Shown in pieces: positions 1 through 64,000 of a stretch of 64,000 nucleotides of DNA. The DNA is from Anaerolineales bacterium (GTDB lineage: Bacteria > Chloroflexota > Anaerolineae > Anaerolineales > UBA4823). Position 1 is the stretch's first letter. Every line of letters starts with the position of its first letter. The notes under the pieces were generated by a model that was not told the DNA's origin, searched no databases, and saw only the letters and a list, made by a program, of their open reading frames with translations. Where the stretch lies: positions 1-64,000 of the forward strand of contig JAFGQI010000137.1 of NCBI GenBank assembly GCA_016935755.1, in the 5' to 3' direction. The position numbers were made by a program, and so were the translations under genes.

Positions 1-77
1 CGAACCCGGTCGTTAAGGCTGTCAGCGCCGATGGTACTTGGGGGGCGACCCCCCGGGAGAGTAGGTCATCGCCAAGA
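1..77 (+). rRNA. rrf: 5S rRNA, 3' part only
   Basis: The first ~77 bases match the 3' half of a bacterial 5S rRNA: the segment GAACCCGGTCGTTAAG, the helix IV/V region with GATGGTACT, a G-rich/C-rich hairpin, and the 3' strand GAGAGTAGGTCATCGCC. The 5' half lies outside the window, so an rRNA operon probably ends here. A T-rich stretch (81-90) follows and may help termination. The exact 3' end is uncertain by a few bases. Confidence 0.88.
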
Positions 78-107
78 GACTTTTCTTTTTAACTTTCTCT
101 TAAGTAA

Positions 108-136
108 TTGACAACAATTGCTTAATTCGCTATAAT
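108..136 (+). promoter_or_regulatory. sigma70-type promoter of rpsU-infA
   Basis: A perfect -35 TTGACA (108-113), a 17-bp spacer and a perfect -10 TATAAT (131-136). Transcription should begin near 143, giving a leader of about 155 nt before rpsU. The match to consensus is complete, as expected for a ribosomal-protein gene. Confidence 0.85.
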
Positions 137-142
137 TGAGTT

Positions 143-280
143 GAATCGCGGGCGGCTCATTACCCACGCTATTTTTTGGATAGCTATGAGGAGAGAGCTA
201 ATTAATTATTGAGTTTACACGCAATAAAAGGCCTTATCCATGCTCGGCTGAACCGCGATTTGTCAGCCGGGCTTTTGTTT
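143..280 (+). promoter_or_regulatory. structured 5' leader of rpsU, candidate attenuator
   Basis: The leader ends in a hairpin with arms GCTCGGCTGA (242-251) and TCAGCCGGGC (263-272) followed by TTTTGTTT, which looks like an intrinsic terminator placed before rpsU. The hairpin loop contains CCGCGATT (253-260), the exact complement of AATCGCGG (144-151) at the predicted 5' end of the transcript. Pairing of these two could form a pseudoknot or an anti-terminator. Function (autoregulation by S21 or another signal) is inference. Confidence 0.5.
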
Positions 281-297
281 GAAAGGAGGTGAAAAGA

Positions 298-495
298 GTG
301 GCATCAGTTATGTTGCGTCCGAATGAGTCGCAGGATCAACTGCTTAAGCGCTTTCGCAAAAAAGTGGCTAAGAGCGGCATCCTGAGCACTGTCCGTCGTA
401 AGCGCTGGTTTGTTTCAAAGAGTGAATTACGCCGCATTAATAAGAAGAAGGCAATCCGTCGCCTTAAACGTCGCCAGATGACAGAACCGGAGTAA
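298..495 (+). CDS. rpsU: 30S ribosomal protein bS21
   Basis: Encodes a 65-residue, strongly basic protein of the bS21 family, which sits on the 30S platform near the anti-Shine-Dalgarno region and assists initiation. The family pattern is clear: an N-terminal RPNESQDQLLKRFRKKV stretch, the central RRKRWF, then a run of KKK/RR to the C terminus. An in-frame GTG at 289 lies inside the Shine-Dalgarno sequence AAAGGAGGT (282-290), so the GTG at 298, with 8 nt spacing, is the likely start. infA follows 59 nt downstream and is probably co-transcribed from the promoter at 108-136. The long structured leader suggests regulated expression. Confidence 0.9.
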   Translation: MASVMLRPNESQDQLLKRFRKKVAKSGILSTVRRKRWFVSKSELRRINKKKAIRRLKRRQMTEPE

Positions 496-554
496 TCCTG
501 GTTTTGGCGACAGGTATTCCCCTGCTTACTTGAGTGGCAGGGTGTGGAGGAAAA

Positions 555-806
555 ATGGCTAAAGAAGAGGATAAGATTCAGGTTGAAGGCCTGGTGGTAG
601 AGGCTTTGCCCGGTACACAATTCAAGGTGCGGCTGGACAATGGTCACGAAGTGTTGGCTTACTTGTCTGGTAAAATGCGCAAGTATTATATTCGCATCTT
701 ATTGGGAGACCGCGTCCGGGTGGAGATGTCTCCTTACGATTTGACCCGTGGTCGTATCGTCTACCGCCATCGCAAGCACGCCGAAATGCCTGAACTCGAG
801 GTGTAA
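555..806 (+). CDS. infA: translation initiation factor IF-1
   Basis: An 83-residue OB-fold protein that binds the ribosomal A site during initiation. The family hallmarks are present: [12 protein letters not shown] at the N terminus, [25 protein letters not shown] in the core, and a C-terminal block with [21 protein letters not shown]. The ATG at 555 is preceded by GGAGG (546-550). The tail HAEMPELEV extends a little past the usual end of about 72 residues. It lies behind rpsU and ends before the terminator at 921-943, so the two form a compact translation-gene transcript. infA is commoner in the ribosomal-protein S10-spc-alpha region; the pairing with rpsU after a 5S gene is less usual. Confidence 0.93.
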
Positions 807-914
807 GAGCCTGTGGTTATTGCTCACCCGCGAACAGGATGCGTAAAAGGTTCTCATCGGTTCGCCGGTTTTGCCTCCATATTCTGCATTCTGTAACTGC
901 TTTCATTATTGGAT

Positions 915-949
915 GAAAAAGCCCTCCGTGGTTTACGGAGGGCTTTTTC
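915..949. terminator. bidirectional intrinsic terminator
   Basis: A 9-bp G/C-rich stem, GCCCTCCGT (921-929) with ACGGAGGGC (935-943), is flanked by AAAAA on the left and TTTTT on the right. It can therefore end transcription of rpsU-infA on the plus strand and of the dihydroorotate dehydrogenase-like gene on the minus strand. Confidence 0.9.
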
Positions 950-991
950 ATTATGAAAATTGGAAGTCTGAGGCCGGAGGTTGACCTGCCT

Positions 992-1981
992 CTAATACGA
1001 GCTAAGCACCTTCATATAATTAGCCCTTTCAAAGGCGGCCGGGTCGGCCACAGCTTGCTGGCTCATGCTGCCCTTCATCTGGTTGATCGAGACATATTCA
1101 TGCTCGACCATCCAGGTCTCCACTTCAGCCAGGATTTCCGGAACACGACTGATGCCCTGCTGTAAGAACGCCGAGGCGATATTGGTCACACAGGCGCCTG
1201 CCATGACCGCTTTGAGCACATCCGCGCCGGTATGCACACCACTTGTCAGGGCAAAATCGGCCGGTACCCGTCCAAACAGAATCGCGATCCAACGCAGCGG
1301 CAGACGGACTTCCTGCGAGCTGCTCAAGACCAGATTCGGCGCCACCTCCAGCTCTTCCAGATCGAAATCGGGTTGGTAGAACCGGTTGAACAGCACCAAT
1401 CCATCCGCGCCTGCTTCGGTGAGCCGCCGGGCAAAGTTGGGCAGGGCGGTATAGAACGGGCTGAGCTTTACCGCAATCGGAATCTGGATGCGATGGCGGA
1501 TATCGCTCACCAGGGTAATGTGAGCATTTTCAAGCTCCGCGCTGGTCAGATCCGGATCAGTTGCCAGGTCATACAGGTTCAACTCGAGAGCATCGGCTCC
1601 AGCCTCTTCGATCTTCTGAGCATACTCGATCCACCCACCGGTCGAAATGCCATTCAGGCTGCCAATAACAGGCACACTCACGGCGCGTTTTACTTTCTGG
1701 AGATGCTTGACATAGGCATCCGGGCCAATGCTGAATTGGCCTACTTCGGGCAGATAATCCATTGCTTCAGCATATGATTCAGTGCCACGCAGAAGGTCGC
1801 GGTGCAGCTTCATGCTTTCGTGGATGATCTGTTCCTCAAATAACGAGTACATCACCACGGCGGCAATCCCCGCTTCTTCCATCTGGATCACTGTTTCAAC
1901 CTTTTGTGACAGCGGAGAAGACGATGCCACCAGCGGGTTCTTCAAGTTCAAGCCAAGATAAGTCGTCGTCAGGTCAACCAT
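992..1981 (-). CDS. dihydroorotate dehydrogenase-like protein
   Basis: A 329-residue TIM-barrel flavoprotein resembling class 1 dihydroorotate dehydrogenases: N-terminal LGLNLKNPLVASSSPLS, VPVIGSLNGISTGGW, GADALELNLYD, the IPIAVKLSPF strand, and the late GVHTGADVLKAVMAGA phosphate-binding segment. Proteins of this subgroup are commonly encoded next to pyruvate:ferredoxin oxidoreductase in Cyanobacteria and Chloroflexota and are unlikely to be the pyrimidine enzyme; their substrate is not established. Here the gene starts 21 nt after the nifJ stop, so the two share a transcript. An electron-transfer or accessory role with the oxidoreductase is inference. Confidence 0.8.
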   Translation of the reverse strand: MVDLTTTYLGLNLKNPLVASSSPLSQKVETVIQMEEAGIAAVVMYSLFEEQIIHESMKLHRDLLRGTESYAEAMDYLPEVGQFSIGPDAYVKHLQKVKRAVSVPVIGSLNGISTGGWIEYAQKIEEAGADALELNLYDLATDPDLTSAELENAHITLVSDIRHRIQIPIAVKLSPFYTALPNFARRLTEAGADGLVLFNRFYQPDFDLEELEVAPNLVLSSSQEVRLPLRWIAILFGRVPADFALTSGVHTGADVLKAVMAGACVTNIASAFLQQGISRVPEILAEVETWMVEHEYVSINQMKGSMSQQAVADPAAFERANYMKVLSSY

Positions 1982-2002
1982 GTTGTTTACTCCGTTTCTC
2001 TT

Positions 2003-5000
2003 CTACTCTTCCTTGTCCTCGCCCGCATCATACTGCATGGCGGCCATCTGGCGGTACATCGCCCAGCGCCCATCGGCGTCCTTCTGGGCCTGCTTGATTA
2101 ACATCTCGGCGCGCTGTTCATCGGTCTGAACGAGCATGCGGTAGCGGCTCTCATTATATGCGTACTGGCTGATCGGGATGGTCGGTTCCTTTGAATCGAT
2201 GGAGAGCGGATTCTGTCCCTGGGCGATGAGGGCCGGGTTATAGCGATAGAGAGGCCAGGCGCCCGACTGAACTGCCAGCCGCTGCTGCTCTAAGCCTTTC
2301 ACCAGATCATAACCATGCGCGATGCAGTGGCTGTAGGCGATGATCAGCGAAGGGCCTTCGTAAGCATCTGCCTCGATGAAGGCGCTCAGGGTTTGCTGGT
2401 CGCTGGCGCCCATTGCAATCCGGGCGACATAGACATAGCCATAAGCCATGGCAAGCATCCCGATATCTTTCTTCGGCAGCCCCTTCCCCTGGGCAGCAAA
2501 CTTGGCGACCGCAGCCCGTGGGGTGGATTTGGAAGCCTGACCGCCGGTATTTGAGTAAACTTCCGTGTCCAGCACCAGGATATTGACATTCCGGCCAGAT
2601 GCCAGGACATGATCCAGCCCACCATAACCGATATCATAGGCCCAGCCATCACCACCGATAATCCAGACACTCTTACGCACCAACACATCTGCGATGCTCA
2701 ACAGATTCTTCGCTCGTGGATCATTGATCTGCTGCAAACGCTGCTTGAGCACACCGACGCGCTCTCTCTGCTGGCGAATGCCCAGTTCGGAAGATTGGTC
2801 TGCCTGGAGCAGCTCATCTACCAGGGCACTGCCAATGTGCTCAGCAAGCTGACCGAGCAGTTCCTGAGCATACTCCAGTCTCTTATCCAGAGTCAGGCGC
2901 ATGCCCAGGCCAAACTCGGCGTTGTCTTCGAACAGCGAGTTTGACCAGGCTGGGCCGCGGCCCTCACTATTGAACGACCAGGGAGTGGTTGGCAGGTTAG
3001 CGCCATAAATGGATGAGCAGCCGGTAGCGTTTGCCACGGTGATGCGGTCGCCAAAGAGCTGACTGAGCAGCTTCAGGTAGGGCGTCTCACCACAACCCGC
3101 GCAGGCGCCAGAGAACTCAAACAAAGGTTGTAAGAGTTGTGAGTTCTTGACAGATTTCACACTGATGGCGGTGCGGTCAACTTCAGGGATGGTCAGGAAA
3201 TATTCCCAATTGGCGCGCTCGCGTTCACGGATGGGAGGTTGAGGAGCCATGTTGATGGCTTTTCTCCCCACCTGGCTTTTATCCTTGGCCGGGCAGACTT
3301 CCACGCATAGACCACAGCCAGTGCAGTCCTCTGGCGAAACGATCAAGGTATATTTTTTATTGGGCAGTTCTTTCCAACGAGCGTCAGTAGATAACCAGCT
3401 CGCAGGGGCATTCTCCAGATATGACGGGTCGTACACCTTCTCGCGGATCACAGCGTGCGGACAGACAAAGCAGCATTTTCCGCATTGGATGCAGATATCT
3501 GGCTCCCAGACGGGTATTTCCAGGGTGATGTTGCGCTTCTCCCATTGAGTTGTCCCAGTTGGATAGGTGCCATCGGCTGGAAAGGCGCTGACTGGCAGGC
3601 TATCCCCCTCGCCAGCAATGATTCTGCCCAGGGTCTGGCGCACGAATTCTGGAGCTTCTGCCGGCACTGGCGGTCGGCGGGTGAAGGTGCTGGTCACATG
3701 TTCTGGCACAGTAACTTCATAAAGGTTGGCAAGAGTCTGGTCTACAGCCTCAAAGTTCGCTTTGACCACAACATCACCGCGCTTGCCGTAGGTTTTTTCG
3801 ATGGCGTGCTTGATTTCGGCGATAGCCTGCTCGCGCGGCAAGATTCCGCTGATGGCGAAGAAACAGGTCTGCATGATGGTGTTGATGCGGCCGCCCATCC
3901 CGGTCTTTTCGGCCACTTCATAGGCATCAATGACATAGAAGCGCAGTTTCTTGTCAATGATACTTTGCTGTGTCTCACGCGGCAGGTGATCCCAAACTTC
4001 CTCTGGTTTGTAGATGCTGTTTAGCAAGAAGACTGCTCCTGGCATGGCGTATCGGAGCACATCATATCTTTCCAAGAAAGAGAACTGGTGGCAGGCGACG
4101 AAATTGGCTTTGCTGATCAGGTACGGAGCGCGAATCGGTTTTGGACCAAAACGCAGATGCGAAACGGTTACAGACCCCGATTTCCTGGAGTCGTAAACAA
4201 AGTAGCCCTGAGTATGGTTTTCAGTCTCTTCACCGATGATTTTGATCGAGTTCTTGTTTGCGCCCACCGTGCCATCGGCGCCTAAGCCCCAGAACACACA
4301 GCGCACAGTCTCGGGTGATTCGATCGAGAAATCCGCATCGTAGTCCAGGCTGGTCTGGGTGACATCGTCATAGATGCCGATGGTGAAATGGGTTTTAGGG
4401 TTATCCTTGAGCAATTCATCGAAAATACCCTTGACCATGGCAGGGGTAAATTCCTTGGATGACAATCCGTAACGCCCACCGATGACCCGCAGGCCTTTTC
4501 CAGCTTGATCGCTCTCGCTGATAGCAGTGACAACATCCTGGTAAAGGGGCTCGCCAATAGAACCAGGTTCCTTGGTACGGTCCATCACGGCGATGGACTT
4601 GACTGTAGCAGGCAGGGATTGCATGAAATGCATTACCGAGAAAGGCCGGTACAGGCGTACTTTAACTACGCCAACTTTTTCGCCTTGCTCAGCCAGGAAC
4701 TGGGCGGTTTCGCCAGCTGTCTCGGCGCCTGAACCCATGATGACAATAATGCGTTCTGCATCAGGCGCACCTACATAGTCAAATAAATGATATTGCCGAC
4801 CGACCAGACCGGCGAATTGATCCATGGCTTTCTGGACGATATCCGGGCAGGCCTCGTAGTAGGGGTTGACAGTCTCGCGCCCCTGGAAGAACACATCCGG
4901 GTTCTGCGCCGTACCGCGCAAAACCGGGTTATCCGGTGAAAGGGCGCGCCGACGGTGTTCTTGCACCAGTTCGTCGCTGATCATGGCGCGCATATCATCA

Positions 5001-5563
5001 TCGGTCAAGCGTTCAATCTTGTTAACTTCAGAGGATGTGCGGAAGCCATCAAAAAAGTGCATGAACGGCACATGTGCTGCCAGTGTAGCCGAATGGGCGA
5101 TCAAGGCCAAATCCTGGGCTTCCTGACCCGAATTTGACGCTAACATGGCAAAACCCGTTCCCCGGGTTGCCATAACGTCCGAATGGTCACCGAAGATCGA
5201 CAGCGCCTGGGCTGCCAGGGAGCGGGCGGTGACATGGAATACCGCCGCGGTAAGCTCTCCCGCAATCTTGTACATATTCGGGATCATTAAGAGCAAGCCC
5301 TGAGAGGCGGTGAACGTTGTTGTCAGTGATCCGGTCTGCAAGGCGCCATGCACCGCTCCGGCTGCCCCACCTTCGGATTGCATCTCCATCACCAGCGGTA
5401 CTGTCCCCCATATGTTGGGCTGCTTTTTCGCAGACCATTCATCCGCCAACTCGCCCATTGAAGAAGAAGGGGTGATTGGATAGATAGCTATCACTTCACT
5501 CAGTTTATGGGCAACAAAGGCAGTTGCTTCGTTGCCATCGATCGTTACCATGGGTCTTTTCAT
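2003..5563 (-). CDS. nifJ: pyruvate:ferredoxin (flavodoxin) oxidoreductase
   Basis: A 1186-residue single-chain 2-oxoacid oxidoreductase that converts pyruvate and CoA to acetyl-CoA, CO2 and reduced ferredoxin. The domain order is complete: an N-terminal pyrimidine-binding domain (MVTIDGNEAT, AYPITPSS-like), a gamma domain, two [4Fe-4S] motifs CIQCGKCCFVCP and CTGCGLCVEVCP near residues 690-760, the CAGCGETPYLKL cysteine motif, and the TPP site GGDGWAYDIGYGG followed by DTEVYSNTGGQ. Length is normal for the fused form. The ATG at 5563 has a GGAG site 10 nt upstream. It marks a fermentative or acetyl-CoA-based anaerobic energy metabolism. A palindrome over its predicted promoter suggests control. 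Confidence 0.95.
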   Translation of the reverse strand: MKRPMVTIDGNEATAFVAHKLSEVIAIYPITPSSSMGELADEWSAKKQPNIWGTVPLVMEMQSEGGAAGAVHGALQTGSLTTTFTASQGLLLMIPNMYKIAGELTAAVFHVTARSLAAQALSIFGDHSDVMATRGTGFAMLASNSGQEAQDLALIAHSATLAAHVPFMHFFDGFRTSSEVNKIERLTDDDMRAMISDELVQEHRRRALSPDNPVLRGTAQNPDVFFQGRETVNPYYEACPDIVQKAMDQFAGLVGRQYHLFDYVGAPDAERIIVIMGSGAETAGETAQFLAEQGEKVGVVKVRLYRPFSVMHFMQSLPATVKSIAVMDRTKEPGSIGEPLYQDVVTAISESDQAGKGLRVIGGRYGLSSKEFTPAMVKGIFDELLKDNPKTHFTIGIYDDVTQTSLDYDADFSIESPETVRCVFWGLGADGTVGANKNSIKIIGEETENHTQGYFVYDSRKSGSVTVSHLRFGPKPIRAPYLISKANFVACHQFSFLERYDVLRYAMPGAVFLLNSIYKPEEVWDHLPRETQQSIIDKKLRFYVIDAYEVAEKTGMGGRINTIMQTCFFAISGILPREQAIAEIKHAIEKTYGKRGDVVVKANFEAVDQTLANLYEVTVPEHVTSTFTRRPPVPAEAPEFVRQTLGRIIAGEGDSLPVSAFPADGTYPTGTTQWEKRNITLEIPVWEPDICIQCGKCCFVCPHAVIREKVYDPSYLENAPASWLSTDARWKELPNKKYTLIVSPEDCTGCGLCVEVCPAKDKSQVGRKAINMAPQPPIRERERANWEYFLTIPEVDRTAISVKSVKNSQLLQPLFEFSGACAGCGETPYLKLLSQLFGDRITVANATGCSSIYGANLPTTPWSFNSEGRGPAWSNSLFEDNAEFGLGMRLTLDKRLEYAQELLGQLAEHIGSALVDELLQADQSSELGIRQQRERVGVLKQRLQQINDPRAKNLLSIADVLVRKSVWIIGGDGWAYDIGYGGLDHVLASGRNVNILVLDTEVYSNTGGQASKSTPRAAVAKFAAQGKGLPKKDIGMLAMAYGYVYVARIAMGASDQQTLSAFIEADAYEGPSLIIAYSHCIAHGYDLVKGLEQQRLAVQSGAWPLYRYNPALIAQGQNPLSIDSKEPTIPISQYAYNESRYRMLVQTDEQRAEMLIKQAQKDADGRWAMYRQMAAMQYDAGEDKEE

Positions 5564-5690
5564 TTTGAATTTTCTCCGTTTTGAGATTGGACTCTATTCT
5601 TTTTCGGATTATGAATGCCTGATTTATTTTATTTGTGGCCTTTGGCTTCAACTATAAAGTTTATCCTGTCTTGGCTTATTTAGATAGTTA

Positions 5691-5724
5691 TTTATAGCAC
5701 AAAAAACACCTGTGACCTGTCACA
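5691..5724 (-). promoter_or_regulatory. predicted nifJ promoter with overlapping palindromic operator
   Basis: On the minus strand an extended -10 TGCTATAAA (hexamer 5696-5691) lies about 130 nt before nifJ. Upstream of it is the perfect palindrome TGTGACCTGTCACA (5711-5724), whose half-sites TGTGA/TCACA are typical of the CRP/FNR superfamily but are spaced by 4, not 6, bases. Its position, covering the -35 zone, would suit a repressor. A second imperfect copy, ATTGTCACAAT, is at 5782-5792. The rest of 5725-5848 shows only short A/T-rich inverted repeats. Confidence 0.4.
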
Positions 5725-5845
5725 TTCCGAACCAGACAAGGCAAGAATCTTGCATCGATGATTTATAATGCATGCATGGATATTGTCACAATGATTATAA
5801 AGCTTATTGAATTTGTTTACATCGATTCCATGTTAATTGAATTTG

Positions 5846-5854
5846 TGCTATACT
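5846..5854 (+). promoter_or_regulatory. extended -10 promoter of the seven-gene unit
   Basis: TGCTATACT: an extended -10 (TG at 5846-5847, hexamer TATACT 5849-5854) with only a weak -35 (TTCCAT, 5826-5831). The hexamer ends 6 nt before the ATG at 5861, so the first transcribed base should be at or next to the start codon. Confidence 0.6.
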
Positions 5855-5860
5855 GTGGTT

Positions 5861-6115
5861 ATGGATACTGACCGGCACATATGGCGGGTTTGGATCAGTG
5901 CACTCCGTCGGTGGGGGTTAGAGGAGTGGGTTGCGGCGCTCCTGGAGGGAACCGGCTCCCTGTCACTCCTCGGCGCGCAAATGATATATCTCGGCCAACC
6001 ACTCCTGAACCTGACCCTTCCGGCAGAGCACCTGGATGCAGCAGCCAGGGTCTTGGAAGATGAGCCCAGTAAGAGAGCTTTTGTACAAATGCTTCGGGAG
6101 GCGCCATCACTGTGA
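5861..6115 (+). CDS. small hypothetical protein, first gene of the unit
   Basis: An 84-residue protein I do not recognise. It has no signal peptide or membrane helix; the visible pattern is an amphipathic W-rich N-terminal half (HIWRVWISALRRWGLEEWV) and an acidic/leucine C-terminal half. An in-frame ATG exists at 5837, but the -10 hexamer at 5849-5854 places the transcript start at the ATG at 5861, and no ribosome-binding site precedes either, so 5861 and a leaderless mRNA are preferred. The stop overlaps the GTG of the next gene by 4 nt, indicating translational coupling to the membrane proteins downstream. It may be a cytosolic partner of that complex (inference). Confidence 0.65.
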   Translation: MDTDRHIWRVWISALRRWGLEEWVAALLEGTGSLSLLGAQMIYLGQPLLNLTLPAEHLDAAARVLEDEPSKRAFVQMLREAPSL

Positions 6116-6876
6116 ACCTTTCGGAATATGTTAGCCCTGATATCCTTGGCTTGGTTTTTATTATCCTTTTTTTGATTCTAATGGTATTTTATACCTTGAG
6201 AACTCGCAAGGCGCCCAGATGGCCTCAGCGGGAAATCCCCGCCTTTGGTAAACTCCGCCGTGGGATTGGCTTGGCTGTAGAAGCTGGAAAACGTTTGCAC
6301 CTTACTCTAGGGCATGGAGGGGTGAGCGGCGTCGAGGGAGGCTCGGCCCTGGTGGGTTTGAGTGTGCTGCAGCGGATTGCTCGGGTTGCATCGGTCAGTG
6401 ACCGGCCGCCGATCACCACCAGCGGCGAAGCGACCCAGGGAATTCTTTCCCAGGATTCCCTCCGCAGCGCTCTCCGTTCGATCAATGCAGATGACTTATA
6501 TGAGCCTGCCGCAGGGCAGATCAGCGGTCTAACTCCTTTTTCCTTTGCGGTGGGAACATTACCGGTTATCTATGATCAGCACGTGGCGGTTACTATTCTG
6601 GTAGGCCACTTTGGCAGTGAAGTGGTGTTGATTACTGATGCAGCTGAACGTAATGGAAACCTCACTCTGGGTGGCAGCGATAGTCTCCCTGCTCAGGCAG
6701 TCCTGTATGCCACTGCCCAGGAGCCGCTGATTGGTGAAGAACTCTATGCAGCGGGAGCCTATTTACAGGCTGGCTCTATGCATCTGGCAAGTTTGCGAAC
6801 TCAGGATATATTCCGCTGGATCCTTGCTGGAGTCATCCTGGCGGGTGCGCTGCTGAAATTGGCAGGTGTGCTGTGA
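6112..6876 (+). CDS. membrane protein with central domain, DUF6754-like
   Basis: A 254-residue protein with a membrane helix at about residues 11-28, a globular middle part and a second helix at about 234-252. The middle includes LGHGGVSGVEGGSALVGLS, repeated small-residue stretches and a segment with HVAVTILVGHFGSEVVLITDAAER. I place it, with moderate certainty, in the family labelled DUF6754, known from Chloroflexota and a few other lineages and without an assigned function. It starts at GTG, overlapping the previous stop by 4 nt, and its own stop overlaps the next GTG by 4 nt. Such spacing suggests the products are made in fixed ratio as a complex. Confidence 0.65.
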   Translation: MNLSEYVSPDILGLVFIILFLILMVFYTLRTRKAPRWPQREIPAFGKLRRGIGLAVEAGKRLHLTLGHGGVSGVEGGSALVGLSVLQRIARVASVSDRPPITTSGEATQGILSQDSLRSALRSINADDLYEPAAGQISGLTPFSFAVGTLPVIYDQHVAVTILVGHFGSEVVLITDAAERNGNLTLGGSDSLPAQAVLYATAQEPLIGEELYAAGAYLQAGSMHLASLRTQDIFRWILAGVILAGALLKLAGVL

Positions 6877-7499
6877 TAGGCAAAATAAGAAATTTTGTTT
6901 TAGCATCCATCGCCATCGCGGTTGGTTTTGTAGTCCTGTCAGGCTATTTCATTGATTTGCCTGCGCTGAGCAGCCTGCGGGCTTTGTTCTTACAATGGGC
7001 AGTGATCTTAGCTGCGGTTGCATTATTGGTGGGTTTAGCTAACCTGGCGCGAGTGCATTGGAATAAGATCAAGACTCGACAGCCCGGTGGAGCGTATAGT
7101 TTTGTGCTTCTGGTTTCAATGATTGTAACCTTGCTGGTGGTGGGTTTTCTAGGCCCCACGGGCGACTGGTCTGTATGGATATTTGAATATATCGTGCTGC
7201 CAGTGGAATCTAGCTTGATGGCTTTGCTGGTAGTCGTTTTGGTCTATGCAGGTGTCCGGCTGCTGAACCGGCGAATTGATCTCACCTCACTCCTGTTTTT
7301 AGGCACGGCCTTGTTTATCTTAATTGGGACAGTCTCTCTCCCAGGGGTTGATCTACCTGTATTACGGGATGTGCGTATCTGGGTTTCTCAAGTGTTGGCT
7401 TTGGCTGGGGCAAGAGGTATTTTGCTGGGAGTAGGCCTGGGAACCATTGCAACAGGCTTGCGTATCTTGCTGGGCGCTGATCGCCCATATGGTGGTTAA
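6873..7499 (+). CDS. polytopic membrane protein, unknown function
   Basis: A 208-residue, very hydrophobic protein with about six predicted helices (roughly residues 10-28, 38-58, 76-96, 108-130, 140-158, 170-195) and basic loops such as RVHWNKIKTR. No transporter, enzyme or sorting motif is visible. The GTG start overlaps the preceding stop by 4 nt, and the next gene begins 2 nt after its stop. Its constant company in this unit argues for an integral-membrane subunit of the same assembly rather than a stand-alone transporter; that is inference. Confidence 0.6.
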   Translation: MIGKIRNFVLASIAIAVGFVVLSGYFIDLPALSSLRALFLQWAVILAAVALLVGLANLARVHWNKIKTRQPGGAYSFVLLVSMIVTLLVVGFLGPTGDWSVWIFEYIVLPVESSLMALLVVVLVYAGVRLLNRRIDLTSLLFLGTALFILIGTVSLPGVDLPVLRDVRIWVSQVLALAGARGILLGVGLGTIATGLRILLGADRPYGG

Positions 7500-7501
7500 G
7501 T

Positions 7502-10042
7502 ATGGCTGACATCCGTTGTCCGCTGTGTGGAAAACTGAATCCGGATGATCTAGATGTTTGCCGGTTCTGTCAGGCTCGCCTGAAACCATTTTGGGTGGGT
7601 AGTGCGCCTGATGAGGGCAATATTTCACCTGGCGCATCCAGTCCTGCGGATAGAGCAGACGAGTCAGCGACCAATCTGCCGGATTGGCTTCAATCTCTAC
7701 GCCAATCTGAACAACAAGATAGTGATGAAAAAGCCGAAGAATCCAATGTTCCGGATTGGTTAACTGGGCTGAGAAGTGATTCCCTGCAAGATGATCGTTT
7801 TGGCCCAGAAGAGACTCAGGAAGCTTCTCAGGATGAGTCGCCCTCTGCAGAACAAGATTGGATGGGACGGCTTGGCGGCGAAACTCAGGCTGCCGCAGAA
7901 TCAGCGGATATTCCTGGCTGGCTGCATTCCATGGAAGCGAAATCGCCTGATGCCGGCGAACCGGTCACCCCAGAATGGTACTTACATGAGGCGGTTGATC
8001 ATACACCTCCGGAAGAGGCTGTGCCAGACTGGCTTTCTCCGGCTTCCACTCTGCCTGAAGAGCAGCCTTCAACAGTGGAAGAGCCTGCAGAAGGTGAGCT
8101 GCCGGATTGGCTTTCGCCAGCTGCCGTTGACGCGACGCCCCCCTCTACCCCGGAGGGTGAGCCCCCTGAGGTCGAACTGCCGCGTTGGCTGTCAACTGCT
8201 TCGACAGGTGCTGAACCAGCGCCTGTCCCTGAGGGCGAAATCCCAGATGAAGGATTGCCGGACTGGCTCTCATCTGCTGCACCGACTGTCTCCTCGCCAA
8301 CCGAACCAACTCAAGAGCCAGAAGAAACTCAATTGCCCAATTGGTTATCTGGTTTAGAGCAGGAACTTCCAGACTGGCTGTCAGGCGCAGAGGTGGCTGA
8401 ACCCCCGGTTCCGATGCCAGAAGCGGGTGAAATCCTGGCCCCTCTGCCAGAATCGGCTGCACCAGTAGAGATAACACCAGCGGGCGATGAAATGCCAGAC
8501 TGGTTGGCAGATTTTCAAAGCACGACGGAACCAGCTCCTCAGGCTGCAGAAGAAATAGAAGAAATCGATTGGGCGGCTGCATTGAGTGAGCCCGTTCTAT
8601 CAAGCCAGGCTGAGCCATCACAGCCGGAAGCGGAAGCTTCAATTGGGCAAGCAGAGAGCGCAGAAGCTGATCTGGATTGGCTCAGAGACCTGGAAGCATC
8701 CTTCCCCGAAATTCCAGTCGAAGCAGCTGGTCAAGGCGCAGCAGTATCTGTCGCTCCCATTCTCCCGTTCGCTCCGGAGCAGCCAGGACAAACACCGGTT
8801 GAGGCATTTGAGAGCGAGGGGCTGCCAGGCTGGCTCTCAGAAGTAGCTCCTGAACAAGAGATAGCTCAACCGCAGGAGGAAGCGGATTTGGCCCCTGCCA
8901 GTCTCCCCAGCTGGTTGGAGGCTATGCGCCCGGTTGAGACGGTAGGCGCATCGGCTGGAGAGACAGATGAATTGGCCGCGCCTGTGGTGGGCGCTGGCCC
9001 ACTAACCGGCTTGAGAGGGGTGCTGCCCGCAGAGCCTGATATCTCGTATATTCGAAAACCTCCTGCCTACTCTGTCAAGCTGCAATTAACAGACGCACAA
9101 CGAACCCAGGTGGAATTGCTTGAACAGCTGGTTAAAGCTGAAGGTGAGCCGCTGCCGGTTCCGGGTCGCGCCATCATCAGCTCGCAAAATATCTTTCGGA
9201 TTGCGATTTCGCTGATCCTGATTTTATCCATCCTCTGGCCTTTGATTAGCGGTACTTCCAAACCGCCTGAGGTCTTCCCGGATGTTGAGACCTTGGCTTC
9301 CAGCCAGTTAATCTCCAATCTGGCTCCTGGTTCACCCGTACTCCTGGCTGTTGATTATGAACCAGGGTTATCGGGTGAGATGGATGCGATTTCAGGCGCG
9401 GTTGTCGATTACCTCATGATTAAGGGCGTTTATCTGGTCTTGATTTCAACTACTGCAACTGGACCTGTTCAGGGAGAACATTTGCTCTCCGCTGTAAACC
9501 TGGCTGGCGGCCATCAATATCGCGCCCCAGATCAGTATATCAATCTGGGTTTCATCCCCGGAGGGCCGGCTGGTTTGCTTGGTTTTGCGCAGAATCCGCG
9601 AGGTATTGCACCTTCCACGATTGAGGGAGAGGCTGCCTGGGATTTGCTGTTCTTACAGAAAGTTGAATCGGTGGCAGGATTTAACCTGGTGATTGTGGCT
9701 ACCGATAAAACAGATACCGCTCGAGCCTGGATCGAACAGGTACAACCCCACTTGGCTGCTACACCCATGCTCATGGTGGTGAGCGCTCAGATAGAACCGA
9801 TTGTGCGGCCCTATTATCAAAGCAGCGCAGGACAGGTGCAAGGTCTGGTGGCTGGATTGGCTGGTGGGGCAACTTTTCAGAGCGCGTTGGGGCGCAGTGG
9901 AGAAGCTGCGGGATACTGGTCTTCGTTTCAGGCAGGCATATTGGTCGCGACGCTTCTGATTTTAGTGGGGGGGATAGTGTATGTCGGATTGTTTTTATTC
10001 AGAAGTGAGAAAGACGGCGCCAAACGAGAGGTGAAGACATGA
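7502..10042 (+). CDS. zinc-ribbon protein with ~16 W-L linear motifs and a membrane-anchored domain
   Basis: An 846-residue multidomain protein. Residues 6-23 form a zinc ribbon (C6, C9, C20, C23). Residues ~58-471 are acidic, Pro/Glu/Ala-rich and probably disordered, and carry about 16 copies of a short motif of the type LPDWLS, VPDWLT, IPGWLH or LDWLRDL at intervals of 15-40 residues. A helix at ~563-583, an ordered domain of ~230 residues and a last helix at ~809-833 follow. With the ribbon in the cytosol, the ~230-residue domain would lie outside the membrane. The repeats look like docking sites for a partner, which would make this the scaffold of the unit (inference). Its last codons overlap the next ATG. 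Confidence 0.7.
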   Translation: MADIRCPLCGKLNPDDLDVCRFCQARLKPFWVGSAPDEGNISPGASSPADRADESATNLPDWLQSLRQSEQQDSDEKAEESNVPDWLTGLRSDSLQDDRFGPEETQEASQDESPSAEQDWMGRLGGETQAAAESADIPGWLHSMEAKSPDAGEPVTPEWYLHEAVDHTPPEEAVPDWLSPASTLPEEQPSTVEEPAEGELPDWLSPAAVDATPPSTPEGEPPEVELPRWLSTASTGAEPAPVPEGEIPDEGLPDWLSSAAPTVSSPTEPTQEPEETQLPNWLSGLEQELPDWLSGAEVAEPPVPMPEAGEILAPLPESAAPVEITPAGDEMPDWLADFQSTTEPAPQAAEEIEEIDWAAALSEPVLSSQAEPSQPEAEASIGQAESAEADLDWLRDLEASFPEIPVEAAGQGAAVSVAPILPFAPEQPGQTPVEAFESEGLPGWLSEVAPEQEIAQPQEEADLAPASLPSWLEAMRPVETVGASAGETDELAAPVVGAGPLTGLRGVLPAEPDISYIRKPPAYSVKLQLTDAQRTQVELLEQLVKAEGEPLPVPGRAIISSQNIFRIAISLILILSILWPLISGTSKPPEVFPDVETLASSQLISNLAPGSPVLLAVDYEPGLSGEMDAISGAVVDYLMIKGVYLVLISTTATGPVQGEHLLSAVNLAGGHQYRAPDQYINLGFIPGGPAGLLGFAQNPRGIAPSTIEGEAAWDLLFLQKVESVAGFNLVIVATDKTDTARAWIEQVQPHLAATPMLMVVSAQIEPIVRPYYQSSAGQVQGLVAGLAGGATFQSALGRSGEAAGYWSSFQAGILVATLLILVGGIVYVGLFLFRSEKDGAKREVKT

Positions 10043-10731
10043 GCGAGATCTTGCCCGTAGAACTGGCTGGCGCCTTATTGGGTTTTCTGCTGACCCTGAG
10101 TGTATTCAGCTACCTTCTGGGAGATAATTTTTTATTCCGGCTGGCGATCCATATTTTCATTGGTGTTTCGGCTGGGTTTGCAGCTGTGGTGGTCTGGTAT
10201 AACGTGATCTGGCCTCAATTGATCGCTCCAATGATCTCTGGCAGCCAGCCGGACCGTTTGCTGCTGCTGGTGCCATTGATTTTAAGCCTGTTGTTATTAG
10301 CAAAAGCGTCGCCCCGCCTATCCGCCCTGGGAACCCCTGCTTTGGCATATCTGGTTGGGGTAGGTGCGGCTGTAGCGGTGGGAGGAGCGCTCTTTGGGAC
10401 AATCTTCCCGCAGGTGAGCGCCTCGATCAACCAGTTCGATATGGAAGCAGCCCGTCAAAGCAGCGCCGGAACGGGCCTTTTCCTGGTGAATGGCATTTTA
10501 TCTCTGGTGGGCACATTAGCCACCCTGGTCTATTTCCAGTTTGGCTCGCGCCCTGCGCAGGGACGATCACAGCCAGGACCGTCCTGGCTTGAATCGATTG
10601 CTCTAATTGGACGGGGTTTTATCGCCATTACATTCGGTACATTGTTTGCCGGAGCCATCGCAGCGGCCATGGTGGCCCTCATTGAGCGATGGGACTTTAT
10701 GATTAAATTTATCCTTTCGTTTTTTTCATAG
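10039..10731 (+). CDS. polytopic membrane protein, unknown function
   Basis: A 230-residue protein with about six hydrophobic helices (roughly residues 8-28, 33-55, 70-90, 95-122, 145-168, 190-218) separated by short loops. No conserved motif of a known transporter family is visible. The ATG overlaps the stop of the zinc-ribbon gene by 4 nt, and the MutL-like gene starts 9 nt after its stop. It is probably the second integral-membrane subunit of this unit. Confidence 0.6.
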   Translation: MSEILPVELAGALLGFLLTLSVFSYLLGDNFLFRLAIHIFIGVSAGFAAVVVWYNVIWPQLIAPMISGSQPDRLLLLVPLILSLLLLAKASPRLSALGTPALAYLVGVGAAVAVGGALFGTIFPQVSASINQFDMEAARQSSAGTGLFLVNGILSLVGTLATLVYFQFGSRPAQGRSQPGPSWLESIALIGRGFIAITFGTLFAGAIAAAMVALIERWDFMIKFILSFFS

Positions 10732-10740
10732 CGCCATCCC

Positions 10741-12498
10741 ATGCCTACATCACTGGTTGCAGCTGAATCAATGTTAGTGGTCGATGTGGGATCCGTAATG
10801 ACCCGCGCCATGCTCTTTGATGTGGTAGATGGGCAATACCGGTTCCTGGCATCTGGTGCGGCGCCATCTACAGCCGGGGCGCCCTATCATAATGTGAGCG
10901 AAGGTGTACGTTCGGCCTTGGACCGCTTACAAAGTATAACCGGGCGGGTCTTGATCGGCGCAGATGAACAGCTGATCATCCCGTGTTCAGGAGAAGGCAC
11001 AGGTGTAGATACCTTTGCAGCCACCATTTCGGCTGGGCCGCCGATCAAGGTTGTCGCAGTGGGGTTGTTGGAAGATGTTTCCCTGGAGAGCGCTCGCCGT
11101 CTGGCTATGACCACCTACAGCACGATTGTGCAAACGATCAACCTGAACGATCGCCGTAAGCCCGAGGCGCGGATTGATTCAATATTGCGCTTGCGGCCGA
11201 ATCTGATTGTGGCCGCCGGCGGTACGGAGGATGGCGCTTCACAATCTGTGCTGAAACTGCTCGAAGCAGTCGGCCTGGCGTGCTATTTGCTGCCACAAGA
11301 ACAGCGACCGGAGATTATCTTTGCTGGCAATCAAGCTTTGCAGGATGAAATTCAATCCCTGCTGGGTGGTGTGGCAGCCGTTCATTATGCTCCCAATATT
11401 CGCCCTACGCTGGAAGTAGAGCAGTTGGAAGCCGCTCAGTCGGAAGTGGCGCACCTTGTCAGCCAGATGCGGGTGCGGTCGCTCCCAGGAGTTGAAGATT
11501 TGAACAGCTGGGCGGGCGGGGGACTCATACCGACCGCCACCGCCTTTGGTCGGATCATTCGCTTTTTGAGCGAATCGCATGTTTCCAATAAAGGGGTCTT
11601 TGGAATCGATATCGGCTCTTCGGCCACTTCGGTGGCAGCAGCTTTTTCAGGTTCGTTATATTCAGGAGTGTTCCCACAGTTGGGATTAGGATATGGTCTG
11701 GCAGGTCACTTCGAGCGTGTTCCATATCGAGATGTAGCCCAGTGGTTGACTTATGATATATCTGAAGATAACCTGCGCGAATATATCCTGAACAAAAAAA
11801 TCCATCCAACAACCCTTCCGGCAACACAAGAAGATATGGAGTTGGAGCAAGCCATGGCTCGCTGCAGCATGCAGGCAGCGGTCAAGAATATTGTCAGCTG
11901 GTTTCCTCCCACTGTTGCCATACCTGGCGATGGCTTGCTGCCACCAGTCGAACCCATTTTTGCCACTGGCGGGGTGCTTTCTGGAGCGCCAAGCCTGGCC
12001 CATGCTGTAATGATGCTGTTGGATGGTTTACAGCCCACCGGTACAAGCACATTGATCCTGGATAAGAGCCATCTGGCCTCAGCGCTAGGGGCTGCTGCGG
12101 CGCTAAATCCGCTGCTGGTGGTACAGGTTCTATCATCGAATGCTTTCACTTACCTGGGCACGGTCATTTCGCCGGTCGGGAATGCGCGCTTTGGAACGCC
12201 CATCCTGCGCCTGAAAATGGTTTATGAAAACGATCAGGAATTGACCCGCGAGATTAAGCAGGGTGATTTGGAAGTTTTGCCTCTTCCATCCGGACAATCT
12301 GCCCGTATCCAGTTATACCCCCTGCACCGGTATGATATTGGCATGGGAGCGCCGGGTCGAGGCGGCGGGCTGAGGGTAGCTGGTGGAGCGCTGGGTGTTG
12401 TCATCGACGCTCGTGGACGTCCATTATCTTTGCCGGGCGATTCAGGCAAGCGGTCCGAGCTTTTGAAAAAGTGGCTTTGGACTCTGGGAGGTCAGTAG
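10741..12498 (+). CDS. MutL/GlmL-family ASKHA protein
   Basis: A 585-residue protein of the ASKHA (actin/Hsp70/sugar kinase) fold, closest in pattern to the MutL (GlmL) proteins first seen beside glutamate mutase. Two phosphate-binding segments are visible, LVVDVGSVMTRAMLFDV (~11-26) and GVFGIDIGSSATSVAAA (~285-301), and a late adenosine-type segment FATGGVLSGAP (~400). No B12-dependent mutase subunit lies in this window, so a glutamate mutase role is not supported here. It sits after three membrane genes and 3 nt before the barrel-like gene, so it may be the cytosolic nucleotide-driven subunit of the unit (inference). This MutL is unrelated to the mismatch-repair protein at 29377. Confidence 0.75.
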   Translation: MPTSLVAAESMLVVDVGSVMTRAMLFDVVDGQYRFLASGAAPSTAGAPYHNVSEGVRSALDRLQSITGRVLIGADEQLIIPCSGEGTGVDTFAATISAGPPIKVVAVGLLEDVSLESARRLAMTTYSTIVQTINLNDRRKPEARIDSILRLRPNLIVAAGGTEDGASQSVLKLLEAVGLACYLLPQEQRPEIIFAGNQALQDEIQSLLGGVAAVHYAPNIRPTLEVEQLEAAQSEVAHLVSQMRVRSLPGVEDLNSWAGGGLIPTATAFGRIIRFLSESHVSNKGVFGIDIGSSATSVAAAFSGSLYSGVFPQLGLGYGLAGHFERVPYRDVAQWLTYDISEDNLREYILNKKIHPTTLPATQEDMELEQAMARCSMQAAVKNIVSWFPPTVAIPGDGLLPPVEPIFATGGVLSGAPSLAHAVMMLLDGLQPTGTSTLILDKSHLASALGAAAALNPLLVVQVLSSNAFTYLGTVISPVGNARFGTPILRLKMVYENDQELTREIKQGDLEVLPLPSGQSARIQLYPLHRYDIGMGAPGRGGGLRVAGGALGVVIDARGRPLSLPGDSGKRSELLKKWLWTLGGQ

Positions 12499-12501
12499 GT
12501 T

Positions 12502-13554
12502 ATGTTAGCTCCCGTTACCCACATCCTGCCATTAACCACGATCCACCGGGAACGCGTCTTGCAAATACCGGGGAAAGTGATCGTGCGCAAAGGACAGAAA
12601 GTTAACGCTTCAGATACGATTGCAGAAGCCAGGTTGGATTCTGAGCATTTGCTCCTGGATATCAGCCGCAGCCTGGGAGTATCCTCCAAACAGGTTGATA
12701 AATATATCAAATGTGTAGCTGGGGACGCCCTGGCGGAAGGCGACCTGGTTGCTGGCCCGGTAGGTATGGCTCGCCGGGTGGTGCGTTCGCCTGTCAATGG
12801 CCAGGTGCTTCTGGCTGGGAGCGGCCAGGTATTGATTGAGGCAGCGGGGCAGCCATTTCAGCTGAAGGCAGGCCTATCAGGGGAGATCGCTGATTTAATA
12901 TCTGACCGGGGAGCGATTGTTGAGACCACCGGCGCTCTGATTCAAGGGGTATGGGGAAATGGTCGCATTGACTCTGGCTTGATGACGGTATTGCTGAAAT
13001 CGCCCGATGAAAGCCTGACCCCAGATCAACTGGATGTAAGTTTACGGGGAGCCATTGCCCTGGCCGCTCATTGCGGCGATCCCGAAGTATTAAAAACGGC
13101 CGAAGAATTGCCTCTGCGTGGCTTGATTTTGTCCACCATTTCTGCTAATCTGGTGAAATTGGCATTACTTATGCACTATCCTATTATTGTATTGGATGGT
13201 TTTGGGCAGCGCCCGATGAATTCAACCGCGTATAAACTGCTCACTACGAATGAAAGGCACGATGTATCCATCAATGCTGAACCCTGGGATCGCTATGCCG
13301 GCACAAGGCCCGAGGTTGTTATTCCCCTGCCCGCACCAGGCACACCCGCGCTGCCGCGCGATACGGATGTGTTTTCACCAGATCAGCAGGTGCGAGTCTT
13401 ACGAGCGCCTTACGCCAATATGATTGGGTCAATCACTGCATTGAAAGGCCAGGTTGTGTTTCCGAATGGATTGCACTTGCAAGCCGCAGAAGTGCGTTTA
13501 GAAAGTGGAGAAAGCGTCTTGGTGCCTCTTGCGAATCTTGAAGTGCTGTTATAA
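12502..13554 (+). CDS. conserved protein with lipoyl-like barrel and KOW-like C terminus
   Basis: A 350-residue, probably cytosolic protein I cannot assign to a named family. Residues ~88-117 (VRSPVNGQVLLAGSGQVLIEA) resemble a biotinyl/lipoyl-type barrel, but no lysine occupies the expected hairpin tip. Residues ~200-235 include ILSTISANLVKLALLMHYPIIVLDGFG as alternating strand and helix. The last ~50 residues read as a small beta barrel of KOW type (VLRAPYANMIGSITALKGQV...). It begins 3 nt after the MutL-like gene and ends the unit; the next gene has its own strong ribosome-binding site after 55 nt. The close coupling suggests a direct partner of the ASKHA protein. Confidence 0.6.
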   Translation: MLAPVTHILPLTTIHRERVLQIPGKVIVRKGQKVNASDTIAEARLDSEHLLLDISRSLGVSSKQVDKYIKCVAGDALAEGDLVAGPVGMARRVVRSPVNGQVLLAGSGQVLIEAAGQPFQLKAGLSGEIADLISDRGAIVETTGALIQGVWGNGRIDSGLMTVLLKSPDESLTPDQLDVSLRGAIALAAHCGDPEVLKTAEELPLRGLILSTISANLVKLALLMHYPIIVLDGFGQRPMNSTAYKLLTTNERHDVSINAEPWDRYAGTRPEVVIPLPAPGTPALPRDTDVFSPDQQVRVLRAPYANMIGSITALKGQVVFPNGLHLQAAEVRLESGESVLVPLANLEVLL

Positions 13555-13609
13555 ACGGATAATCACAACGGAAGCTACGAAGAGAAAATGATGACAGGAG
13601 GAGAAAGCT

Positions 13610-14209
13610 ATGTCTTTTGAAAATCTAGATCTGGGCGATGATATGGATAACGAGGAGGGTACCCCTCCAGAAGAATCCAGCAACCGCATGTTTTTTATTG
13701 CAGCGGGCATCCTTGGAGCGATTGCCCTGGTTTTCTTAATCTGCATTGCTGTTTACGCTTTAGTGCTGCTGCCGCAGCGGAAGGAAGCTCAATCTCAGCA
13801 GAAAGCCACGCTGGACGCGCAAAATACCGAAGTCGCCTCGATCATCAATAAGACTTCCACGGCTTACAGGCAGGAGGCGATTGAGGCTGCTTATACGGCG
13901 ACACCCACGGCCACCAGCCCGGCGACATTTACTCCACGCGCCAGCGCGACCTCGGTGGTGGCGGTTGAAGGATCGGCAACATCCCTTGCACCGACTTTGC
14001 AGCCAGACATGGCCACGGCAACAGCCTTGCATGCCACACTAACATACAACGCGGTTTTGTTCAATGAAACGGCAACCGCTGCTGCTCTCTTGCCCACCCA
14101 GGTCCCCGATACGGGCTTCGCGGATGATGTGGGGCTTCCGATGATGATAGGAATTGCAGTCCTGTTAGTAGTGGTGATCTTCCTGGCTCGGCGATTACGG
14201 ACAGCATGA
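13610..14209 (+). CDS. two-helix Thr/Ala-rich surface protein with VPDTG signal
   Basis: A 199-residue protein: an acidic N terminus, a membrane helix at 27-53, a long Ala/Thr/Pro-rich stalk with repeated TATPTAT- and SATS-type stretches, the motif VPDTGF at 165-170, a second helix at 175-193 and the basic tail RRLR. The end matches the layout of a Gram-positive sorting signal (P-x-T-G, helix, positive tail), but the N-terminal helix is not followed by a clear cleavage site, so it may instead be a bitopic protein. The ATG has a strong AGGAGGAG site. It follows the unknown unit and may belong to it. No sortase gene is seen in the window. Confidence 0.65.
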   Translation: MSFENLDLGDDMDNEEGTPPEESSNRMFFIAAGILGAIALVFLICIAVYALVLLPQRKEAQSQQKATLDAQNTEVASIINKTSTAYRQEAIEAAYTATPTATSPATFTPRASATSVVAVEGSATSLAPTLQPDMATATALHATLTYNAVLFNETATAAALLPTQVPDTGFADDVGLPMMIGIAVLLVVVIFLARRLRTA

Positions 14210-14220
14210 TAGCTACCTGG

Positions 14221-14253
14221 CGAGATGAAAGATCTGGGGAATCTTTCATCTCG
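14221..14253. repeat. 13-bp perfect inverted repeat without T-tract
   Basis: Arms CGAGATGAAAGAT (14221-14233) and ATCTTTCATCTCG (14241-14253) with a 7-base loop, located 12 nt after one gene and 15 nt before the next. It lacks a run of T, so it is not a typical intrinsic terminator. It could protect an mRNA end, adjust read-through, or serve as a protein-binding site. Confidence 0.6.
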
Positions 14254-14268
14254 CTATGCTGATGCAAG

Positions 14269-15957
14269 ATGAATGTGGATCGCGGCAATGTTGTTGCCAT
14301 CCTGAGGCGGGGGCATATATTTCAGGGCCTGGAATTAGCCCACCTGGCGCGCATTGCAGATTTTTTCGAACCGGTCGAACTGGAAAAGAACCAGGTTGTT
14401 TTTCTGGAGGGCAGCCGCCCAGACTATTTTTATATTGTTCTGGATGGCAGGGTGCAGGTCACCCGCAGAACCAAGAAGCGTGTTCAACTGCTGAATTTCT
14501 TAGGCCCGGGGGATTTTTTTGGCGAACAGGCATTCATATTTAATTCACTTCGATCGGCCACAATAAAAACAGTTACGCCCACAACTTTGCTGCGCATGTC
14601 GCAGACCAGGTTTAATCAGCTGCTCAGCGAATACCCGGGAATTCGTTTAAACCTGACGGCAACCGCGCAAAGCCGTAAGCGCGCTCGAAATAAACGTTTC
14701 AGTTGGCTTGGCAAGGAAGAGATCCTCTATTACATCGCGGGTCGCCATGTGCTTTTTCTGATCAGAGCATGGCTGCTGCCATTTTTACTCCTGGCGGGTT
14801 CCCTGGTGGTTTTGGCGGTGCTGCTGTTCCCGCTGGATAGTGGAATAGGTTTTTCGCCCATATTATTCTTTCCTATTTTAGGATTGATCATTGCGCTCTT
14901 GTGGGGTGCCTGGATTTGGATCGATTGGAGCAACGATTATTTCATTGTCACCAGTCAGCGGGTGATCTGGCAGGAAAAAATCCTGGTCATTTACGACAGC
15001 CGTCATGAGGCCACCCTGAGTCAGATATTGGCTGTGAATGTCAGTTCCAGCCAGATTGGCCGGATATTAAATTATGGGAATGTGGATGTGCGCACATATA
15101 CCGGCAGTATTCTCATGCGTAATGTTGAGCAGGCTTATCGTTTTGCAGGGCTTGTTGACAGCTTGCGTAAGCGCGCCTCGGAACTTTCTCATGAGCAAGA
15201 GATACAGACCATTGATGAAACTCTGGGTAAAGCGTTGTTCAAAACTGCCCACCCGGAGGCTGATCTGATCCCGGCCGCATCTGCTCCCTCAACTGCGAGT
15301 GAAAAGAAAGCGCCGTCAAAGAAGAAACAAGACAACCCAAGTTGGTGGCGAACTTTTCTGAAAGTTCGCTATCAGGAAGGTAAGGTGATCACGTATCGGA
15401 AGCATTGGCTGCTGTTATTGGCTAAGATCTGGACCCCATTTGTGATTCTGCTCCTGACCTGCCCGATCTCAACCTATCTGACCTGGAATCAAATATTTTC
15501 CCTCACCTTCTTTTTATTGCTGACGCCTTTCTTCCTCGTGATCTTTGGTTGGTTGGTCTATGACTATCTGGATTGGAGCAATGATATTTATCGCCTGACG
15601 CCTGACCAGATTTTAGATATCGAGCGAAAGCCCTTAGGGCAGGAGCAGAAGAAAACAGCCAGCCTGGGTTCGCCTGACCTTCGTGTGGAGCATACCCGTG
15701 CAAATATCTGGGGAATCATCTTCGATTTTGGGACGGTGACGATCAATGTTGGTCAGACGCAGTTTATTTTTAATGGCGTCTACAACCCGGACCAGGTTCA
15801 TAAAGATGTTTCCGATTATCAGCAAGCATTCATGCATAAAAAAGAGGAAGATGCAGAAAACCGGCGTAAAGAAGAAATGCTCAAGTGGCTGACCTCCTAT
15901 CACCGGCAGCAAGAAAAATTAGAAAACGAAGAGAATAACCCTGGAGAAGGCGGTTAA
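14269..15957 (+). CDS. cNMP-binding domain protein with two membrane bPH-like domains
   Basis: A 562-residue membrane protein. Residues ~10-125 form a Crp-type cyclic-nucleotide-binding domain (FEPVELEKNQVVFLEGS, FLGPGDFFGEQAF, SATIKTVTPTTLL). Two copies of a unit follow, each with a pair of membrane helices (about 163-188/196-222 and 380-403/408-430) and a bacterial PH-like domain beginning WSNDYFIVTSQRVI in the first and WSNDIYRLTPDQIL in the second. There is no DNA-binding helix-turn-helix. The family is seen in Chloroflexota and has no proven role; a cNMP- or lipid-responsive membrane sensor is inference. It is preceded by the hairpin at 14221-14253. Confidence 0.75.
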   Translation: MNVDRGNVVAILRRGHIFQGLELAHLARIADFFEPVELEKNQVVFLEGSRPDYFYIVLDGRVQVTRRTKKRVQLLNFLGPGDFFGEQAFIFNSLRSATIKTVTPTTLLRMSQTRFNQLLSEYPGIRLNLTATAQSRKRARNKRFSWLGKEEILYYIAGRHVLFLIRAWLLPFLLLAGSLVVLAVLLFPLDSGIGFSPILFFPILGLIIALLWGAWIWIDWSNDYFIVTSQRVIWQEKILVIYDSRHEATLSQILAVNVSSSQIGRILNYGNVDVRTYTGSILMRNVEQAYRFAGLVDSLRKRASELSHEQEIQTIDETLGKALFKTAHPEADLIPAASAPSTASEKKAPSKKKQDNPSWWRTFLKVRYQEGKVITYRKHWLLLLAKIWTPFVILLLTCPISTYLTWNQIFSLTFFLLLTPFFLVIFGWLVYDYLDWSNDIYRLTPDQILDIERKPLGQEQKKTASLGSPDLRVEHTRANIWGIIFDFGTVTINVGQTQFIFNGVYNPDQVHKDVSDYQQAFMHKKEEDAENRRKEEMLKWLTSYHRQQEKLENEENNPGEGG

Positions 15958-16012
15958 TCGAGGTAAAATAGCTCAGGTGTATGGGTAGTAATCGTTACTG
16001 ATAGAGGTAAGA

Positions 16013-16525
16013 ATGGCATTACTTGATATTATGACTGTTCCAGAATCAGTACTGCGGCAAAAGGCACGCAAAGTCACAGATTTTGGTCCTGAACTGCAAG
16101 CCTTGATTGATAACATGGTTGAGACCATGCGGGAAGCTCCAGGTGTTGGTCTGGCAGCGCCGCAGGTGGATACGTCGCTAAGAGTGATTGTGGTGGAGTA
16201 CGGTGATGATGAGAATGAGGACGCCCCCGCTAAACTTTATACAGTGGCGAATCCAGAAATCGTGCGCGCTTCCAGCGAGACTGAGGTTGGTGTAGAAGGT
16301 TGTTTATCGATCCCAGGTTATCTTGGAGAAGTAGAACGCCATCAGGCAGTTACGGTCAAGGGGCAGAATCGCCGTGGGCAACCTATGCGGATCAAGGCCC
16401 AGGGCTGGCTGGCGCGCATCTTCCAACATGAGATTGATCACTTGAACGGGGTGCTGTATACCGACCGGGCGGAAAAAATCTGGAAAACTGAAGGGGAAAC
16501 CAGGCAGGTTATGCCGGGTGAGTGA
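16013..16525 (+). CDS. def: peptide deformylase
   Basis: A 170-residue metalloenzyme that removes the formyl group from nascent N-terminal methionine. All three family motifs are intact: GVGLAAPQ (44-51), EGCLSIPG (95-102, with the metal-binding Cys) and QHEIDHLNG (HEIDH 139-143, two metal-binding His and the catalytic Glu). The ATG at 16013 is preceded by GAGGTAAG. recF starts 29 nt downstream on the same strand, so the two may be co-transcribed. Confidence 0.96.
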   Translation: MALLDIMTVPESVLRQKARKVTDFGPELQALIDNMVETMREAPGVGLAAPQVDTSLRVIVVEYGDDENEDAPAKLYTVANPEIVRASSETEVGVEGCLSIPGYLGEVERHQAVTVKGQNRRGQPMRIKAQGWLARIFQHEIDHLNGVLYTDRAEKIWKTEGETRQVMPGE

Positions 16526-16554
16526 GACTAATCCCTTGACCTGATTGGCCCGGC

Positions 16555-17787
16555 ATGCTTCTCACCCATCTTTCTTTGACGAATTTCCGCAACTTTGCCC
16601 GCCTGGATATTGACGTACCAGGCGGGCCAGTGTTATTGGTGGGCGGCAATGCCCAGGGGAAGACCAGCCTTCTGGAAGCTGTTTATTTCCTGGCAACCTT
16701 TGTGTCATTTCATGCCACGAATGACCGCCAATTGATCAATTTTATGGCCGGGCGTGAACCTCTGGCGGTCACGCGCATTGTGGCAGATTTTCAGTACTCG
16801 GATGCGCTGCCAGGCCCTGGTGAATCGTCCCAACGCGAGCACCGTCTGGAAGTCCGCCTCATCCAGGAGGCGAATGGTTTTGGAAATTCTCCGGGTTTGC
16901 GTAAAGAAATCCTGTTCGATGGGGTCAAACGGAAGACCAGTGAAGCCATAGGCAATTTCAATGCAGTATTATTTTTGCCTCATATGCTGCGAGTGGTAGA
17001 AGGGTCTCCAGAAGAACGCCGGCGGTATTTGAACCTGGCTATGGGGCAGGTGCTGCCGCACTATGCCAGGCACCTGGGTGAGTATGCTCGTGTTTTGACG
17101 CAAAGAAATGCCCTGCTTAAACAAATTTCAGAGCGCGGCGGTGATCCCGAGCAGCTCAATTATTGGGATGAGCAGTTAACCGCCATCGGCGCTCAAGTGA
17201 TTCATGCTCGTATCCGGGCGATCGCAGAATTAGAGCGCCAGGCGACCCGGCTTCATAGCCAATTGACCCGCGGCGAGGAGAGGCTGCGCCTGGCTTATCA
17301 ACCCTCGTATGATCCCTTACCCACCAGCCCTCTGCAGTACTCCCTGCCGCTGGATGCGGCGGCTGACCGCAGCGGATTTACGATCGACTACATCCAGCAA
17401 GGGTTTTTAGAATCTTTGAAAAGTGTGCGAAATGAGGAAATTGCCCGGGGAATGACTACGCTGGGCCCGCACCGGGATGAATTGCGCTTCTTAAGCAACG
17501 GCATCGACTTAGGGGTTTATGGCTCGCGTGGCCAGGGGCGTACGGCTGTACTGGCGATGAAACTGGCTGAAGTGGCCTGGATGAAAGAGAAATCGGGCCA
17601 GTGGCCGGTGCTCTTGCTGGATGAGGTGCTGGCCGAGTTGGATCCAGCGCGCCGCCAGGATTTGCTCTCCAACTTGCTGGAAAGTGAACAATCCTTGCTG
17701 ACAACTACAGACCTGGATTTGTTCCAGGCGGATTTTGTCCAGCGGGCTAAAATCTGGCATATTCAGGCCGGGCGCCTGTTATTTTAG
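16555..17787 (+). CDS. recF: DNA replication and repair protein RecF
   Basis: A 410-residue SMC-like ATPase that loads RecA at single-strand gaps together with RecO and RecR. It begins MLLTHLSLTNFRNF as in the family, has the Walker A segment GGNAQGKTSLLE (~30-41), a signature region with GQGRTAVLAMKLAE (~323) and the Walker B/D-loop LLLDEVLAELDPARR (~358-372). The length is slightly above the usual 360-380. It is not in the common dnaA-dnaN-recF order. Its last 9 bases overlap the end of convergent rsmG, so no terminator separates the two. Confidence 0.94.
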   Translation: MLLTHLSLTNFRNFARLDIDVPGGPVLLVGGNAQGKTSLLEAVYFLATFVSFHATNDRQLINFMAGREPLAVTRIVADFQYSDALPGPGESSQREHRLEVRLIQEANGFGNSPGLRKEILFDGVKRKTSEAIGNFNAVLFLPHMLRVVEGSPEERRRYLNLAMGQVLPHYARHLGEYARVLTQRNALLKQISERGGDPEQLNYWDEQLTAIGAQVIHARIRAIAELERQATRLHSQLTRGEERLRLAYQPSYDPLPTSPLQYSLPLDAAADRSGFTIDYIQQGFLESLKSVRNEEIARGMTTLGPHRDELRFLSNGIDLGVYGSRGQGRTAVLAMKLAEVAWMKEKSGQWPVLLLDEVLAELDPARRQDLLSNLLESEQSLLTTTDLDLFQADFVQRAKIWHIQAGRLLF

Positions 17788-18495
17788 CAGGGGATGTTTG
17801 GTCGGTACGCCTACTCGTCGGGGATAGATATCCGCAGTTGCAGCAATTTTGTCGATAATAATCAGGTATCGTTCTTCTACAACTCCTGGCAATGCTATGG
17901 ACAGCAATTTTTGCAGGCGGCCTCCCAGGAGACGGATGGCGTGTTCTGCAGTGGTCGTTTCTGCCGGCGCGCTTTCTCCTTTCATGGCGAGCATGCCTCC
18001 CCCGATTTTCACCAGCGGCAGAAGGTATTCTGCTAACACAGGCAAAACCGCCACCGCGCGCGCGACAGCCCAATCATACTTCTGGCGATGATCTGGCATT
18101 CGCCCGACTTCTTCAGCTCGCGCCTTGATGATTTCCACACCTTCCAGGTGCAGAACGCTGACAATGTGCTGGCAGAAATCGACTTTTTTCCCTACAGATT
18201 CCACCAGGGTCAGTCGCATATCAGGGTTGATAATTTTCAGAGGCAGTCCCGGAAATCCTGCCCCGGTTCCGATATCGATCACCTGGTTGATGGGCGTGTC
18301 GCGCATCGCCAACATGCAGGTGAGCGAGTCCAGAAAGTGTTTGATCCGAATTTGCTCTGCGGAGCGGATTGCTGTGAGATTAGTGTGAGCGTTCCATGCC
18401 AGCAGTTCTTGCTCATAGATCTGCAGGGCATTGATCTGTGAGCCTGTCAGGCGGATATTCAGCAGGTTCTGCGCGGATAGCACAAGGTCTTTCAT
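17779..18495 (-). CDS. rsmG: 16S rRNA (guanine-527-N7)-methyltransferase RsmG
   Basis: A 238-residue class I methyltransferase that modifies G527 of 16S rRNA. The family block HFLDSLTCML precedes the SAM motif VIDIGTGAGFPGLPLKI (~70-87), followed by LTLVESVGKKVDFCQHIV and ARAEEVGR, then ARAVAVLPVLAEYLLPLVK. On the minus strand a -10 TATAAT (18509-18504) ends 8 nt before the ATG and no ribosome-binding site is visible, which predicts a leaderless or nearly leaderless mRNA. Confidence 0.93.
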   Translation of the reverse strand: MKDLVLSAQNLLNIRLTGSQINALQIYEQELLAWNAHTNLTAIRSAEQIRIKHFLDSLTCMLAMRDTPINQVIDIGTGAGFPGLPLKIINPDMRLTLVESVGKKVDFCQHIVSVLHLEGVEIIKARAEEVGRMPDHRQKYDWAVARAVAVLPVLAEYLLPLVKIGGGMLAMKGESAPAETTTAEHAIRLLGGRLQKLLSIALPGVVEERYLIIIDKIAATADIYPRRVGVPTKHPLLK

Positions 18496-18515
18496 CAGGC
18501 CCGATTATAACCGAG

Positions 18516-18551
18516 AAAAAAAAGACTTTTGCACGCTGAGGTGCAAAAGTC
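18516..18551 (-). terminator. intrinsic terminator of the DUF4349 gene
   Basis: A perfect 11-bp stem, GACTTTTGCAC (18524-18534) with GTGCAAAAGTC (18541-18551), six-base loop, followed on the minus strand by eight T (A-run 18516-18523). Confidence 0.88.
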
Positions 18552-18576
18552 CTGGTGGTCAGAAATCTTTCTGTGC

Positions 18577-19530
18577 CTAGCTCTGATCCTCTGCAGGAGG
18601 CGGAGCAGGCTTTTTATTGATCTTGCGCCGCTTCTTCCAGGCCCGCACCAGCAGCGAGATGGGCAGAACGAAAATCACATACAGAACTAGCAGAACCGGG
18701 AGTAAATAAATCACGACCCAGATCAGCAGGTTCGCCAGGAATTTTAGCGTGTTGATCAGCGTCTGCACCGCATCCTTGGCTACCCCAGCAGGCTGCCATC
18801 CGCCAATCGTCAGCGGTTGTACGGCTTCGTTTGCCATCAGCTCAACGCTGACGGAGGAGAGGGCAGCTGATTCCTCATAGTATTTAATCTGCCCCTTGGT
18901 GACCTCAATCTGTTCGCGATATTGCACCAGCTGATTATAGACAGACAGCACATCCTCGGTTTTTTCGGCCTTTTCCAGGATCTTGGTCAGTTGTACTTCA
19001 GTTGCTTCCAGGTTGCGCAGCCTGGATTGAAGATCGGTGTATTCGCTGGTGACATCCTGGCTGTTCACATTTTCGCTGATGGGGTCTTGCTCGCTCTCCT
19101 TTTTGATGCTGTCGAGCGCGTCGTTCAGTTTTTCAGCAGGGACGCGGATGGTGAGCGAGGCGCGCGGCACCTTGGCGCCGCTGTCAAGCTCTTGCTGGTA
19201 AACGTTAACCGCAACCACATACCCACCCAGTTCATCTGCCATCCGGGCAATGGTTGCCGCCGACTCGGCCGGGTTGTCGACTGCCAGGGACAGGCTGGCG
19301 TTCTTGATCACAATGCGTTGGATGGCCTGCCCAGAACTGCCTGGCGTCATCTCCTGGTTGGCAGCCATTTCGTATTCGCGATCCATGGCTGGTTCGGGCG
19401 CCATCCCCTCGCCGGCTTCCTTCATCATCTGGGGTGTAGATGATGCATAGGAGCACCCGGCAAGCAGCAAGACCAGCGCCAGCAGACAAGTCAGTAAATA
19501 TCTGGATGAGATCATCATCTTTGAGTTCAT
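18577..19530 (-). CDS. DUF4349 lipoprotein
   Basis: A 317-residue exported protein. The N terminus has a hydrophobic signal ending LLLAGCS, a lipobox with Cys at about residue 26. The mature part carries the DUF4349 pattern: IVIKNASLSLAVDNPAESA, LGGYVVAVNVYQQ, ASLTIRVPAEKLNDALDSIK, then a coiled-coil segment (LQSRLRNLEATEVQLTKILEKAEKTEDVL), a C-terminal membrane helix at ~268-290 and a basic cytoplasmic tail. The family function is unknown; the layout suggests an envelope protein anchored at both ends. A strong AGGAGGT site precedes the ATG, and the gene ends at its own terminator. Confidence 0.85.
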   Translation of the reverse strand: MNSKMMISSRYLLTCLLALVLLLAGCSYASSTPQMMKEAGEGMAPEPAMDREYEMAANQEMTPGSSGQAIQRIVIKNASLSLAVDNPAESAATIARMADELGGYVVAVNVYQQELDSGAKVPRASLTIRVPAEKLNDALDSIKKESEQDPISENVNSQDVTSEYTDLQSRLRNLEATEVQLTKILEKAEKTEDVLSVYNQLVQYREQIEVTKGQIKYYEESAALSSVSVELMANEAVQPLTIGGWQPAGVAKDAVQTLINTLKFLANLLIWVVIYLLPVLLVLYVIFVLPISLLVRAWKKRRKINKKPAPPPAEDQS

Positions 19531-19606
19531 CGCATACCTCCTATGGATATTGCTGTCCAGACGCTCTGCCAGTGAGGAAAGTTCCCAGAGGCAAATACCC
19601 GCTATA

Positions 19607-20335
19607 CTACCAGCCGGCGGATAGACGTTGAATATGCCGCTCAGGGAGACCGGCTTTTGTCATTCTTTCCTGCACTGATGGGATATCATAGGGAACCCGG
19701 TGATAATCCCAGGTATTGGCCTCTTCATCGTAGATTGCATAGGCCGCTCGGGGGTCTCGATCACGCGGCTGTCCCACAGAACCCGGGTTCACGATTGCGC
19801 GACCAGGTAAAACCAGGGTTCGGTTTGGCTCAGGAATGCTCAACTGCGCCAGGTGGTTGTTGCCAAGATAGGAGTAAATCACGGGCAGATGAGTGTGCCC
19901 TACGAAGCATAGCGGCGTATCAAAGTATTCAAAATTCAATGTCGCCGTGCGAGTATCGAGCAAATATTCCCATACCGGGTGGCGCGGACTGCCGTGGGTT
20001 AGGGTGACCTGGTTGGCGGGGATTTTTTCAGGCAGGCTGCTCAGAAAGGCTTTGCTGCTGTCGGTGAGTGTTTTACGCGTCCAGATGATCGCATTGCGCG
20101 CTTCGGGATTAAACGTATCTGCATCGATTTGCATCAAAGCAGCGGCATCGTGGTTCCCAATGACGCACATCAGTTTGGGCAGCTTACAGACCAGTTCGAT
20201 GCATTCATTGGGGTCGGGACCGTAACCCACAATATCACCCAGACACCAGGCAGCATCGTATTTGCCGGCCTCATGCAGGACGGTCTCCAAGGCGGTCAGG
20301 TTGGCGTGAATATCGGAGATGATTAGGATACGCAT
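19607..20335 (-). CDS. YfcE/MJ0936-type metallophosphoesterase
   Basis: A 242-residue calcineurin-like phosphoesterase. The metal-binding motifs are in order: ISDIHAN (D and H) at residues 6-12, GDIVGYGPDPNEC, GNHDAA, THGSPR and GHTHLP. It probably acts on phosphodiester or phosphomonoester substrates in the cytosol; the natural substrate is not predictable. The reading frame runs further upstream, but the motif-proximal ATG at 20335 is preferred: a -10 TATAAT (20347-20342) ends exactly 6 nt before it and overlaps the end of the upstream methyltransferase gene, predicting a leaderless mRNA. Confidence 0.88.
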   Translation of the reverse strand: MRILIISDIHANLTALETVLHEAGKYDAAWCLGDIVGYGPDPNECIELVCKLPKLMCVIGNHDAAALMQIDADTFNPEARNAIIWTRKTLTDSSKAFLSSLPEKIPANQVTLTHGSPRHPVWEYLLDTRTATLNFEYFDTPLCFVGHTHLPVIYSYLGNNHLAQLSIPEPNRTLVLPGRAIVNPGSVGQPRDRDPRAAYAIYDEEANTWDYHRVPYDIPSVQERMTKAGLPERHIQRLSAGW

Positions 20336-20342
20336 AGGATAA

Positions 20343-21107
20343 TTATACTCTTTCCCACCACTGGTATAAGCCGAGTTTCCCCCCTTCTCCATCTGAGAAA
20401 AAGGCATCTGACACCCGGTAGCCGCACTCATCAGCTAATTTTGCTAATTCATCCTGGCTGAAATGGTGAACATAGCGAATTCCTGAACCGCCCTGTCTCC
20501 AATCGAGAAGATAGTCGCCAGGCTCCACCTGGCTGGAGGACAGGCCGGCTCTCTCCCATTCCTGGATGCGTGCCTTCAGCCGTGGGCTGTTTAGAAACTG
20601 CCAGACGGAAAAATAGAAGCATCCCCCAGGCGACAGCAAGCGGTGGACTTTCACCAATAACTGTTTGTGCAGTTGTTTGCCCGGCAGATGGTGAAGAACT
20701 GCAAAAGCCAGGATAACCTCGAATGAGGCTTCTGGAAGATCAGCATCCCAATCTGGGTCGGATAGATCTCTTTCGAAAAAATGGGCAATTGAGCTGCTAC
20801 TCGCGCCGGATAGACTCTTCGAAGGATTATGATTGTGATCGGCAGCAGCTTGCCTGGCGATGGCGAGTAATTCTGCGCTGGAATCGAGGCCAACATATTG
20901 GCAAGACCTGCTCATTTTGCTGAGATAACGCCAGACTTCACCGTTCCCACAACCCAGGTCCAGAATGCGGGCATGATCCGCCAGCCCTTTTAGCACCCGC
21001 TGCACTCCTGGCTGCAGGCGCTGGCGTGTAGCTGCAAATTGGACTGCAAAGGTCTGGTAAAATTGATGGTTAAGATCAATCAGTTGTTGAACAGTTATCG
21101 GATCCAC
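20343..21107 (-). CDS. SAM methyltransferase, Trm9/ALKBH8-like (predicted tRNA wobble uridine)
   Basis: A 254-residue class I methyltransferase with motif I ILDLGCGNGEVWRYL (~48), acidic motif II (VGLDSS), and post-motif FEVILAFAVLHHLPGKQ. The C-terminal part has a GDYLLDW ... RYVHHFSQDELAKL pattern that resembles eukaryotic Trm9/ALKBH8, enzymes which methylate cm5U34 of tRNA to mcm5U. Elp3, which makes the cm5 side chain, is encoded divergently only 20 bp away. The pairing strongly supports a tRNA role, though sequence alone cannot exclude another substrate. It starts at GTG (21107); no ribosome-binding site is visible, and a -10-like TTTAAT ends 6 nt upstream. Confidence 0.7.
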   Translation of the reverse strand: MDPITVQQLIDLNHQFYQTFAVQFAATRQRLQPGVQRVLKGLADHARILDLGCGNGEVWRYLSKMSRSCQYVGLDSSAELLAIARQAAADHNHNPSKSLSGASSSSIAHFFERDLSDPDWDADLPEASFEVILAFAVLHHLPGKQLHKQLLVKVHRLLSPGGCFYFSVWQFLNSPRLKARIQEWERAGLSSSQVEPGDYLLDWRQGGSGIRYVHHFSQDELAKLADECGYRVSDAFFSDGEGGKLGLYQWWERV

Positions 21108-21127
21108 AGGATTATTAAATCATAAAA

Positions 21128-22732
21128 ATGATCGATCGTCATTACGAAAACTGGACCGAACTGCGAAAATCCACCCCCGAAAAACTGGCCCTGGCACGCA
21201 CGGTGCTGGAGGAAGTGCGCGCCGGGCGTGATGCCGCGGACGCCATTCGCCGCCATCCCCTGCCAGATGGCGGGCACCTGGGTAAGCATGCCCTGGTAGC
21301 GGTGTACCGGCAGCTGATTGAGAGCGGAGAGTGGCAGGAAGACGAGGATTTGCTGGCGCGCATCCGCATGAAACCGGTGCGGACGCTCTCGGGCGTTACA
21401 ACTGTAACCGTGCTCACCATGCCTTATCCCTGCCCGGGTAAGTGCATCTTCTGTCCTACCGCTGTAAATATGCCGAAGAGCTATCTGCCGGATGAACCGG
21501 GCGCCCGGCGCGCCTTGCAGAATAATTATGACCCCTATAACCAGGTGGCTGGACGCGTCCAGGCGCTGGAAGCGGTGGGACACCCGACCGATAAAATAGA
21601 GCTGCTGATCCTGGGAGGCACCTGGAGCGCCTACCGCCGGGATTATCAGGAATGGTTTATCCGCCGCTGTTTTGAAGCCTTGAACGGCGAGCGCGCATCG
21701 GATTTGGAGCAGGCTCAGCTGACCAATGAGACAGCTGTTCACCGCAATGTGGGGTTGGTGGTTGAAACGCGCCCGGATCAAATTTCGCCTGCTGAACTGG
21801 TCTGGCTGCGCTATCTGGGAGTTACCAAAGTTCAGATGGGCGCCCAGAGCCTGGACGATCATATTCTGAAGATCAACCAGCGCGGTCATACAGTTGAAGA
21901 TACTCGCCGCGCCATGGCGCTGCTGCGCGCAGCAGGGTTTAAGGTGGTGCTGCATTGGATGCCCAACCTGTATGGTTCAACTCTTGAAGCGGACCGGGTT
22001 GATTTTTCTCGCCTGTGGCAGGATTTTTGTCCTGACGAGATCAAAATTTACCCGAACCAGCTGCTTGAGAATACCGAACTTTACGCTTATTGGCTGCGGG
22101 GTGAGTACCAGCCCTATACGACCCAGGATTTGATCGAGCTGATCGCAGATGTGAAAAGGACAATCCCGCGTTACTGCCGGGTGAACCGGATTATCCGTGA
22201 TATCCCTTCCACGAACGTGGTGGCGGGAAATAAGCGCACCAGTTTACGCCAGGATGTCCAGGAAGCCATGCGCCGCAAGGGAACAGCCTGTATGTGCATC
22301 CGCTGCCGGGAAATTCGTGATCAGCAGGTGAACCCCGCGGAACTGCTGCTGGACGATCTAATCTACCAGGCAGGTGGAGCGGAAGAGCATTTCCTGTCTT
22401 TCAACACACCAGGAGACCGTCTGGTGGGATTTTTACGGCTCTCTTTGCCCGGTGATCTTTCGCCCGATGTTGGTATGATTGATCTTTCGGGGTCTGCGAT
22501 TATCCGCGAAGTGCATGTCTACGGACAATCTCTGCCTGTGGGTCAGGAAGAACACGGCGCAGCGCAGCATGCTGGTTTGGGCGCTCGATTGATTGACCGG
22601 GCTGAGCAGATTGCTCGCGCGGCCGGTTTTCACCGCCTGGCAGTTATCTCAGCTGTTGGTACGCGGCAATATTATCTGCGCCTGGGGTTTACGCGCGGGG
22701 AGCAATATCTGACTAAAAATTTAGATCATTAG
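21128..22732 (+). CDS. elp3: Elongator-type tRNA uridine acetyltransferase Elp3
   Basis: A 534-residue two-domain enzyme: a radical-SAM domain with clustered cysteines in YPCPGKCIFCP (~98-108) and a C-terminal GNAT acetyltransferase domain (REVHVYGQSLPVG, then GLGARLIDRAEQIAR, VISAVGTRQYYLRLGF). Other Elp3 blocks include YDPYNQVAGRVQ, LILGGTWSAY, ETRPDQ and KVQMGAQS. Elp3 uses acetyl-CoA and SAM to add a carboxymethyl group at C5 of wobble uridine in tRNA. The other Elongator subunits are absent, as usual in bacteria and archaea, where Elp3 acts alone. The divergent Trm9-like gene suggests the product is further methylated. Confidence 0.94.
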   Translation: MIDRHYENWTELRKSTPEKLALARTVLEEVRAGRDAADAIRRHPLPDGGHLGKHALVAVYRQLIESGEWQEDEDLLARIRMKPVRTLSGVTTVTVLTMPYPCPGKCIFCPTAVNMPKSYLPDEPGARRALQNNYDPYNQVAGRVQALEAVGHPTDKIELLILGGTWSAYRRDYQEWFIRRCFEALNGERASDLEQAQLTNETAVHRNVGLVVETRPDQISPAELVWLRYLGVTKVQMGAQSLDDHILKINQRGHTVEDTRRAMALLRAAGFKVVLHWMPNLYGSTLEADRVDFSRLWQDFCPDEIKIYPNQLLENTELYAYWLRGEYQPYTTQDLIELIADVKRTIPRYCRVNRIIRDIPSTNVVAGNKRTSLRQDVQEAMRRKGTACMCIRCREIRDQQVNPAELLLDDLIYQAGGAEEHFLSFNTPGDRLVGFLRLSLPGDLSPDVGMIDLSGSAIIREVHVYGQSLPVGQEEHGAAQHAGLGARLIDRAEQIARAAGFHRLAVISAVGTRQYYLRLGFTRGEQYLTKNLDH

Positions 22733-22936
22733 GGGGCAGGAAAGAATCTTGGTTGATACCCACTGCTGAGCTAATTTTTAGCTGATAAACCTGCGCAGAG
22801 GGCAAAATCATAAACGAATTATGACACTTGGCTTGTTTAGATAGGATATGCTTCCATTGCATTCTGGAGAGAAATCTGTCAAAATTGATCTGTTGGCAAA
22901 AACCAAACAAAACAGCCTAAGGAAAGGGCCAGAAGA

Positions 22937-24862
22937 ATGAGCAAACCAAATAACTTCCCTGGATTACGTCGTTTTACACCAATTCCCCTCAATTTACGTG
23001 TCCCCGTACCCTCTGATATCGATATTGCGCAAGAAGCACAGATCAAGCCCATCACCCAGATCGCCGACGAAGTTGGCCTGCTGGCAGAAGAACTGGAACT
23101 GTATGGCAACTTAAAGGCCAAGGTTCGTCTGGAAGTGCTCGATAGGCTCAAAGATGTGCCGGATGGCAAGTATATCGATGTCACAGCGATCACTCCGACG
23201 CCTTTGGGTGAAGGGAAAACCACCACCACTGTAGGCCTTTCGCAGGCTTTGGGCGCCCATCTGGGCAAGCGGGTCTTCACCTGCATCCGCCAGCCCAGCC
23301 AGGGTCCTACCTTTGGCATCAAAGGCGGCGCAGCCGGCGGCGGCTACAGCCAGGTCATCCCGATGGAAGATTTCAACCTGCACCTGACAGGGGATATCCA
23401 TGCCATTACTGCGGCCAATAATCTCTGCGCAGCTGCTATTGACGCCCGTATTTTCCATGAAGCTTCTCAGACTGACGAGCAGCTCTTCAACGCCTTGTGT
23501 CCTAAGGATAAGCAGGGTGTACGCCGCTTCTCGCTCTCGATGCTGCACCGTTTGAAGAAATTGGGCATCGATAAGACCGATCCGGAAGAACTGACCCCTG
23601 AAGAGCGCAGCCGCTTTGCGCGCCTGGATATTGATCCTGACAGCCTGACCTGGCGGCGTGTGGTCGATACGAACGACCGCTTCCTGCGCGAGATCACCAT
23701 TGGGCATGGGCCGGAAGAAAAAGGCATGATCCGCCGGACGGGATATGATATCACTGTTGCCAGCGAGATCATGGCTATCCTGGCCTTAACTTCTGATCTG
23801 GCAGATATGCGCGCACGCCTGGGCCGGATTGTGATTGGCACAAACCGCAAGGGGGAAGCCGTAACTGCTGAGGATCTGGGAGTGGCAGGCGCAATGACCG
23901 TCCTGATGAAGGACGCCATTAAACCAACTTTGATGCAGACTCTCGAAGGGACGCCAGTCTTTGTGCATGCTGGCCCCTTTGCCAATATTGCCCATGGCAA
24001 CAGCTCGATCATCGCCGATCGCATCGCTCTAAAGCTGGCAGATTACGTCATCACCGAGTCGGGCTTTGGCGCGGATATCGGCATGGAGAAGTTCTTCGAT
24101 ATCAAGTGCCGCTACTCTGGGTTGGTCCCGAACGCAGTGGTTCTGGTCGCCACCGTCCGCGCCCTGAAGATGCACGGCGGCGGGCCGAAGGTTGTGGCGG
24201 GCAAACCGCTCAATGCGGTTTACACCGATGAAAACCTGGATTTGCTGCGCGCCGGGCTGGGAAATATGCAGCATCACATTCGCAATGTGCTGCGCTTTGG
24301 TATCCCGGTAGTCGTGGCGGTCAATTCATTTGCCACGGATACTCAGGCGGAGTGCGACCTGGTCCGCCAGGCTGCCATTGAGGCAGGGGCTGAGGATGCT
24401 GTGGTCTGCCGGCACTGGATGGAAGGCGGCAAGGGCGCTACTGACCTGGCAGAGGCAGTGATCCGGGCCTGTGAAAAGCCCAGCGATTTCCATTTCCTGT
24501 ATCCGTTGGAACTGTCGATCAAGGAAAAAATCGAGATCATCTGCAAAGAAATCTATGGCGCGGATGGTGTGGATTATTTGCCTGAAGCAGAGGCAAAAAT
24601 CGAGTTATATACTCGCCTGGGATTTGGTCATTTACCACTTAATATGGCTAAGACTCACCTGAGTCTTAGCCATGATCCTGCCTTGAAGGGTGTGCCAACT
24701 GGTTACCGCGTTCCCATTCGCGATGTTCGCGCTTCTGTGGGCGCTGGCTTTCTCTACCCGCTGCTGGGCGAGATGCGCACCATGCCTGGGCTGCCCACCC
24801 GCCCTGTTTTCTATGATGTTGACCTGGACCTGGAGACGAACCGGGTGCTCGGTCTCTTCTAA
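22937..24862 (+). CDS. fhs: formate-tetrahydrofolate ligase, long (C1-synthase-like) form
   Basis: A 641-residue ATP-dependent ligase making 10-formyl-THF from formate and THF. The P-loop-like [20 protein letters not shown] lies near residue 87, followed by [23 protein letters not shown]. Common bacterial forms are ~555-560 residues. Here an N-terminal extension of about 60 residues and several long matches in order ([38 protein letters not shown]) are closer to the synthetase domain of eukaryotic C1-THF synthase. The enzyme may serve purine synthesis, formate use or a partial Wood-Ljungdahl branch. An AAGGAAAGG site precedes the ATG. The 204-nt upstream region shows no recognisable riboswitch. 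Confidence 0.94.
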
Positions 24863-24882
24863 ATCTCCTTACCCCTTTTTCG

Positions 24883-24921
24883 AATGATGAGCCAGGAGCC
24901 ATGTGTTCCTGGCTCATCATT
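24883..24921. terminator. bidirectional terminator between fhs and tilS
   Basis: A perfect 15-bp stem, AATGATGAGCCAGGA (24883-24897) with TCCTGGCTCATCATT (24907-24921), between convergent genes; it includes the last base of the tilS stop codon. A CCTTTTT run lies on the left side. The stem is stable but the T-tracts are short, so efficiency is uncertain. Confidence 0.7.
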
Positions 24922-26354
24922 TATCCCTCTTTAGACAATTTTAGCTGCACCAGGGTAGAGGTCTGGTTGTCTACTCGGAAAAGGTGCGACATGCGCAGCC
25001 CTGGAATCCAGGCAATTTTACCGCCGGAGCAAACCAGCGGCCATTTCCCCCGCGCCCGGCGAGGAATCCCGGAGTTGATCATCAGGTCGGATAATTTAAT
25101 CGAATGCCCTCCCATTCCGAGCGGCTGAAAACGGTCCCCCGCAAGACGGGGGCGTACTTGCAGAGGCAGGCTTAGATTTGCCAGGTCGAGCCAGGCCAGG
25201 TCAGCCTGGCAGTTGGATTGCGCCAATTCCAGTAGGGCCGGGGTTGAATTGATTTTCTCAGCCTGGATAAGCCAGCCACCTGCCAGTTCTACTTTACCTG
25301 GCGCATCTAAGAGCAGCACCCCTTGGCTTTCCAACTGCGGCCACCCCAAAACAGGCAGCTCCGCTTCCCAGCCTGCCAGCCACAGGCTGTCAGGTTCACT
25401 CAGCAAACACAATCCGGCCACAAGCTCTATGCTATGGCTGCGGGTGGGTGCTGCCAGAAAGTTCACCGCTCGTTCGATGACTTCGAAATCCATATCCCGC
25501 AGATTGGGACGTAAAACTTGAATTGCCCGCCGCAGCAGGTGGCGCTGGATGCTTAATGGCAGGTTCTTGATTGCCAGCGGATCCAACCAGATGTATGCGG
25601 GGTCGCTGCCCCGGACACAGGCAGACCAGGCTTCGTCCAACTTTTCTTCGATGAATTTCATGTCCTGGCGGAGAGTCTCCGCGGTGTGGATCAGATTCCT
25701 ACGCAGGTTCGGGTTATACCTCTCCAGGTAAGGGATTAATTCGTGCCGCAGGCGGTTTCGGTAGAAGCGTGTATCCAGGTTGCTCGCGTCTGTGGTGGCG
25801 TGGATATTCTGTTCTTCTAAGTAGGCCATGATTTCTCCCCGCCAGATCCCTAAAAGCGGGCGGATCAGGGCGATGTCCTGGCTCCAGGAGTTGGGCAGGC
25901 TGCGATAATCCATCCCCCCCAGTCCCGCAAGACCCGCGCCTCGCAGCAGGTGCATCAAGACGGTTTCCACCTGGTCATCCGCGGTGTGTCCGGTTGCCAC
26001 TGTCTGGATCTGTTCCAACCTGGCCTGTTCAAATAGAAAACGATAGCGGGCTAACCTGGCTGCTTCTTCCAGTGATAGCCCCTGATCGCGCGCCATAGCT
26101 TTCACATCGAAGCGCCCTAGACGTATGGGCAGGCCTGATCGAGTAGCAATTTCACTGACGAAAGCAGCTTCCTGGGCCGACTCAGGGCGCAGCTGGTGGT
26201 CCAGGTGGGCGATCACAAGAGGATACCCCAACTGTCCAAGAACGTTTAGCAAAAACAGGCTGTCAGGTCCCCCTGAAACCGCCAGCAGGATTTTATCACC
26301 CGTTTTGATCAGGCACTTTTCTTTTAAGGCAGAATGAATTTTCTCCAAGATCAT
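24921..26354 (-). CDS. tilS: tRNA(Ile)-lysidine synthase
   Basis: A 477-residue N-type PP-ATPase that attaches lysine to C34 of tRNA-Ile(CAU), allowing AUA decoding. The signature SGGPDS is at about residues 26-31, followed by HLDHQLRPESAQEA, GHTADDQVETVLMHLLRGAG and RPLLG. A C-terminal region of ~150 residues after the catalytic domain matches the long bacterial form. On the minus strand a TATAAT (26367-26362) ends 7 nt before the ATG and no ribosome-binding site is seen, predicting a leaderless mRNA. Confidence 0.93.
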   Translation of the reverse strand: MILEKIHSALKEKCLIKTGDKILLAVSGGPDSLFLLNVLGQLGYPLVIAHLDHQLRPESAQEAAFVSEIATRSGLPIRLGRFDVKAMARDQGLSLEEAARLARYRFLFEQARLEQIQTVATGHTADDQVETVLMHLLRGAGLAGLGGMDYRSLPNSWSQDIALIRPLLGIWRGEIMAYLEEQNIHATTDASNLDTRFYRNRLRHELIPYLERYNPNLRRNLIHTAETLRQDMKFIEEKLDEAWSACVRGSDPAYIWLDPLAIKNLPLSIQRHLLRRAIQVLRPNLRDMDFEVIERAVNFLAAPTRSHSIELVAGLCLLSEPDSLWLAGWEAELPVLGWPQLESQGVLLLDAPGKVELAGGWLIQAEKINSTPALLELAQSNCQADLAWLDLANLSLPLQVRPRLAGDRFQPLGMGGHSIKLSDLMINSGIPRRARGKWPLVCSGGKIAWIPGLRMSHLFRVDNQTSTLVQLKLSKEG

Positions 26355-26393
26355 GTTACAGATTATAATTGATGTTAGTTATCTACGAGTCTC

Positions 26394-26422
26394 TTGCATT
26401 CAATCTGGCTTTGTGCTAGACT
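26394..26422 (+). promoter_or_regulatory. promoter of the REC-CpaE gene
   Basis: TTGCAT (26394-26399), 17-bp spacer, extended -10 TGCTAGACT (hexamer TAGACT 26417-26422). Predicted start near 26429, leaving a ~30-nt leader with AGGAG before the ATG at 26460. Confidence 0.6.
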
Positions 26423-26459
26423 TTTCTTAGTTGCCAAGATGGTTTTCTCAGGAGTGGCT

Positions 26460-27611
26460 ATGGCAGAGAAAATTCTGGTTGTTGATGATGATCTGGACAC
26501 CCTGCGCCTGGTGGGTTTAATGCTGGAACGGCAGGGATACAAAATTGTTGTCGCCAGCAGTGGGCAGCAAGCCCTGGCGTTGGCAAAAAGTGAGCAGCCA
26601 GATTTAATTATGCTGGATGTGATGATGCCTGGTCTGGATGGGGTTGAAGTGGCGCGCCGCTTGCGTGTGGATCCAGATACTCAGGAAATTATGATCATTA
26701 TGTTTACGGCCAAGGCCCAGGCTGAGGATAAAGTGACCGGTTTTGACGCTGGGGCAGATGATTACCTGACCAAACCGACTCAACCGGCCGAATTAATCGC
26801 CCATGTCAAAGCAGTCTTGAAACGCTCTCGACGCACTCAAGCTGCTGCTGCCAAGACGATGTCCGAGCGCGGCCGGATGATCGCCATCCTGGCAGTAAAG
26901 GGAGGTCTGGGGGTTTCAACGCTGGCATTGAATCTGGGCATCGTGCTGCGCGAGCAGTTCAAGAAAGAAGTGATCGTCGCGGATTACCGCCCTGGCTGCG
27001 GCACGATTGGCCTGGATCTGGGCTATGACAACAGCCAGGGTCTGGTGAACCTGCTGACCATGAAACCGGGGGATATCACCCCTCAGGAAATTGAAAGCCA
27101 GATGGTCATCCACTCGACTGGCGTGCGGTTTCTGCTATCATCTCCCGACCCGCAGGATTCCAGATACCAGTCAGAAGTTGAAAACTTTGACGCCCTGACT
27201 CAAAAGCTGGCTTACATGGCCCCTTTTATCATCCTGGATCTGGGGGTCTCCCTGACCCCGGTAAATGGTAAAGTTCTGGATGCTTGCGATCAGATTATTC
27301 TCCCCATCGAGCCGGTGGGGCATACCATTTTACAAACGAAGGCCTTGATCGGATTTTTGAACCAAAAAGGGATTGGCGACCAGCGTTTGCTGACTGTGCT
27401 GATAAATCGCACCCGCATGGGCATTCAATTATCCTTGGGACAGGTGCAAGATCAGCTTGGCCGCATGGTAACCGTCATTTTTCCTCCCTCGTTGGAGCTG
27501 TTTTATCAGGCTTCCGTGCGCCATACTCCCCTGGTGCTGATGCAGCCAGATGGGATTGCCGCCCAACAATTTACCAACCTGGCAGACAAGGTTGTCAAGT
27601 GGGGCAAGTGA
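26460..27611 (+). CDS. response regulator receiver fused to CpaE/MinD-like ATPase
   Basis: A 383-residue protein. Residues ~1-125 are a receiver domain (VVDDDLDTLRLVG, phospho-acceptor Asp in LIMLDVMMPG, TKP motif in DDYLTKPTQP). Residues ~145-383 form a SIMIBI-class ATPase with deviant Walker A KGGLGVSTLALNL. The signature Lys before GG is present, but the Lys of GK[ST] is replaced by Val, as often seen in CpaE-type proteins. CpaE proteins position Flp/Tad pili, yet no pilus gene lies nearby, so its role here is open. The ATG at 26460 is chosen for its AGGAG site and its fit to the receiver domain; the upstream in-frame extension overlaps the promoter. The sirtuin gene follows 6 nt later. 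Confidence 0.82.
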   Translation: MAEKILVVDDDLDTLRLVGLMLERQGYKIVVASSGQQALALAKSEQPDLIMLDVMMPGLDGVEVARRLRVDPDTQEIMIIMFTAKAQAEDKVTGFDAGADDYLTKPTQPAELIAHVKAVLKRSRRTQAAAAKTMSERGRMIAILAVKGGLGVSTLALNLGIVLREQFKKEVIVADYRPGCGTIGLDLGYDNSQGLVNLLTMKPGDITPQEIESQMVIHSTGVRFLLSSPDPQDSRYQSEVENFDALTQKLAYMAPFIILDLGVSLTPVNGKVLDACDQIILPIEPVGHTILQTKALIGFLNQKGIGDQRLLTVLINRTRMGIQLSLGQVQDQLGRMVTVIFPPSLELFYQASVRHTPLVLMQPDGIAAQQFTNLADKVVKWGK

Positions 27612-27617
27612 CCTGCG

Positions 27618-28397
27618 ATGCCCGCTGATCTTTCGGATGTGACCCGGATGGGGATTCGCTGCGCGGTCGATATCATTCGCGGCAGCCAGCGGGCAGTGGC
27701 GTTAACAGGCGCAGGCATCTCCACCCCATCGGGGATTCCGGATTTCCGCTCCACACGGGATGGCTTGTGGGAACGCTATGACCCATTTGAAGTGGCTTCC
27801 CTGAACTCTTTTCGGTATGATCCAGCCAAATTTTTCAATTGGGTTCGGCCTCTGATCAGGGATATTGACCAGGCCAGGCCTAACGAAGCGCATTACGGCC
27901 TTGCCAGCCTGGAACAAACGGGGAATTTAAAGACAGTAATCACCCAAAATATTGACACCCTGCATCAGCGCGCCGGTTCTAATAATGTTCTGGAAGTGCA
28001 TGGCTCTTTGAGAACTGCCACCTGCGTCCAGTGTTATCACACTTTTGAAGCTGGCGATTTTATGCAGGATTTCCTGGAAAGTGGAGAGATCCCTCGCTGC
28101 CCGGATTGCGATCATATCCTCAAGCCGGACCTGGTATTATTTGGCGAGCAGCTCCCGGCGCGTACCTGGTTGAAGGCCGTAGAAGCCAGCAGAAATTGTG
28201 ATCTGATGATTGTAGCCGGGTCTTCCCTGGAGGTTCTGCCAGTGGCTGGGCTGCCGATGCGCGCCTTGGAAAACGGAGCGCATCTCATTTTGATTAACCA
28301 TTCAGAGACTTATCTGGATGTGCGCGCCGACGTGGTTTTTCACGAGGATCTGGATGTAATCATCCCAGAGATTGCCCGGGGAGTTTTAGGCCAGTAA
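27618..28397 (+). CDS. NAD-dependent protein deacylase, Sir2 family
   Basis: A 259-residue sirtuin that removes acyl groups from lysines using NAD. The NAD-binding motif GAGISTPSGIPDFRS (~31-45), the catalytic block TQNIDTLHQRAG with the His in EVHGS, and a zinc site built from two Cys pairs (CVQC, CPDC) are all present, followed by PDLVLFGE and AGSSLEVLPVAGLP. It is 6 nt behind the REC-CpaE gene and likely co-transcribed. Acyl-CoA-using enzymes elsewhere in the window would give it plausible targets, but none can be named. Confidence 0.92.
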   Translation: MPADLSDVTRMGIRCAVDIIRGSQRAVALTGAGISTPSGIPDFRSTRDGLWERYDPFEVASLNSFRYDPAKFFNWVRPLIRDIDQARPNEAHYGLASLEQTGNLKTVITQNIDTLHQRAGSNNVLEVHGSLRTATCVQCYHTFEAGDFMQDFLESGEIPRCPDCDHILKPDLVLFGEQLPARTWLKAVEASRNCDLMIVAGSSLEVLPVAGLPMRALENGAHLILINHSETYLDVRADVVFHEDLDVIIPEIARGVLGQ

Positions 28398-28408
28398 AAC
28401 CACTTCTA

Positions 28409-29377
28409 TCAGGGGGCCAGCAGCACTTTGAGCATACCGGGTCGAGCAGCCTGCTCGAAGGCGACCTTTCCCTCTGCGAGAGAATATTTTTCTGCGATTA
28501 AAATGCTGGGATCGACATGTCCTGACTCTAACAGGCGCAGGGCGGGAGGAAATGGACCGCAGCGCGAACCAATCAATTGGATTTCTTCGACCACCAGGGA
28601 AGAAAAGCTGGTCTGAAGTTCTCCCTTGTACGTGCTTTTCAGGATGATTGTGCCGCGCGGCCGTACAGCCTGCCGGGCCAGTTGAAAGCCGCTGCTTGAA
28701 CCGGTTGCTTCCACCACCAGGTCCCAGCGCTGGCGCTTCAGCTCATCTTCGCTCAAGCAATGAATTCCAGGCCGATTTAGCTGCTGTCTTTGAGCTTCAT
28801 GTCTTACCAAAACCCACAGATCGCATCCAGTCAATACCAGACTCTGGGCGATCAGCTGTCCGAGGCGGCCCGCGCCGATGACCAGCACTTGCTCTCCTGG
28901 GTGTATGTGAACCTGTTCCTGGATTTCCAGCGCTGCCGCCAGCGGTTCGGTGAATACGGCTATTTCGTCTGGAACGGAGGCGGGGACAGGATGCAGATTT
29001 TCGATGGGCAGGAGCAGGTATTCGGCGAAAGCGCCGTGCTGATCCTTGATGCCCAGGACTCTGCGCTGCTGGCAGTGGGTTGGCATCCCTGCACGGCAGT
29101 TTTCGCATTGGTGGCAGGCGATATTGATTTCGCCTACCACTCGCTGCCCGATCCAGGTGGGATAGCCGGGCGCCTGAACGACTTCGCCGACAAACTCATG
29201 CCCGGGTATGCCTGTGAATGGGTAGTAACCCTTCACCATCTCCAGGTCCGTGGCGCAGATTCCCGCTATCCGCATCCGGATCAGGGCTTCGCCTGGATTC
29301 GGTGGGTTGATCGGAACTTCGGGGCGGTAAGACAGGATTTTATCCTCAAGCCACAGCGCTTGCATGCTAGATGTCAT
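28409..29377 (-). CDS. zinc-dependent alcohol/polyol dehydrogenase (MDR family)
   Basis: A 322-residue medium-chain dehydrogenase. The catalytic-zinc region GICATDLEMVKGYYPFTG and GHEFVGEV, the structural-zinc cysteines CHQCENCRAGMPTHC and the Rossmann segment VLVIGAGRLGQLIAQSL (~160) are visible. Substrate cannot be read from sequence; the pattern fits the threonine/sorbitol dehydrogenase-like branch. The open frame extends upstream into mutL, but the ATG at 29377, sharing one base with the mutL stop (TAATG), is the natural coupled start. Co-transcription with mutL has no obvious functional meaning. Confidence 0.85.
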   Translation of the reverse strand: MTSSMQALWLEDKILSYRPEVPINPPNPGEALIRMRIAGICATDLEMVKGYYPFTGIPGHEFVGEVVQAPGYPTWIGQRVVGEINIACHQCENCRAGMPTHCQQRRVLGIKDQHGAFAEYLLLPIENLHPVPASVPDEIAVFTEPLAAALEIQEQVHIHPGEQVLVIGAGRLGQLIAQSLVLTGCDLWVLVRHEAQRQQLNRPGIHCLSEDELKRQRWDLVVEATGSSSGFQLARQAVRPRGTIILKSTYKGELQTSFSSLVVEEIQLIGSRCGPFPPALRLLESGHVDPSILIAEKYSLAEGKVAFEQAARPGMLKVLLAP

Positions 29378-31140
29378 TATCTCGCCCCCTTTCGGCCAAA
29401 CTGGCGCTCCAGCAGATCCACCGAGAGATGGATCATGGTGGGTCTGCCGTGTGGGCAGGAGCGGGGCGATTGGCAGGCCTCCAGATCCAGCAGCAAGGCG
29501 CGCTGTTCTTCCGCCGAAAGGGTCTTCCCGGCTTTGACGGCGGCCCGTTTGCACACTCGCGCAATCAGCCGCGCCTCCATCTCTGCCTGCAGCGGGGTCT
29601 CATCTTCTTCGAAATCTTCCACCAGGACGCGCAAAGCCGCGCCTGGATCAATGCCAGCCAACAAAGCGGGGATCGCCCGCACCAGGAAGGTGTTCGGCCC
29701 GAAAGATTCAACCTGGAACCCCAGCCGGCTCAACACCGGAAGCTGTTCTGCCAGCAGTCGAGCGCTGCCTGAAGGCAGTTCTACCGTAGCCGGCTGCAGC
29801 AAGGCCTGGGAGGGTATTTCCGCGCTGCGTTGAGCGAGAAATCGTTCGAACAGCACGCGTTCGTGGGCGGCATGCTGATCCACCAGATACAGGCCATCCG
29901 GGCCTTCCGCCACCAGGTAGGCATTGGCGATTTGCCCAACCGGTCGTAGGAGAGGCACGCGCTGATTGGGCAGGGCTGCCTGAGCAGGAAAGGGGGCTGG
30001 TTCGATTATGCTTCCTTCTTCGCTGGCTGGCTGGTCAGGGGTCATCGTCCCGGCTTCTTCGGCCCACTGCCAGGCCGGATCAATTTGCTGTGAGGCCGGT
30101 CTCCAATGCGCTCCAGTCGCCCAATTCAATTGGGGCTGGATTGCTGGCACTGGTCCGTAGGCCAGCAGGGCGCGCCGCACCGCGTTTTGAACGCTGCTGA
30201 AGACCTGGTCGGCGTTGCGGAAACGCACCTCGGCTTTGGCTGGGTGAACATTGACATCCACAATTTCGGGGGGCATCTCCAGGAAAAGCACCGCCACCGG
30301 GTAGCGCCCGACCATCAGCAGGGTGTGATAGCCTTTTAGCAGGGCGGCTGCCAGGGCCGCATCCTGCACCGGGCGACCATTGATAAAGAAATGGATTTCT
30401 CGCCGATTGGAGCGCGTGATGCTGGTGGGGCTGATGAACCCGTTGACCTTGAGCCCTTGATCTTCGTAAAGCACTTCCAACATCTGGCGAGCAGCTTCTG
30501 CGCCATACAGCGCGGCCAGCACCTCGCGGCGGTCGCCATTGCCGCTGGTTTGCAGAGAGGCCCGTCCTTCCTGGGTCAGGTGAAAGCGCACCCTGGGATA
30601 GGCCAGGGCGTAGCGGGTGACCAGGTTGTCGATCAGGCGGCGCTCGGTATTCTCATGCTTGAGAAACTTGAGCCGCGCCGGCACGTTGTAAAACAAATCT
30701 TCCACCCGCACCAGGGTGCCCACCGGAGCGCCGGTATTGCGGATGGGTGAAATTCCTCCGCCCTCCACCCGCAAAACCGCGCCCATTGTGGCTTCGGCGG
30801 CGCGAGAGGTCAGTGTCAGGCGAGACACAGAACCGATGGAGGCCAGCGCTTCGCCGCGAAACCCCAGGGTCTGGATGTTAAATAGATCCGCAGCTTGGTT
30901 TAGTTTACTGGTAGCATGGCGTTCGACCGCCAGCGGCAGCTCTTCAACCGGGATGCCGCAGCCATCGTCAGCTACTTCGATCAGGCGCTGCCCGGCGCCT
31001 TCAACGCTGATCTTAATCTGGCTGGCCCTGGCATCCAGGGCGTTCTCCAGCAGCTCTTTGACCACGGAAGCTGGTCGCTCAACGACTTCGCCAGCTGCAA
31101 TTTGGGAAGCAACTTCAGGTGAGAGTATGTGAATCGGCAT
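29377..31140 (-). CDS. mutL: DNA mismatch repair endonuclease MutL
   Basis: A 587-residue GHKL ATPase of mismatch repair. N-terminal motifs: IAAGEVVERPASVVKELLENALDA, DDGCGI, RHATSK and GFRGEALASI. The C-terminal endonuclease motif DQHA(x2)E(x4)E is intact as DQHAAHERVLFE, and the zinc-site motif CPHGRP is present near the end. The protein therefore nicks DNA itself, as expected where MutH is absent. A -10 TATAAT (31152-31147, minus) ends 6 nt before the ATG with no ribosome-binding site; it shares the palindrome ATTATAAT with the divergent HAD gene. Confidence 0.95.
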   Translation of the reverse strand: MPIHILSPEVASQIAAGEVVERPASVVKELLENALDARASQIKISVEGAGQRLIEVADDGCGIPVEELPLAVERHATSKLNQAADLFNIQTLGFRGEALASIGSVSRLTLTSRAAEATMGAVLRVEGGGISPIRNTGAPVGTLVRVEDLFYNVPARLKFLKHENTERRLIDNLVTRYALAYPRVRFHLTQEGRASLQTSGNGDRREVLAALYGAEAARQMLEVLYEDQGLKVNGFISPTSITRSNRREIHFFINGRPVQDAALAAALLKGYHTLLMVGRYPVAVLFLEMPPEIVDVNVHPAKAEVRFRNADQVFSSVQNAVRRALLAYGPVPAIQPQLNWATGAHWRPASQQIDPAWQWAEEAGTMTPDQPASEEGSIIEPAPFPAQAALPNQRVPLLRPVGQIANAYLVAEGPDGLYLVDQHAAHERVLFERFLAQRSAEIPSQALLQPATVELPSGSARLLAEQLPVLSRLGFQVESFGPNTFLVRAIPALLAGIDPGAALRVLVEDFEEDETPLQAEMEARLIARVCKRAAVKAGKTLSAEEQRALLLDLEACQSPRSCPHGRPTMIHLSVDLLERQFGRKGAR

Positions 31141-31146
31141 GAAAAC

Positions 31147-31154
31147 ATTATAAT
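31147..31154. promoter_or_regulatory. shared palindromic -10 element for mutL and HAD gene
   Basis: The self-complementary ATTATAAT contains TATAAT on both strands (plus 31149-31154; minus 31152-31147). Each ends exactly 6 nt from a start codon, 31161 plus and 31140 minus, in a 20-bp intergenic region. -35 matches are poor on both sides. Confidence 0.65.
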
Positions 31155-31160
31155 ACGTTC

Positions 31161-31808
31161 ATGGCTTATACAACTCTTTTCTTTGATTTGGACGACACCC
31201 TGTATGCCAGCAGCAATGGCCTGTGGCAGGCGATCCGTGATCGCATGGGCCAATATATGTTTGAGCGGGTGGGCATCCCCCAAGAGGATGTCCCGGCTAT
31301 ACGGCGTCATTACTACCAGACTTATGGCACTACGCTGCGCGGTTTGCAGAAGCATCACCAGGTAGATGCCGATGACTACCTGGCCTACGTGCATGATCTG
31401 CCGCTCGAACGTTTTCTCCACCCCGCCCCAGAACTGCGGGCCATGCTGCTCAGTCTTCCGCAGCGGCGCTGGATTTTCACCAATGCAGATTCAGTCCATG
31501 CCAGCCGGGTATTGGAGCGCCTCGAGCTGACGGGTTGTTTCGAGGGGGTGATCGATGTGCGGGCGATCCAGTTCGCCTGCAAACCGGAAATTATTGCTTA
31601 CCAACGCGCCCTGGCTATCGCGCAGAACCCGGCCCCTGATGAGTGCATCCTGTTGGATGATTCGACCGCGAATCTATCCGCTGCCAGCCAGGTTGGCTTA
31701 ACCACCGTCTGGGTGTGCCAGAATGGGAACCGTGAGCCGGGTCCCCATTACACGGTTCGCAGCTTGTTGGAACTTCCCACTGTTCTGCCAGAGCTGTGGT
31801 CGGTTTAG
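31161..31808 (+). CDS. HAD-family pyrimidine 5'-nucleotidase-like hydrolase
   Basis: A 215-residue HAD phosphatase. Motif I is FFDLDDTLY (nucleophile and acid/base Asp at ~9 and 11), motif II is the FTNAD segment, and motif IV is LLDDSTANLSAA. The LDDTLYASSNGLW start resembles the Sdt1/pyrimidine 5'-nucleotidase branch, which dephosphorylates UMP/CMP. That assignment is moderate; a general nucleotide or sugar phosphatase is the alternative. No ribosome-binding site is seen; TATAAT ends 6 nt upstream, so the mRNA is probably leaderless. Confidence 0.82.
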   Translation: MAYTTLFFDLDDTLYASSNGLWQAIRDRMGQYMFERVGIPQEDVPAIRRHYYQTYGTTLRGLQKHHQVDADDYLAYVHDLPLERFLHPAPELRAMLLSLPQRRWIFTNADSVHASRVLERLELTGCFEGVIDVRAIQFACKPEIIAYQRALAIAQNPAPDECILLDDSTANLSAASQVGLTTVWVCQNGNREPGPHYTVRSLLELPTVLPELWSV

Positions 31809-31829
31809 CAGAATGAAAATGAGGCGCTT

Positions 31830-32648
31830 ATGACCGAAAAATGGATCACGATGGAGCAGGCGGCAGCCCAGGTGCCTTCTGGCTGCACCCTGGCCCTGGG
31901 TGGGATGACCTTATATCGCCGCCCGCTGGCCTTCGTACGCGCCTTGCTCAAACGGCGCCTTGAAACGGGCGAACCGGCTGATCTGACTCTGCTGGCGTTT
32001 ACCGCCGGGTTGGAGAGCGATCTGCTGGTGGGCGCTGGAATGGTGCGGCGCGTGCGCAGCTGCTACTTCGGCCTGGAAATCTTCGGTCTGGCGCCCATGT
32101 TTACCTACCTGGCTAACCGGGGCGAGATCGAGATTGTTGAAGAGACCGAGGCCAGCCTGGCTTTTGGGCTGAGAGCCAGCATGGCGGGGGTGGGCTTTAT
32201 GCCAGGGCGCGGCTGGCTGGGAACCGACCTGCCGCGTTTAAGGCCGGATGTGCAAACCATCATTGATCCTTACAGCGGCGAGGAGCTGGTCGCCTTCCCG
32301 GCGATTACACCAGATATTGCCATCATCCATGCGCTGAGCGCTGACCAGGATGGCAACGCGGTGTTGGGAGGCAATAAGGGCGTGGATGAAGAACTGGCCC
32401 TGACGGCGAGGAAAGTGATCCTGACGGTTGAGCAGCGACAGCCAGAGAATCAGAAGGCAGATGTCATCGGCCCGCTGGTGAACCAGCTGGTGTTGGCCCG
32501 GCGCGGCGCTGCTCCGACCTCCTGCCACCCGCTCTATCCCCTGGATGGTGAGATGCTGCTGTCGTATGCTGAGCAGGTCAGCGATCCGGTCTCTTTCAAC
32601 GCCTTCCTGGAGCGATGGTTGGCAAAGCAGGCGACCAATGAGATATAA
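31830..32648 (+). CDS. CoA-transferase subunit A (glutaconate-type), orphan
   Basis: A 272-residue protein of CoA-transferase family I, alpha subunit: LALGGMTLYRRPLAFVRAL, LLAFTAGLESDLLVGAGMV, and FPAITPDIAIIHALSADQDGNAVL. In two-chain enzymes of this type the catalytic Glu is on the beta subunit, and no beta gene is adjacent, so it must pair with a distant partner or have another role (e.g. hydrolase, as in IpdAB). A GAGG site precedes the ATG. Its last 11 bases overlap the start of the transporter gene. Confidence 0.75.
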   Translation: MTEKWITMEQAAAQVPSGCTLALGGMTLYRRPLAFVRALLKRRLETGEPADLTLLAFTAGLESDLLVGAGMVRRVRSCYFGLEIFGLAPMFTYLANRGEIEIVEETEASLAFGLRASMAGVGFMPGRGWLGTDLPRLRPDVQTIIDPYSGEELVAFPAITPDIAIIHALSADQDGNAVLGGNKGVDEELALTARKVILTVEQRQPENQKADVIGPLVNQLVLARRGAAPTSCHPLYPLDGEMLLSYAEQVSDPVSFNAFLERWLAKQATNEI

Positions 32649-33354
32649 ATATTTCGACCGCATCATGGCGCTGTTTGTCTCGGTGCTGCTGATCAGCAAT
32701 ATCGCTTCATCGGCGAAAATCGTGGATTGGGGGGTGTCGCTCCTGGGCCTCCCTCTGGCCTTTGATGCGGGCACAATCCTTTTTCCGGTCAGCTATATTT
32801 TCGGGGATGTTCTGACCGAAGTGTACGGCTATCGTTATGGCCGCAGGGTGATCTGGACCGGTTTCGCCTGTTCAATCTTGATGAGCGTCACCTTGTGGCT
32901 GGTAGCACATTTGCCAGGCGAGGCGTACTGGCAGTCGAATGTGGGCCAGGCGGCCTACGATGCTGTCCTGGGGGGGATCAGTTCAGGCGCCATTGTACTG
33001 GCCAGTCTGGCGGCGTACTGGGCAGGCGAGTTTTCCAATTCATTTGTGCTGGCCAAAATGAAAATCTTGACCAGGGGCCGTTGGTTATGGACGCGCACCA
33101 TCGGCAGCACATTGGTGGGGGAGGGCGTAGACACCTTTTTATTTGTTACCCTGGCGACCCTGTTTGCAGTGCCGGGTTTTTCCCCGCAGATCTGGTTGAC
33201 CCTGGTAGCGACGAACTACATCTTCAAATGCGGGGTGGAAGCCTTAATGACGCCTGTCACCTATGGGGTGGTTCGTCATCTAAAAAAGGTGGAGAACGAA
33301 GATTATTTCGATCATGATACAAACTTCAATCCTTTCAGGATATCGGGTTTATAG
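32638..33354 (+). CDS. yhhQ: queuosine precursor transporter (YhhQ/VUT family)
   Basis: A 238-residue membrane protein with about six helices. The family pattern is clear: SNIASSAKIVDWG, FDAGTILFPVSYIFGDVLTEVYGYR, then FSNSFVLAKMKILTRGRWLWTRTIGSTLVGEGVDTFLF and KCGVEALMTPVTY. YhhQ-type proteins import queuosine precursors for tRNA modification. The ATG at 32638 lies 11 nt before the end of the CoA-transferase gene. No other queuosine gene is in the window, which fits a salvage lifestyle. Confidence 0.88.
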   Translation: MRYKYFDRIMALFVSVLLISNIASSAKIVDWGVSLLGLPLAFDAGTILFPVSYIFGDVLTEVYGYRYGRRVIWTGFACSILMSVTLWLVAHLPGEAYWQSNVGQAAYDAVLGGISSGAIVLASLAAYWAGEFSNSFVLAKMKILTRGRWLWTRTIGSTLVGEGVDTFLFVTLATLFAVPGFSPQIWLTLVATNYIFKCGVEALMTPVTYGVVRHLKKVENEDYFDHDTNFNPFRISGL

Positions 33355-33386
33355 AGCCTGGGAGAGAACATCCAGGGCAGTTCATT

Positions 33387-33416
33387 TTGACCATATCTAC
33401 AAATCATTTGTATAAC
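33387..33416 (+). promoter_or_regulatory. promoter of the S41 protease with overlapping inverted repeat
   Basis: TTGACC (33387-33392), 18-bp spacer, TATAAC (33411-33416). The inverted repeat TACAAAT-C-ATTTGTA (33398-33412) covers the spacer and the first bases of the -10, a position suited to a repressor. The 145-nt gap holds nothing else recognisable. Confidence 0.5.
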
Positions 33417-33499
33417 GTTTATCTTTCTCTAACGATAATGTGATAACCTACATAGTTATGTACGGTATTGTGAAATAGCGAGCGATTTGGGAGCAACGC

Positions 33500-34759
33500 A
33501 TGAATTCGAAACCATTGATTGTCATTTCCACCATTGTCGTGGTGGTGATTCTTCTCACCGGCACCTGCTCGGCGGGATTTCTAGCCGGACGCGCATTTGA
33601 TACTTGGGGTCAGCCGACCGAGATTACGATCAATCCGGATCCATCTCAGGATGGAATTCCCTCTACCCAGACCTCCCCAGATCAAGGCGGGACACCGCAG
33701 GATTTACAGGAACTTTTTGAGCCGTTCTGGCAGACCTGGGATGCGGTGAACGAGTTTTATGTCACACAGCCGGTGGATCAAGAGCTTCTGATGCAGGGCG
33801 CCATCCGCGGCATGTTAGACGCATTGAAGGACGATCACACCTCTTATCTCGACCCCGAAATGTTCAAACGGGCGAATGAGCAGCTGGAAGGCACAGAGTA
33901 TGAGGGCATTGGCGCCTGGGTGGATACGACTCAAGATTATCTGACCATCATCAGCCCCATGCCGGGTTCGCCGGCTGAAAAAGCTGGCCTCAAGCCGAAC
34001 GACAGGATCATTGCCATTGATGGCGAAGATATGACCGGCGTGGCGGGCGAGGTCGCCCGCCAGAAGGTGCTGGGGCCGAAAGGCACCACGGTTATCCTGA
34101 CCATCTCACGCGAAGGCATGGAGCCTTTCGACGCGACGGTAGAACGGGCCGAAATTTTGACCCCTACCGTAGAAAGCAAGATGCTGGAGGGGAATGTCGG
34201 TTATGTGCGCCTTTATACCTTCGGCAAGGATACTGCCCGTGATCTGAAAGATCACCTCGAAAATCTCCTGGATCAAAAACCGGTCGGCCTGATCCTGGAT
34301 CTGCGCTATAACGGCGGCGGCTATCTGACCACCGCGATCGATGTCGTCTCGCAGTTCATTGGCGATGGGATCGTGATGTATGAGGAATATGGCGATGGAA
34401 ATTCTGTGGTCTATGAAGCCAAAAAAGGCGGTGTGGCGACCGAAATCCCGCTGGTGGTGCTGGTGAATGAGGGCAGCGCCTCCGCTTCCGAAATCGTAGC
34501 TGGAGCCATCCAGGATCGCGGCAGAGGTAAGCTGGTGGGGATCAAATCATTTGGTAAAGGTTCGGTGCAGAACTATATCCCGCTGGAGAATGACCAGGGG
34601 GCGGTGCGGATTACGATTGCTTACTGGCTTACCCCCAATGGTCGGCAGATTAACGGAGAGGGCTTAGAGCCAGATGTGTTGGTTGAATTGAGTGAAGAAG
34701 ATCTTGCTGCCGGGCGCGATCCTCAGCTAGACAAAGCGATTGAACTATTGGTGGAATAA
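33500..34759 (+). CDS. S41-family C-terminal processing peptidase
   Basis: A 419-residue exported protease. An N-terminal hydrophobic segment (~7-30) acts as signal anchor; a PDZ domain (~125-205, LTIISPMPGSPAEKAGLKP) precedes the catalytic domain with LDLRYNGGGYL, the nucleophile Ser in NEGSASASE (~322-330) and the catalytic Lys in GIKSFGKGSVQ (~350). Such enzymes trim unfolded or C-terminally tagged proteins outside the membrane. GGAG precedes the ATG. It has its own promoter, possibly repressed through the inverted repeat at 33398-33412. The zinc peptidase downstream is transcribed the same way. Confidence 0.92.
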   Translation: MNSKPLIVISTIVVVVILLTGTCSAGFLAGRAFDTWGQPTEITINPDPSQDGIPSTQTSPDQGGTPQDLQELFEPFWQTWDAVNEFYVTQPVDQELLMQGAIRGMLDALKDDHTSYLDPEMFKRANEQLEGTEYEGIGAWVDTTQDYLTIISPMPGSPAEKAGLKPNDRIIAIDGEDMTGVAGEVARQKVLGPKGTTVILTISREGMEPFDATVERAEILTPTVESKMLEGNVGYVRLYTFGKDTARDLKDHLENLLDQKPVGLILDLRYNGGGYLTTAIDVVSQFIGDGIVMYEEYGDGNSVVYEAKKGGVATEIPLVVLVNEGSASASEIVAGAIQDRGRGKLVGIKSFGKGSVQNYIPLENDQGAVRITIAYWLTPNGRQINGEGLEPDVLVELSEEDLAAGRDPQLDKAIELLVE

Positions 34760-34821
34760 ACAAGGCTGTCAGATCATGATGCAGACGGTTGACATGATGC
34801 GAGTGTGAAAGGATATTGGCG

Positions 34822-35523
34822 ATGTTTTTTTTCAATACACAATATTTGATTTATATGCTGCCAGCGTTCTTGCTGATGATGCTGGTGCAATGGTATGTCC
34901 AATCGGCTTATAACCACTGGAGCCAGGTGCCGACCCGCAGCAGAATGAGCGGGGCGACGGCTGCCCAGCGGCTGATCCAGGCAGGCGGGCTGTACGGTGT
35001 GCGCATCGAGGGCATCTCCGGGCGCATGACCGATCATTATGACCCGCGCGAGAAGGTGCTGCGCCTTTCACCCGGGGTTGCTCAGGGCAATTCGGTAGCT
35101 GCGCTGGCAATCGCGGCGCACGAGCTGGGACATGCCATGCAGGATCACGAAGGCTACTTCCTGCTGCGCCTGCGCTCTCTGATGGTGCCGGCGGTGAATA
35201 TCGGCTCTTATTTAGGCTGGATCCTGATCGTCATTGGGCTGCTGCTCAATATGATCAATATTGCCTGGTTAGGCGTGATCGTTTTTTCCGGGGGCGCCTT
35301 GTTTGCCCTGGCGACCTTACCCGTGGAGCTGAATGCTTCGGCTCGCGCCAAGGTCTTGCTGTCTGAGTCGGGCCTGATTATTGGTGAAGATGAGATGCGA
35401 GGGGTGAATAAAGTGCTCAACGCGGCTGCGCTCACCTACGTGGCAGCCCTGATCACCGCGGTCATGCAGCTCCTGTATTGGGTTTCAATAGTAACCGGCA
35501 TGGGGGGCCGGCGGCGGGATTAG
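34822..35523 (+). CDS. zinc metallopeptidase, YugP family
   Basis: A 233-residue membrane metallopeptidase (Zn_peptidase_2 type). The zinc motif HELGH lies in ALAIAAHELGHAMQD (~95), with helices at ~5-22, ~120-165 and ~200-228; the family block MSGATAAQRLIQAGGLYGV precedes it. Its substrates are unknown. The ATG at 34822 is preceded by AAAGGA; an in-frame TTG 6 nt upstream is less likely. A TTGACA at 34789-34794 may be part of its own promoter. A terminator follows at 35550-35586. Confidence 0.87.
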   Translation: MFFFNTQYLIYMLPAFLLMMLVQWYVQSAYNHWSQVPTRSRMSGATAAQRLIQAGGLYGVRIEGISGRMTDHYDPREKVLRLSPGVAQGNSVAALAIAAHELGHAMQDHEGYFLLRLRSLMVPAVNIGSYLGWILIVIGLLLNMINIAWLGVIVFSGGALFALATLPVELNASARAKVLLSESGLIIGEDEMRGVNKVLNAAALTYVAALITAVMQLLYWVSIVTGMGGRRRD

Positions 35524-35549
35524 GAATATCTAACCAGAAACAAGCTGGC

Positions 35550-35586
35550 CGGGGTTCAGGCGCGGTTTGCCTGACCCCGTTTTTTT
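35550..35586 (+). terminator. intrinsic terminator after the zinc peptidase gene
   Basis: Stem CGGGGTTCAGGC (35550-35561) with GCCTGACCCCG (35569-35579), one bulged T, followed by seven T (35580-35586). Confidence 0.88.
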
Positions 35587-35673
35587 ATTGTTGGTCAAGG
35601 GATGCCGTACAGAGCAATCTTTATCTGGAACATCATTACCGATTTGTATATTCATTTTTACCGCCAAATGACC

Positions 35674-35702
35674 TTGACACCCATCTCAAGTGGATGTATG
35701 AT
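35674..35702 (+). promoter_or_regulatory. promoter of the K+ permease operon
   Basis: Perfect TTGACA (35674-35679), 17-bp spacer, TATGAT (35697-35702). The predicted start near 35709 lies within an open frame extending upstream of the permease and shows that the later ATG at 35736 is the true start. Confidence 0.8.
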
Positions 35703-35735
35703 TTTGCCCTTAGTGATCTGAATGGATGTAAGTTT

Positions 35736-37697
35736 ATGATTAAAGTTAAAGCAGAACATGGCGCTACGGTGGTGGAGCGCACCACCGAAACCGCCCCCCG
35801 CCGGTCCTGGCGCACCTGGCTCATCGGCCGCCCGCTGCAGACGGCAGACGCACCGCACCAAACGATTGGCAAAGCCGTCGGCCTGGCGATCTTCGCCTCC
35901 GATGCTCTTTCCTCTACGGCTTACGCCACCCAGGAAATATTATTCATTTTAGCTGCGGTAGGCACGACCGCCTTTGGATATGCTTTCCCGATTTCAATTG
36001 CCATTGTGGCCCTGTTGGCGATTGTCACCATATCCTATGAACAGACCATCCATGCCTATCCTGGCGGCGGCGGCGCCTATATTGTCGCCCGCGATAACCT
36101 GGGCGAACTGCCGGCCCAGGCAGCCGGGTCGGCTTTGCTGACCGACTATATCCTGACGGTGGCGGTATCAGTGTCATCGGGTGTGGCCCAGATTACCTCA
36201 GCTTTCCCCGATCTATATCCCTGGCGGGTCTGGATCGCGGTTGGTCTGGTGGGTTTCATTATGCTGGTCAATCTGCGGGGCGTGAAAGAATCGGGCGCTT
36301 TCTTTGCCTTTCCTACCTATTTCTTTATTATCATGATGTTTATTACAGTAGGATTGGGAATCTTTCGGTTTATTACCGGCAGCCTGGGAGTTGTGGAGAA
36401 CCCCCCTGAATTGGAAATCACCCACATCCTTGGAACCGTCACGCCCTTCCTGATCCTGCACGCTTTTTCAAGCGGCACAGCAGCCCTGACTGGCGTCGAA
36501 GCGATCTCGAATGGCATCACCGCTTTCAAAGAGCCGCGCAGCCGCAATGCCGGGATCACCCTCATTTACATGGCTTCTATTCTGGGCATGCTCTTCCTGG
36601 GGATTACCTTTCTGGCGGGACAAATTCATGTTATACCATCTGAACTGGAGACGGTAATCTCTCAATTGGCGAGGACTATATTTCCAGATGGCAGTATTTT
36701 CTACTTGGCAGTGATTGGGGGTACGATGATAATCCTGGTGCTGGCTGCCAACACCTCTTTTGCTGATTTCCCTCGCTTGAGTGCCTTGTTAGCTGCGGAC
36801 GGGTTCTTGCCGCGGCAGTTCGCCTTTCGGGGCAGCCGCCTGGTCTTTTCGCGCGGCATTGTCGCCCTGGCCGTTATGGCTTCGCTGCTGATCATCATTT
36901 TCCGCGCCAGCGTGAATGCGTTGATCCCGTTGTACGCCATCGGTGTTTTCCTCTCTTTCACCCTGTCGCAAGGCGGTATGGCTTTACGCTGGTGGAAGAT
37001 TGGCCGTTTACGAGCAGGCCAGGAAGTTAAAGAGCGCGGTTCGACTTTGCGTTACGAGCCTAACTGGGCGATCAAGATGGTGATTAATGGCTTTGGGGCT
37101 TTATGCACCTTTGTGGTCATGCTGGTCTTCGCGGTGACCAAGTTTGTGGATGGCGCTTTTGTGGTTCTAATTGTTATCCCGTTGGTGGTCGCTCTTTTAT
37201 CTGCCATTCACCGGCATTACCGTGATCTGGCTGTCAATCTATCCCTGGATGATTATGGCGAGCCGATGCGCGTGGGCCGTCACCGCGTCATCCTGCCTTT
37301 CAGCGGCGTGCACCGGGGTTCACTGGCTGCGCTGCACTATGCCCAGGCGCTGTCGAATGATGTCACCGTGGTGCATGTCTCGATTGACCCTGAAGAGACA
37401 GAGAAGGTCATGCGTAAGTGGGAAAGATGGGGCAATGGCGTCCGCATGGTGGTGCTCGATTCGCCTTATCGGCTGTTGATTGAACCGCTGCTGGAATATA
37501 TCGAAGAAATATTTGAAAAGCGCCAGCCGGGCGAGATCATCACCGTGGTTGTGCCCAGCTTTATCCCCAGGAAGGAGAGCCACAACTTGCTGCATATGCA
37601 AACTGCCAAAGTTTTGCGCAAAGTGTTGGCTTCCAAACCGGGGATTATCATCACCGATGTGCCCTATCAGATCGGTTCTCAGGATGAAACGGAGTAA
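35736..37697 (+). CDS. APC-family permease, KimA-like potassium transporter
   Basis: A 653-residue transporter: about 12 membrane helices (residues ~45-450) of the APC superfamily and a C-terminal soluble domain of ~130 residues (from HRVILPFSGVHRGSLAALHYAQAL) with a Usp-like look. The start region GKAVGLAIFASDALSSTAYATQEIL and YPGGGGAYIVARDNLG match the KimA (YdaO) family of high-affinity K+ importers. Two RCK/TrkA-type proteins encoded directly downstream support potassium transport. The start is set by the promoter at 35674-35702. No c-di-AMP riboswitch is recognisable in the short leader. Confidence 0.82.
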   Translation: MIKVKAEHGATVVERTTETAPRRSWRTWLIGRPLQTADAPHQTIGKAVGLAIFASDALSSTAYATQEILFILAAVGTTAFGYAFPISIAIVALLAIVTISYEQTIHAYPGGGGAYIVARDNLGELPAQAAGSALLTDYILTVAVSVSSGVAQITSAFPDLYPWRVWIAVGLVGFIMLVNLRGVKESGAFFAFPTYFFIIMMFITVGLGIFRFITGSLGVVENPPELEITHILGTVTPFLILHAFSSGTAALTGVEAISNGITAFKEPRSRNAGITLIYMASILGMLFLGITFLAGQIHVIPSELETVISQLARTIFPDGSIFYLAVIGGTMIILVLAANTSFADFPRLSALLAADGFLPRQFAFRGSRLVFSRGIVALAVMASLLIIIFRASVNALIPLYAIGVFLSFTLSQGGMALRWWKIGRLRAGQEVKERGSTLRYEPNWAIKMVINGFGALCTFVVMLVFAVTKFVDGAFVVLIVIPLVVALLSAIHRHYRDLAVNLSLDDYGEPMRVGRHRVILPFSGVHRGSLAALHYAQALSNDVTVVHVSIDPEETEKVMRKWERWGNGVRMVVLDSPYRLLIEPLLEYIEEIFEKRQPGEIITVVVPSFIPRKESHNLLHMQTAKVLRKVLASKPGIIITDVPYQIGSQDETE

Positions 37698-37703
37698 GTT
37701 CGT

Positions 37704-38363
37704 ATGAATATTATTGTCATTGGATGTGGTCGTGTAGGTGCAGAGTTGGCTTACCGGCTGTATCAAAATGGCCATAAAGCGATCGTCTTAGATCGCTCGG
37801 CGGAGGCTTTTCATAATTTACCGCTGGATTTCCGCGGCCGCACTGTAGAAGGGGATGCCTTGAGCCAGAACGCGCTGCGGCGCTGTGGGATCGAGGAAGC
37901 GGATGGATTGGCTGCGGTTACCAGCAATGACTCAGTTAATGTCGCCGTGGGTCACCTGGCGCATGAATTTTATAAAGTGCCTGTTGTGGTTGCGCGCAAT
38001 TTTAATTCGCGCTATCGTCCTCTGTATGACGTCTTTGGTCTTCAGGTAGTCAGCGCCTCCAGTTGGGGCGCTCAGCGCATCGAAGAGATGCTCTACCAGC
38101 AAAGCCCGCGCACGGTCTTCTCTGCGGGCAACGGGGAAGTTGAACTGTATGAGTTCACTGTTCCTGATGCCTGGGATGGGCGCCCGCTCTCAGACATCAT
38201 CCCCGAACGCGAATGCGCACCGGTGGCGTTTACCCGCGCTGGACGGGCCATGATGCCGGAGCTAAAAATGCCCATGAAGAAGGGGGATATTCTTCTGGTC
38301 AGCGCGACCCTGGAGGGCATTCAGGGTTTGCGGCGTTGTCTTGATAACGGCGTGACGGGATAG
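37704..38363 (+). CDS. TrkA/RCK-type K+ transport regulator, first copy
   Basis: A 219-residue protein: an N-terminal Rossmann-like RCK-N domain (IIVIGCGRVGAELAYRL, VLDRSAEAF, VEGDALSQNALRRCGIEEADGLAAVTSNDSVN) and a C-terminal RCK-C domain (~140-219). It should bind NAD(H) or a nucleotide and gate the adjacent permease. It begins 6 nt after the permease stop. Residues of the nucleotide fold GxGxxG are intact. Confidence 0.88.
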   Translation: MNIIVIGCGRVGAELAYRLYQNGHKAIVLDRSAEAFHNLPLDFRGRTVEGDALSQNALRRCGIEEADGLAAVTSNDSVNVAVGHLAHEFYKVPVVVARNFNSRYRPLYDVFGLQVVSASSWGAQRIEEMLYQQSPRTVFSAGNGEVELYEFTVPDAWDGRPLSDIIPERECAPVAFTRAGRAMMPELKMPMKKGDILLVSATLEGIQGLRRCLDNGVTG

Positions 38364-38372
38364 GAGCAGCTT

Positions 38373-39059
38373 ATGTTTGTACTCATTGCCGGCGGAGGCC
38401 GGACGGGAACCCAGTTAGCCTATACCCTGCTTGATCAGCAGCACCAGGTGCGCGTCATTGAGCATCGTCCTGACATCCTGGCTCGCATCCACCGGGAACT
38501 GCCTACGGAAGTTATCTTTGAAGGCAACGCCACAGATGTTGAAGTCCTGGATCAGGCTGGCATCCGTCAGGCCAATATCCTGGCAGCTTGCATGGCGGAA
38601 GATGAGGAAAACCTGATCATCTGCTATCTGGCGCGTGAAAAATTCAATATACCGCGCACGATCGCCCGGATCAACAACCCCCGCAACGCCTGGCTGTTTG
38701 ATCAAAAGTTCCGCGTGGATGTCGCCCTGAACCAATCTGCGCTGATGGCCAGCTTGATCGAGGAGGAGATGTCTCTGGGCGATATGATGACCCTGCTCAA
38801 ACTGCGCCGGGGGGACTATTCTCTGGTGGAAGAAAAAATCCCTGTTGGCGCGATCGCCGTGGACAAGGCCTTGAAAGATCTGGGTCTAAACGAGAGCTGC
38901 GTGATTGCTGCCATTATCCGGCAAGGCAGGGTGGTCGTGCCGCGCGGTTCGATTGTGCTGCAGGCAGGGGATGAGGTGCTGGCAATTACGGATCGCAGCG
39001 GTCTGGAGCAGCTTCAATCCCTCTTTTCTGCCCCTACAAACAATCACGTTCAAGAATAA
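38373..39059 (+). CDS. TrkA/RCK-type K+ transport regulator, second copy
   Basis: A 228-residue paralogue of the preceding gene: FVLIAGGGRTGTQLAYTLL at the N terminus, VEVLDQAGIRQANILAACMAEDEENLIICYLAR in the middle, and a C-terminal RCK-C domain ending in GDEVLAITDRSGLEQL. It begins 9 nt after the first copy. Two different RCK proteins beside one permease suggest a hetero-oligomeric regulatory ring, as known for some K+ systems. Its GGGRTG replaces the first copy's GCGRVG. Confidence 0.88.
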   Translation: MFVLIAGGGRTGTQLAYTLLDQQHQVRVIEHRPDILARIHRELPTEVIFEGNATDVEVLDQAGIRQANILAACMAEDEENLIICYLAREKFNIPRTIARINNPRNAWLFDQKFRVDVALNQSALMASLIEEEMSLGDMMTLLKLRRGDYSLVEEKIPVGAIAVDKALKDLGLNESCVIAAIIRQGRVVVPRGSIVLQAGDEVLAITDRSGLEQLQSLFSAPTNNHVQE

Positions 39060-39078
39060 TCATACCTGCTGCCAGCGC

Positions 39079-40023
39079 TTACCCTGATGTTTGAGCTTCT
39101 CCATTAACCTGTAAAGAGAAGACATCTGGCCGCGCGTAATGCCCGACCACATCGAAGTCAAATTTACTGCGGATGACTTCAGCTAAATCCAGTTCAGCGT
39201 ACAGGATGCCTTCCTGGTCGAACAGCGGCCCAGCCAGGATTTCGCCCAGCGGCGAGATGATGGCGCTGCCGCCCCGGCACATAACCTCGGGCTGGCTTTC
39301 TAACTCCTCGATCCCTGGCAGATCGGTCGGGTACATTGTCTTGGTCACATATTGGTTGCAGCCCAGCACAAAGCAGCGGCCCTCGCAAGCGATATGGCGC
39401 AGTGTGGCTTGCCAGGTGTCGCGCGAATCTGCTGTGGGGGCCAGGTAGATTTCCACCCCTTTGGCGTACATTGCCATGCGCGCCAGCGGCATATAGTTTT
39501 CCCAACAGATCAGCCCTCCAATTTTCCCGATGCCGGTATCCAGGACGGTCAGGGTGCTTCCATCCCCTTCGCCCCAGATCAGCCTTTCAGCGGCGGTCGG
39601 CTTCAGTTTGCGGTGTTTGCCCAGCAGCCGCCCGTCTGGCCCGAAGTAAAGCAAAGTGCAGTAGAGCGTTCCCCGGCTGTACTGGCTGTCGCGCTCGATC
39701 ACCCCGATCGCCAGGAAGCTCCTGGCATCATGGGCTGCCTGTCCCAGGCGCTGTGTTTCAGGCCCGGGCACATCGATGGCGTTCTCCCAGTAGCGCTGCC
39801 AGAGCATTCGCCCGGCCGGGCTGCGGCTGCCTACGACTGTGCCAAAGGTGAAGCCGCGCGGGTAGGCCGGGATAAAGGCTTCTGGAAAGAGGATCAGCCC
39901 CGCCCCCTGGCTGGAGGCTTCGGCAGCCAGCTGGCAGGCTTTGGCTGTGCAGGCCTGCCGGTCAAACAGCACCGGGGCAGCCTGTACGACTGCGGCGATT
40001 GTTTTGGGGTGTGGGTTATTCAT
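39079..40023 (-). CDS. nitrilase-family carbon-nitrogen hydrolase
   Basis: A 314-residue nitrilase. The Glu-Lys-Cys triad is visible: Glu in LILFPEAFIPAYPRG (~48), Lys in KHRKLKPTAAER (~135) and Cys in GGLICWENYMPLAR (~170). The CWENYMPL form is typical of true nitrilases and cyanide-degrading enzymes rather than amidases, so conversion of a nitrile to a carboxylic acid and ammonia is expected; the substrate is unknown. It is convergent with the RCK genes and divergent from the molybdenum hydroxylase gene. The start lacks a strong ribosome-binding site. Confidence 0.87.
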   Translation of the reverse strand: MNNPHPKTIAAVVQAAPVLFDRQACTAKACQLAAEASSQGAGLILFPEAFIPAYPRGFTFGTVVGSRSPAGRMLWQRYWENAIDVPGPETQRLGQAAHDARSFLAIGVIERDSQYSRGTLYCTLLYFGPDGRLLGKHRKLKPTAAERLIWGEGDGSTLTVLDTGIGKIGGLICWENYMPLARMAMYAKGVEIYLAPTADSRDTWQATLRHIACEGRCFVLGCNQYVTKTMYPTDLPGIEELESQPEVMCRGGSAIISPLGEILAGPLFDQEGILYAELDLAEVIRSKFDFDVVGHYARPDVFSLQVNGEAQTSG

Positions 40024-40103
40024 GGCAGGTTACCTGTTGATGAAATGGAATAGGAGGCTGGAAGGAAGAGAAAGCAATCCTTGGATGAGGAGTTCATAAA
40101 GCA

Positions 40104-40155
40104 ATTATAATAGCATCATCTATCCTGCGCCGGCCTCTTACAGGCGGAGTATAAT
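40104..40155. promoter_or_regulatory. divergent promoter region between nitrilase and molybdenum hydroxylase genes
   Basis: Two TATAAT elements: one within the self-complementary ATTATAAT (40104-40111), usable in either direction, and one at 40150-40155 facing the hydroxylase gene. -35 matches are weak. The second would give a leader of about 35 nt with a GGAGA site. Confidence 0.4.
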
Positions 40156-40195
40156 CAGGAAGTGAGCTGGTTTTATCCTATACCCGGAGAATTTT

Positions 40196-42436
40196 ATGCA
40201 AACCATTGGACATTCTGTTGCCCGTGTTGATGCTGTCGCCAAAGTAACCGGAAAGGCGCAATATCCTGGAGATTTCAATCTGCCCAACCAGGCATATATG
40301 AAAATCTTGTTTGCGGGGCGTCCGCATGCTGTGATCAAGCGTATTGACACCTCCAGGGCAGAGGCGCTGGAGGGGGTGATTGCTGTTTTTACCGCCAAAG
40401 ATGTGCCTGTGAACGAGTATGGTTTGATCATGCCCGACCAGCCCGTCTTGTGCGGGCCAGGCTCCAGCAAACCATTTGCAGACCGGGTGCGCTTTATTGG
40501 CGACCAGGTGGCTCTCATTATCGCCGATACAGAAGCAATCGCTGCTCATGGGCGCGATCTGATCGAGGTTGAATATGAAGATCTGCCTGTGATTACCGAC
40601 CCGCTGAAGGCGATGGAGCAGGAGGCGTTTTTAATCCATCCTGATCGCGACTCGAACACCTTCTGTCATTATCGCATCCGCAAGGGGGATATTGAAGCAG
40701 CCTTTGCACAGGCTGATGTGATTGTGGAAGGCGAATATCGCACTCCAGCCCAGGAACATGCTTACCTGCAGCCCGAGGCCGGGGTGGGGTATATTGATGA
40801 AGAGGGGCGGGTGACCGTGACTGTGGCCGGGCAGTGGACGCATGAAGACCAGGAGCAGATCGCCCACGCGTTGGGTTTGCCCCTCGACCAGGTGCGGGTG
40901 ATTTACCCGGCTATCGGCGGGGCGTTTGGCGGGCGCGAAGACATGTCGGTTCAGATTGTATTGGCCCTGGCTGCCTGGCGCCTGCACCAGCGCGGCATCC
41001 ACCGGCCCGTCAAGATCATCTGGAGCCGGGAAGAATCGATCATCGGACATCATAAGCGCCATCCCTATATCCTGCGCACCCGCTGGGGCGCCACCAAAGA
41101 AGGAAAAGTCATCGCGGCTGAGGTGGACTTGATCGCCGATGGCGGCGCGTATGCCTATACCTCCACCAAGGTGCAGGGCAACGCCACCTTGATGTGCACC
41201 GGCCCATATGAAATCCCCAATGTGCGCGTCGATTCATACTCCGTGTATACCAACAACCTGCCCAATGGCGCCTTCCGCGGTTTTGGCGGCCCCCAGGGCG
41301 CATTTGAGGCCGAGACGCAGATGAACCGCCTGGCAGAACTCCTGGGATTGGACCCGGTGGAGATTCGCCTGCGGAATGTGCTGCGCGAGGGCTCGCTGCT
41401 CTCTGTAGGCACGCCCCTGCCCAAGGGGGTGAGCCTGCCGCAGGTGGTGGAAGAATGCGCCAGGGCATCTGGTTGGGAGCATACGCCGGAGGGATGGGGC
41501 AGAAAACCGGGGCAGGGCCTGGGGAAGGATGGGCCGCGGCCCTCCCCAAGCCAGCAGCACCTCAGGACAGGCATTGGTTTTGCGGCTTCATACAAGAATG
41601 TAGGCTTCTCTTTCGGCGCGCCAGAGCAGTGCACCGCTATCGTTGAGCTCCACGGCAATACGGAGATTGAGCGTGTCGTCGTCCATCACGCCGCGGCGGA
41701 AGTGGGGCAGGGCACCCACACTGCGATTGCTCAAATGGCTGCCGAAGCCGTTGGCGTTCCCATGGATCGCGTCGAACTAATCGTATCGGACACGGCGCAG
41801 GCAGAAAACTCCGGCAGCGTATCCGCCTCGCGCATGACGTTTATGGCGGGCAATTCAATCAGAGGGGCGGTTGAGGCGGCCCTGGAACGCTGGCAGGCTG
41901 AAGAACGCCCGGCGATTGCCACATATGTTTACCGCCCGCCGCGCACCACGCCCTATGACCCTGAAACGGGGAAATCGGAGCCGAACTTTGCCTATGGCTA
42001 TGTCGCCCAGGCAGTCATGGTTGAAGTGGACACGCAGACCGGACACATCCAGCTTCTGGACGTGGTTTGTGCCAATGATGTCGGGCAGGCGATTAACCCG
42101 CAGCAGGTGCAGGGGCAGATTGAAGGCGCGGTGGTGATGGCGCAGGGCTACGCTGTGCAGGAGAACTTTGTCCAGAAGGATGGCTATGTCCAAACCCAGC
42201 ACCTGTCCACCTATCTGATCCCGACAATTCTGGATATCCCGGACCGGGTGCAGTCCTTGATCCTGGAATATCCCGACCCGATCGGCCCCTGGGGGGCGAG
42301 AGGCATGGGCGAGATGCCCCTGCTGCCGCTGCCTCCCGCCATTATCGCTGCGGTTCATGACGCTACCGGCGTGTGGTTCAATGAATTCCCGTTGACGCCG
42401 GAGCATGTGCTGCGCGGCCTGGGAAAGCTGGCCTGA
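40196..42436 (+). CDS. xanthine dehydrogenase-family molybdopterin-binding subunit
   Basis: A 746-residue large subunit of a molybdenum hydroxylase. It begins with the a/b hammerhead region (IGHSVARVDAVAKVTGKAQYPGDF), has the cofactor-binding blocks AIGGAFGGRED, NGAFRGFGGPQGAFEAE and the C-terminal GARGMGEMPLLPLPPAI carrying the conserved Glu. The usual FAD and 2Fe-2S subunit genes are not adjacent, so they are elsewhere or replaced by other electron carriers. Downstream yqeB and yqeC-mocA genes point to the selenium-dependent molybdenum hydroxylase group, which acts on purines and related heterocycles. GGAGA precedes the ATG. Confidence 0.9.
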   Translation: MQTIGHSVARVDAVAKVTGKAQYPGDFNLPNQAYMKILFAGRPHAVIKRIDTSRAEALEGVIAVFTAKDVPVNEYGLIMPDQPVLCGPGSSKPFADRVRFIGDQVALIIADTEAIAAHGRDLIEVEYEDLPVITDPLKAMEQEAFLIHPDRDSNTFCHYRIRKGDIEAAFAQADVIVEGEYRTPAQEHAYLQPEAGVGYIDEEGRVTVTVAGQWTHEDQEQIAHALGLPLDQVRVIYPAIGGAFGGREDMSVQIVLALAAWRLHQRGIHRPVKIIWSREESIIGHHKRHPYILRTRWGATKEGKVIAAEVDLIADGGAYAYTSTKVQGNATLMCTGPYEIPNVRVDSYSVYTNNLPNGAFRGFGGPQGAFEAETQMNRLAELLGLDPVEIRLRNVLREGSLLSVGTPLPKGVSLPQVVEECARASGWEHTPEGWGRKPGQGLGKDGPRPSPSQQHLRTGIGFAASYKNVGFSFGAPEQCTAIVELHGNTEIERVVVHHAAAEVGQGTHTAIAQMAAEAVGVPMDRVELIVSDTAQAENSGSVSASRMTFMAGNSIRGAVEAALERWQAEERPAIATYVYRPPRTTPYDPETGKSEPNFAYGYVAQAVMVEVDTQTGHIQLLDVVCANDVGQAINPQQVQGQIEGAVVMAQGYAVQENFVQKDGYVQTQHLSTYLIPTILDIPDRVQSLILEYPDPIGPWGARGMGEMPLLPLPPAIIAAVHDATGVWFNEFPLTPEHVLRGLGKLA

Positions 42437-42450
42437 GAGCTCAATCTTTC

Positions 42451-43278
42451 ATGACGCTTCTGGTGTTCATCCGCGGGGGCGGCGACCTGGCCAGTGGGGT
42501 GGCCTGGAGGCTGCATCGCGCTGGCCTGCGGGTAATGATGGCTGAACTGCCGCAGCCCCTGGTGGTTCGCCGGCTGGTTTCTTTCGCTGAGGCGGTTTAC
42601 CGGGGTGAATTTGAGGTGGAGGGGCTGACTGCCTTGCGGGCAGAATCAGTCGCACAGGCCTGGGATATTCTGGCACAAGGCAAAATCCCGGTGCTGGTTG
42701 ACCCACAGGCTTCTGCACTGGAAAGCATGCGGGCGTCCAGCGGGAGTGAGATGCCACTGGTGTTGGTGGATGCTCGCATGACCAAACAGCGGCCAGATGC
42801 GAGCCTCGCCGCGGCTGACCTGGTCATCGGATTGGGGCCGGGTTTTATCGCCGGGGAGCACTGCCATGCGGTCATCGAAACCAGCCGCGGCCATCATTTG
42901 GGGCGCGTCTACTGGCAGGGGACAACCCAGAGCGATACCGGCGTTCCAGACCCGGTGAGCGGGCATGGCCGGGAACGCGTCCTGCGCTCTCCCGCCGAAG
43001 GGCTTCTTTATACTCATGCAGAGATTGGCGATTCTCTCCAGCAGGGGCAGTTGATCGCCGAGGTAGCCGGGATGCCGGTGCAGGCGCCTTTTGATGGCGT
43101 GCTGCGCGGCCTGCTCCACCCAGGCTTGCAGGTCAGGCGGGGGATGAAAATCGGCGATGTCGACCCGCGCAATGATCCGCGTTTCTGCTCACTCATCTCG
43201 GATAAATCCCTGGCAATGGGTGGGAGCGTTCTGGAGGCCATCCTGTCCGTGTCCAGGCTCAGGCCCTACCTCTGGTAG
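42451..43278 (+). CDS. yqeB: selenium-dependent molybdenum hydroxylase accessory protein YqeB
   Basis: A 275-residue protein of the YqeB/EF2563 family: N-terminal FIRGGGDLASGVAWRLHRAGLRV (a dinucleotide-binding-like fold), LVDARMTKQ, IGLGPGFIAGEHCHAVIET, and a C-terminal barrel (QGQLIAEVAGMPVQAPFDGVLRGLL). These proteins occur with selenium-dependent molybdenum hydroxylases and probably help mature their cofactor, but the reaction is not defined. The gene is 14 nt after the hydroxylase subunit and 11 nt before yqeC-mocA. Confidence 0.88.
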   Translation: MTLLVFIRGGGDLASGVAWRLHRAGLRVMMAELPQPLVVRRLVSFAEAVYRGEFEVEGLTALRAESVAQAWDILAQGKIPVLVDPQASALESMRASSGSEMPLVLVDARMTKQRPDASLAAADLVIGLGPGFIAGEHCHAVIETSRGHHLGRVYWQGTTQSDTGVPDPVSGHGRERVLRSPAEGLLYTHAEIGDSLQQGQLIAEVAGMPVQAPFDGVLRGLLHPGLQVRRGMKIGDVDPRNDPRFCSLISDKSLAMGGSVLEAILSVSRLRPYLW

Positions 43279-43289
43279 CGGGTTCCCCG

Positions 43290-44681
43290 ATGCAGTTGGT
43301 TCAAGCCTTACGCCTGGGAGAGATCCCCCGCCTGGCCCTGGTCGGCTCGGGGGGTAAGACCACGGCGCTTTTCAAGCTGGCGGGCGAACTCTCAGCCAGG
43401 TCGAAACCACAGCATTGTACTGTGTTGGTCAGCGCTTCGACGCACCTGGCTGTGGACCAGGTGCAGTTTGGTGACCATTATTATTGTGCAACCTCACCCG
43501 AACAGATTGAAGATATATGCTCGCGGCTGCCCACGGGGGTCGTATTGTTCACTGGCTCACAAGCTGAGCCCGAACGGGTGGCCGGCCTGGATTTTCCGGC
43601 TCTCTTAGCGCTGAAACGAATTGCAGATGATCGGGGCCTGCCGCTTTTGATCGAGGCGGATGGATCGAGGCAGAAGCCGCTCAAAGCGCCTGCCGATCAT
43701 GAGCCCGTGATCCCCCCCTGGATTGAACAGGTTGTGGTTGTGGCCGGGCTTTCGGGCCTGGGAAAGCCGCTTGGACAGGCCTGGGTGCACCGCCCGGAGC
43801 GCTTTGCCGAATTGACCGGGCTGCAGGTGGGCGAAACCGTCACACCGGAGGCCCTGATGGGCGAGCTTACTCACCCGGCAGGCGGATTAAAAGGCATCCC
43901 GCCCGGGGCGCGCCGGTTGGCGCTGCTCAACCAGGCGGACAGCGAGGCGCTTCAGGGGATGGCGCTTGGGATGGCTGCCCTGCTTTTACGCGCCTACCAG
44001 GCGGTGGTCGTGGCTGCGCTGGCCCCTGAAGAAAGTTCATCTGGTGAACCGGAGACCTCGGTTCTGGCTGTGCACGAAGGTGTGGCAGGGATCATCCTGG
44101 CGGCTGGCGCCGCCAGCCGGATGGGGGTTCCCAAGCAGCTTCTGCTCTGGCGTGGAGAGCCGTTTGTGCGCCATGTCGGACGCGCAGCTCTGCAAGCCGG
44201 TCTTCACCCGGTGGTGCTGGTGAGCGGGGCAGAATCCGAAGCAGTGCGGCAGGCGGTGCAGGATATGCCCATCCAGGTGGTGCAGAATAATGCCTGGCAG
44301 TTCGGTCAGAGTACGTCGGTCAGGGCAGGGCTGCAAGCTCTGCCCGCGGACACCGGCGCGGCAGTATTTTTGCTGGCAGATCAGCCCCTGGTTTCGGTTG
44401 AACTGCTCCGCAGCCTGGTTGCCCTGCACGCCCGAGAGCTTCATCCCATTGTTGCGCCTCTGATGGACGGACAGCGCGCCAACCCGGTGTTGTTCGACCG
44501 GCAGACATTCCCTGATCTGCTGCGGCTTTCGGGCGACACCGGTGGGCGGGCGTTGTTTTCACGCTACCAGCCAGGCTGGCTGACCTGGCATGATCGCTCT
44601 GTGATGGTAGACATTGACACTCCGCAGGATTACGAACGCTTCATTGAGAATGACCGATCAGAGATTGGAGATCACCCGTGA
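43290..44681 (+). CDS. fusion of YqeC and MocA-type nucleotidyltransferase
   Basis: A 463-residue fusion. Residues ~1-235 match YqeC, an accessory protein of selenium-dependent molybdenum hydroxylases: LALVGSGGKTTALFKLA (P-loop), LLIEADGSRQKPLKAPADHEPVIP, and LSGLGKPL. Residues ~265-463 are a MobA/MocA-like transferase with AGIILAAGAASRMGVPKQLLLW, FLLADQPLV and GDTGGRALF, which links CMP (MocA) or GMP (MobA) to molybdopterin. Sequence does not settle CTP versus GTP. The two are commonly separate genes in this pathway, so fusion supports a shared step. The stop overlaps the next GTG by 4 nt. Confidence 0.88.
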   Translation: MQLVQALRLGEIPRLALVGSGGKTTALFKLAGELSARSKPQHCTVLVSASTHLAVDQVQFGDHYYCATSPEQIEDICSRLPTGVVLFTGSQAEPERVAGLDFPALLALKRIADDRGLPLLIEADGSRQKPLKAPADHEPVIPPWIEQVVVVAGLSGLGKPLGQAWVHRPERFAELTGLQVGETVTPEALMGELTHPAGGLKGIPPGARRLALLNQADSEALQGMALGMAALLLRAYQAVVVAALAPEESSSGEPETSVLAVHEGVAGIILAAGAASRMGVPKQLLLWRGEPFVRHVGRAALQAGLHPVVLVSGAESEAVRQAVQDMPIQVVQNNAWQFGQSTSVRAGLQALPADTGAAVFLLADQPLVSVELLRSLVALHARELHPIVAPLMDGQRANPVLFDRQTFPDLLRLSGDTGGRALFSRYQPGWLTWHDRSVMVDIDTPQDYERFIENDRSEIGDHP

Positions 44682-45268
44682 ATGTATCCGCCATTGTGCT
44701 GGCGGCCGGTCAATCCAGCCGCATGGGCTCGCCCAAGATGATCCTGCCCTGGGGAAGCAGCACAGTCATTGGTCGGGTTGTTGATGTACTGCAGCAGGCA
44801 GGAATCGAGGATATTATCGTGGTCACAGGCGGCGCGCGGCAGCTGGTAGAGCAGGCCCTGGCTGGAAAGCCGGTGCGGGCGGTTTTCAACCCTCGCTACC
44901 AGCAGGATCATATGACCTATTCGCTGCAAACTGGCCTGCTTGAACTGGGGGAGCAGGTTTCTGCGGCTCTGGTAGCTCTTGGCGACCAGCCTCAGATCGA
45001 GGCGCCGGTTGTCCTGGCTGTGCTGCAGGCTTATCTGGAAAAAGGCAGCCCTCTGGTGATCCCGAGCTACCAGATGCGGCGCGGCCATCCCTGGCTGGTG
45101 GATCGAGCCTTATGGGGGGGACTGCTTGGATTGCTCCCCCCAGCAACCTTACGGGATTTCCTGAATCGCCATCAAGAGCAGATTGAATATCTGCCTGTGG
45201 CGGCGGATTCTGTGCTGCGCGATCTGGATACACCGCTGGATTATCAACGGGAGCATCCTGCGCTGTAA
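44678..45268 (+). CDS. second MobA/MocA-type nucleotidyltransferase
   Basis: A 196-residue NTP transferase: VSAIVLAAGQSSRMGSPKMILPW at the N terminus, NPRYQQDHMTYSLQTGL, and ALGDQPQIEAPVV. It is a paralogue of the C-terminal half of the preceding fusion. Having two such enzymes suggests different nucleotides or different cofactors are handled, for example cytosine and guanine dinucleotide forms. It starts at GTG overlapping the previous stop. Confidence 0.87.
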   Translation: MNVSAIVLAAGQSSRMGSPKMILPWGSSTVIGRVVDVLQQAGIEDIIVVTGGARQLVEQALAGKPVRAVFNPRYQQDHMTYSLQTGLLELGEQVSAALVALGDQPQIEAPVVLAVLQAYLEKGSPLVIPSYQMRRGHPWLVDRALWGGLLGLLPPATLRDFLNRHQEQIEYLPVAADSVLRDLDTPLDYQREHPAL

Positions 45269-45304
45269 GCAGGAGTTCTCGTGGCGAAAGCGACCGTGGA
45301 AGAG

Positions 45305-45310
45305 TATAAT
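45305..45310 (+). promoter_or_regulatory. -10 element upstream of the response regulator gene
   Basis: TATAAT at 45305-45310 with a weak -35-like TGGCGA (45282-45287) 17 bp upstream. The leader would be about 43 nt and carries GAGGAT before the ATG at 45360. Confidence 0.45.
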
Positions 45311-45359
45311 TCAGACAAACAACATCGCCCCTGGTGGGTGATGGGTGATTTGAGGATGT

Positions 45360-45743
45360 ATGGCTGAAGTAAAGAAAATTGTCATTGTGGAGGATGAACC
45401 GGATACCGCAGAGATGTTTGCTGAGATGATGCGTCTCAGCGGATATCAGGTGGTTAAGTCATACAGTGGGACGCGGGCAATCGCCGTAATTGCTGAAGAA
45501 AAACCTGCTGCTGTTGTTCTCGATGTGATGATGCCTGAGTTCTCTGGGCTGGACCTCTTACGCTATATGCGCAAAGACGCACGCCTGGCAAAAATCCCGG
45601 TGGTCATTGTCTCAGCCAAAGGATTACCCTCTGATATACAGGATGGATTGGAGGCAGGGGCGGCCTCCTATCTAACCAAGCCCGTCTCCTTTACCGATCT
45701 AAAAGATGCCATTGAGAAAGCCATCCGGGGTGGGGTAAATTGA
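45360..45743 (+). CDS. single-domain response regulator
   Basis: A 127-residue receiver domain with no output domain. Phosphorylation-site geometry is intact: acidic pair in IVEDEPDT, phospho-acceptor Asp in VVLDVMMPE, Ser in VIVSAKG and Lys in SYLTKPVS. CheY-like proteins of this kind pass signals by protein contact. No histidine kinase is in the window. Confidence 0.9.
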   Translation: MAEVKKIVIVEDEPDTAEMFAEMMRLSGYQVVKSYSGTRAIAVIAEEKPAAVVLDVMMPEFSGLDLLRYMRKDARLAKIPVVIVSAKGLPSDIQDGLEAGAASYLTKPVSFTDLKDAIEKAIRGGVN

Positions 45744-45809
45744 GCCGCTGTCTGGGGAACCCCAACGGGGCAGGCAGATCCTTTCTTGAATGAGGTAGAG
45801 CAGCGCTCC

Positions 45810-46418
45810 ATGCCGTTTATTCGAGCCTTTATTGCCATCAGCCTTACGGATGAAATTTATCAGCACCTGGATCAGGTGATCAGCTTACTGCAGAGCCGTC
45901 TGCCCAAAGCCCCTGTTCGTTGGGCGCCGGCTAATAACATCCATCTGACGCTAAAATTCCTGGGGGAAATATCCACAGCCAACCTGGCCGTGCTGCAGAA
46001 AACTTTGCAGGCGGAGGTCAGCCGCCATGCGCCTTTCGAGATCAGCGTGGGCGAAGTGGGAGCCTTTCCCTCTATCCGCCGTCCGCGGGTCATTTGGGTG
46101 GGGGTGAAGGCGCCGCCCGAATTGCATACGGTTCAGCATAATGTGGAGGCAGAACTGGCTCGCCTGGGTTATGCTGCAGAAGAACGTGATTTTTCTCCCC
46201 ACCTCACCCTGGGCAGGATCGGTCGCAATGCGACCCCTGAAGAGGTGCATAAGATCAGCGAGGTCTTGAGCAGCGTCAGGGTGGGTTTCTTGGGAGCTGC
46301 CCGGGTTCAAACTGTCCATTTATATCGCAGCGATCTGCAGCCGGGAGGCGCGCTGTACACCCGGCTGTTCACAGCCCATCTGGCTGCCTCGGAGGGGCAG
46401 GTCTCAGGTGGGAATTAG
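45810..46418 (+). CDS. thpR: RNA 2',3'-cyclic phosphodiesterase
   Basis: A 202-residue 2H phosphoesterase. Both catalytic H-x-T-x tetrads are present, HLTLKFLGE (~50) and HLTLGRIG (~135), each with the usual hydrophobic surroundings. The family hydrolyses 2',3'-cyclic phosphate ends of RNA; its cellular target is uncertain. The ATG at 45810 gives the usual MPFIRAFIAI start; an in-frame TTG at 45786 is possible, as neither has a strong ribosome-binding site. Confidence 0.88.
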   Translation: MPFIRAFIAISLTDEIYQHLDQVISLLQSRLPKAPVRWAPANNIHLTLKFLGEISTANLAVLQKTLQAEVSRHAPFEISVGEVGAFPSIRRPRVIWVGVKAPPELHTVQHNVEAELARLGYAAEERDFSPHLTLGRIGRNATPEEVHKISEVLSSVRVGFLGAARVQTVHLYRSDLQPGGALYTRLFTAHLAASEGQVSGGN

Positions 46419-46440
46419 TCTTTGCCATGTGAGGTGACTT

Positions 46441-46785
46441 CTGGATACACTCGAACTTGCCCGAACCCTTGTAACGTTCCTGGAAGAGAAAAAAGGAGAG
46501 GATATCATCTTGTTGGATATTCACGATATATCCGATTTCGCGGATTACTTCGTGATTTGCTCCGGCACCAGCGACCGGATGCTGCAGGCGTTGGCGGATG
46601 ATTTGTCGGAAAAGGCGCGCCAGCAGATGAACCTGCGCGGCAGGCTGGAAGGTGTGCCGCAGGATGGCTGGATGCTGCTGGATTATGGAGATGTGATCAT
46701 CCATCTGTTTTCTCCAGACCGGCGCGATTATTATCGCCTGGAAGAGCTTTGGAGCAAGGGCAAAGTCCTTCTTCGCCTGCAGTAG
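46441..46785 (+). CDS. rsfS: ribosome silencing factor RsfS, probable CTG start
   Basis: A 114-residue protein of the RsfS (Iojap) family, which binds uL14 and blocks subunit joining in starvation. The conserved N-terminal part LDTLELARTLVTFLEEKKG lies upstream of any in-frame ATG, GTG or TTG except the TTG at 46510, which would remove it. The frame is closed by TGA at 46435-46437, and CTG at 46441 follows GAGG (46431-46434) with 6-nt spacing, so CTG is the best start. The rest matches: EDIILLDIHDISDFADYFVICSG and DVIIHLFSPDRRDYYRLEELW. Confidence 0.82.
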   Translation: MDTLELARTLVTFLEEKKGEDIILLDIHDISDFADYFVICSGTSDRMLQALADDLSEKARQQMNLRGRLEGVPQDGWMLLDYGDVIIHLFSPDRRDYYRLEELWSKGKVLLRLQ

Positions 46786-46806
46786 TCGTATTCTCAGTTA
46801 TTAACC

Positions 46807-47499
46807 ATGCGGATTCATAACCTCTCCCTGGGGTTAGCCCGCGCGTATTTGGTGGAGCACGAGGCGGGTTTAGCGCTGGTAGATGCCGGCTCTCCGGGCA
46901 TGGAAAAGGTGGTTTTGCAAACCATGCAGGAGATTTCCCGGCAAGATTTGCGCATCATCGTCATCACCCATGCTCATCTGGATCATTATGGCAGCGCCGC
47001 TGCCCTCAGGCGAGCGACTGGAGCGCCTGTGGCTGTTCATCTCGCCGATGCGTCAGCCATGCAGCGGGGCGATTCTCCTTTGGGGAGCCCTCGCGGCCGA
47101 GGCAGGTTGGTGAAGGCGCTCTTCCCGCTGATCAACTTTATTCTCCATCCAGAACCCGTTACACCTGATCTATCGCTTGATGATGGAGATGATTTATCCA
47201 GCTACGGGGTGCCAATAAAAGTTCTGCATACCCCCGGACATACACCTGGGTCCTGCTGTTACATCCTTGCAGATCGCTGGGCCTTCGTCGGTGACCTGCT
47301 CTCGACGACCGGTGGCCCGCATATGCAGCGTTATTTCGCTCAGGATTGGGCTATGATCCCTGCCAGCTTGAATCGCCTGAAAGCGCTGCATCCAGAAAAA
47401 ATATATCCTGGTCATGGAACAGACTTATTGGATGGCGAAGTGTTACAATTGTTGGGATCGTCATCGACCCAATCTGGCGCAGGATATCGCAATGCGTAA
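46807..47499 (+). CDS. MBL-fold metallohydrolase
   Basis: A 230-residue metallo-beta-lactamase-fold protein. Metal ligands are visible in ITHAHLDHYGSAAAL (HxHxDH), LHTPGHTPGSCCY and the terminal YPGHG. Such enzymes act as hydrolases or glyoxalase II-like thioesterases; substrate unknown. It follows rsfS by 21 nt and its end overlaps trpS by 8 nt, so all are probably one transcript. Confidence 0.87.
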   Translation: MRIHNLSLGLARAYLVEHEAGLALVDAGSPGMEKVVLQTMQEISRQDLRIIVITHAHLDHYGSAAALRRATGAPVAVHLADASAMQRGDSPLGSPRGRGRLVKALFPLINFILHPEPVTPDLSLDDGDDLSSYGVPIKVLHTPGHTPGSCCYILADRWAFVGDLLSTTGGPHMQRYFAQDWAMIPASLNRLKALHPEKIYPGHGTDLLDGEVLQLLGSSSTQSGAGYRNA

Positions 47500-48490
47500 A
47501 AAACGTGTCTTTTCAGGGATACAACCCTCGGGAACCTTGCATATTGGCAATTATCTGGGCGCAATTCGCCAATGGCTGGTGGAACAAAAATACAAAGAGG
47601 GATACTTCTGCATCGTTGATATGCATGCCATCACGGTGCCGCAAGACCCAGAGATTCTCCGGCGCAGGGTGCGCGAACTGGCCGCGGTTTACCTGGCCTC
47701 TGGGCTTGATCCACGCTACAGCACAATTTTCGTGCAAAGCCATGTGCCTGCCCATGCGGAGGCGTGTTGGATATTAAATTGTGTCACCCCGGTTGGCTGG
47801 CTTGAGCGCATGACGCAGTACAAATCCAAAGCCCAGCAAGGCGCCAGCGTTAGCGCGGGCCTGCTGGATTATCCGGTGCTGCAGGCGGCGGATATTTTAT
47901 TGTACGACACCGATGAGGTTCCTGTTGGCGAAGATCAAAAACAGCATGTAGAACTGTCGCGCGATATCGCCCAGCGTTTCAATCGCCTCTATGGGGAGAC
48001 GTTTGTCCTCCCAGAAGCTGTCATCCCGACCAGCGGCAGCCGCATCCGCGCCTTCAACGAACCCAGCCGCAAGATGAGCAAGAGCGAGGCGCAGATCCGC
48101 GGGCACGCGGTCAACCTGATCGATGAACCTGACGAAATCCGCCTGACCATCCAGCAGGCGGTGACGGACTCGGGGCGGGAAATTCTATTTTCCGATGATC
48201 CGCATAGAGCGGGCATCAATAATTTGCTGGAAGTGTACGAACTTTTTACCGGGTTGGATCGCCAGGCGATCGAGGTGCATTTTGCCGGTAAGGGGTACGG
48301 CGTGCTGAAGAAAGAGCTGATTGAGGTGGTGGTTGAAGCCTTGCGCCCTATTCGCGAGCGCTATTATAAATTGCTGGCTAACCCTGCCGAGATCGACCAG
48401 ATCTTGCGCGCAGGCGCTGAAAAGGCGCGCGCAGTGGCAGAGCCAAAACTATTCCAGATGAAAAAGCGGGTTGGATTTCTGATAACTTAG
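47492..48490 (+). CDS. trpS: tryptophan-tRNA ligase
   Basis: A 332-residue class I aminoacyl-tRNA synthetase. The HIGH-type motif appears as GTLHIGNYLGAI and the KMSKS motif as RKMSKSEAQIRG, with the family block VGEDQKQHVELSRDIAQRFN between them. The ATG at 47492 lies 8 nt before the end of the MBL gene and gives the normal N terminus KKRVFSGIQPSG; an upstream in-frame ATG at 47414 would add an unrelated extension. Confidence 0.95.
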   Translation: MRKKRVFSGIQPSGTLHIGNYLGAIRQWLVEQKYKEGYFCIVDMHAITVPQDPEILRRRVRELAAVYLASGLDPRYSTIFVQSHVPAHAEACWILNCVTPVGWLERMTQYKSKAQQGASVSAGLLDYPVLQAADILLYDTDEVPVGEDQKQHVELSRDIAQRFNRLYGETFVLPEAVIPTSGSRIRAFNEPSRKMSKSEAQIRGHAVNLIDEPDEIRLTIQQAVTDSGREILFSDDPHRAGINNLLEVYELFTGLDRQAIEVHFAGKGYGVLKKELIEVVVEALRPIRERYYKLLANPAEIDQILRAGAEKARAVAEPKLFQMKKRVGFLIT

Positions 48491-48499
48491 GAGACCAGG

Positions 48500-48994
48500 A
48501 TGGCAGAGAAAGCATTTCAAGATTATTACCCCGACCAGATGAGCTACTGCTATGGCTGCGGACGGCTGAATGAATTTGGCTTACAGATTAAGAGCTACTG
48601 GGATGGCGACGAGACGGTGTGCATCTACCAGCCGCGCCCATACCATATTGCAGTGCCGGGATATGTTTATGGGGGCCTGCTGGCCTCTCTCATTGACTGC
48701 CACGGCACTGGCACGGCGGCAGCCGCAGCCTATCGCGATCAAGGGCGAGCCATGGACAGCGATCCTCCGCTGCGTTTTCTTACCGCTTCCTTGCATGTTG
48801 ATTACCTTCATCCCACTCCTATGGGTGTTCCGTTAGAAGTGCGCGGCAGGATAAAAGAAGTCAAGGGGCGGAAAGTGATTGTGGCCGAAACCCTTGCGGC
48901 GGGTGGTAAAATATGCGTACAAGGCGAAGTGGTGGCTGTGCAGGTGCCTGACCAGTTGTTTCAGCAGATCATTCGGGAAGGTTCGGGAGGGTAG
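48500..48994 (+). CDS. PaaI-type hotdog thioesterase
   Basis: A 164-residue hotdog-fold protein. The pattern [15 protein letters not shown], then [21 protein letters not shown] and [19 protein letters not shown], matches the PaaI/YbgC-like acyl-CoA thioesterase group. The substrate is likely a short or aromatic acyl-CoA but cannot be named. An AGGAGACC site does not decide the start; the ATG at 48500 is the first in frame and is 9 nt after trpS. Confidence 0.83.
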
Positions 48995-49074
48995 TTTGTG
49001 TTTGTTTGGTAGCGGGATGCCTTGCGGTAGAAGTGCATTCCGTTAATTTGGGAAAACAAAAAGGAGAAAAAACT

Positions 49075-49509
49075 ATGTTGAAAGAATTCAAGGAATTCAT
49101 CATGCGCGGCAGTGTCATGGATCTGGCGGTCGGCATCGTGATCGGCGCCGCATTCACCAGTATTGTCGGCTCATTTGTCAACGATATCCTGATGCCGCCG
49201 ATTGGCCTGCTGCTGGGCAAAGTTAATTTTTCAGATTTGTTTATCAACCTTTCCGGCCAGGAATTCGCCTCCGTGGCGGCGGCTAAGGAAGCTGGCGCGG
49301 CCACATTAAATTATGGGCTGTTCATCAACAACGTGATCAATTTCTTGATCGTCGCCTTTGCGATTTTCCTGGTCGTCAAGGCGGTCAATCGTATGAAACG
49401 CCAGCCAGAGCCAGCCCCGGCTGAACCGACGACCAAGGATTGCCCCTACTGCTTCACCAGCATCCCGATCAAGGCCACACGCTGCCCGCACTGCACTTCT
49501 CAGCTGTAA
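49075..49509 (+). CDS. mscL: large-conductance mechanosensitive channel with C-terminal zinc ribbon
   Basis: A 144-residue channel that opens under membrane tension to release solutes. [35 protein letters not shown] is the usual N-terminal helix and TM1, and TM2 is at ~82-103 ([21 protein letters not shown]). Beyond the normal end a Pro-rich linker leads to a zinc ribbon, CPYC and CPHC (~122-141). This tail is an addition to the standard channel and may bind metal or a partner. AAGGAGA precedes the ATG. Confidence 0.93.
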
Positions 49510-49535
49510 GAAGATGCAATAGACAACTAAATAAA

Positions 49536-49578
49536 CCGGCGCCCAATGCTTGCATGACGGACGCCGGCTGCATTTTTT
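49536..49578 (+). terminator. weak terminator after mscL
   Basis: CCGGCG (49536-49541) can pair with CGCCGG (49562-49567) across a 20-base loop, followed after five bases by six T (49573-49578). The stem is short, so function is uncertain; the T-run overlaps the end of the convergent transglutaminase gene. Confidence 0.35.
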
Positions 49579-52048
49579 AACCGCCTGTTCGGCGTCTGAA
49601 ATTGGCCTGGATGCGGTTAGCTGTGTCTTGTAGGAGATGCAGCAGTTGAACCCAGCCAAGCTTGTAGAAAAGACGTCTCCAGATATGCACAGCCTGGCGG
49701 CGGGTGGCAGGATCGGGCTGCTGGCGGCTGTACATCGCTTGGCTGTAAAGAGCAATGAGCGATTTTGCCTCACTGGAAGCAGCAGTCAGCAACCCGCGGG
49801 TGCGTTTTTCGGCCTGCAGGAGGTCGATTTGCCCTCCAATATTGGCGGCGATTTCAAGCGGCGTGTCGCCAGGCTGCGGGTGCACCCCTAAACCCTTGCC
49901 GCGCTGGTATATCCTGCGATAGAGAATGGATAATGTGGTCAATGGATCCAGGCGGCTGATCCTCAGGCTGTCGATCTGCTGCCAGACCAGCAAGATCAAG
50001 GCCAGCAGCAAGACCGCGCCACCGCCCCAGGCGAATCCCTTCGCCCACCCAGGCCAGGCGGTTCGCTCGGCCGTCGGCAGATCAGCTTGCAGCTCCAGCT
50101 CGGGATCAAGCGGGATATCTTCTGGACGTTCAATGGCTGGCAGCCCGCCGGTTGGTTCAAATTCTATCCAGCCGAGGCCGGGGAAATAGACCTCCACCCA
50201 GGAGTGTGCATTCGCCTCGGTGACGATATAGCGCCCCGGCCCATCCTGCCCGAATTCCTCGCGGTATGTGCCGGTGGCGTAACCCATCACCAGGCGGGCT
50301 GGCAGGCCGATGCCACGCGCCATGACGACCATGGCGGTGGCGTAGTAGTCGCAGTATCCCTTCTGCAGGTCGAAGAGGAAATAATCCGCCACATCTTGAT
50401 CGGCCGGCGGGGCAGGGACATCCAGGGTGTAGGGGATCGAGCGCAGATACCCCTCGATGGCCTGGGTTTTCTCATAGGGTGTGACTGAGCCCTGGGTCAC
50501 TTCCGCAGCCAGGTCGAGCACACGCTGAGGGGTGTCCTCTGGCAGCTGCAGATAGCGCGCTCGGATCCATTGGGGATATGCTTCGCCTGCCTGTTGGAGC
50601 TGTAACCGGCCAACCGCGGGCAGCTGAGAATTTACCACGTAAGAGGCTGGCCCCTCATCCTGCTTGAGCGTTATCCCGAAGATATCTGTATCATTGCTCG
50701 TCCCTGCGCCAGCAGATTCGACCGCCAGCCGCTGGCTCACCAGGTAATCCTGGTTCACGGAAACGAGCGCTCCGGCGTAATAGATGGAATTCCCCGGATC
50801 GTTGACCGCTTGTATCTGCTGGTGAATCAAGCGGTGACCGGGCCATGGATTGGGGAGATAGGCTTCATTGGCGCGCAGCTCGATCTCGGTTGTTGGGCCT
50901 GTCATCCAGCCTCGTCCGGTGTACACATCGTAAGTCAAGGATCGCCAGTAATAGGCCGGGTTTTCCGTCTGGCTGGTGGGCGCCCCAGCGGTGTATTGCG
51001 GGTCAATCACCTGGATGATCATCACCACCTGCTGATCGAGATCTGGCCCCGCCCTTAATAAATGGCCCCGTGGAAGTTCTCCCGTTCCGCTGAGACCGGC
51101 CTCTTCTGGCTCTTGAGGCTGGATCTGGAGGCCAAGCGATTCGCCCAGTTCCGTCGTCTCCGGGCCGCGTTCCAGAAGCAGGTCCTGGGTGAATTGGATC
51201 ATTTTTTGCGGCGAAAGGTAGGAGACTATCATGGCAGAGAAGGTCATTCCGATCACAACTGCCAGCGACCAGGCTGCCACATCGTAGGTGATATCCTCGG
51301 CAAAGTCAACCGAGGCGGTCTGCCAGCGATTCTGGGTGCCCCGGTAGTTGGAGACTGCCTGGAGCAGCAGCGTCCCCGCGATGAAGGGAACCAGCGGCAG
51401 CGCCGCTGAACGGGCGTAGGCCATGCTGATCGCCAACAAGACGCCGGCGGGCGCAGCGGCTGCCAGGGGTTTCTGCAGGCGGCGGACAGCCCAGGCTCCC
51501 CAGGCTGCCAGGCCCCAAAGGATCAACCCCCAGGTCAGCAGGACTGCGCTGGTTCGATAGACTGGCGCTCCCTGCACCTGCGCTCCCAGCCAGGAGACGA
51601 ACTGGGCAGATAAAGTCGTCAGGTTCTGCGTAATATCCTGCAGCAGAAGCAGAAGAAGGCTGGAGTCTGGTGGAGGATCGCCTGGCTGCCACTGGATCGC
51701 CTGCCCGCTGAAGCGAATCAATTCCAACAGCAGGGTTCTCAGCCTGTCGCCAAGATTCCCGGCAAATACGATCATCACTACGCCGCCGGTCAGGGCGATG
51801 CACAAGGCTGCCCAGCGGCCCTTGATCCGTGAGCGGGCAAATATCCAGCCCCAGAACAGGGCGAAGAAAGTGACAGAGATCAAAGCGCTGCCCGCAAGGC
51901 CGCGCACCAGGCCTTGCAGAGTCGCCGCCGTGCTGCCAAAAATCAGCATGAGCAGGCAGAAAGTCAGCAAGGCGCCTACACCTATCTTGCGGATTATCCA
52001 GGCGATCAGCTGGACAATCAGGGTGGGGTTTTCTCTCTCCTCGCTCAT
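49577..52048 (-). CDS. transglutaminase-like membrane protein (TgpA type)
   Basis: An 823-residue membrane protein. The N-terminal ~330 residues contain about six helices; an extracytoplasmic transglutaminase-like domain carries the Cys of YCDYYATAMVVMARGIGLPARLVMGY, the His of ANAHSWVEVYFPGLGW and the Asp/Glu of FEPTGG, the catalytic triad order. A late helix (~650-675) and a C-terminal DUF4129-like segment follow. Such proteins are typically coupled with a DUF58 gene, as here: its ATG at 52048 overlaps the DUF58 stop by 4 nt. In-frame upstream codons lie inside the DUF58 gene. Confidence 0.86.
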   Translation of the reverse strand: MSEERENPTLIVQLIAWIIRKIGVGALLTFCLLMLIFGSTAATLQGLVRGLAGSALISVTFFALFWGWIFARSRIKGRWAALCIALTGGVVMIVFAGNLGDRLRTLLLELIRFSGQAIQWQPGDPPPDSSLLLLLLQDITQNLTTLSAQFVSWLGAQVQGAPVYRTSAVLLTWGLILWGLAAWGAWAVRRLQKPLAAAAPAGVLLAISMAYARSAALPLVPFIAGTLLLQAVSNYRGTQNRWQTASVDFAEDITYDVAAWSLAVVIGMTFSAMIVSYLSPQKMIQFTQDLLLERGPETTELGESLGLQIQPQEPEEAGLSGTGELPRGHLLRAGPDLDQQVVMIIQVIDPQYTAGAPTSQTENPAYYWRSLTYDVYTGRGWMTGPTTEIELRANEAYLPNPWPGHRLIHQQIQAVNDPGNSIYYAGALVSVNQDYLVSQRLAVESAGAGTSNDTDIFGITLKQDEGPASYVVNSQLPAVGRLQLQQAGEAYPQWIRARYLQLPEDTPQRVLDLAAEVTQGSVTPYEKTQAIEGYLRSIPYTLDVPAPPADQDVADYFLFDLQKGYCDYYATAMVVMARGIGLPARLVMGYATGTYREEFGQDGPGRYIVTEANAHSWVEVYFPGLGWIEFEPTGGLPAIERPEDIPLDPELELQADLPTAERTAWPGWAKGFAWGGGAVLLLALILLVWQQIDSLRISRLDPLTTLSILYRRIYQRGKGLGVHPQPGDTPLEIAANIGGQIDLLQAEKRTRGLLTAASSEAKSLIALYSQAMYSRQQPDPATRRQAVHIWRRLFYKLGWVQLLHLLQDTANRIQANFRRRTGG

Positions 52049-53358
52049 GTGATTGCTTTCCAGGAAGTGTCCCGAGCCGGGTTGAGGGCAATCGCCCGGC
52101 CCCTGGGTGAGACGCGCCACTCCCACTGACCCTTTTTCCCTGGCTGAGCTTCAGGCCGGTCCAGCAGGTCGGGGGTGATCAGTCGCCGGGAGATGCCCCA
52201 ACGAGCCAGCTGATGCTCGATCTGGTTCGTCCGCGGCAAGCCGCCCGGGTTTTCCGGGTCATAAAACGCGTGTGGATCCAGCAGCAGAATGGTTGGGACA
52301 GTTCCCAGCCAGAGCAGCGGCAGCAGCCCTTCCAGCCAATCCCCGCGCGTGTTTGCCGTGATGATCACCAGGCTGGTGTTCTGCCCCAGGGATGGGCGCA
52401 GCGCGATCAGCAGTTCCGCCAGGGGGTGCGAGGCGGGTTTCAACAAGGCCAGGGAGCGGAGTATCTCCCAGCGCTGGTTTTTCCCTTCACGCGGCGGCAG
52501 CCAGACGAATGGCTCTCCGTGGGCGAGCATGCCCACTGCTTTGCCTGTCTGCAGGCCGCGGTCTGCCAGCGAGGCCGCCAGGATAACGCCATGTTCTTCG
52601 GTTGAACGCGCTCCCTGACCGGCCTGCGCGTTCAGATCAACATCCAGGATGATCCACCAATCGCCGGAGGGGGTGCTGTCGAACAGGCGCACGTACATTC
52701 CTCCCCGCCGGGCAGTGGTGCGCCAGTGTATCCCGCGCAGGCTGTCGCCCGGGACATATTCTCGCACACCGGCAGCGCTGACAGTCTGTTCTGGGGCGTT
52801 GGGCCGTGGTCGCCCCAGACCGGCTCTGCCTCCTGGGGCGACCTCTATCCTGGGGAGGGGCACGATTGGGGGCGTGACCATCAAGTTCACCGTTTGGGGG
52901 TGGTGTATTTCGATGGCATATAGTCCTAAAGGATCGCTGGTGCGCAGGGAGATTGGGCCGAGGGTAAACAGCCCCCGGCGCGTGCAGGCATTGCGCGTGC
53001 GCCACTGGTAGCTCGCCCCAGCATCAATGCCGGTGGCCTGGTTGATGTGATAACCGGGGATGTTGGAATGATCGACTAATTCCACCCATAAGGCGGGGAA
53101 ATGCCCGCGGTTCACCAGGGTGAAGCGTTCTTCGAATTGATCCCCCACCTGCGCCCAGCCGAAGCGCATTTCTCTGTGCAGGCGGAGATTATTCCCCATA
53201 GATCGAGCCCAAAGGCGGCTGACCCACCAGACGCCTGCCAGGGCGAAGAGTAAGAAACGCCAGCCCTGGTAGTCATCTACAACCGCCAGAAAGAGCAGGA
53301 TGACTACCAGGAGGGGGAGAAAGCGCGTTTTTCGCTCAATCCGAACTTGGACATCCAC
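52045..53358 (-). CDS. DUF58 protein
   Basis: A 437-residue protein with two N-terminal helices (~13-45) and the DUF58 core YVPGDSLRGIHWRTTARRGG followed by a vWA-like region (WWIILDVDLNAQAG). DUF58 proteins usually occur with a MoxR ATPase and a transglutaminase-like protein; here only the latter is adjacent. It starts at GTG (53358). On the minus strand TAAAAT (53371-53366) ends 7 nt before the start and no ribosome-binding site is visible, so a leaderless mRNA is predicted. Confidence 0.85.
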   Translation of the reverse strand: MDVQVRIERKTRFLPLLVVILLFLAVVDDYQGWRFLLFALAGVWWVSRLWARSMGNNLRLHREMRFGWAQVGDQFEERFTLVNRGHFPALWVELVDHSNIPGYHINQATGIDAGASYQWRTRNACTRRGLFTLGPISLRTSDPLGLYAIEIHHPQTVNLMVTPPIVPLPRIEVAPGGRAGLGRPRPNAPEQTVSAAGVREYVPGDSLRGIHWRTTARRGGMYVRLFDSTPSGDWWIILDVDLNAQAGQGARSTEEHGVILAASLADRGLQTGKAVGMLAHGEPFVWLPPREGKNQRWEILRSLALLKPASHPLAELLIALRPSLGQNTSLVIITANTRGDWLEGLLPLLWLGTVPTILLLDPHAFYDPENPGGLPRTNQIEHQLARWGISRRLITPDLLDRPEAQPGKKGQWEWRVSPRGRAIALNPARDTSWKAIT

Positions 53359-53381
53359 GCGTTCAATTTTACTTGAGGGTG

Positions 53382-54590
53382 TTATTTTGCGCGAGCCAGG
53401 TTGATGGCGGTTCGCATTTGATCCAGATGGGCATACAGGTGGTAAGGCGTCTCCAGGGCTTCATAAGACAGCCGCCAGAAAGTGCTTTTCCGCTCGGCGA
53501 ACTGGGCCGGCAGGTTGGCGAAAAGCACCTGGGTCTCCAGGAACAGGCGTTTTAGTTCAGCCAGGAGATCAGCCAGTGTCGGAAAGGCCGCTACCGTGGC
53601 GAGGATGGCTGGCTCCAGGTTCCCAGGCCAATCATCGGTCCAGCTTTCCTGCGAGCCGACCAGTTCTGCGATGTGAAACTGCCAGTAACGTTCACCCTGG
53701 ATCAGATGCGCTAATACTTCCTTCGGACTCCATTCTTCAGGGGTAGGTTTGAAGGAGGCCTCCTGCTCGCTGACCCCGGCGAAGAATTTGTCCAGCTCGG
53801 CCTGCATCTGCTCATAGTGCTGGCGGATGCTCTCTGCCAGGGCGGGCAGGCTGGCTGGGATGGCAGGCTTTCTACGGTGCGAGAGTTCCATCATTAGTGT
53901 GACTTTTTGGCTGCCGCGGTAGACGTTAACCTCAATGGAATCCCCTGCCTGCTTGCCCTGCAGAGCATCGGTCAGGCTGGCCCAGTTCGTGATCTGGCGT
54001 CCATCAAAACTGACAATCACATCGTTGGACTGCAAACCGGCGGCCTGAGCTCCCAGGCCATCTACAACGGTGTCGATGCGGATGCCTTCCGTGACCGGCA
54101 CGCCCAACTTTGCCGCCATTTCGGGGTTGAAATCGCCAATGGTTATCCCCAGCATTGGCCGGCGGGTTATGCGCAGGTCTTCGCCAGTTTCCAGGGTGGA
54201 AGTGAGGTTTTCCAGGCCTTTCTTCCAGCCATCCTGGATTTCCTTAACAGCTTTTTGCCAGTCTTCTCCCTCGCCAATTCCTTCATGTACCAGGCTGACC
54301 AGAGTACCATTATCTTTAGCTTCCAGGGTGAGGCGCACCTGGCTGGCGCCAGGATCGCCGCGCCCGCGCCACAGAAATAGAATTTCTTGGTCGGGATGCA
54401 GGGAAATGTATTCACCTGCCATGGTATAACCGTTGTTCCAGATCAGGTACAGGCGTCCCCCGGAGCGCGGCTGTACAGTCGCCAGGCTGCACAGCCACTC
54501 GCGCAGGGCGGTGGCATTGGTGAAAGCATGATACACCATGGAGGGCGGGACTTGGATGAACTGTTCGAACTTCAGGGATTGAGCAGCCAT
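53382..54590 (-). CDS. three-domain fusion: AHSA1/SRPBCC, PDZ and DinB
   Basis: A 402-residue soluble protein. Residues ~1-130 fit the AHSA1-type SRPBCC fold (FIQVPPSMVYHAFTNATALREWLCS, GGRLYLIWNNGY, WKKGLENL). Residues ~145-240 form a PDZ domain (MLGITIGDF, GIRIDTVVDGLGAQAAGLQSNDVIVSFDGRQI). Residues ~255-402 are a DinB-like four-helix bundle (EEWSPKEVLAHLIQGERYW, with metal-ligand-like His). I know of no characterised protein with this order. AAGGAGA precedes the ATG. It lies between the DUF58 gene and the E1 gene on the same strand. Confidence 0.78.
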   Translation of the reverse strand: MAAQSLKFEQFIQVPPSMVYHAFTNATALREWLCSLATVQPRSGGRLYLIWNNGYTMAGEYISLHPDQEILFLWRGRGDPGASQVRLTLEAKDNGTLVSLVHEGIGEGEDWQKAVKEIQDGWKKGLENLTSTLETGEDLRITRRPMLGITIGDFNPEMAAKLGVPVTEGIRIDTVVDGLGAQAAGLQSNDVIVSFDGRQITNWASLTDALQGKQAGDSIEVNVYRGSQKVTLMMELSHRRKPAIPASLPALAESIRQHYEQMQAELDKFFAGVSEQEASFKPTPEEWSPKEVLAHLIQGERYWQFHIAELVGSQESWTDDWPGNLEPAILATVAAFPTLADLLAELKRLFLETQVLFANLPAQFAERKSTFWRLSYEALETPYHLYAHLDQMRTAINLARAK

Positions 54591-54652
54591 TTAATTTCTC
54601 CTTCCTTCTATCAATCATACGCCTGGATGACCCGTGTGGTTTGAATTTTTTA

Positions 54653-56728
54653 TCAATACGCCAATAATGCCTCAATCCTGCCCCGGATGCGCTCAACCGT
54701 TGGCAGGACTGCATCCATCAGGCGGATATTATATGGCACCGGCACATCTGGGATCGCCAGCCGGTCTGGCGGAGCGTCGAGATCGGTAAAGGCCTGGCTG
54801 GAGAGCACCGCCATGATCTCTCCGGCGAAACCAGCCGTCTGAGTGTCTTCATGAACAATCAGCACTTTCCCGGTCTGGCGGGTGCTTTCCAGCACAGCTT
54901 CCTGATCCCAGGGGATGATGGTGCGCAGGTCGATCACTGTTACTCTGCCAGGAAACGAGCGTTGCGCCTCCAGGCAGCGCGATACCATCGCCCCCCAGGT
55001 CACCAGGGTCAGCTCATCTCCATCTGTTAAGCGAGCGGCTTTTCCAAAAGGCAGGCAGTAATCGTCGCCTGGATAGGGCCGCCGCCCTTCCACAGTGTCC
55101 AATAAGGCCCGGTGTTCGAAGAAGAAGGTCGGATCTTCGCCGCGCAGAGCCGTGCGCAGCAGCCCGACCGCATCCTCGGCGTTGCTGGGGAAGGCAATCC
55201 TCCAACCCAGGGAATGCGCGTAAACTGCTTCGCCGGTCACGCTGTGCCAGGGGTCGCCGGTCTTTTTCCCGAAGCCGACCGGGATGCGCACCACCACGGG
55301 GGCTGCGAAATTGTTTGCCGTGCGCCAGCGCAGGGTGCCAATATCATTAATCTGCTCGTGCGCAGGGTCGGCATATTTGCGGAACTGGATTTCGGGCACA
55401 GGCAGCAAGCCTGCCAGCGCCATGCCCACAGAGCGCCCGATGATGCCATCTTCGGATAGGGAGGTGTCGAAAACCCTGGCGGGCCCGAAATGCGTCTGCA
55501 TATCCAGGGTTGCCCCGTGCACCCCGCCCTTGAGGCCCACATCTTCGCCAAACACCAGCATGCGCGGGTTTAGCGCCAGCTCGGTCTCCAGGGTGCGACG
55601 GACTGCGTCAATGAGGTTGATGCGCGGGCCGCTGGGCTGCGGGGTGTTTGACCCCAGCGCGGGAAGAGCATTTTCGGGACGCAGACCACCCTGCTTTGGG
55701 GCCAATCCCTCAAAAAACAAATGCTGGGTGACCTGGGATGGCTCAGGCTCGGGCGAGGCTTCTGCCGCGGTCAGAGCTGCGTCCAGTTCGGTTTTTACCT
55801 GCTCAACCAGCTGATCCCACTCTGCCTGGATTTGCTCATCCGTATGCCCCTGCTTAAGCCCTTCGGCTCTCAAAAATTCCCGCAGCTGTTTCACTGGGTC
55901 GCGTTCGGCCTCGGCAAGCTGAACTTCGGCGGGCTTATACGCCTGGTCATCCACAAAAGTGTGCCCGGTCAGGCGCACTACCTGTGACCGCACCAGGCAA
56001 GGTCCCAGTCCTGCGCGCACATGCTCCAGCGCGGTTTGAATCAGCTCCAGGGCGGTCAAGGGGTTGGTGCCATCGCAATCAATAATGTACAGATTCTTGA
56101 AGCCTGACAGGTTGGCAGTGATCTCGCCGCCGGGCGTCTGAATACCGGCAGGGACAGACAGCCCATAGGCGTTATCCTCAATCAGAAACATCATTGGCAG
56201 GCATAAGGTGGTGGCGATGTTCAGGGCGGCCCAGAAGCCGTTGGCTGCAATGCTGCCTTCCCCGCCCATGGCTACAGCCATAGCCCCTGACCAATCCGTC
56301 TCTCTTAGAACGCGCTCGTGATAGGTGATGGCCTGAGCCCAGCCAACTGCCGGGGTATATTGAGCGCCCACATCGCCAGAAGCAGGCAGTACGGTCAGCC
56401 CGTCCCGGCGGGGCAGGTTGTACATGACGCCGACATCGCGCCCCGCGCTGGGGCTGCCCATCCGCGCCATCCCGGCTTGCAGGGCTTCGGTGACGCTCAG
56501 GCCGCAAGAGAGCATAAAAGGTCGAGAGCGGTAATAGATCGTCGCCGCATCATGGGGATGGGTGAGGGCCTGTCCGAGCAAGACCTGGGTAAGCTCATGC
56601 CCACTGGCGGAGAACTGGTATTTGACTTTCCCCTGGGGGGTAAGCTGTTCAACCTCCAGACGGTCAAGTTCTCGTGAGAGCAGCACCAATCGAGTAATCT
56701 TCAGCCAATCGATATTTGTAAAATCCAT
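54653..56728 (-). CDS. fused alpha-beta E1 component of a 2-oxoacid dehydrogenase
   Basis: A 691-residue protein combining both E1 chains of a branched-chain/pyruvate dehydrogenase-type enzyme. The alpha part (~1-330) has the TPP motif GGEGSIAANGFW...EDN; the beta part (~375-691) has INLIDAVRRTLETEL, FGEDVGLKGGVHGAT, RVFDTSLSEDGIIGRSVGMAL and PGRVTVIDLRTIIPWDQEA. A ~45-residue Glu/Pro-rich linker joins them. No E2 or E3 gene is nearby. The ATG at 56728 is 4 nt after the exporter stop; further upstream codons overlap that gene. Confidence 0.87.
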   Translation of the reverse strand: MDFTNIDWLKITRLVLLSRELDRLEVEQLTPQGKVKYQFSASGHELTQVLLGQALTHPHDAATIYYRSRPFMLSCGLSVTEALQAGMARMGSPSAGRDVGVMYNLPRRDGLTVLPASGDVGAQYTPAVGWAQAITYHERVLRETDWSGAMAVAMGGEGSIAANGFWAALNIATTLCLPMMFLIEDNAYGLSVPAGIQTPGGEITANLSGFKNLYIIDCDGTNPLTALELIQTALEHVRAGLGPCLVRSQVVRLTGHTFVDDQAYKPAEVQLAEAERDPVKQLREFLRAEGLKQGHTDEQIQAEWDQLVEQVKTELDAALTAAEASPEPEPSQVTQHLFFEGLAPKQGGLRPENALPALGSNTPQPSGPRINLIDAVRRTLETELALNPRMLVFGEDVGLKGGVHGATLDMQTHFGPARVFDTSLSEDGIIGRSVGMALAGLLPVPEIQFRKYADPAHEQINDIGTLRWRTANNFAAPVVVRIPVGFGKKTGDPWHSVTGEAVYAHSLGWRIAFPSNAEDAVGLLRTALRGEDPTFFFEHRALLDTVEGRRPYPGDDYCLPFGKAARLTDGDELTLVTWGAMVSRCLEAQRSFPGRVTVIDLRTIIPWDQEAVLESTRQTGKVLIVHEDTQTAGFAGEIMAVLSSQAFTDLDAPPDRLAIPDVPVPYNIRLMDAVLPTVERIRGRIEALLAY

Positions 56729-56732
56729 CTTG

Positions 56733-58073
56733 TCAATCCTTTGTCTTATGTACCAGTTCCAGGGAAGCCTGCTGCCCATAATCCCGGCGGCGGACTTCCG
56801 CGATCACGCCCCGGGCGCGCATCCCCAGCCAGGCCGTCTGGGTGACCATGCTGAGCGTCAAGGCAGCCAATCCGAAAAACACCCCTGTTATTCTGCCCCA
56901 AAGCACCCCGCCCCCCAGGATCAGCGCGCTGGTGAGCAGATATACCACCACCGATTCGGTGATGCCTCTCGTGCGCCGGCTGTTGAGGATGGCGCCCTGA
57001 TACCAGCTTTGGAAAACATTGATCCAGGGGAGCGGCACTGCCAGCCATAAAGATTGCTCGGCCAGGGCGACCAGATCGGGCTGCAGGCCTGAGATTTGCC
57101 CAAACCAGATCCTGGACAGCGGCGTGGCGGCAATCACCAGCAGCCCGGCAGAGGTGATGCTGGCGAGAATCCAGGTAAAGCGCAGCAGATTCTTGTAGGA
57201 GCCGGGTTCATCCAATAGAGCGACCACTACTTCGTTAAAAGCAATCCCCATGCTGCGCAGCATGAACACCAGACCGGTAACTACCGGCCAGACCGCCAGC
57301 GAGGCCAGCGCGTCTGGCATGCGGCTCAACGCTGCGCTGCCGATGGGGTTCGCCAACAGGGTCAGGAGCGAAGTCATCGCCAGCGGGATATAAAAAGCCC
57401 AAAAGGCCCGCCAGGTGAGCGGCGGTTGAACTGCGGGAGCCATTTTGAGCGGACCAGCCAGCACTGGACGGGCGACAATGCCTACAAAAACGGCTTCGCA
57501 CACCACTCCGCAGGCCACTGCGCTGGAAGCGACCACGATGCCAGGGATATCCCTGAGCAGATATCCGCTGATCAGCACCAATCCATTGGCGCTGAGGCGG
57601 ATGAGGGTGCCCAGACCGATGGCGCGAGAACGACCAAAACGAATCAAAACCCCCTGGTTGTAACGCCGGTAAGCGATCGACCAAGTCCAGGGCAGCATGA
57701 TTTTCAACCCGATACGGGCCGGTTCGATAATTTCGGCCGGCGCGCCTAAAATCTGCCGGACAAGGATATCGTACAGAGGGGTAAAGGCGATCAGGATGTG
57801 TAAAATGGTCAAAAGGGCGCCAGCCGACATCATGTACTGGCGGCCTTTTTGATATGATGCCCAATCCTTGCTCAGAGCAGTGGAGGCTGAGAGCAGCATG
57901 ATGATCGGCGATTCGATAATCAGGGCCAGGGGGAAAACCACGCCGCCATACGCGGCCAGATGGATCTCGGGGTCGGCCAGGCGCGCCACGACCGCGCTGA
58001 GGGCGGGCATCTCGGCGCTCATTAACAGCCAACTGGCAGCCAGAGGCCACCAGGTGGCGATAATTCGTTGCAT
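56733..58073 (-). CDS. ANK/MATE-like membrane exporter (MOP superfamily)
   Basis: A 446-residue protein with about 12 membrane helices. The overall pattern (WWPLAASWLLMSAE start, FLARGV-like loop with PWTWSIAYRRYNQGVLIRFGRSRAIGLGT, and later PWINVFQSWYQGAILNSRRTRGIT) resembles the ANK (pyrophosphate/citrate export) branch of the MATE/MOP superfamily more than drug-exporting MATE pumps. The substrate is inference. The ATG at 58073 gives a natural N terminus; an in-frame TTG at 58097 is the alternative, and neither has a strong ribosome-binding site. Confidence 0.72.
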   Translation of the reverse strand: MQRIIATWWPLAASWLLMSAEMPALSAVVARLADPEIHLAAYGGVVFPLALIIESPIIMLLSASTALSKDWASYQKGRQYMMSAGALLTILHILIAFTPLYDILVRQILGAPAEIIEPARIGLKIMLPWTWSIAYRRYNQGVLIRFGRSRAIGLGTLIRLSANGLVLISGYLLRDIPGIVVASSAVACGVVCEAVFVGIVARPVLAGPLKMAPAVQPPLTWRAFWAFYIPLAMTSLLTLLANPIGSAALSRMPDALASLAVWPVVTGLVFMLRSMGIAFNEVVVALLDEPGSYKNLLRFTWILASITSAGLLVIAATPLSRIWFGQISGLQPDLVALAEQSLWLAVPLPWINVFQSWYQGAILNSRRTRGITESVVVYLLTSALILGGGVLWGRITGVFFGLAALTLSMVTQTAWLGMRARGVIAEVRRRDYGQQASLELVHKTKD

Positions 58074-58172
58074 GGGAATGGTTTTCGAACTATTCAAATG
58101 GAACTGCTCTTCTATCTAAACTGCCAGAAATACCAAATTCGATAAAGTTGGGCTGATTTTATCATATCCTGG

Positions 58173-59129
58173 CTAAGGAGAGGCGCGCAGCACCACTGGG
58201 AGATGGATGGCATAGGGCGCTTGCAGATAGCCGGCATGCCTGCGGCTGTAGCTGCCGCCGTTGGCGTCGTCGCGATAGGCTTCAAACTGGATCGTATCGC
58301 CCCGCACATGGATCAAGACAAAGGTGCTGGGCGCGCCTGTGTCGCCCAGCCCACGCGCATGTCCGGCGTCAATCTGCCAGACATCTCCCACCCGGATGGC
58401 GCTGTAATTATGCGTGTGCCCGCACAGGTAGGCAATCACCCCCTCAGCCTGGAGCAAGCTCCAGAAACGATCTCGGTTAGTCAAATATTTATCTAAGCTC
58501 TCATCTTGATGTCTCAGTCTTCCTGTGTCGATATCGGCTGTAGGAAAGGCGGGTTCGTGGCCGATGACGAAAATAGTGGGTTGGGTGGTGCTGTCCAGGT
58601 CAGCCACCAACCAGTTATACAGGTAATCGGGGATATCGCCATCAGTGACAGCTTCGCCAGCGCTGTCGCAGTATTGGTTCAGCGCGACAAAATGCACCTC
58701 CTGATAATCAAAGGAGTAGGTGGTCTTGGGACAAGCCGGGGGCCCTGGATTGACCGGGCCGTAATCATAGGCATTCAGCCAGGCCAGGTTATCTCCCGGA
58801 TTGGTTTCTGTGCCTTCTCCCGGCAGCTCGTGGTTGCCGATCACCGGATACCAGGTGAAAGCTGTCCCCAGGGTTTGGGTAATTGTCCAGTAGACTCCCA
58901 CGGTTGGGTCGATGTCCCCCGGGCTGACCATGAAGGCAGACCCTCCCAGGCTGGCGATTGCCTCTACCGCGCCGCGGAAATACTGGCTGGTATCATACTC
59001 TCCAGGGCCGGAGAAGTAGCGCATATCCGCGCTGACTGCGAAGGTGAATGAATCTGCGCTGCGGGACTCAATCCACCCGGTGCTCAAAAGCACCAGCAGC
59101 AGGCAGGCCGCGATTGTATGGAGCTTCAT
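58173..59129 (-). CDS. secreted calcineurin-like metallophosphoesterase
   Basis: A 318-residue exported phosphoesterase. The signal peptide (MKLHTIAACLLLVLLSTGWIES) is followed by FAVSADMRYF, GDIDP, VIGNHELPGE, VIGHEPAFP and LCGHTHNYS, the metal-binding motifs; the first D-x-H motif is replaced by SADMRY, so one ligand differs. The C terminus ends IHLPVVLRASP, a short hydrophobic tail often seen on exported proteins of Anaerolineae. The ATG overlaps the methyltransferase stop by 4 nt. Confidence 0.82.
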   Translation of the reverse strand: MKLHTIAACLLLVLLSTGWIESRSADSFTFAVSADMRYFSGPGEYDTSQYFRGAVEAIASLGGSAFMVSPGDIDPTVGVYWTITQTLGTAFTWYPVIGNHELPGEGTETNPGDNLAWLNAYDYGPVNPGPPACPKTTYSFDYQEVHFVALNQYCDSAGEAVTDGDIPDYLYNWLVADLDSTTQPTIFVIGHEPAFPTADIDTGRLRHQDESLDKYLTNRDRFWSLLQAEGVIAYLCGHTHNYSAIRVGDVWQIDAGHARGLGDTGAPSTFVLIHVRGDTIQFEAYRDDANGGSYSRRHAGYLQAPYAIHLPVVLRASP

Positions 59130-59833
59130 TTTTGATCCTTTCTGCCGATAAACAGGCCGCGCTCGGTTAATCCGCGCGGGTCGTAGCTCACCTGCAGGCC
59201 TGCTTGCACCAGGGCATCGTCCATTTCCTGGGTTTCGAACAGGCCCATTTCATGGCGCTCGACAAAGTATTCCGTGTCCTGCGGGGTGCCCACCAGGTGG
59301 TGCAGATCGAAATAGGACAGCCGGCCCTCCGCCTTGCTGGTGTTGATGCGGGCAAGCTTGAGATCTGGCTCATCGATGAACATGCTGTGGACGGTATCCG
59401 CATGCCAGTTTTCAGGTGTGAACCAGGGTTCGATGATCAATAGCCCTCCTGGTTGGACATGGCGAGCCATGCACTGGATGGCCCGGTGCAGGTTTTCCAA
59501 CGTTTTGACATAACCAATCGAACTGAACAGGCAGGTGACAACATCGAATGAGCCATCCAGGGAAAAGTTGGTCATGTCGCCAAGATGGAAGCGAATTTCG
59601 GGGTTGCGCCGGCGGGCAAAGGCGAGAATTTCTTCGTTGATATCCAGGCCTTCAACCTCGAAATATTGTTTGAGATATTCGATGTGACGGCCTGTGCCGC
59701 AGGCGACATCCAACAGCCGTTTGCCCTGTGAACTGATATGCGGGCGAATGATTTCAAGCAGATATTCGGTTTCGGCCTGATAGTTCTTATAACCATAAAT
59801 CAAGTCATAATATTTGGATGATTGTGAATACAT
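59126..59833 (-). CDS. class I SAM methyltransferase, sugar-N-methyltransferase-like
   Basis: A 235-residue methyltransferase with motif I RLLDVACGTGRHIEYL (~42), VEGLDINEEIL, and SFDVVTCLFSSIGYV. The N terminus MYSQSSKYYDLIYGYKNYQAETEYL resembles enzymes that N-dimethylate aminosugars (TylM1/DesVI type), but no sugar-biosynthesis genes are present, so the substrate is open. The ATG at 59833 has an AGGAGG site; a further in-frame ATG upstream overlaps the divergent promoter region. A minus-strand -10, TATTAT, is at 59878-59873. Confidence 0.82.
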   Translation of the reverse strand: MYSQSSKYYDLIYGYKNYQAETEYLLEIIRPHISSQGKRLLDVACGTGRHIEYLKQYFEVEGLDINEEILAFARRRNPEIRFHLGDMTNFSLDGSFDVVTCLFSSIGYVKTLENLHRAIQCMARHVQPGGLLIIEPWFTPENWHADTVHSMFIDEPDLKLARINTSKAEGRLSYFDLHHLVGTPQDTEYFVERHEMGLFETQEMDDALVQAGLQVSYDPRGLTERGLFIGRKDQK

Positions 59834-59906
59834 GGGCGCGCCTCCTGAATCTGGTGTCGGCTGTACATTTTCATAATACAATGATTCAGCGCGCTGAGTC
59901 AATAGC

Positions 59907-59935
59907 TTGACAGGCGGGTTAGCTTTTGGTAAAAT
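59907..59935 (+). promoter_or_regulatory. promoter of the tetR gene
   Basis: Perfect TTGACA (59907-59912), 17-bp spacer and extended -10 TGGTAAAAT (hexamer 59930-59935). The predicted start is near 59942, inside the operator. Confidence 0.85.
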
Positions 59936-59937
59936 TT

Positions 59938-59955
59938 CTACCGAACGGTCGGTAG
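59938..59955. promoter_or_regulatory. TetR-type operator
   Basis: The inverted repeat CTACCGA-ACGG-TCGGTAG, 7-bp arms and 4-bp centre, covers the predicted transcription start of the tetR gene. ACCGA/TCGGT half-sites of this kind are known for TetR regulators of fatty-acid genes such as Thermus PfmR. Autorepression, relieved by an acyl-CoA, is the expected mode. Confidence 0.75.
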
Positions 59956-59968
59956 GAACGGAGAGTCA

Positions 59969-60538
59969 GTGACCCGCGAAGAAATCCTCGATGCCGCTGC
60001 GTTAATTATCAGTCAGAAGGGCTTTCATGGCACTTCTATGCAGGATATTGCCGAGGCGGTCGACCTGCAAAAAGCCAGCCTGTATCATCACATCGCCAAT
60101 AAACAAGAAATCCTGGTGGCCCTGCTGGACCAGGCCCTGGATAAGCTGATCGTCAACATGCAGGATGTCCTGAGCCTGCCGCTGCCGACGGATGAAAAGC
60201 TGCGCCAGGCAGTGCTGGTTTACCTGGATACGCTGATGGAACGCCGCGAGATGGCTGCCGTATTGCTGTTGGAATATCGTTCGCTTGAGCCTGAATTTCG
60301 CGCCCGGCATATGCCGCGCCGTGATCTCTTTGAGCGTCTGTGGCGTGACTTAATCCAACAGGGCATGGATGAGGGGCTGTTTTCCTGCGTAGATCCAGAT
60401 ATGGCCGGGCGCGCCTTTCTGGGTGTGTTGAACTGGACCGTCACCTGGTTCAGACCCGAAGGAAAATATTCTGCCAAAGAAATTGCCGATCAGTTTGCAG
60501 GTATTTTCTTGCGTGGTTTGCTGGTGCGCCAGAATTAA
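59969..60538 (+). CDS. TetR-family transcriptional regulator
   Basis: A 189-residue regulator. The DNA-binding domain is at ~1-48: REEILDAAALIISQKGFHGTSMQDIAEAVDLQKASLYHHIANK, a textbook TetR helix-turn-helix. The rest is a helical ligand-binding domain. It starts at GTG (59969) with GGAG upstream. Two acyl-CoA dehydrogenase genes follow on the same strand, so it probably senses an acyl-CoA and controls its own transcript with theirs; the operator at 59938-59955 fits this. Confidence 0.9.
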   Translation: MTREEILDAAALIISQKGFHGTSMQDIAEAVDLQKASLYHHIANKQEILVALLDQALDKLIVNMQDVLSLPLPTDEKLRQAVLVYLDTLMERREMAAVLLLEYRSLEPEFRARHMPRRDLFERLWRDLIQQGMDEGLFSCVDPDMAGRAFLGVLNWTVTWFRPEGKYSAKEIADQFAGIFLRGLLVRQN

Positions 60539-60577
60539 GCCTGGCGCCGGGTTCAGGGGAGAAGGAGATACAGATAC

Positions 60578-60658
60578 ATAGCGGTCATTGGCGGATGCAA
60601 TGCACATATCATCGCTGGCGGAAAGTTTGATTCAATCGTGCGTGAGGTTCAGGAGTAA
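60578..60658 (+). pseudogene. 27-codon coding-like remnant or micro-ORF
   Basis: Between the tetR stop and the first acyl-CoA dehydrogenase gene a frame reads IAVIGGCNAHIIAGGKFDSIVREVQE and ends in TAA, which looks like the C terminus of an enzyme. It is in the same frame as tetR but begins after its stop and has no ATG, GTG or TTG; an ATA (60578) follows AAGGAGA (60562-60568) by 9 nt. It may be the remnant of a deleted gene or a short peptide with an unusual start. Confidence 0.35.
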
Positions 60659-60678
60659 ATCAAGAAGGAGAGAGGAAC

Positions 60679-61773
60679 ATGTATTCATTTGAACCAACCG
60701 AAGAACAACAAATGTTGATCGAGGCCATCAGCCGGTACGCGCAAAATGATCTGCGTAATATCGCACACGATGCTGATGAAGAGGGCTCTTTCAGTCATAA
60801 AGTGATTGAAAAAGGCTGGGAGCTGGGTTTCTTACAGGCCTCCGTGCCAGAGCAGTATGGCGGTTTTGGGGAGCGCTCAGCGGTGACGGGCGTGCTGGCT
60901 GCCGAGGAAATGGCTTTCGGCGACCTGGCGGGCGCGCTGGCAGTGATGACGCCAGGTCTGTTTGCCACGCCGATCTTGCTGGCAGGCAGCGAAGAACAAA
61001 AGCAGGAATATTTACCTGCCATTGTCGAGGCAGAGTGGTCGCCTTACACCGCCGCGCTGATTGAACCGGACTTTGATTTTGATCCCAATGATCTGCACAC
61101 AGCAGCAGTCGAAGAGGGCGATGAGTATGTCATCACCGGTCAAAAAATCTATGTGCCATACGCTGCCGATGCGCAGGCGATGATCGTCTATGCCCGGCTG
61201 GGCGATAAGACTCAGGGTTTTATCGTCCCCAAGGGCGCGCCTGGACTGGAGGTTTTAGAGCGGCAGAAGACGTTGGGTCTGTATGCTCTGCCGATCTACC
61301 AGGTCAGCCTGAAAGGCGTGCGCGTAGCACGGGCGATGCGGCTGGGCGGCCCGGATGGTCATGATTTTGCCCCGATCCTGGATGCCTCGCGCGTGACCCT
61401 GGCTGCTATGGCGGTGGGAATGTCTCGCGCCGCCCTGGAATATTCTCGCGACTACGCCAAAGACCGCGAAGTATTTGGCGTGAAGGTGGCGCAGAAGCAG
61501 GTGATTGCTTTTATGTTGGCTGAGATGGCTACCGAAATCGAGGCTATCCGGCTGCTGATATGGGAGGCAGCCTGGATGTTGGATACTGGCAAGCCCGAAG
61601 CCAGCAAGCAGGCTTACCTGGCCCTGGTGGGGGCAGTGGATATGGCCATGATGGTCACAGACCGGGCCGTGCAGATATTGGGCGGGCATGGTTATATCCG
61701 CGAGCATCCGGTGGAAAGATGGATGCGGAACGGTCGTGGGATCGCCATGTTGAATGGATTAGCGATTGTTTAG
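60679..61773 (+). CDS. acyl-CoA dehydrogenase-like subunit lacking the usual catalytic Glu
   Basis: A 364-residue protein of the acyl-CoA dehydrogenase fold: FEPTEEQQMLIEAISRYAQ, PEQYGGFGERSAVTGVLAAEEMA, YVITGQKIYVPYA, YAKDREVFGVKVAQKQVIAFMLAEMA and QILGGHGYIREHPVERWMR. The C-terminal segment where medium-chain enzymes have YEGT reads MLNGLA, so the catalytic Glu is Asn; at the alternative site used by isovaleryl/long-chain enzymes the residue is Ser (LDASR). It may be the non-catalytic partner of the next gene in a heteromer. AAGGAGAG precedes the ATG. Confidence 0.85.
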   Translation: MYSFEPTEEQQMLIEAISRYAQNDLRNIAHDADEEGSFSHKVIEKGWELGFLQASVPEQYGGFGERSAVTGVLAAEEMAFGDLAGALAVMTPGLFATPILLAGSEEQKQEYLPAIVEAEWSPYTAALIEPDFDFDPNDLHTAAVEEGDEYVITGQKIYVPYAADAQAMIVYARLGDKTQGFIVPKGAPGLEVLERQKTLGLYALPIYQVSLKGVRVARAMRLGGPDGHDFAPILDASRVTLAAMAVGMSRAALEYSRDYAKDREVFGVKVAQKQVIAFMLAEMATEIEAIRLLIWEAAWMLDTGKPEASKQAYLALVGAVDMAMMVTDRAVQILGGHGYIREHPVERWMRNGRGIAMLNGLAIV

Positions 61774-61799
61774 AGGAATGAATAACCAGGAGACAGACC

Positions 61800-63053
61800 A
61801 TGATTGAGTTTGAAATCCCAAAACCGATTGCGAATATTTACTACAATGCCCTGCAGACGGTGGCAGTGAACATGATGCGACCTGTGGCGCGCTATTATGA
61901 TGTGCATGAGCATGAAATCCCCTGGGATTATGTCAATTTCATGCATATGGCGATGAGCCAGACAGGAGCAGGCTCACTGGCGCCGGATGAGAAGAAGAAA
62001 GTCGATGACCAGGGCAAAGAGCGTCCTCGTCTGGGCTACCAGACCCTGGCGCATATGCTGGAGATGCTTTCTTGGGGTGACTCGGGCATGTATCTGGTCA
62101 CGCCAGGCGGCGGGCTGGGCGCAGCGGCGGTTGAGGCCGCTGGCACACCCGAGCAGAAAATTAAATTCCTGGCGCGCTTTCGCGGCCCTAAACCCACCTT
62201 CGGCGCCATGGCGATGACTGAACCCCAGGCTGGCTCAGATACTTCGGCCATCCGCACCACGGCAGTTTTGGATCAGGCGACCAACGAATGGGTGCTGAAC
62301 GGGGAGAAAATTTTTGTCACCGCCGGCAAGATATCCCTGTTGGACAGCGATGGCCTGGTGGTGGTGTGGGCTACAATCGATCCCTCAGCAGGCCGGGCTG
62401 GCATGCGTTCATTTGTGATCACTGCCGGCACCCCTGGGGTGCAGGTGACGAAGCTGGAACACAAGCTCGGCATCCGCGCCAGCGACACCGCCTCGATTGT
62501 CTTACAGGATGCCCGCGTTCCCTTTGAGAATATGCTGGGCAGCGCTGAGATTGTGCGCCAGCCAACCACCAAGGGTTTCAAGGGCGCCATGGCTACTTTT
62601 GACGCCACCCGACCTTTAGTCGCCGCGATGGCTGTTGGCGTCGCCAGGGCAGCCCTGGAGTTCCTCAAGGAAGAGCTTTCCCGCCGCGGCATCGAAATCC
62701 GCTATGGCCTGCCGCGCCAGAAGCAAACCAACATCGAGCGTGAAGTGATCGATATGGAGATCATGCTGCGTTCGGCCTGGCTGCTGGTGATCAAGGCGGT
62801 CTGGATGGCGGATAACCGCAAGGCAAACTCCAAAGAGGCTTCCATGTCCAAGCTGCGCGCTGGCGATGTTGTCACCAAGATCACCCAGCGAGCGGTTGAG
62901 ATTATGGGGCCTTTAGGCTTCAGCCAGGAATTCCTGCTGGAGAAGTGGTTCCGAGATGCCAAGATCAGCGATATCTACGAAGGCACAGGCCAGATCAACC
63001 GCCTGATCGTGGCACGGCATGTGTTGGAATACACAGGTCGAGACCTGCGCTAG
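61800..63053 (+). CDS. acyl-CoA dehydrogenase, catalytic-type
   Basis: A 417-residue flavoenzyme that oxidises acyl-CoA to enoyl-CoA. The FAD/substrate block FGAMAMTEPQAGSDTSAIRTTA and WVLNGEKIFVTAG, FDATRPLVAAMAVGVARAALE, and the C-terminal MGPLGFSQEFLLEKWFRDAKISDIYEGTGQINRL with the catalytic Glu are all intact. It starts 26 nt after the preceding paralogue. The two could form an alpha-beta heteromer with a single active-site type, a form known from steroid catabolism in Mycobacterium. Confidence 0.92.
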   Translation: MIEFEIPKPIANIYYNALQTVAVNMMRPVARYYDVHEHEIPWDYVNFMHMAMSQTGAGSLAPDEKKKVDDQGKERPRLGYQTLAHMLEMLSWGDSGMYLVTPGGGLGAAAVEAAGTPEQKIKFLARFRGPKPTFGAMAMTEPQAGSDTSAIRTTAVLDQATNEWVLNGEKIFVTAGKISLLDSDGLVVVWATIDPSAGRAGMRSFVITAGTPGVQVTKLEHKLGIRASDTASIVLQDARVPFENMLGSAEIVRQPTTKGFKGAMATFDATRPLVAAMAVGVARAALEFLKEELSRRGIEIRYGLPRQKQTNIEREVIDMEIMLRSAWLLVIKAVWMADNRKANSKEASMSKLRAGDVVTKITQRAVEIMGPLGFSQEFLLEKWFRDAKISDIYEGTGQINRLIVARHVLEYTGRDLR

Positions 63054-63225
63054 TCGGCTTTGCTGGCAGGCGCAGCTGCAATTGGAGTGGTAGGGATCAG
63101 AGAGACTGCACCTTAATAACCGAATAGATACGCGCTGCAACTGGCTGAAGAGTCATATCATCGAGGGGATCACAAGAAGCGGATATTTGAGCGGGATGGC
63201 AACCAAACGAGTTAGGTCTTTTGCC

Positions 63226-63254
63226 TTGACCTGATGCGAATAGATCAGTAAACT
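63226..63254 (+). promoter_or_regulatory. promoter of the CNNM/CorC gene
   Basis: TTGACC (63226-63231), 17-bp spacer and TAAACT (63249-63254). The -10 ends exactly 6 nt before the ATG at 63261 and no ribosome-binding site is present, predicting a leaderless mRNA. The 207-nt region before it otherwise shows nothing recognisable and no clear terminator. Confidence 0.7.
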
Positions 63255-63260
63255 TATACT

Positions 63261-64000
63261 ATGGGTAATTTCATTATCGAGGTACTGCTGATCATTGGGC
63301 TGATCCTGCTCAATGGTCTGCTGGCGATGTCTGAACTGGCCATTGTTGCATCGCGAAAGGCACGATTGCAGCAGCAGGCTGATGCAGGCAGCTCAAATGC
63401 TCGCTCGGCTTTGGATATCCTTCAGAAACCAGGTGACTTCTTATCGACTGTACAGGTAGGCATCACCCTGGTGGGTGTTCTGGCGGGGGTTTTCGGTGGA
63501 GCCACAGTGGCTGGAGTGCTGGAAGGCTGGATAGAGCGCATCACAGTTTTAGCGCCTTACAGCCAGGAGATCGCCTTAGCTCTGGTTGTGCTGATGATCA
63601 CCTATGTTTCACTGATTATTGGCGAACTGGTTCCGAAGAGGTTGGCGCTCAATAATCCGGAAAAAATCGCCCTGTTTGTTGCGCCTCCAATGCACAGGCT
63701 TTCCCGGATGCTCTATCCGGTGGTGCGTTTCCTGAGCTTTTCCAGTGATGTGGTATTACGGATGCTGGGGGTGCGCTCTTCAGTTAGCTCTCCGGTGACG
63801 GCAGAAGAAATCAAGGTCATGGTTGAACAGGGCAAACAGGCGGGTGTTTTTGAACAGGCAGAGCAAACCATGGTTGAAGGGGTCTTCCGCTTAGGTGATC
63901 GCCTGGTTGGAAACTTGATCACCCCGCGCACAGAGATCGTCTGGTTGGATCTGGATGATCCTTTCGAGGTGAATCAGCGAAAAATTGCTGAGAGTAAGCA
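63261..64000 (+). CDS. CNNM/CorC-family membrane protein, 3' end outside window
   Basis: The first ~246 residues of a hemolysin-C/CorC-type (UPF0053) protein. The N-terminal CNNM domain has about four helices (from MGNFIIEVLLIIGLILLNGLLAMSELAI), with the signature PGDFLSTVQVGITLVGVLAGVFGGATVA and LIIGELVPKRLALNNPEKIA. The start of the CBS region follows (VTAEEIKVMVEQGKQAGVFEQAEQ, GNLITPRTEIVWLDLDDP) and runs off the window. The family handles Mg2+ or other divalent-cation efflux. Confidence 0.9.
   Translation, partial: MGNFIIEVLLIIGLILLNGLLAMSELAIVASRKARLQQQADAGSSNARSALDILQKPGDFLSTVQVGITLVGVLAGVFGGATVAGVLEGWIERITVLAPYSQEIALALVVLMITYVSLIIGELVPKRLALNNPEKIALFVAPPMHRLSRMLYPVVRFLSFSSDVVLRMLGVRSSVSSPVTAEEIKVMVEQGKQAGVFEQAEQTMVEGVFRLGDRLVGNLITPRTEIVWLDLDDPFEVNQRKIAESK

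Follow-up and report, generated by a model that had tools for sequence, protein, structure and literature searches.

Why should a MutL-type ASKHA protein be encoded in one tight run of genes with integral membrane proteins, a motif-rich scaffold and a barrel protein, and do these genes together specify a functional unit? The question is raised by the window, by which we mean the whole 64,000-nucleotide stretch of Anaerolineales DNA analysed here. Checking of ORF coordinates on the sequence bore out the initial annotation, in which seven coupled genes (g1 to g7) on one strand showed overlaps of 4 nt or gaps of no more than 9 nt (Table 1). The pairs g1/g2, g2/g3 and g4/g5 overlap by 4 nt, and g3/g4, g5/g6 and g6/g7 are separated by 2, 9 and 3 nt, respectively. 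An in-frame TTG is present at 5837, upstream of the ATG of g1.

The protein types first described were likewise upheld for g2-g7 through Pfam matches, transmembrane (TM) prediction and profile comparison. Among the seven proteins only g2 (DUF6754) and g6 (MutL) exceed the Pfam threshold: g1, g3, g5 and g7 gave no match above it and g4 only weak zinc-ribbon matches, leaving five proteins without a family and a sixth assigned to a domain of unknown function. Homology between any two proteins of the unit, including that of g2 with the C-terminal domain of g4, was unsupported by profile comparison.

Table 1. Positions in the window of the genes and of the protein segments discussed in the text.
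Feature	Positions	Strand	Remarks and basis
Seven same-strand ORFs, g1-g7	5861-13554	+	ORF coordinates checked on sequence
g1, small cytosolic protein	5861-6115	+	84 aa from ATG; no family; no TM
g2, DUF6754 (PF20539), two TM helices around a Rossmann-like alpha/beta domain	6112-6876	+	Pfam, TM prediction, AF2
g3, six-TM protein, no family	6873-7499	+	TM prediction, motif conservation
g4, Zn-ribbon-like N-terminus, PxWL array, TM, Rossmann-like domain, TM	7502-10042	+	
g4, CxxC...CxxC zinc-ribbon-like segment	7517-7570	+	Residues 6-23; sequence
g4, PxWL motif array	7676-8917	+	9 copies
g4, C-terminal Rossmann-like domain and long C-terminal TM helix	9263-10039	+	AF2
g5, six-TM protein, no family	10039-10731	+	TM prediction, motif conservation
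g6, MutL-type ASKHA protein	10741-12498	+	Pfam MutL
g6, ASKHA core	10771-12135	+	
g6, extra C-terminal domain with GGxLGxVIDARGRP	12136-12495	+	About 120 residues
g7, barrel-sandwich-hybrid protein with C-terminal KOW domain	12502-13554	+	KOW about 13363-13536
g8, two-TM protein with Thr-rich segment	13610-14209	+	Conserved eighth gene in Anaerolineae

A search for the same gene order across Chloroflexota had been set beforehand as the test able to refute the unit; the order proved to be kept. DUF6754 was found in 56 of the 251 Chloroflexota genomes that were searched for DUF6754 and MutL, and 55 of these 56 also yielded a MutL match, the exception (G105) having none. The two lie on one contig, always within about 8 kb of each other, in 44 of the 56 genomes; in 11 others the assembly is fragmented and MutL lies on a different contig. 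Iterated profiles built for each of the window proteins were run against sixty extracted stretches. The order g1-g7 was found in nine GTDB families and the order g1-g6 in five more, a total of 14 Chloroflexota families sharing the arrangement. Identity to the window proteins drops to about 20-35% between classes and the flanks differ, the IF-1, NifJ/porG, def, recF and rsmG genes of the window not being retained at the loci of other families.

No common biochemical pathway can be named for the seven products, as would suit an accidental clustering of unrelated housekeeping genes, but with one order recurring in 14 families at such identities and between changing flanks we regard that explanation as scarcely conceivable. 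Since the order is conserved despite sequence divergence and altered surroundings, the conclusion that the seven genes are a real, selected unit is strongly supported, and it is very likely that genes forming such a conserved unit share a function. That the order persists across many families at this level of identity indicates that the unit must do something important.

A scan of GTDB species genomes confirmed at least 567 relatives of g6. Among 80 examined loci of such relatives the run g1-g8, which includes the gene following g7, is complete in 46; most of the others miss only one end of the block and many are short contigs. Homologues of g1 were found in 100 loci and g8 is present in 98, and g8 is part of the conserved block in Anaerolineae. 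In plasmid records, searched for relatives outside the phylum, g6 gave only GlmL-type matches and g2 and g3 gave none; viral contigs contained no matching relatives. Proteins similar to g2, g3, the C-terminal part of g4 and g5 may exist in Planctomycetes and other phyla, which is no more than a lead.

The unit also occurs in reduced form. In several families, f29, f45, f47 and f31 among them, g4, g6 and g7 alone adjoin, while g1, g2, g3 and g5 have been lost. The g4 proteins of these core-only lineages have the zinc-ribbon-like N-terminus and PxWL motifs, mostly lack the Rossmann-like domain and bear a basic aromatic C-terminal tail. In the g6 tree, the deeper support of which is low, the seven-gene locus L084 pairs with the core-only locus L110 (support 0.997) and the seven-gene locus L083 with the core-only lineages of f29, f45 and f47 (support 0.883). 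Since seven-gene and core-only lineages pair in this manner, the membrane genes have probably been lost at least twice, separately. In Chloroflexia-type genomes g7 is located not beside g6 but at an unlinked site: profile searches detected it there in all nine such genomes that were checked, with E values of 1e-83 to 1e-89. Among the 14 genomes checked altogether, two (G240 and G116) yielded no match to g7. The neighbourhood of the unlinked g7 in Chloroflexia showed no telling neighbour.

The ASKHA protein g6 matches Pfam MutL (PF13941) at full length (E=3.2e-68, profile positions 1-447 of 450), and its motifs DxGSxxT[KR], AGG, DxG and GG are retained in most lineages. Since the ASKHA motifs are intact, g6 is likely to be a nucleotide-binding protein, and its use of ATP is plausible. 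It shares the phosphate-1, AGG, phosphate-2 and adenosine motifs with GlmL/MutL, the accessory protein of glutamate mutase. Unlike GlmL, however, it has an additional C-terminal region of ~120 aa, mostly has no adjoining mutase subunit, and is linked to membrane genes and g7. Its score against the NCBIfam GlmL model (NF040745) is 101.3 bits, under the cut-off of 475, and judged by its sequence g6 is an ASKHA protein and not GlmL. Four high-scoring Chloroflexota MutL proteins were examined, and a long branch separates all of them from g6. Two of the four (L032 and L033) have a small DxHxxG neighbour, a B12-binding mutase subunit; no such neighbour was found in the window's unit. One genome, G176, carries both kinds of MutL, the g6 type and the high-scoring type.

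Membership of Pfam MutL invites the explanation that g6, like MutL/GlmL, serves a B12-dependent mutase as a chaperone for repair or loading, with the membrane genes as an add-on serving, for example, cobamide delivery. MM-CoA-mutase-type genes are indeed common, occurring in 195 of the 251 Chloroflexota genomes. The window's own genome (87.5% complete, 7.45% contamination) is among these: the earlier statement that a B12 mutase is absent is correct for the surroundings of the unit but fails genome-wide, three PF01642 matches being found on contigs C162, C42 and C101. Further, mcmB and/or meaB is placed divergently upstream of g1 in 21 of 95 loci, although this is a minority arrangement, and in complete genomes (e.g. 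G005, G112 and G118) a long distance separates the unit from the PF01642 genes listed. All of the unit is found, without a PF01642 match, in G072, a 99% complete genome in which other B12-binding proteins are present. Set beside the low GlmL score and the distinctness in sequence of the high-scoring MutL proteins, one of which coexists with the g6 type in G176, these observations make the chaperone explanation improbable.

The protein encoded immediately downstream, g7, combines two domain types. Similarity to barrel-sandwich domains of the RnfC_N/NqrA/biotinyl type was seen in up to 10 of 24 family members and similarity to KOW in 11 of 24, the g7 profile matching the Spt5 KOW at 1.2e-07. Both the barrel-sandwich type of RnfC/NqrA and the KOW type of NusG/Spt5/L24 are therefore represented in g7, together with the conserved motifs GALxQGVWGNGR and GFGxxPM; this combination of domains matched no known protein here, and none of the subunits of Rnf/Nqr is present in the unit. 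Measured over 80 loci, co-divergence was higher for g6 and g7 than for any other pair (r=0.96, the others lying at 0.85-0.93), such high values being partly expected from vertical inheritance alone. Given this first rank in co-divergence and their joint occurrence even when unlinked, we regard the pairing of g6 with g7 as the putative interaction with the best support in the unit.

The N-terminal zinc-ribbon-like segment of g4 matches DZR_2 weakly (E=0.006, under the curated cut-off), and of 138 homologues 98 have CxxC pairs close to the N-terminus. A low-complexity, highly multivalent motif array follows. Counted by the pattern [VILMFA]P[DESANQ]W[LIMVF], the window's copies are LPDWL59, VPDWL83, VPDWL174, LPDWL200, LPDWL252, LPNWL278, LPDWL289, MPDWL331 and LPSWL468; the median over the 138 homologues, fragments included, is 6, and up to 53 copies occur in g4 of Chloroflexia, as against 0.07 expected after shuffling. 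The other families of the operon together contain 23 PxW[LIMV] in 237,087 residues. The flanks of the motif are acidic and L or V precedes the proline, giving the form [DE][LV]P[DA]WL, often then followed by R or K. Clusters of PxWL are confined to g4 in the window's genome: in a DNA pattern search of that genome for other multi-PxWL proteins, each remaining hit had either one motif, in an unrelated enzyme, or none in frame. Since the core consists of g4, g6 and g7 and PxWL arrays occur only in g4, the receptor of the motif would most simply be g6 or g7. Docking through PxWL nevertheless appears from the sequences not to be essential, since the strict pattern gives zero motifs in g4 from f20, G019 and G176, although g6 and g7 are present there.

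The array recalls the FtsA/FtsZ pair, in which, as in the unit, an ASKHA protein near the membrane is accompanied by a short Phi-P-x-aromatic-L motif ending a flexible region. In these genomes the C-terminus of FtsZ is mostly D[IV]PxFLR, resembling the [DE][LV]P[DA]WL of g4 with its frequent R or K. FtsA and SepF bind the C-terminal region of FtsZ (PMC9939409), and FtsA is present in the genome. It might accordingly be supposed that g4 acts in division or wall synthesis, its PxWL motifs mimicking the FtsZ C-terminal peptide and recruiting FtsA or SepF, not g6. Yet g4 has W at the aromatic position where FtsZ has F, and the basic residue at +4 is not general. Chloroflexia show the form [DE]-Phi-P-x-W-L-[RK] at 151 of 450 sites and Anaerolineae at 56 of 808, and none of the 73 sites of core-only lineages has it. 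No division genes recur beside the unit, and gene linkage ties PxWL to g6 and g7 and not to FtsA, so that a division factor of this kind seems unlikely. The unit differs also in that its W motif, present in up to 53 copies, resides on a transmembrane scaffold rather than on a tubulin homologue. The likeness between PxWL and FtsZ, real in shape, is thus partial, and is employed here as no more than a working model. The separate candidate identification of g6 itself as FtsA was rejected: Pfam matches MutL only, and the FtsA genes are separate, with FtsA matches on other contigs of the genome, one of them beside FtsZ.

Among the membrane proteins, g2 is a clear member of DUF6754 (E=4.8e-26; 91.9 bits against a gathering score of 27), a family without described function for which no paper using the name was found. 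AF2 models of g2 (pLDDT 93.7) and of the C-terminal domain of g4 (pLDDT 96.2) each comprise a Rossmann-like alpha/beta domain and membrane helices. Foldseek comparison of the two models with the PDB gave no match at E<=0.001, only generic Rossmann matches with TM-scores of about 0.2-0.45 being returned; by sequence, the PDB contained nothing significant for g2 or g6. The positive charges near the membrane helices, which in g2 follow TM1, suggest that the domain of g2 is cytoplasmic and the modelled C-terminal domain of g4 extracytoplasmic. Candidate TM segments number six in g3, six in g5, two in g2 and two in the C-terminal part of g4. A C-terminal motif, GxALGxxxxGxRxLxGxDRPY, is conserved in g3, and g5 has the motifs SYLxGDNxLFR and GTLxPQ.

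Two six-TM and two bitopic proteins, encoded together in the seven-gene lineages, could be thought to form an energised transporter or motor in which an ion gradient acts through g3 and g5, with g6 as its regulator. No conserved Asp or Glu was found, however, in any TM segment predicted for g3 or g5, neither of which has a family match; the unit encodes no P-loop ATPase or ABC component, and the core persists without the membrane module. We consider this explanation very improbable. The initial annotation had suggested an energised envelope complex: the make-up that it cited, of ASKHA protein, membrane subunits and multivalent adaptor, is a fair description, but an ion-driven form is not supported, no conserved TM acidic residue being found in g3 or g5. 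An ExbB/MotA/TolQ-like energiser was rejected for the absence of such a residue, which defines that class.

In the inner-membrane platforms PilM-PilN-PilO and GspL-GspM, a cytosolic ASKHA protein is coupled to bitopic, plus polytopic, membrane proteins, a make-up common to the unit. A type IV pilus or type II secretion platform was nonetheless rejected: no pilus or secretion family (PilM/GspL, PilN/O, GspM) is represented in the seven proteins, and the unit contains no pilin, secretin or secretion ATPase. Anti-phage defence found no support, PADLOC models giving nothing better than E=0.088. Literature searches found no paper linking Chloroflexi, actin-like and MutL, and nothing of use on GlmL/ASKHA, synteny or PilM-PilN. 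No known system in the databases that were searched corresponds to the unit: each system tested failed in a defining feature and none describes this combination, though the unit may yet prove to be a variant of an ASKHA membrane platform.

We tentatively propose, as a possibility to be taken seriously though short of probable, that the unit forms one membrane-tethered assembly in which an ATP-switched g6/g7 pair docks on the multivalent g4 scaffold. In such an assembly g6 and g7 would act as a pair, with g6 docking on the PxWL motifs of g4 directly or via g7, as actin-like FtsA does on the FtsZ C-terminal peptide in the model that we adopt by analogy. Many ASKHA subunits would then gather beneath the membrane on g4. 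As the sequences show, the widespread core of g4, g6 and g7 is accompanied, in the lineage of the window and numerous others, by a membrane module of g2, g3, g5 and the Rossmann-like domain of g4; the ATP-dependent conformational state could be relayed to this module and its extracytoplasmic domain. More doubtful is the fuller reading of the unit as a new kind of membrane machine of bacteria, ancient in Chloroflexota. Massed copies of a MutL-related ASKHA ATPase, gathered on the transmembrane scaffold by up to tens of PxWL motifs, would in that case drive, with the KOW/barrel partner, a membrane module bearing Rossmann-like domains on both faces.

Were an ASKHA protein indeed to assemble on a motif array in this way, the actin fold would be seen in a membrane assembly of a new type, distinct from those of division, pili and secretion; a B12-mutase chaperone fold would have been redeployed for another use. 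The unit offers targets in the g6-g7 pair, in the PxWL docking code and in the two membrane-tethered domains, for which no close relative has a solved structure. Most Chloroflexia-type loci encode a g6 whose own long tail terminates in a basic aromatic peptide similar to that of core-only g4, and in three of these loci the tail bears two PxWL motifs.

In the Anaerolineae, g8 follows g7, the barrel-sandwich/KOW gene that closes the seven-gene unit, and is a member of the conserved block of that class. An LPDTG-like stretch precedes the last helix of its product. At the other end, the pyruvate:ferredoxin oxidoreductase-type gene does not belong to the unit, since a homologue is found upstream in just 8 loci.

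Of 95 loci, 21 carry divergent mcmB (LDGHDRG) and/or meaB genes on the upstream side of the unit, mostly at a distance of no more than 1 kb. Within the flanks of L061-L200, glgC-like genes on the same strand were seen upstream of the unit in 19 loci, and a phosphoglucomutase-like gene oriented towards it was seen downstream in around 50. Fifteen loci have, downstream, a gene similar to that encoding the cyclic-nucleotide-binding domain in the window.

Features neighbouring the unit, and second FtsZ genes (L, fetched loci or stretches; G, genome; C, contig)
Feature	Location	Strand
Pyruvate:ferredoxin oxidoreductase-type gene, divergent, upstream of g1	2003-5563	-
g8, two-TM protein with Thr-rich segment	13610-14209	
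Single gene: cyclic-nucleotide-binding domain, membrane helices and PH-like domains	14269-15957	
Divergent mcmB and/or meaB upstream of g1	L063, L065, L072, L073, L077, L079 and others	
Second, divergent FtsZ	L242-L247; G000:C95:14998-15282	

In the Chloroflexia scaffold protein g4 (L090, L085), VPAWL units occur in long runs with a regular spacing of 16 to about 23 residues, a pattern suggestive of rapid expansion of the repeat.

A second, divergent FtsZ is encoded by several of these Chloroflexota genomes, including the one that the window comes from; in some cases it lacks a normal C-terminal peptide.
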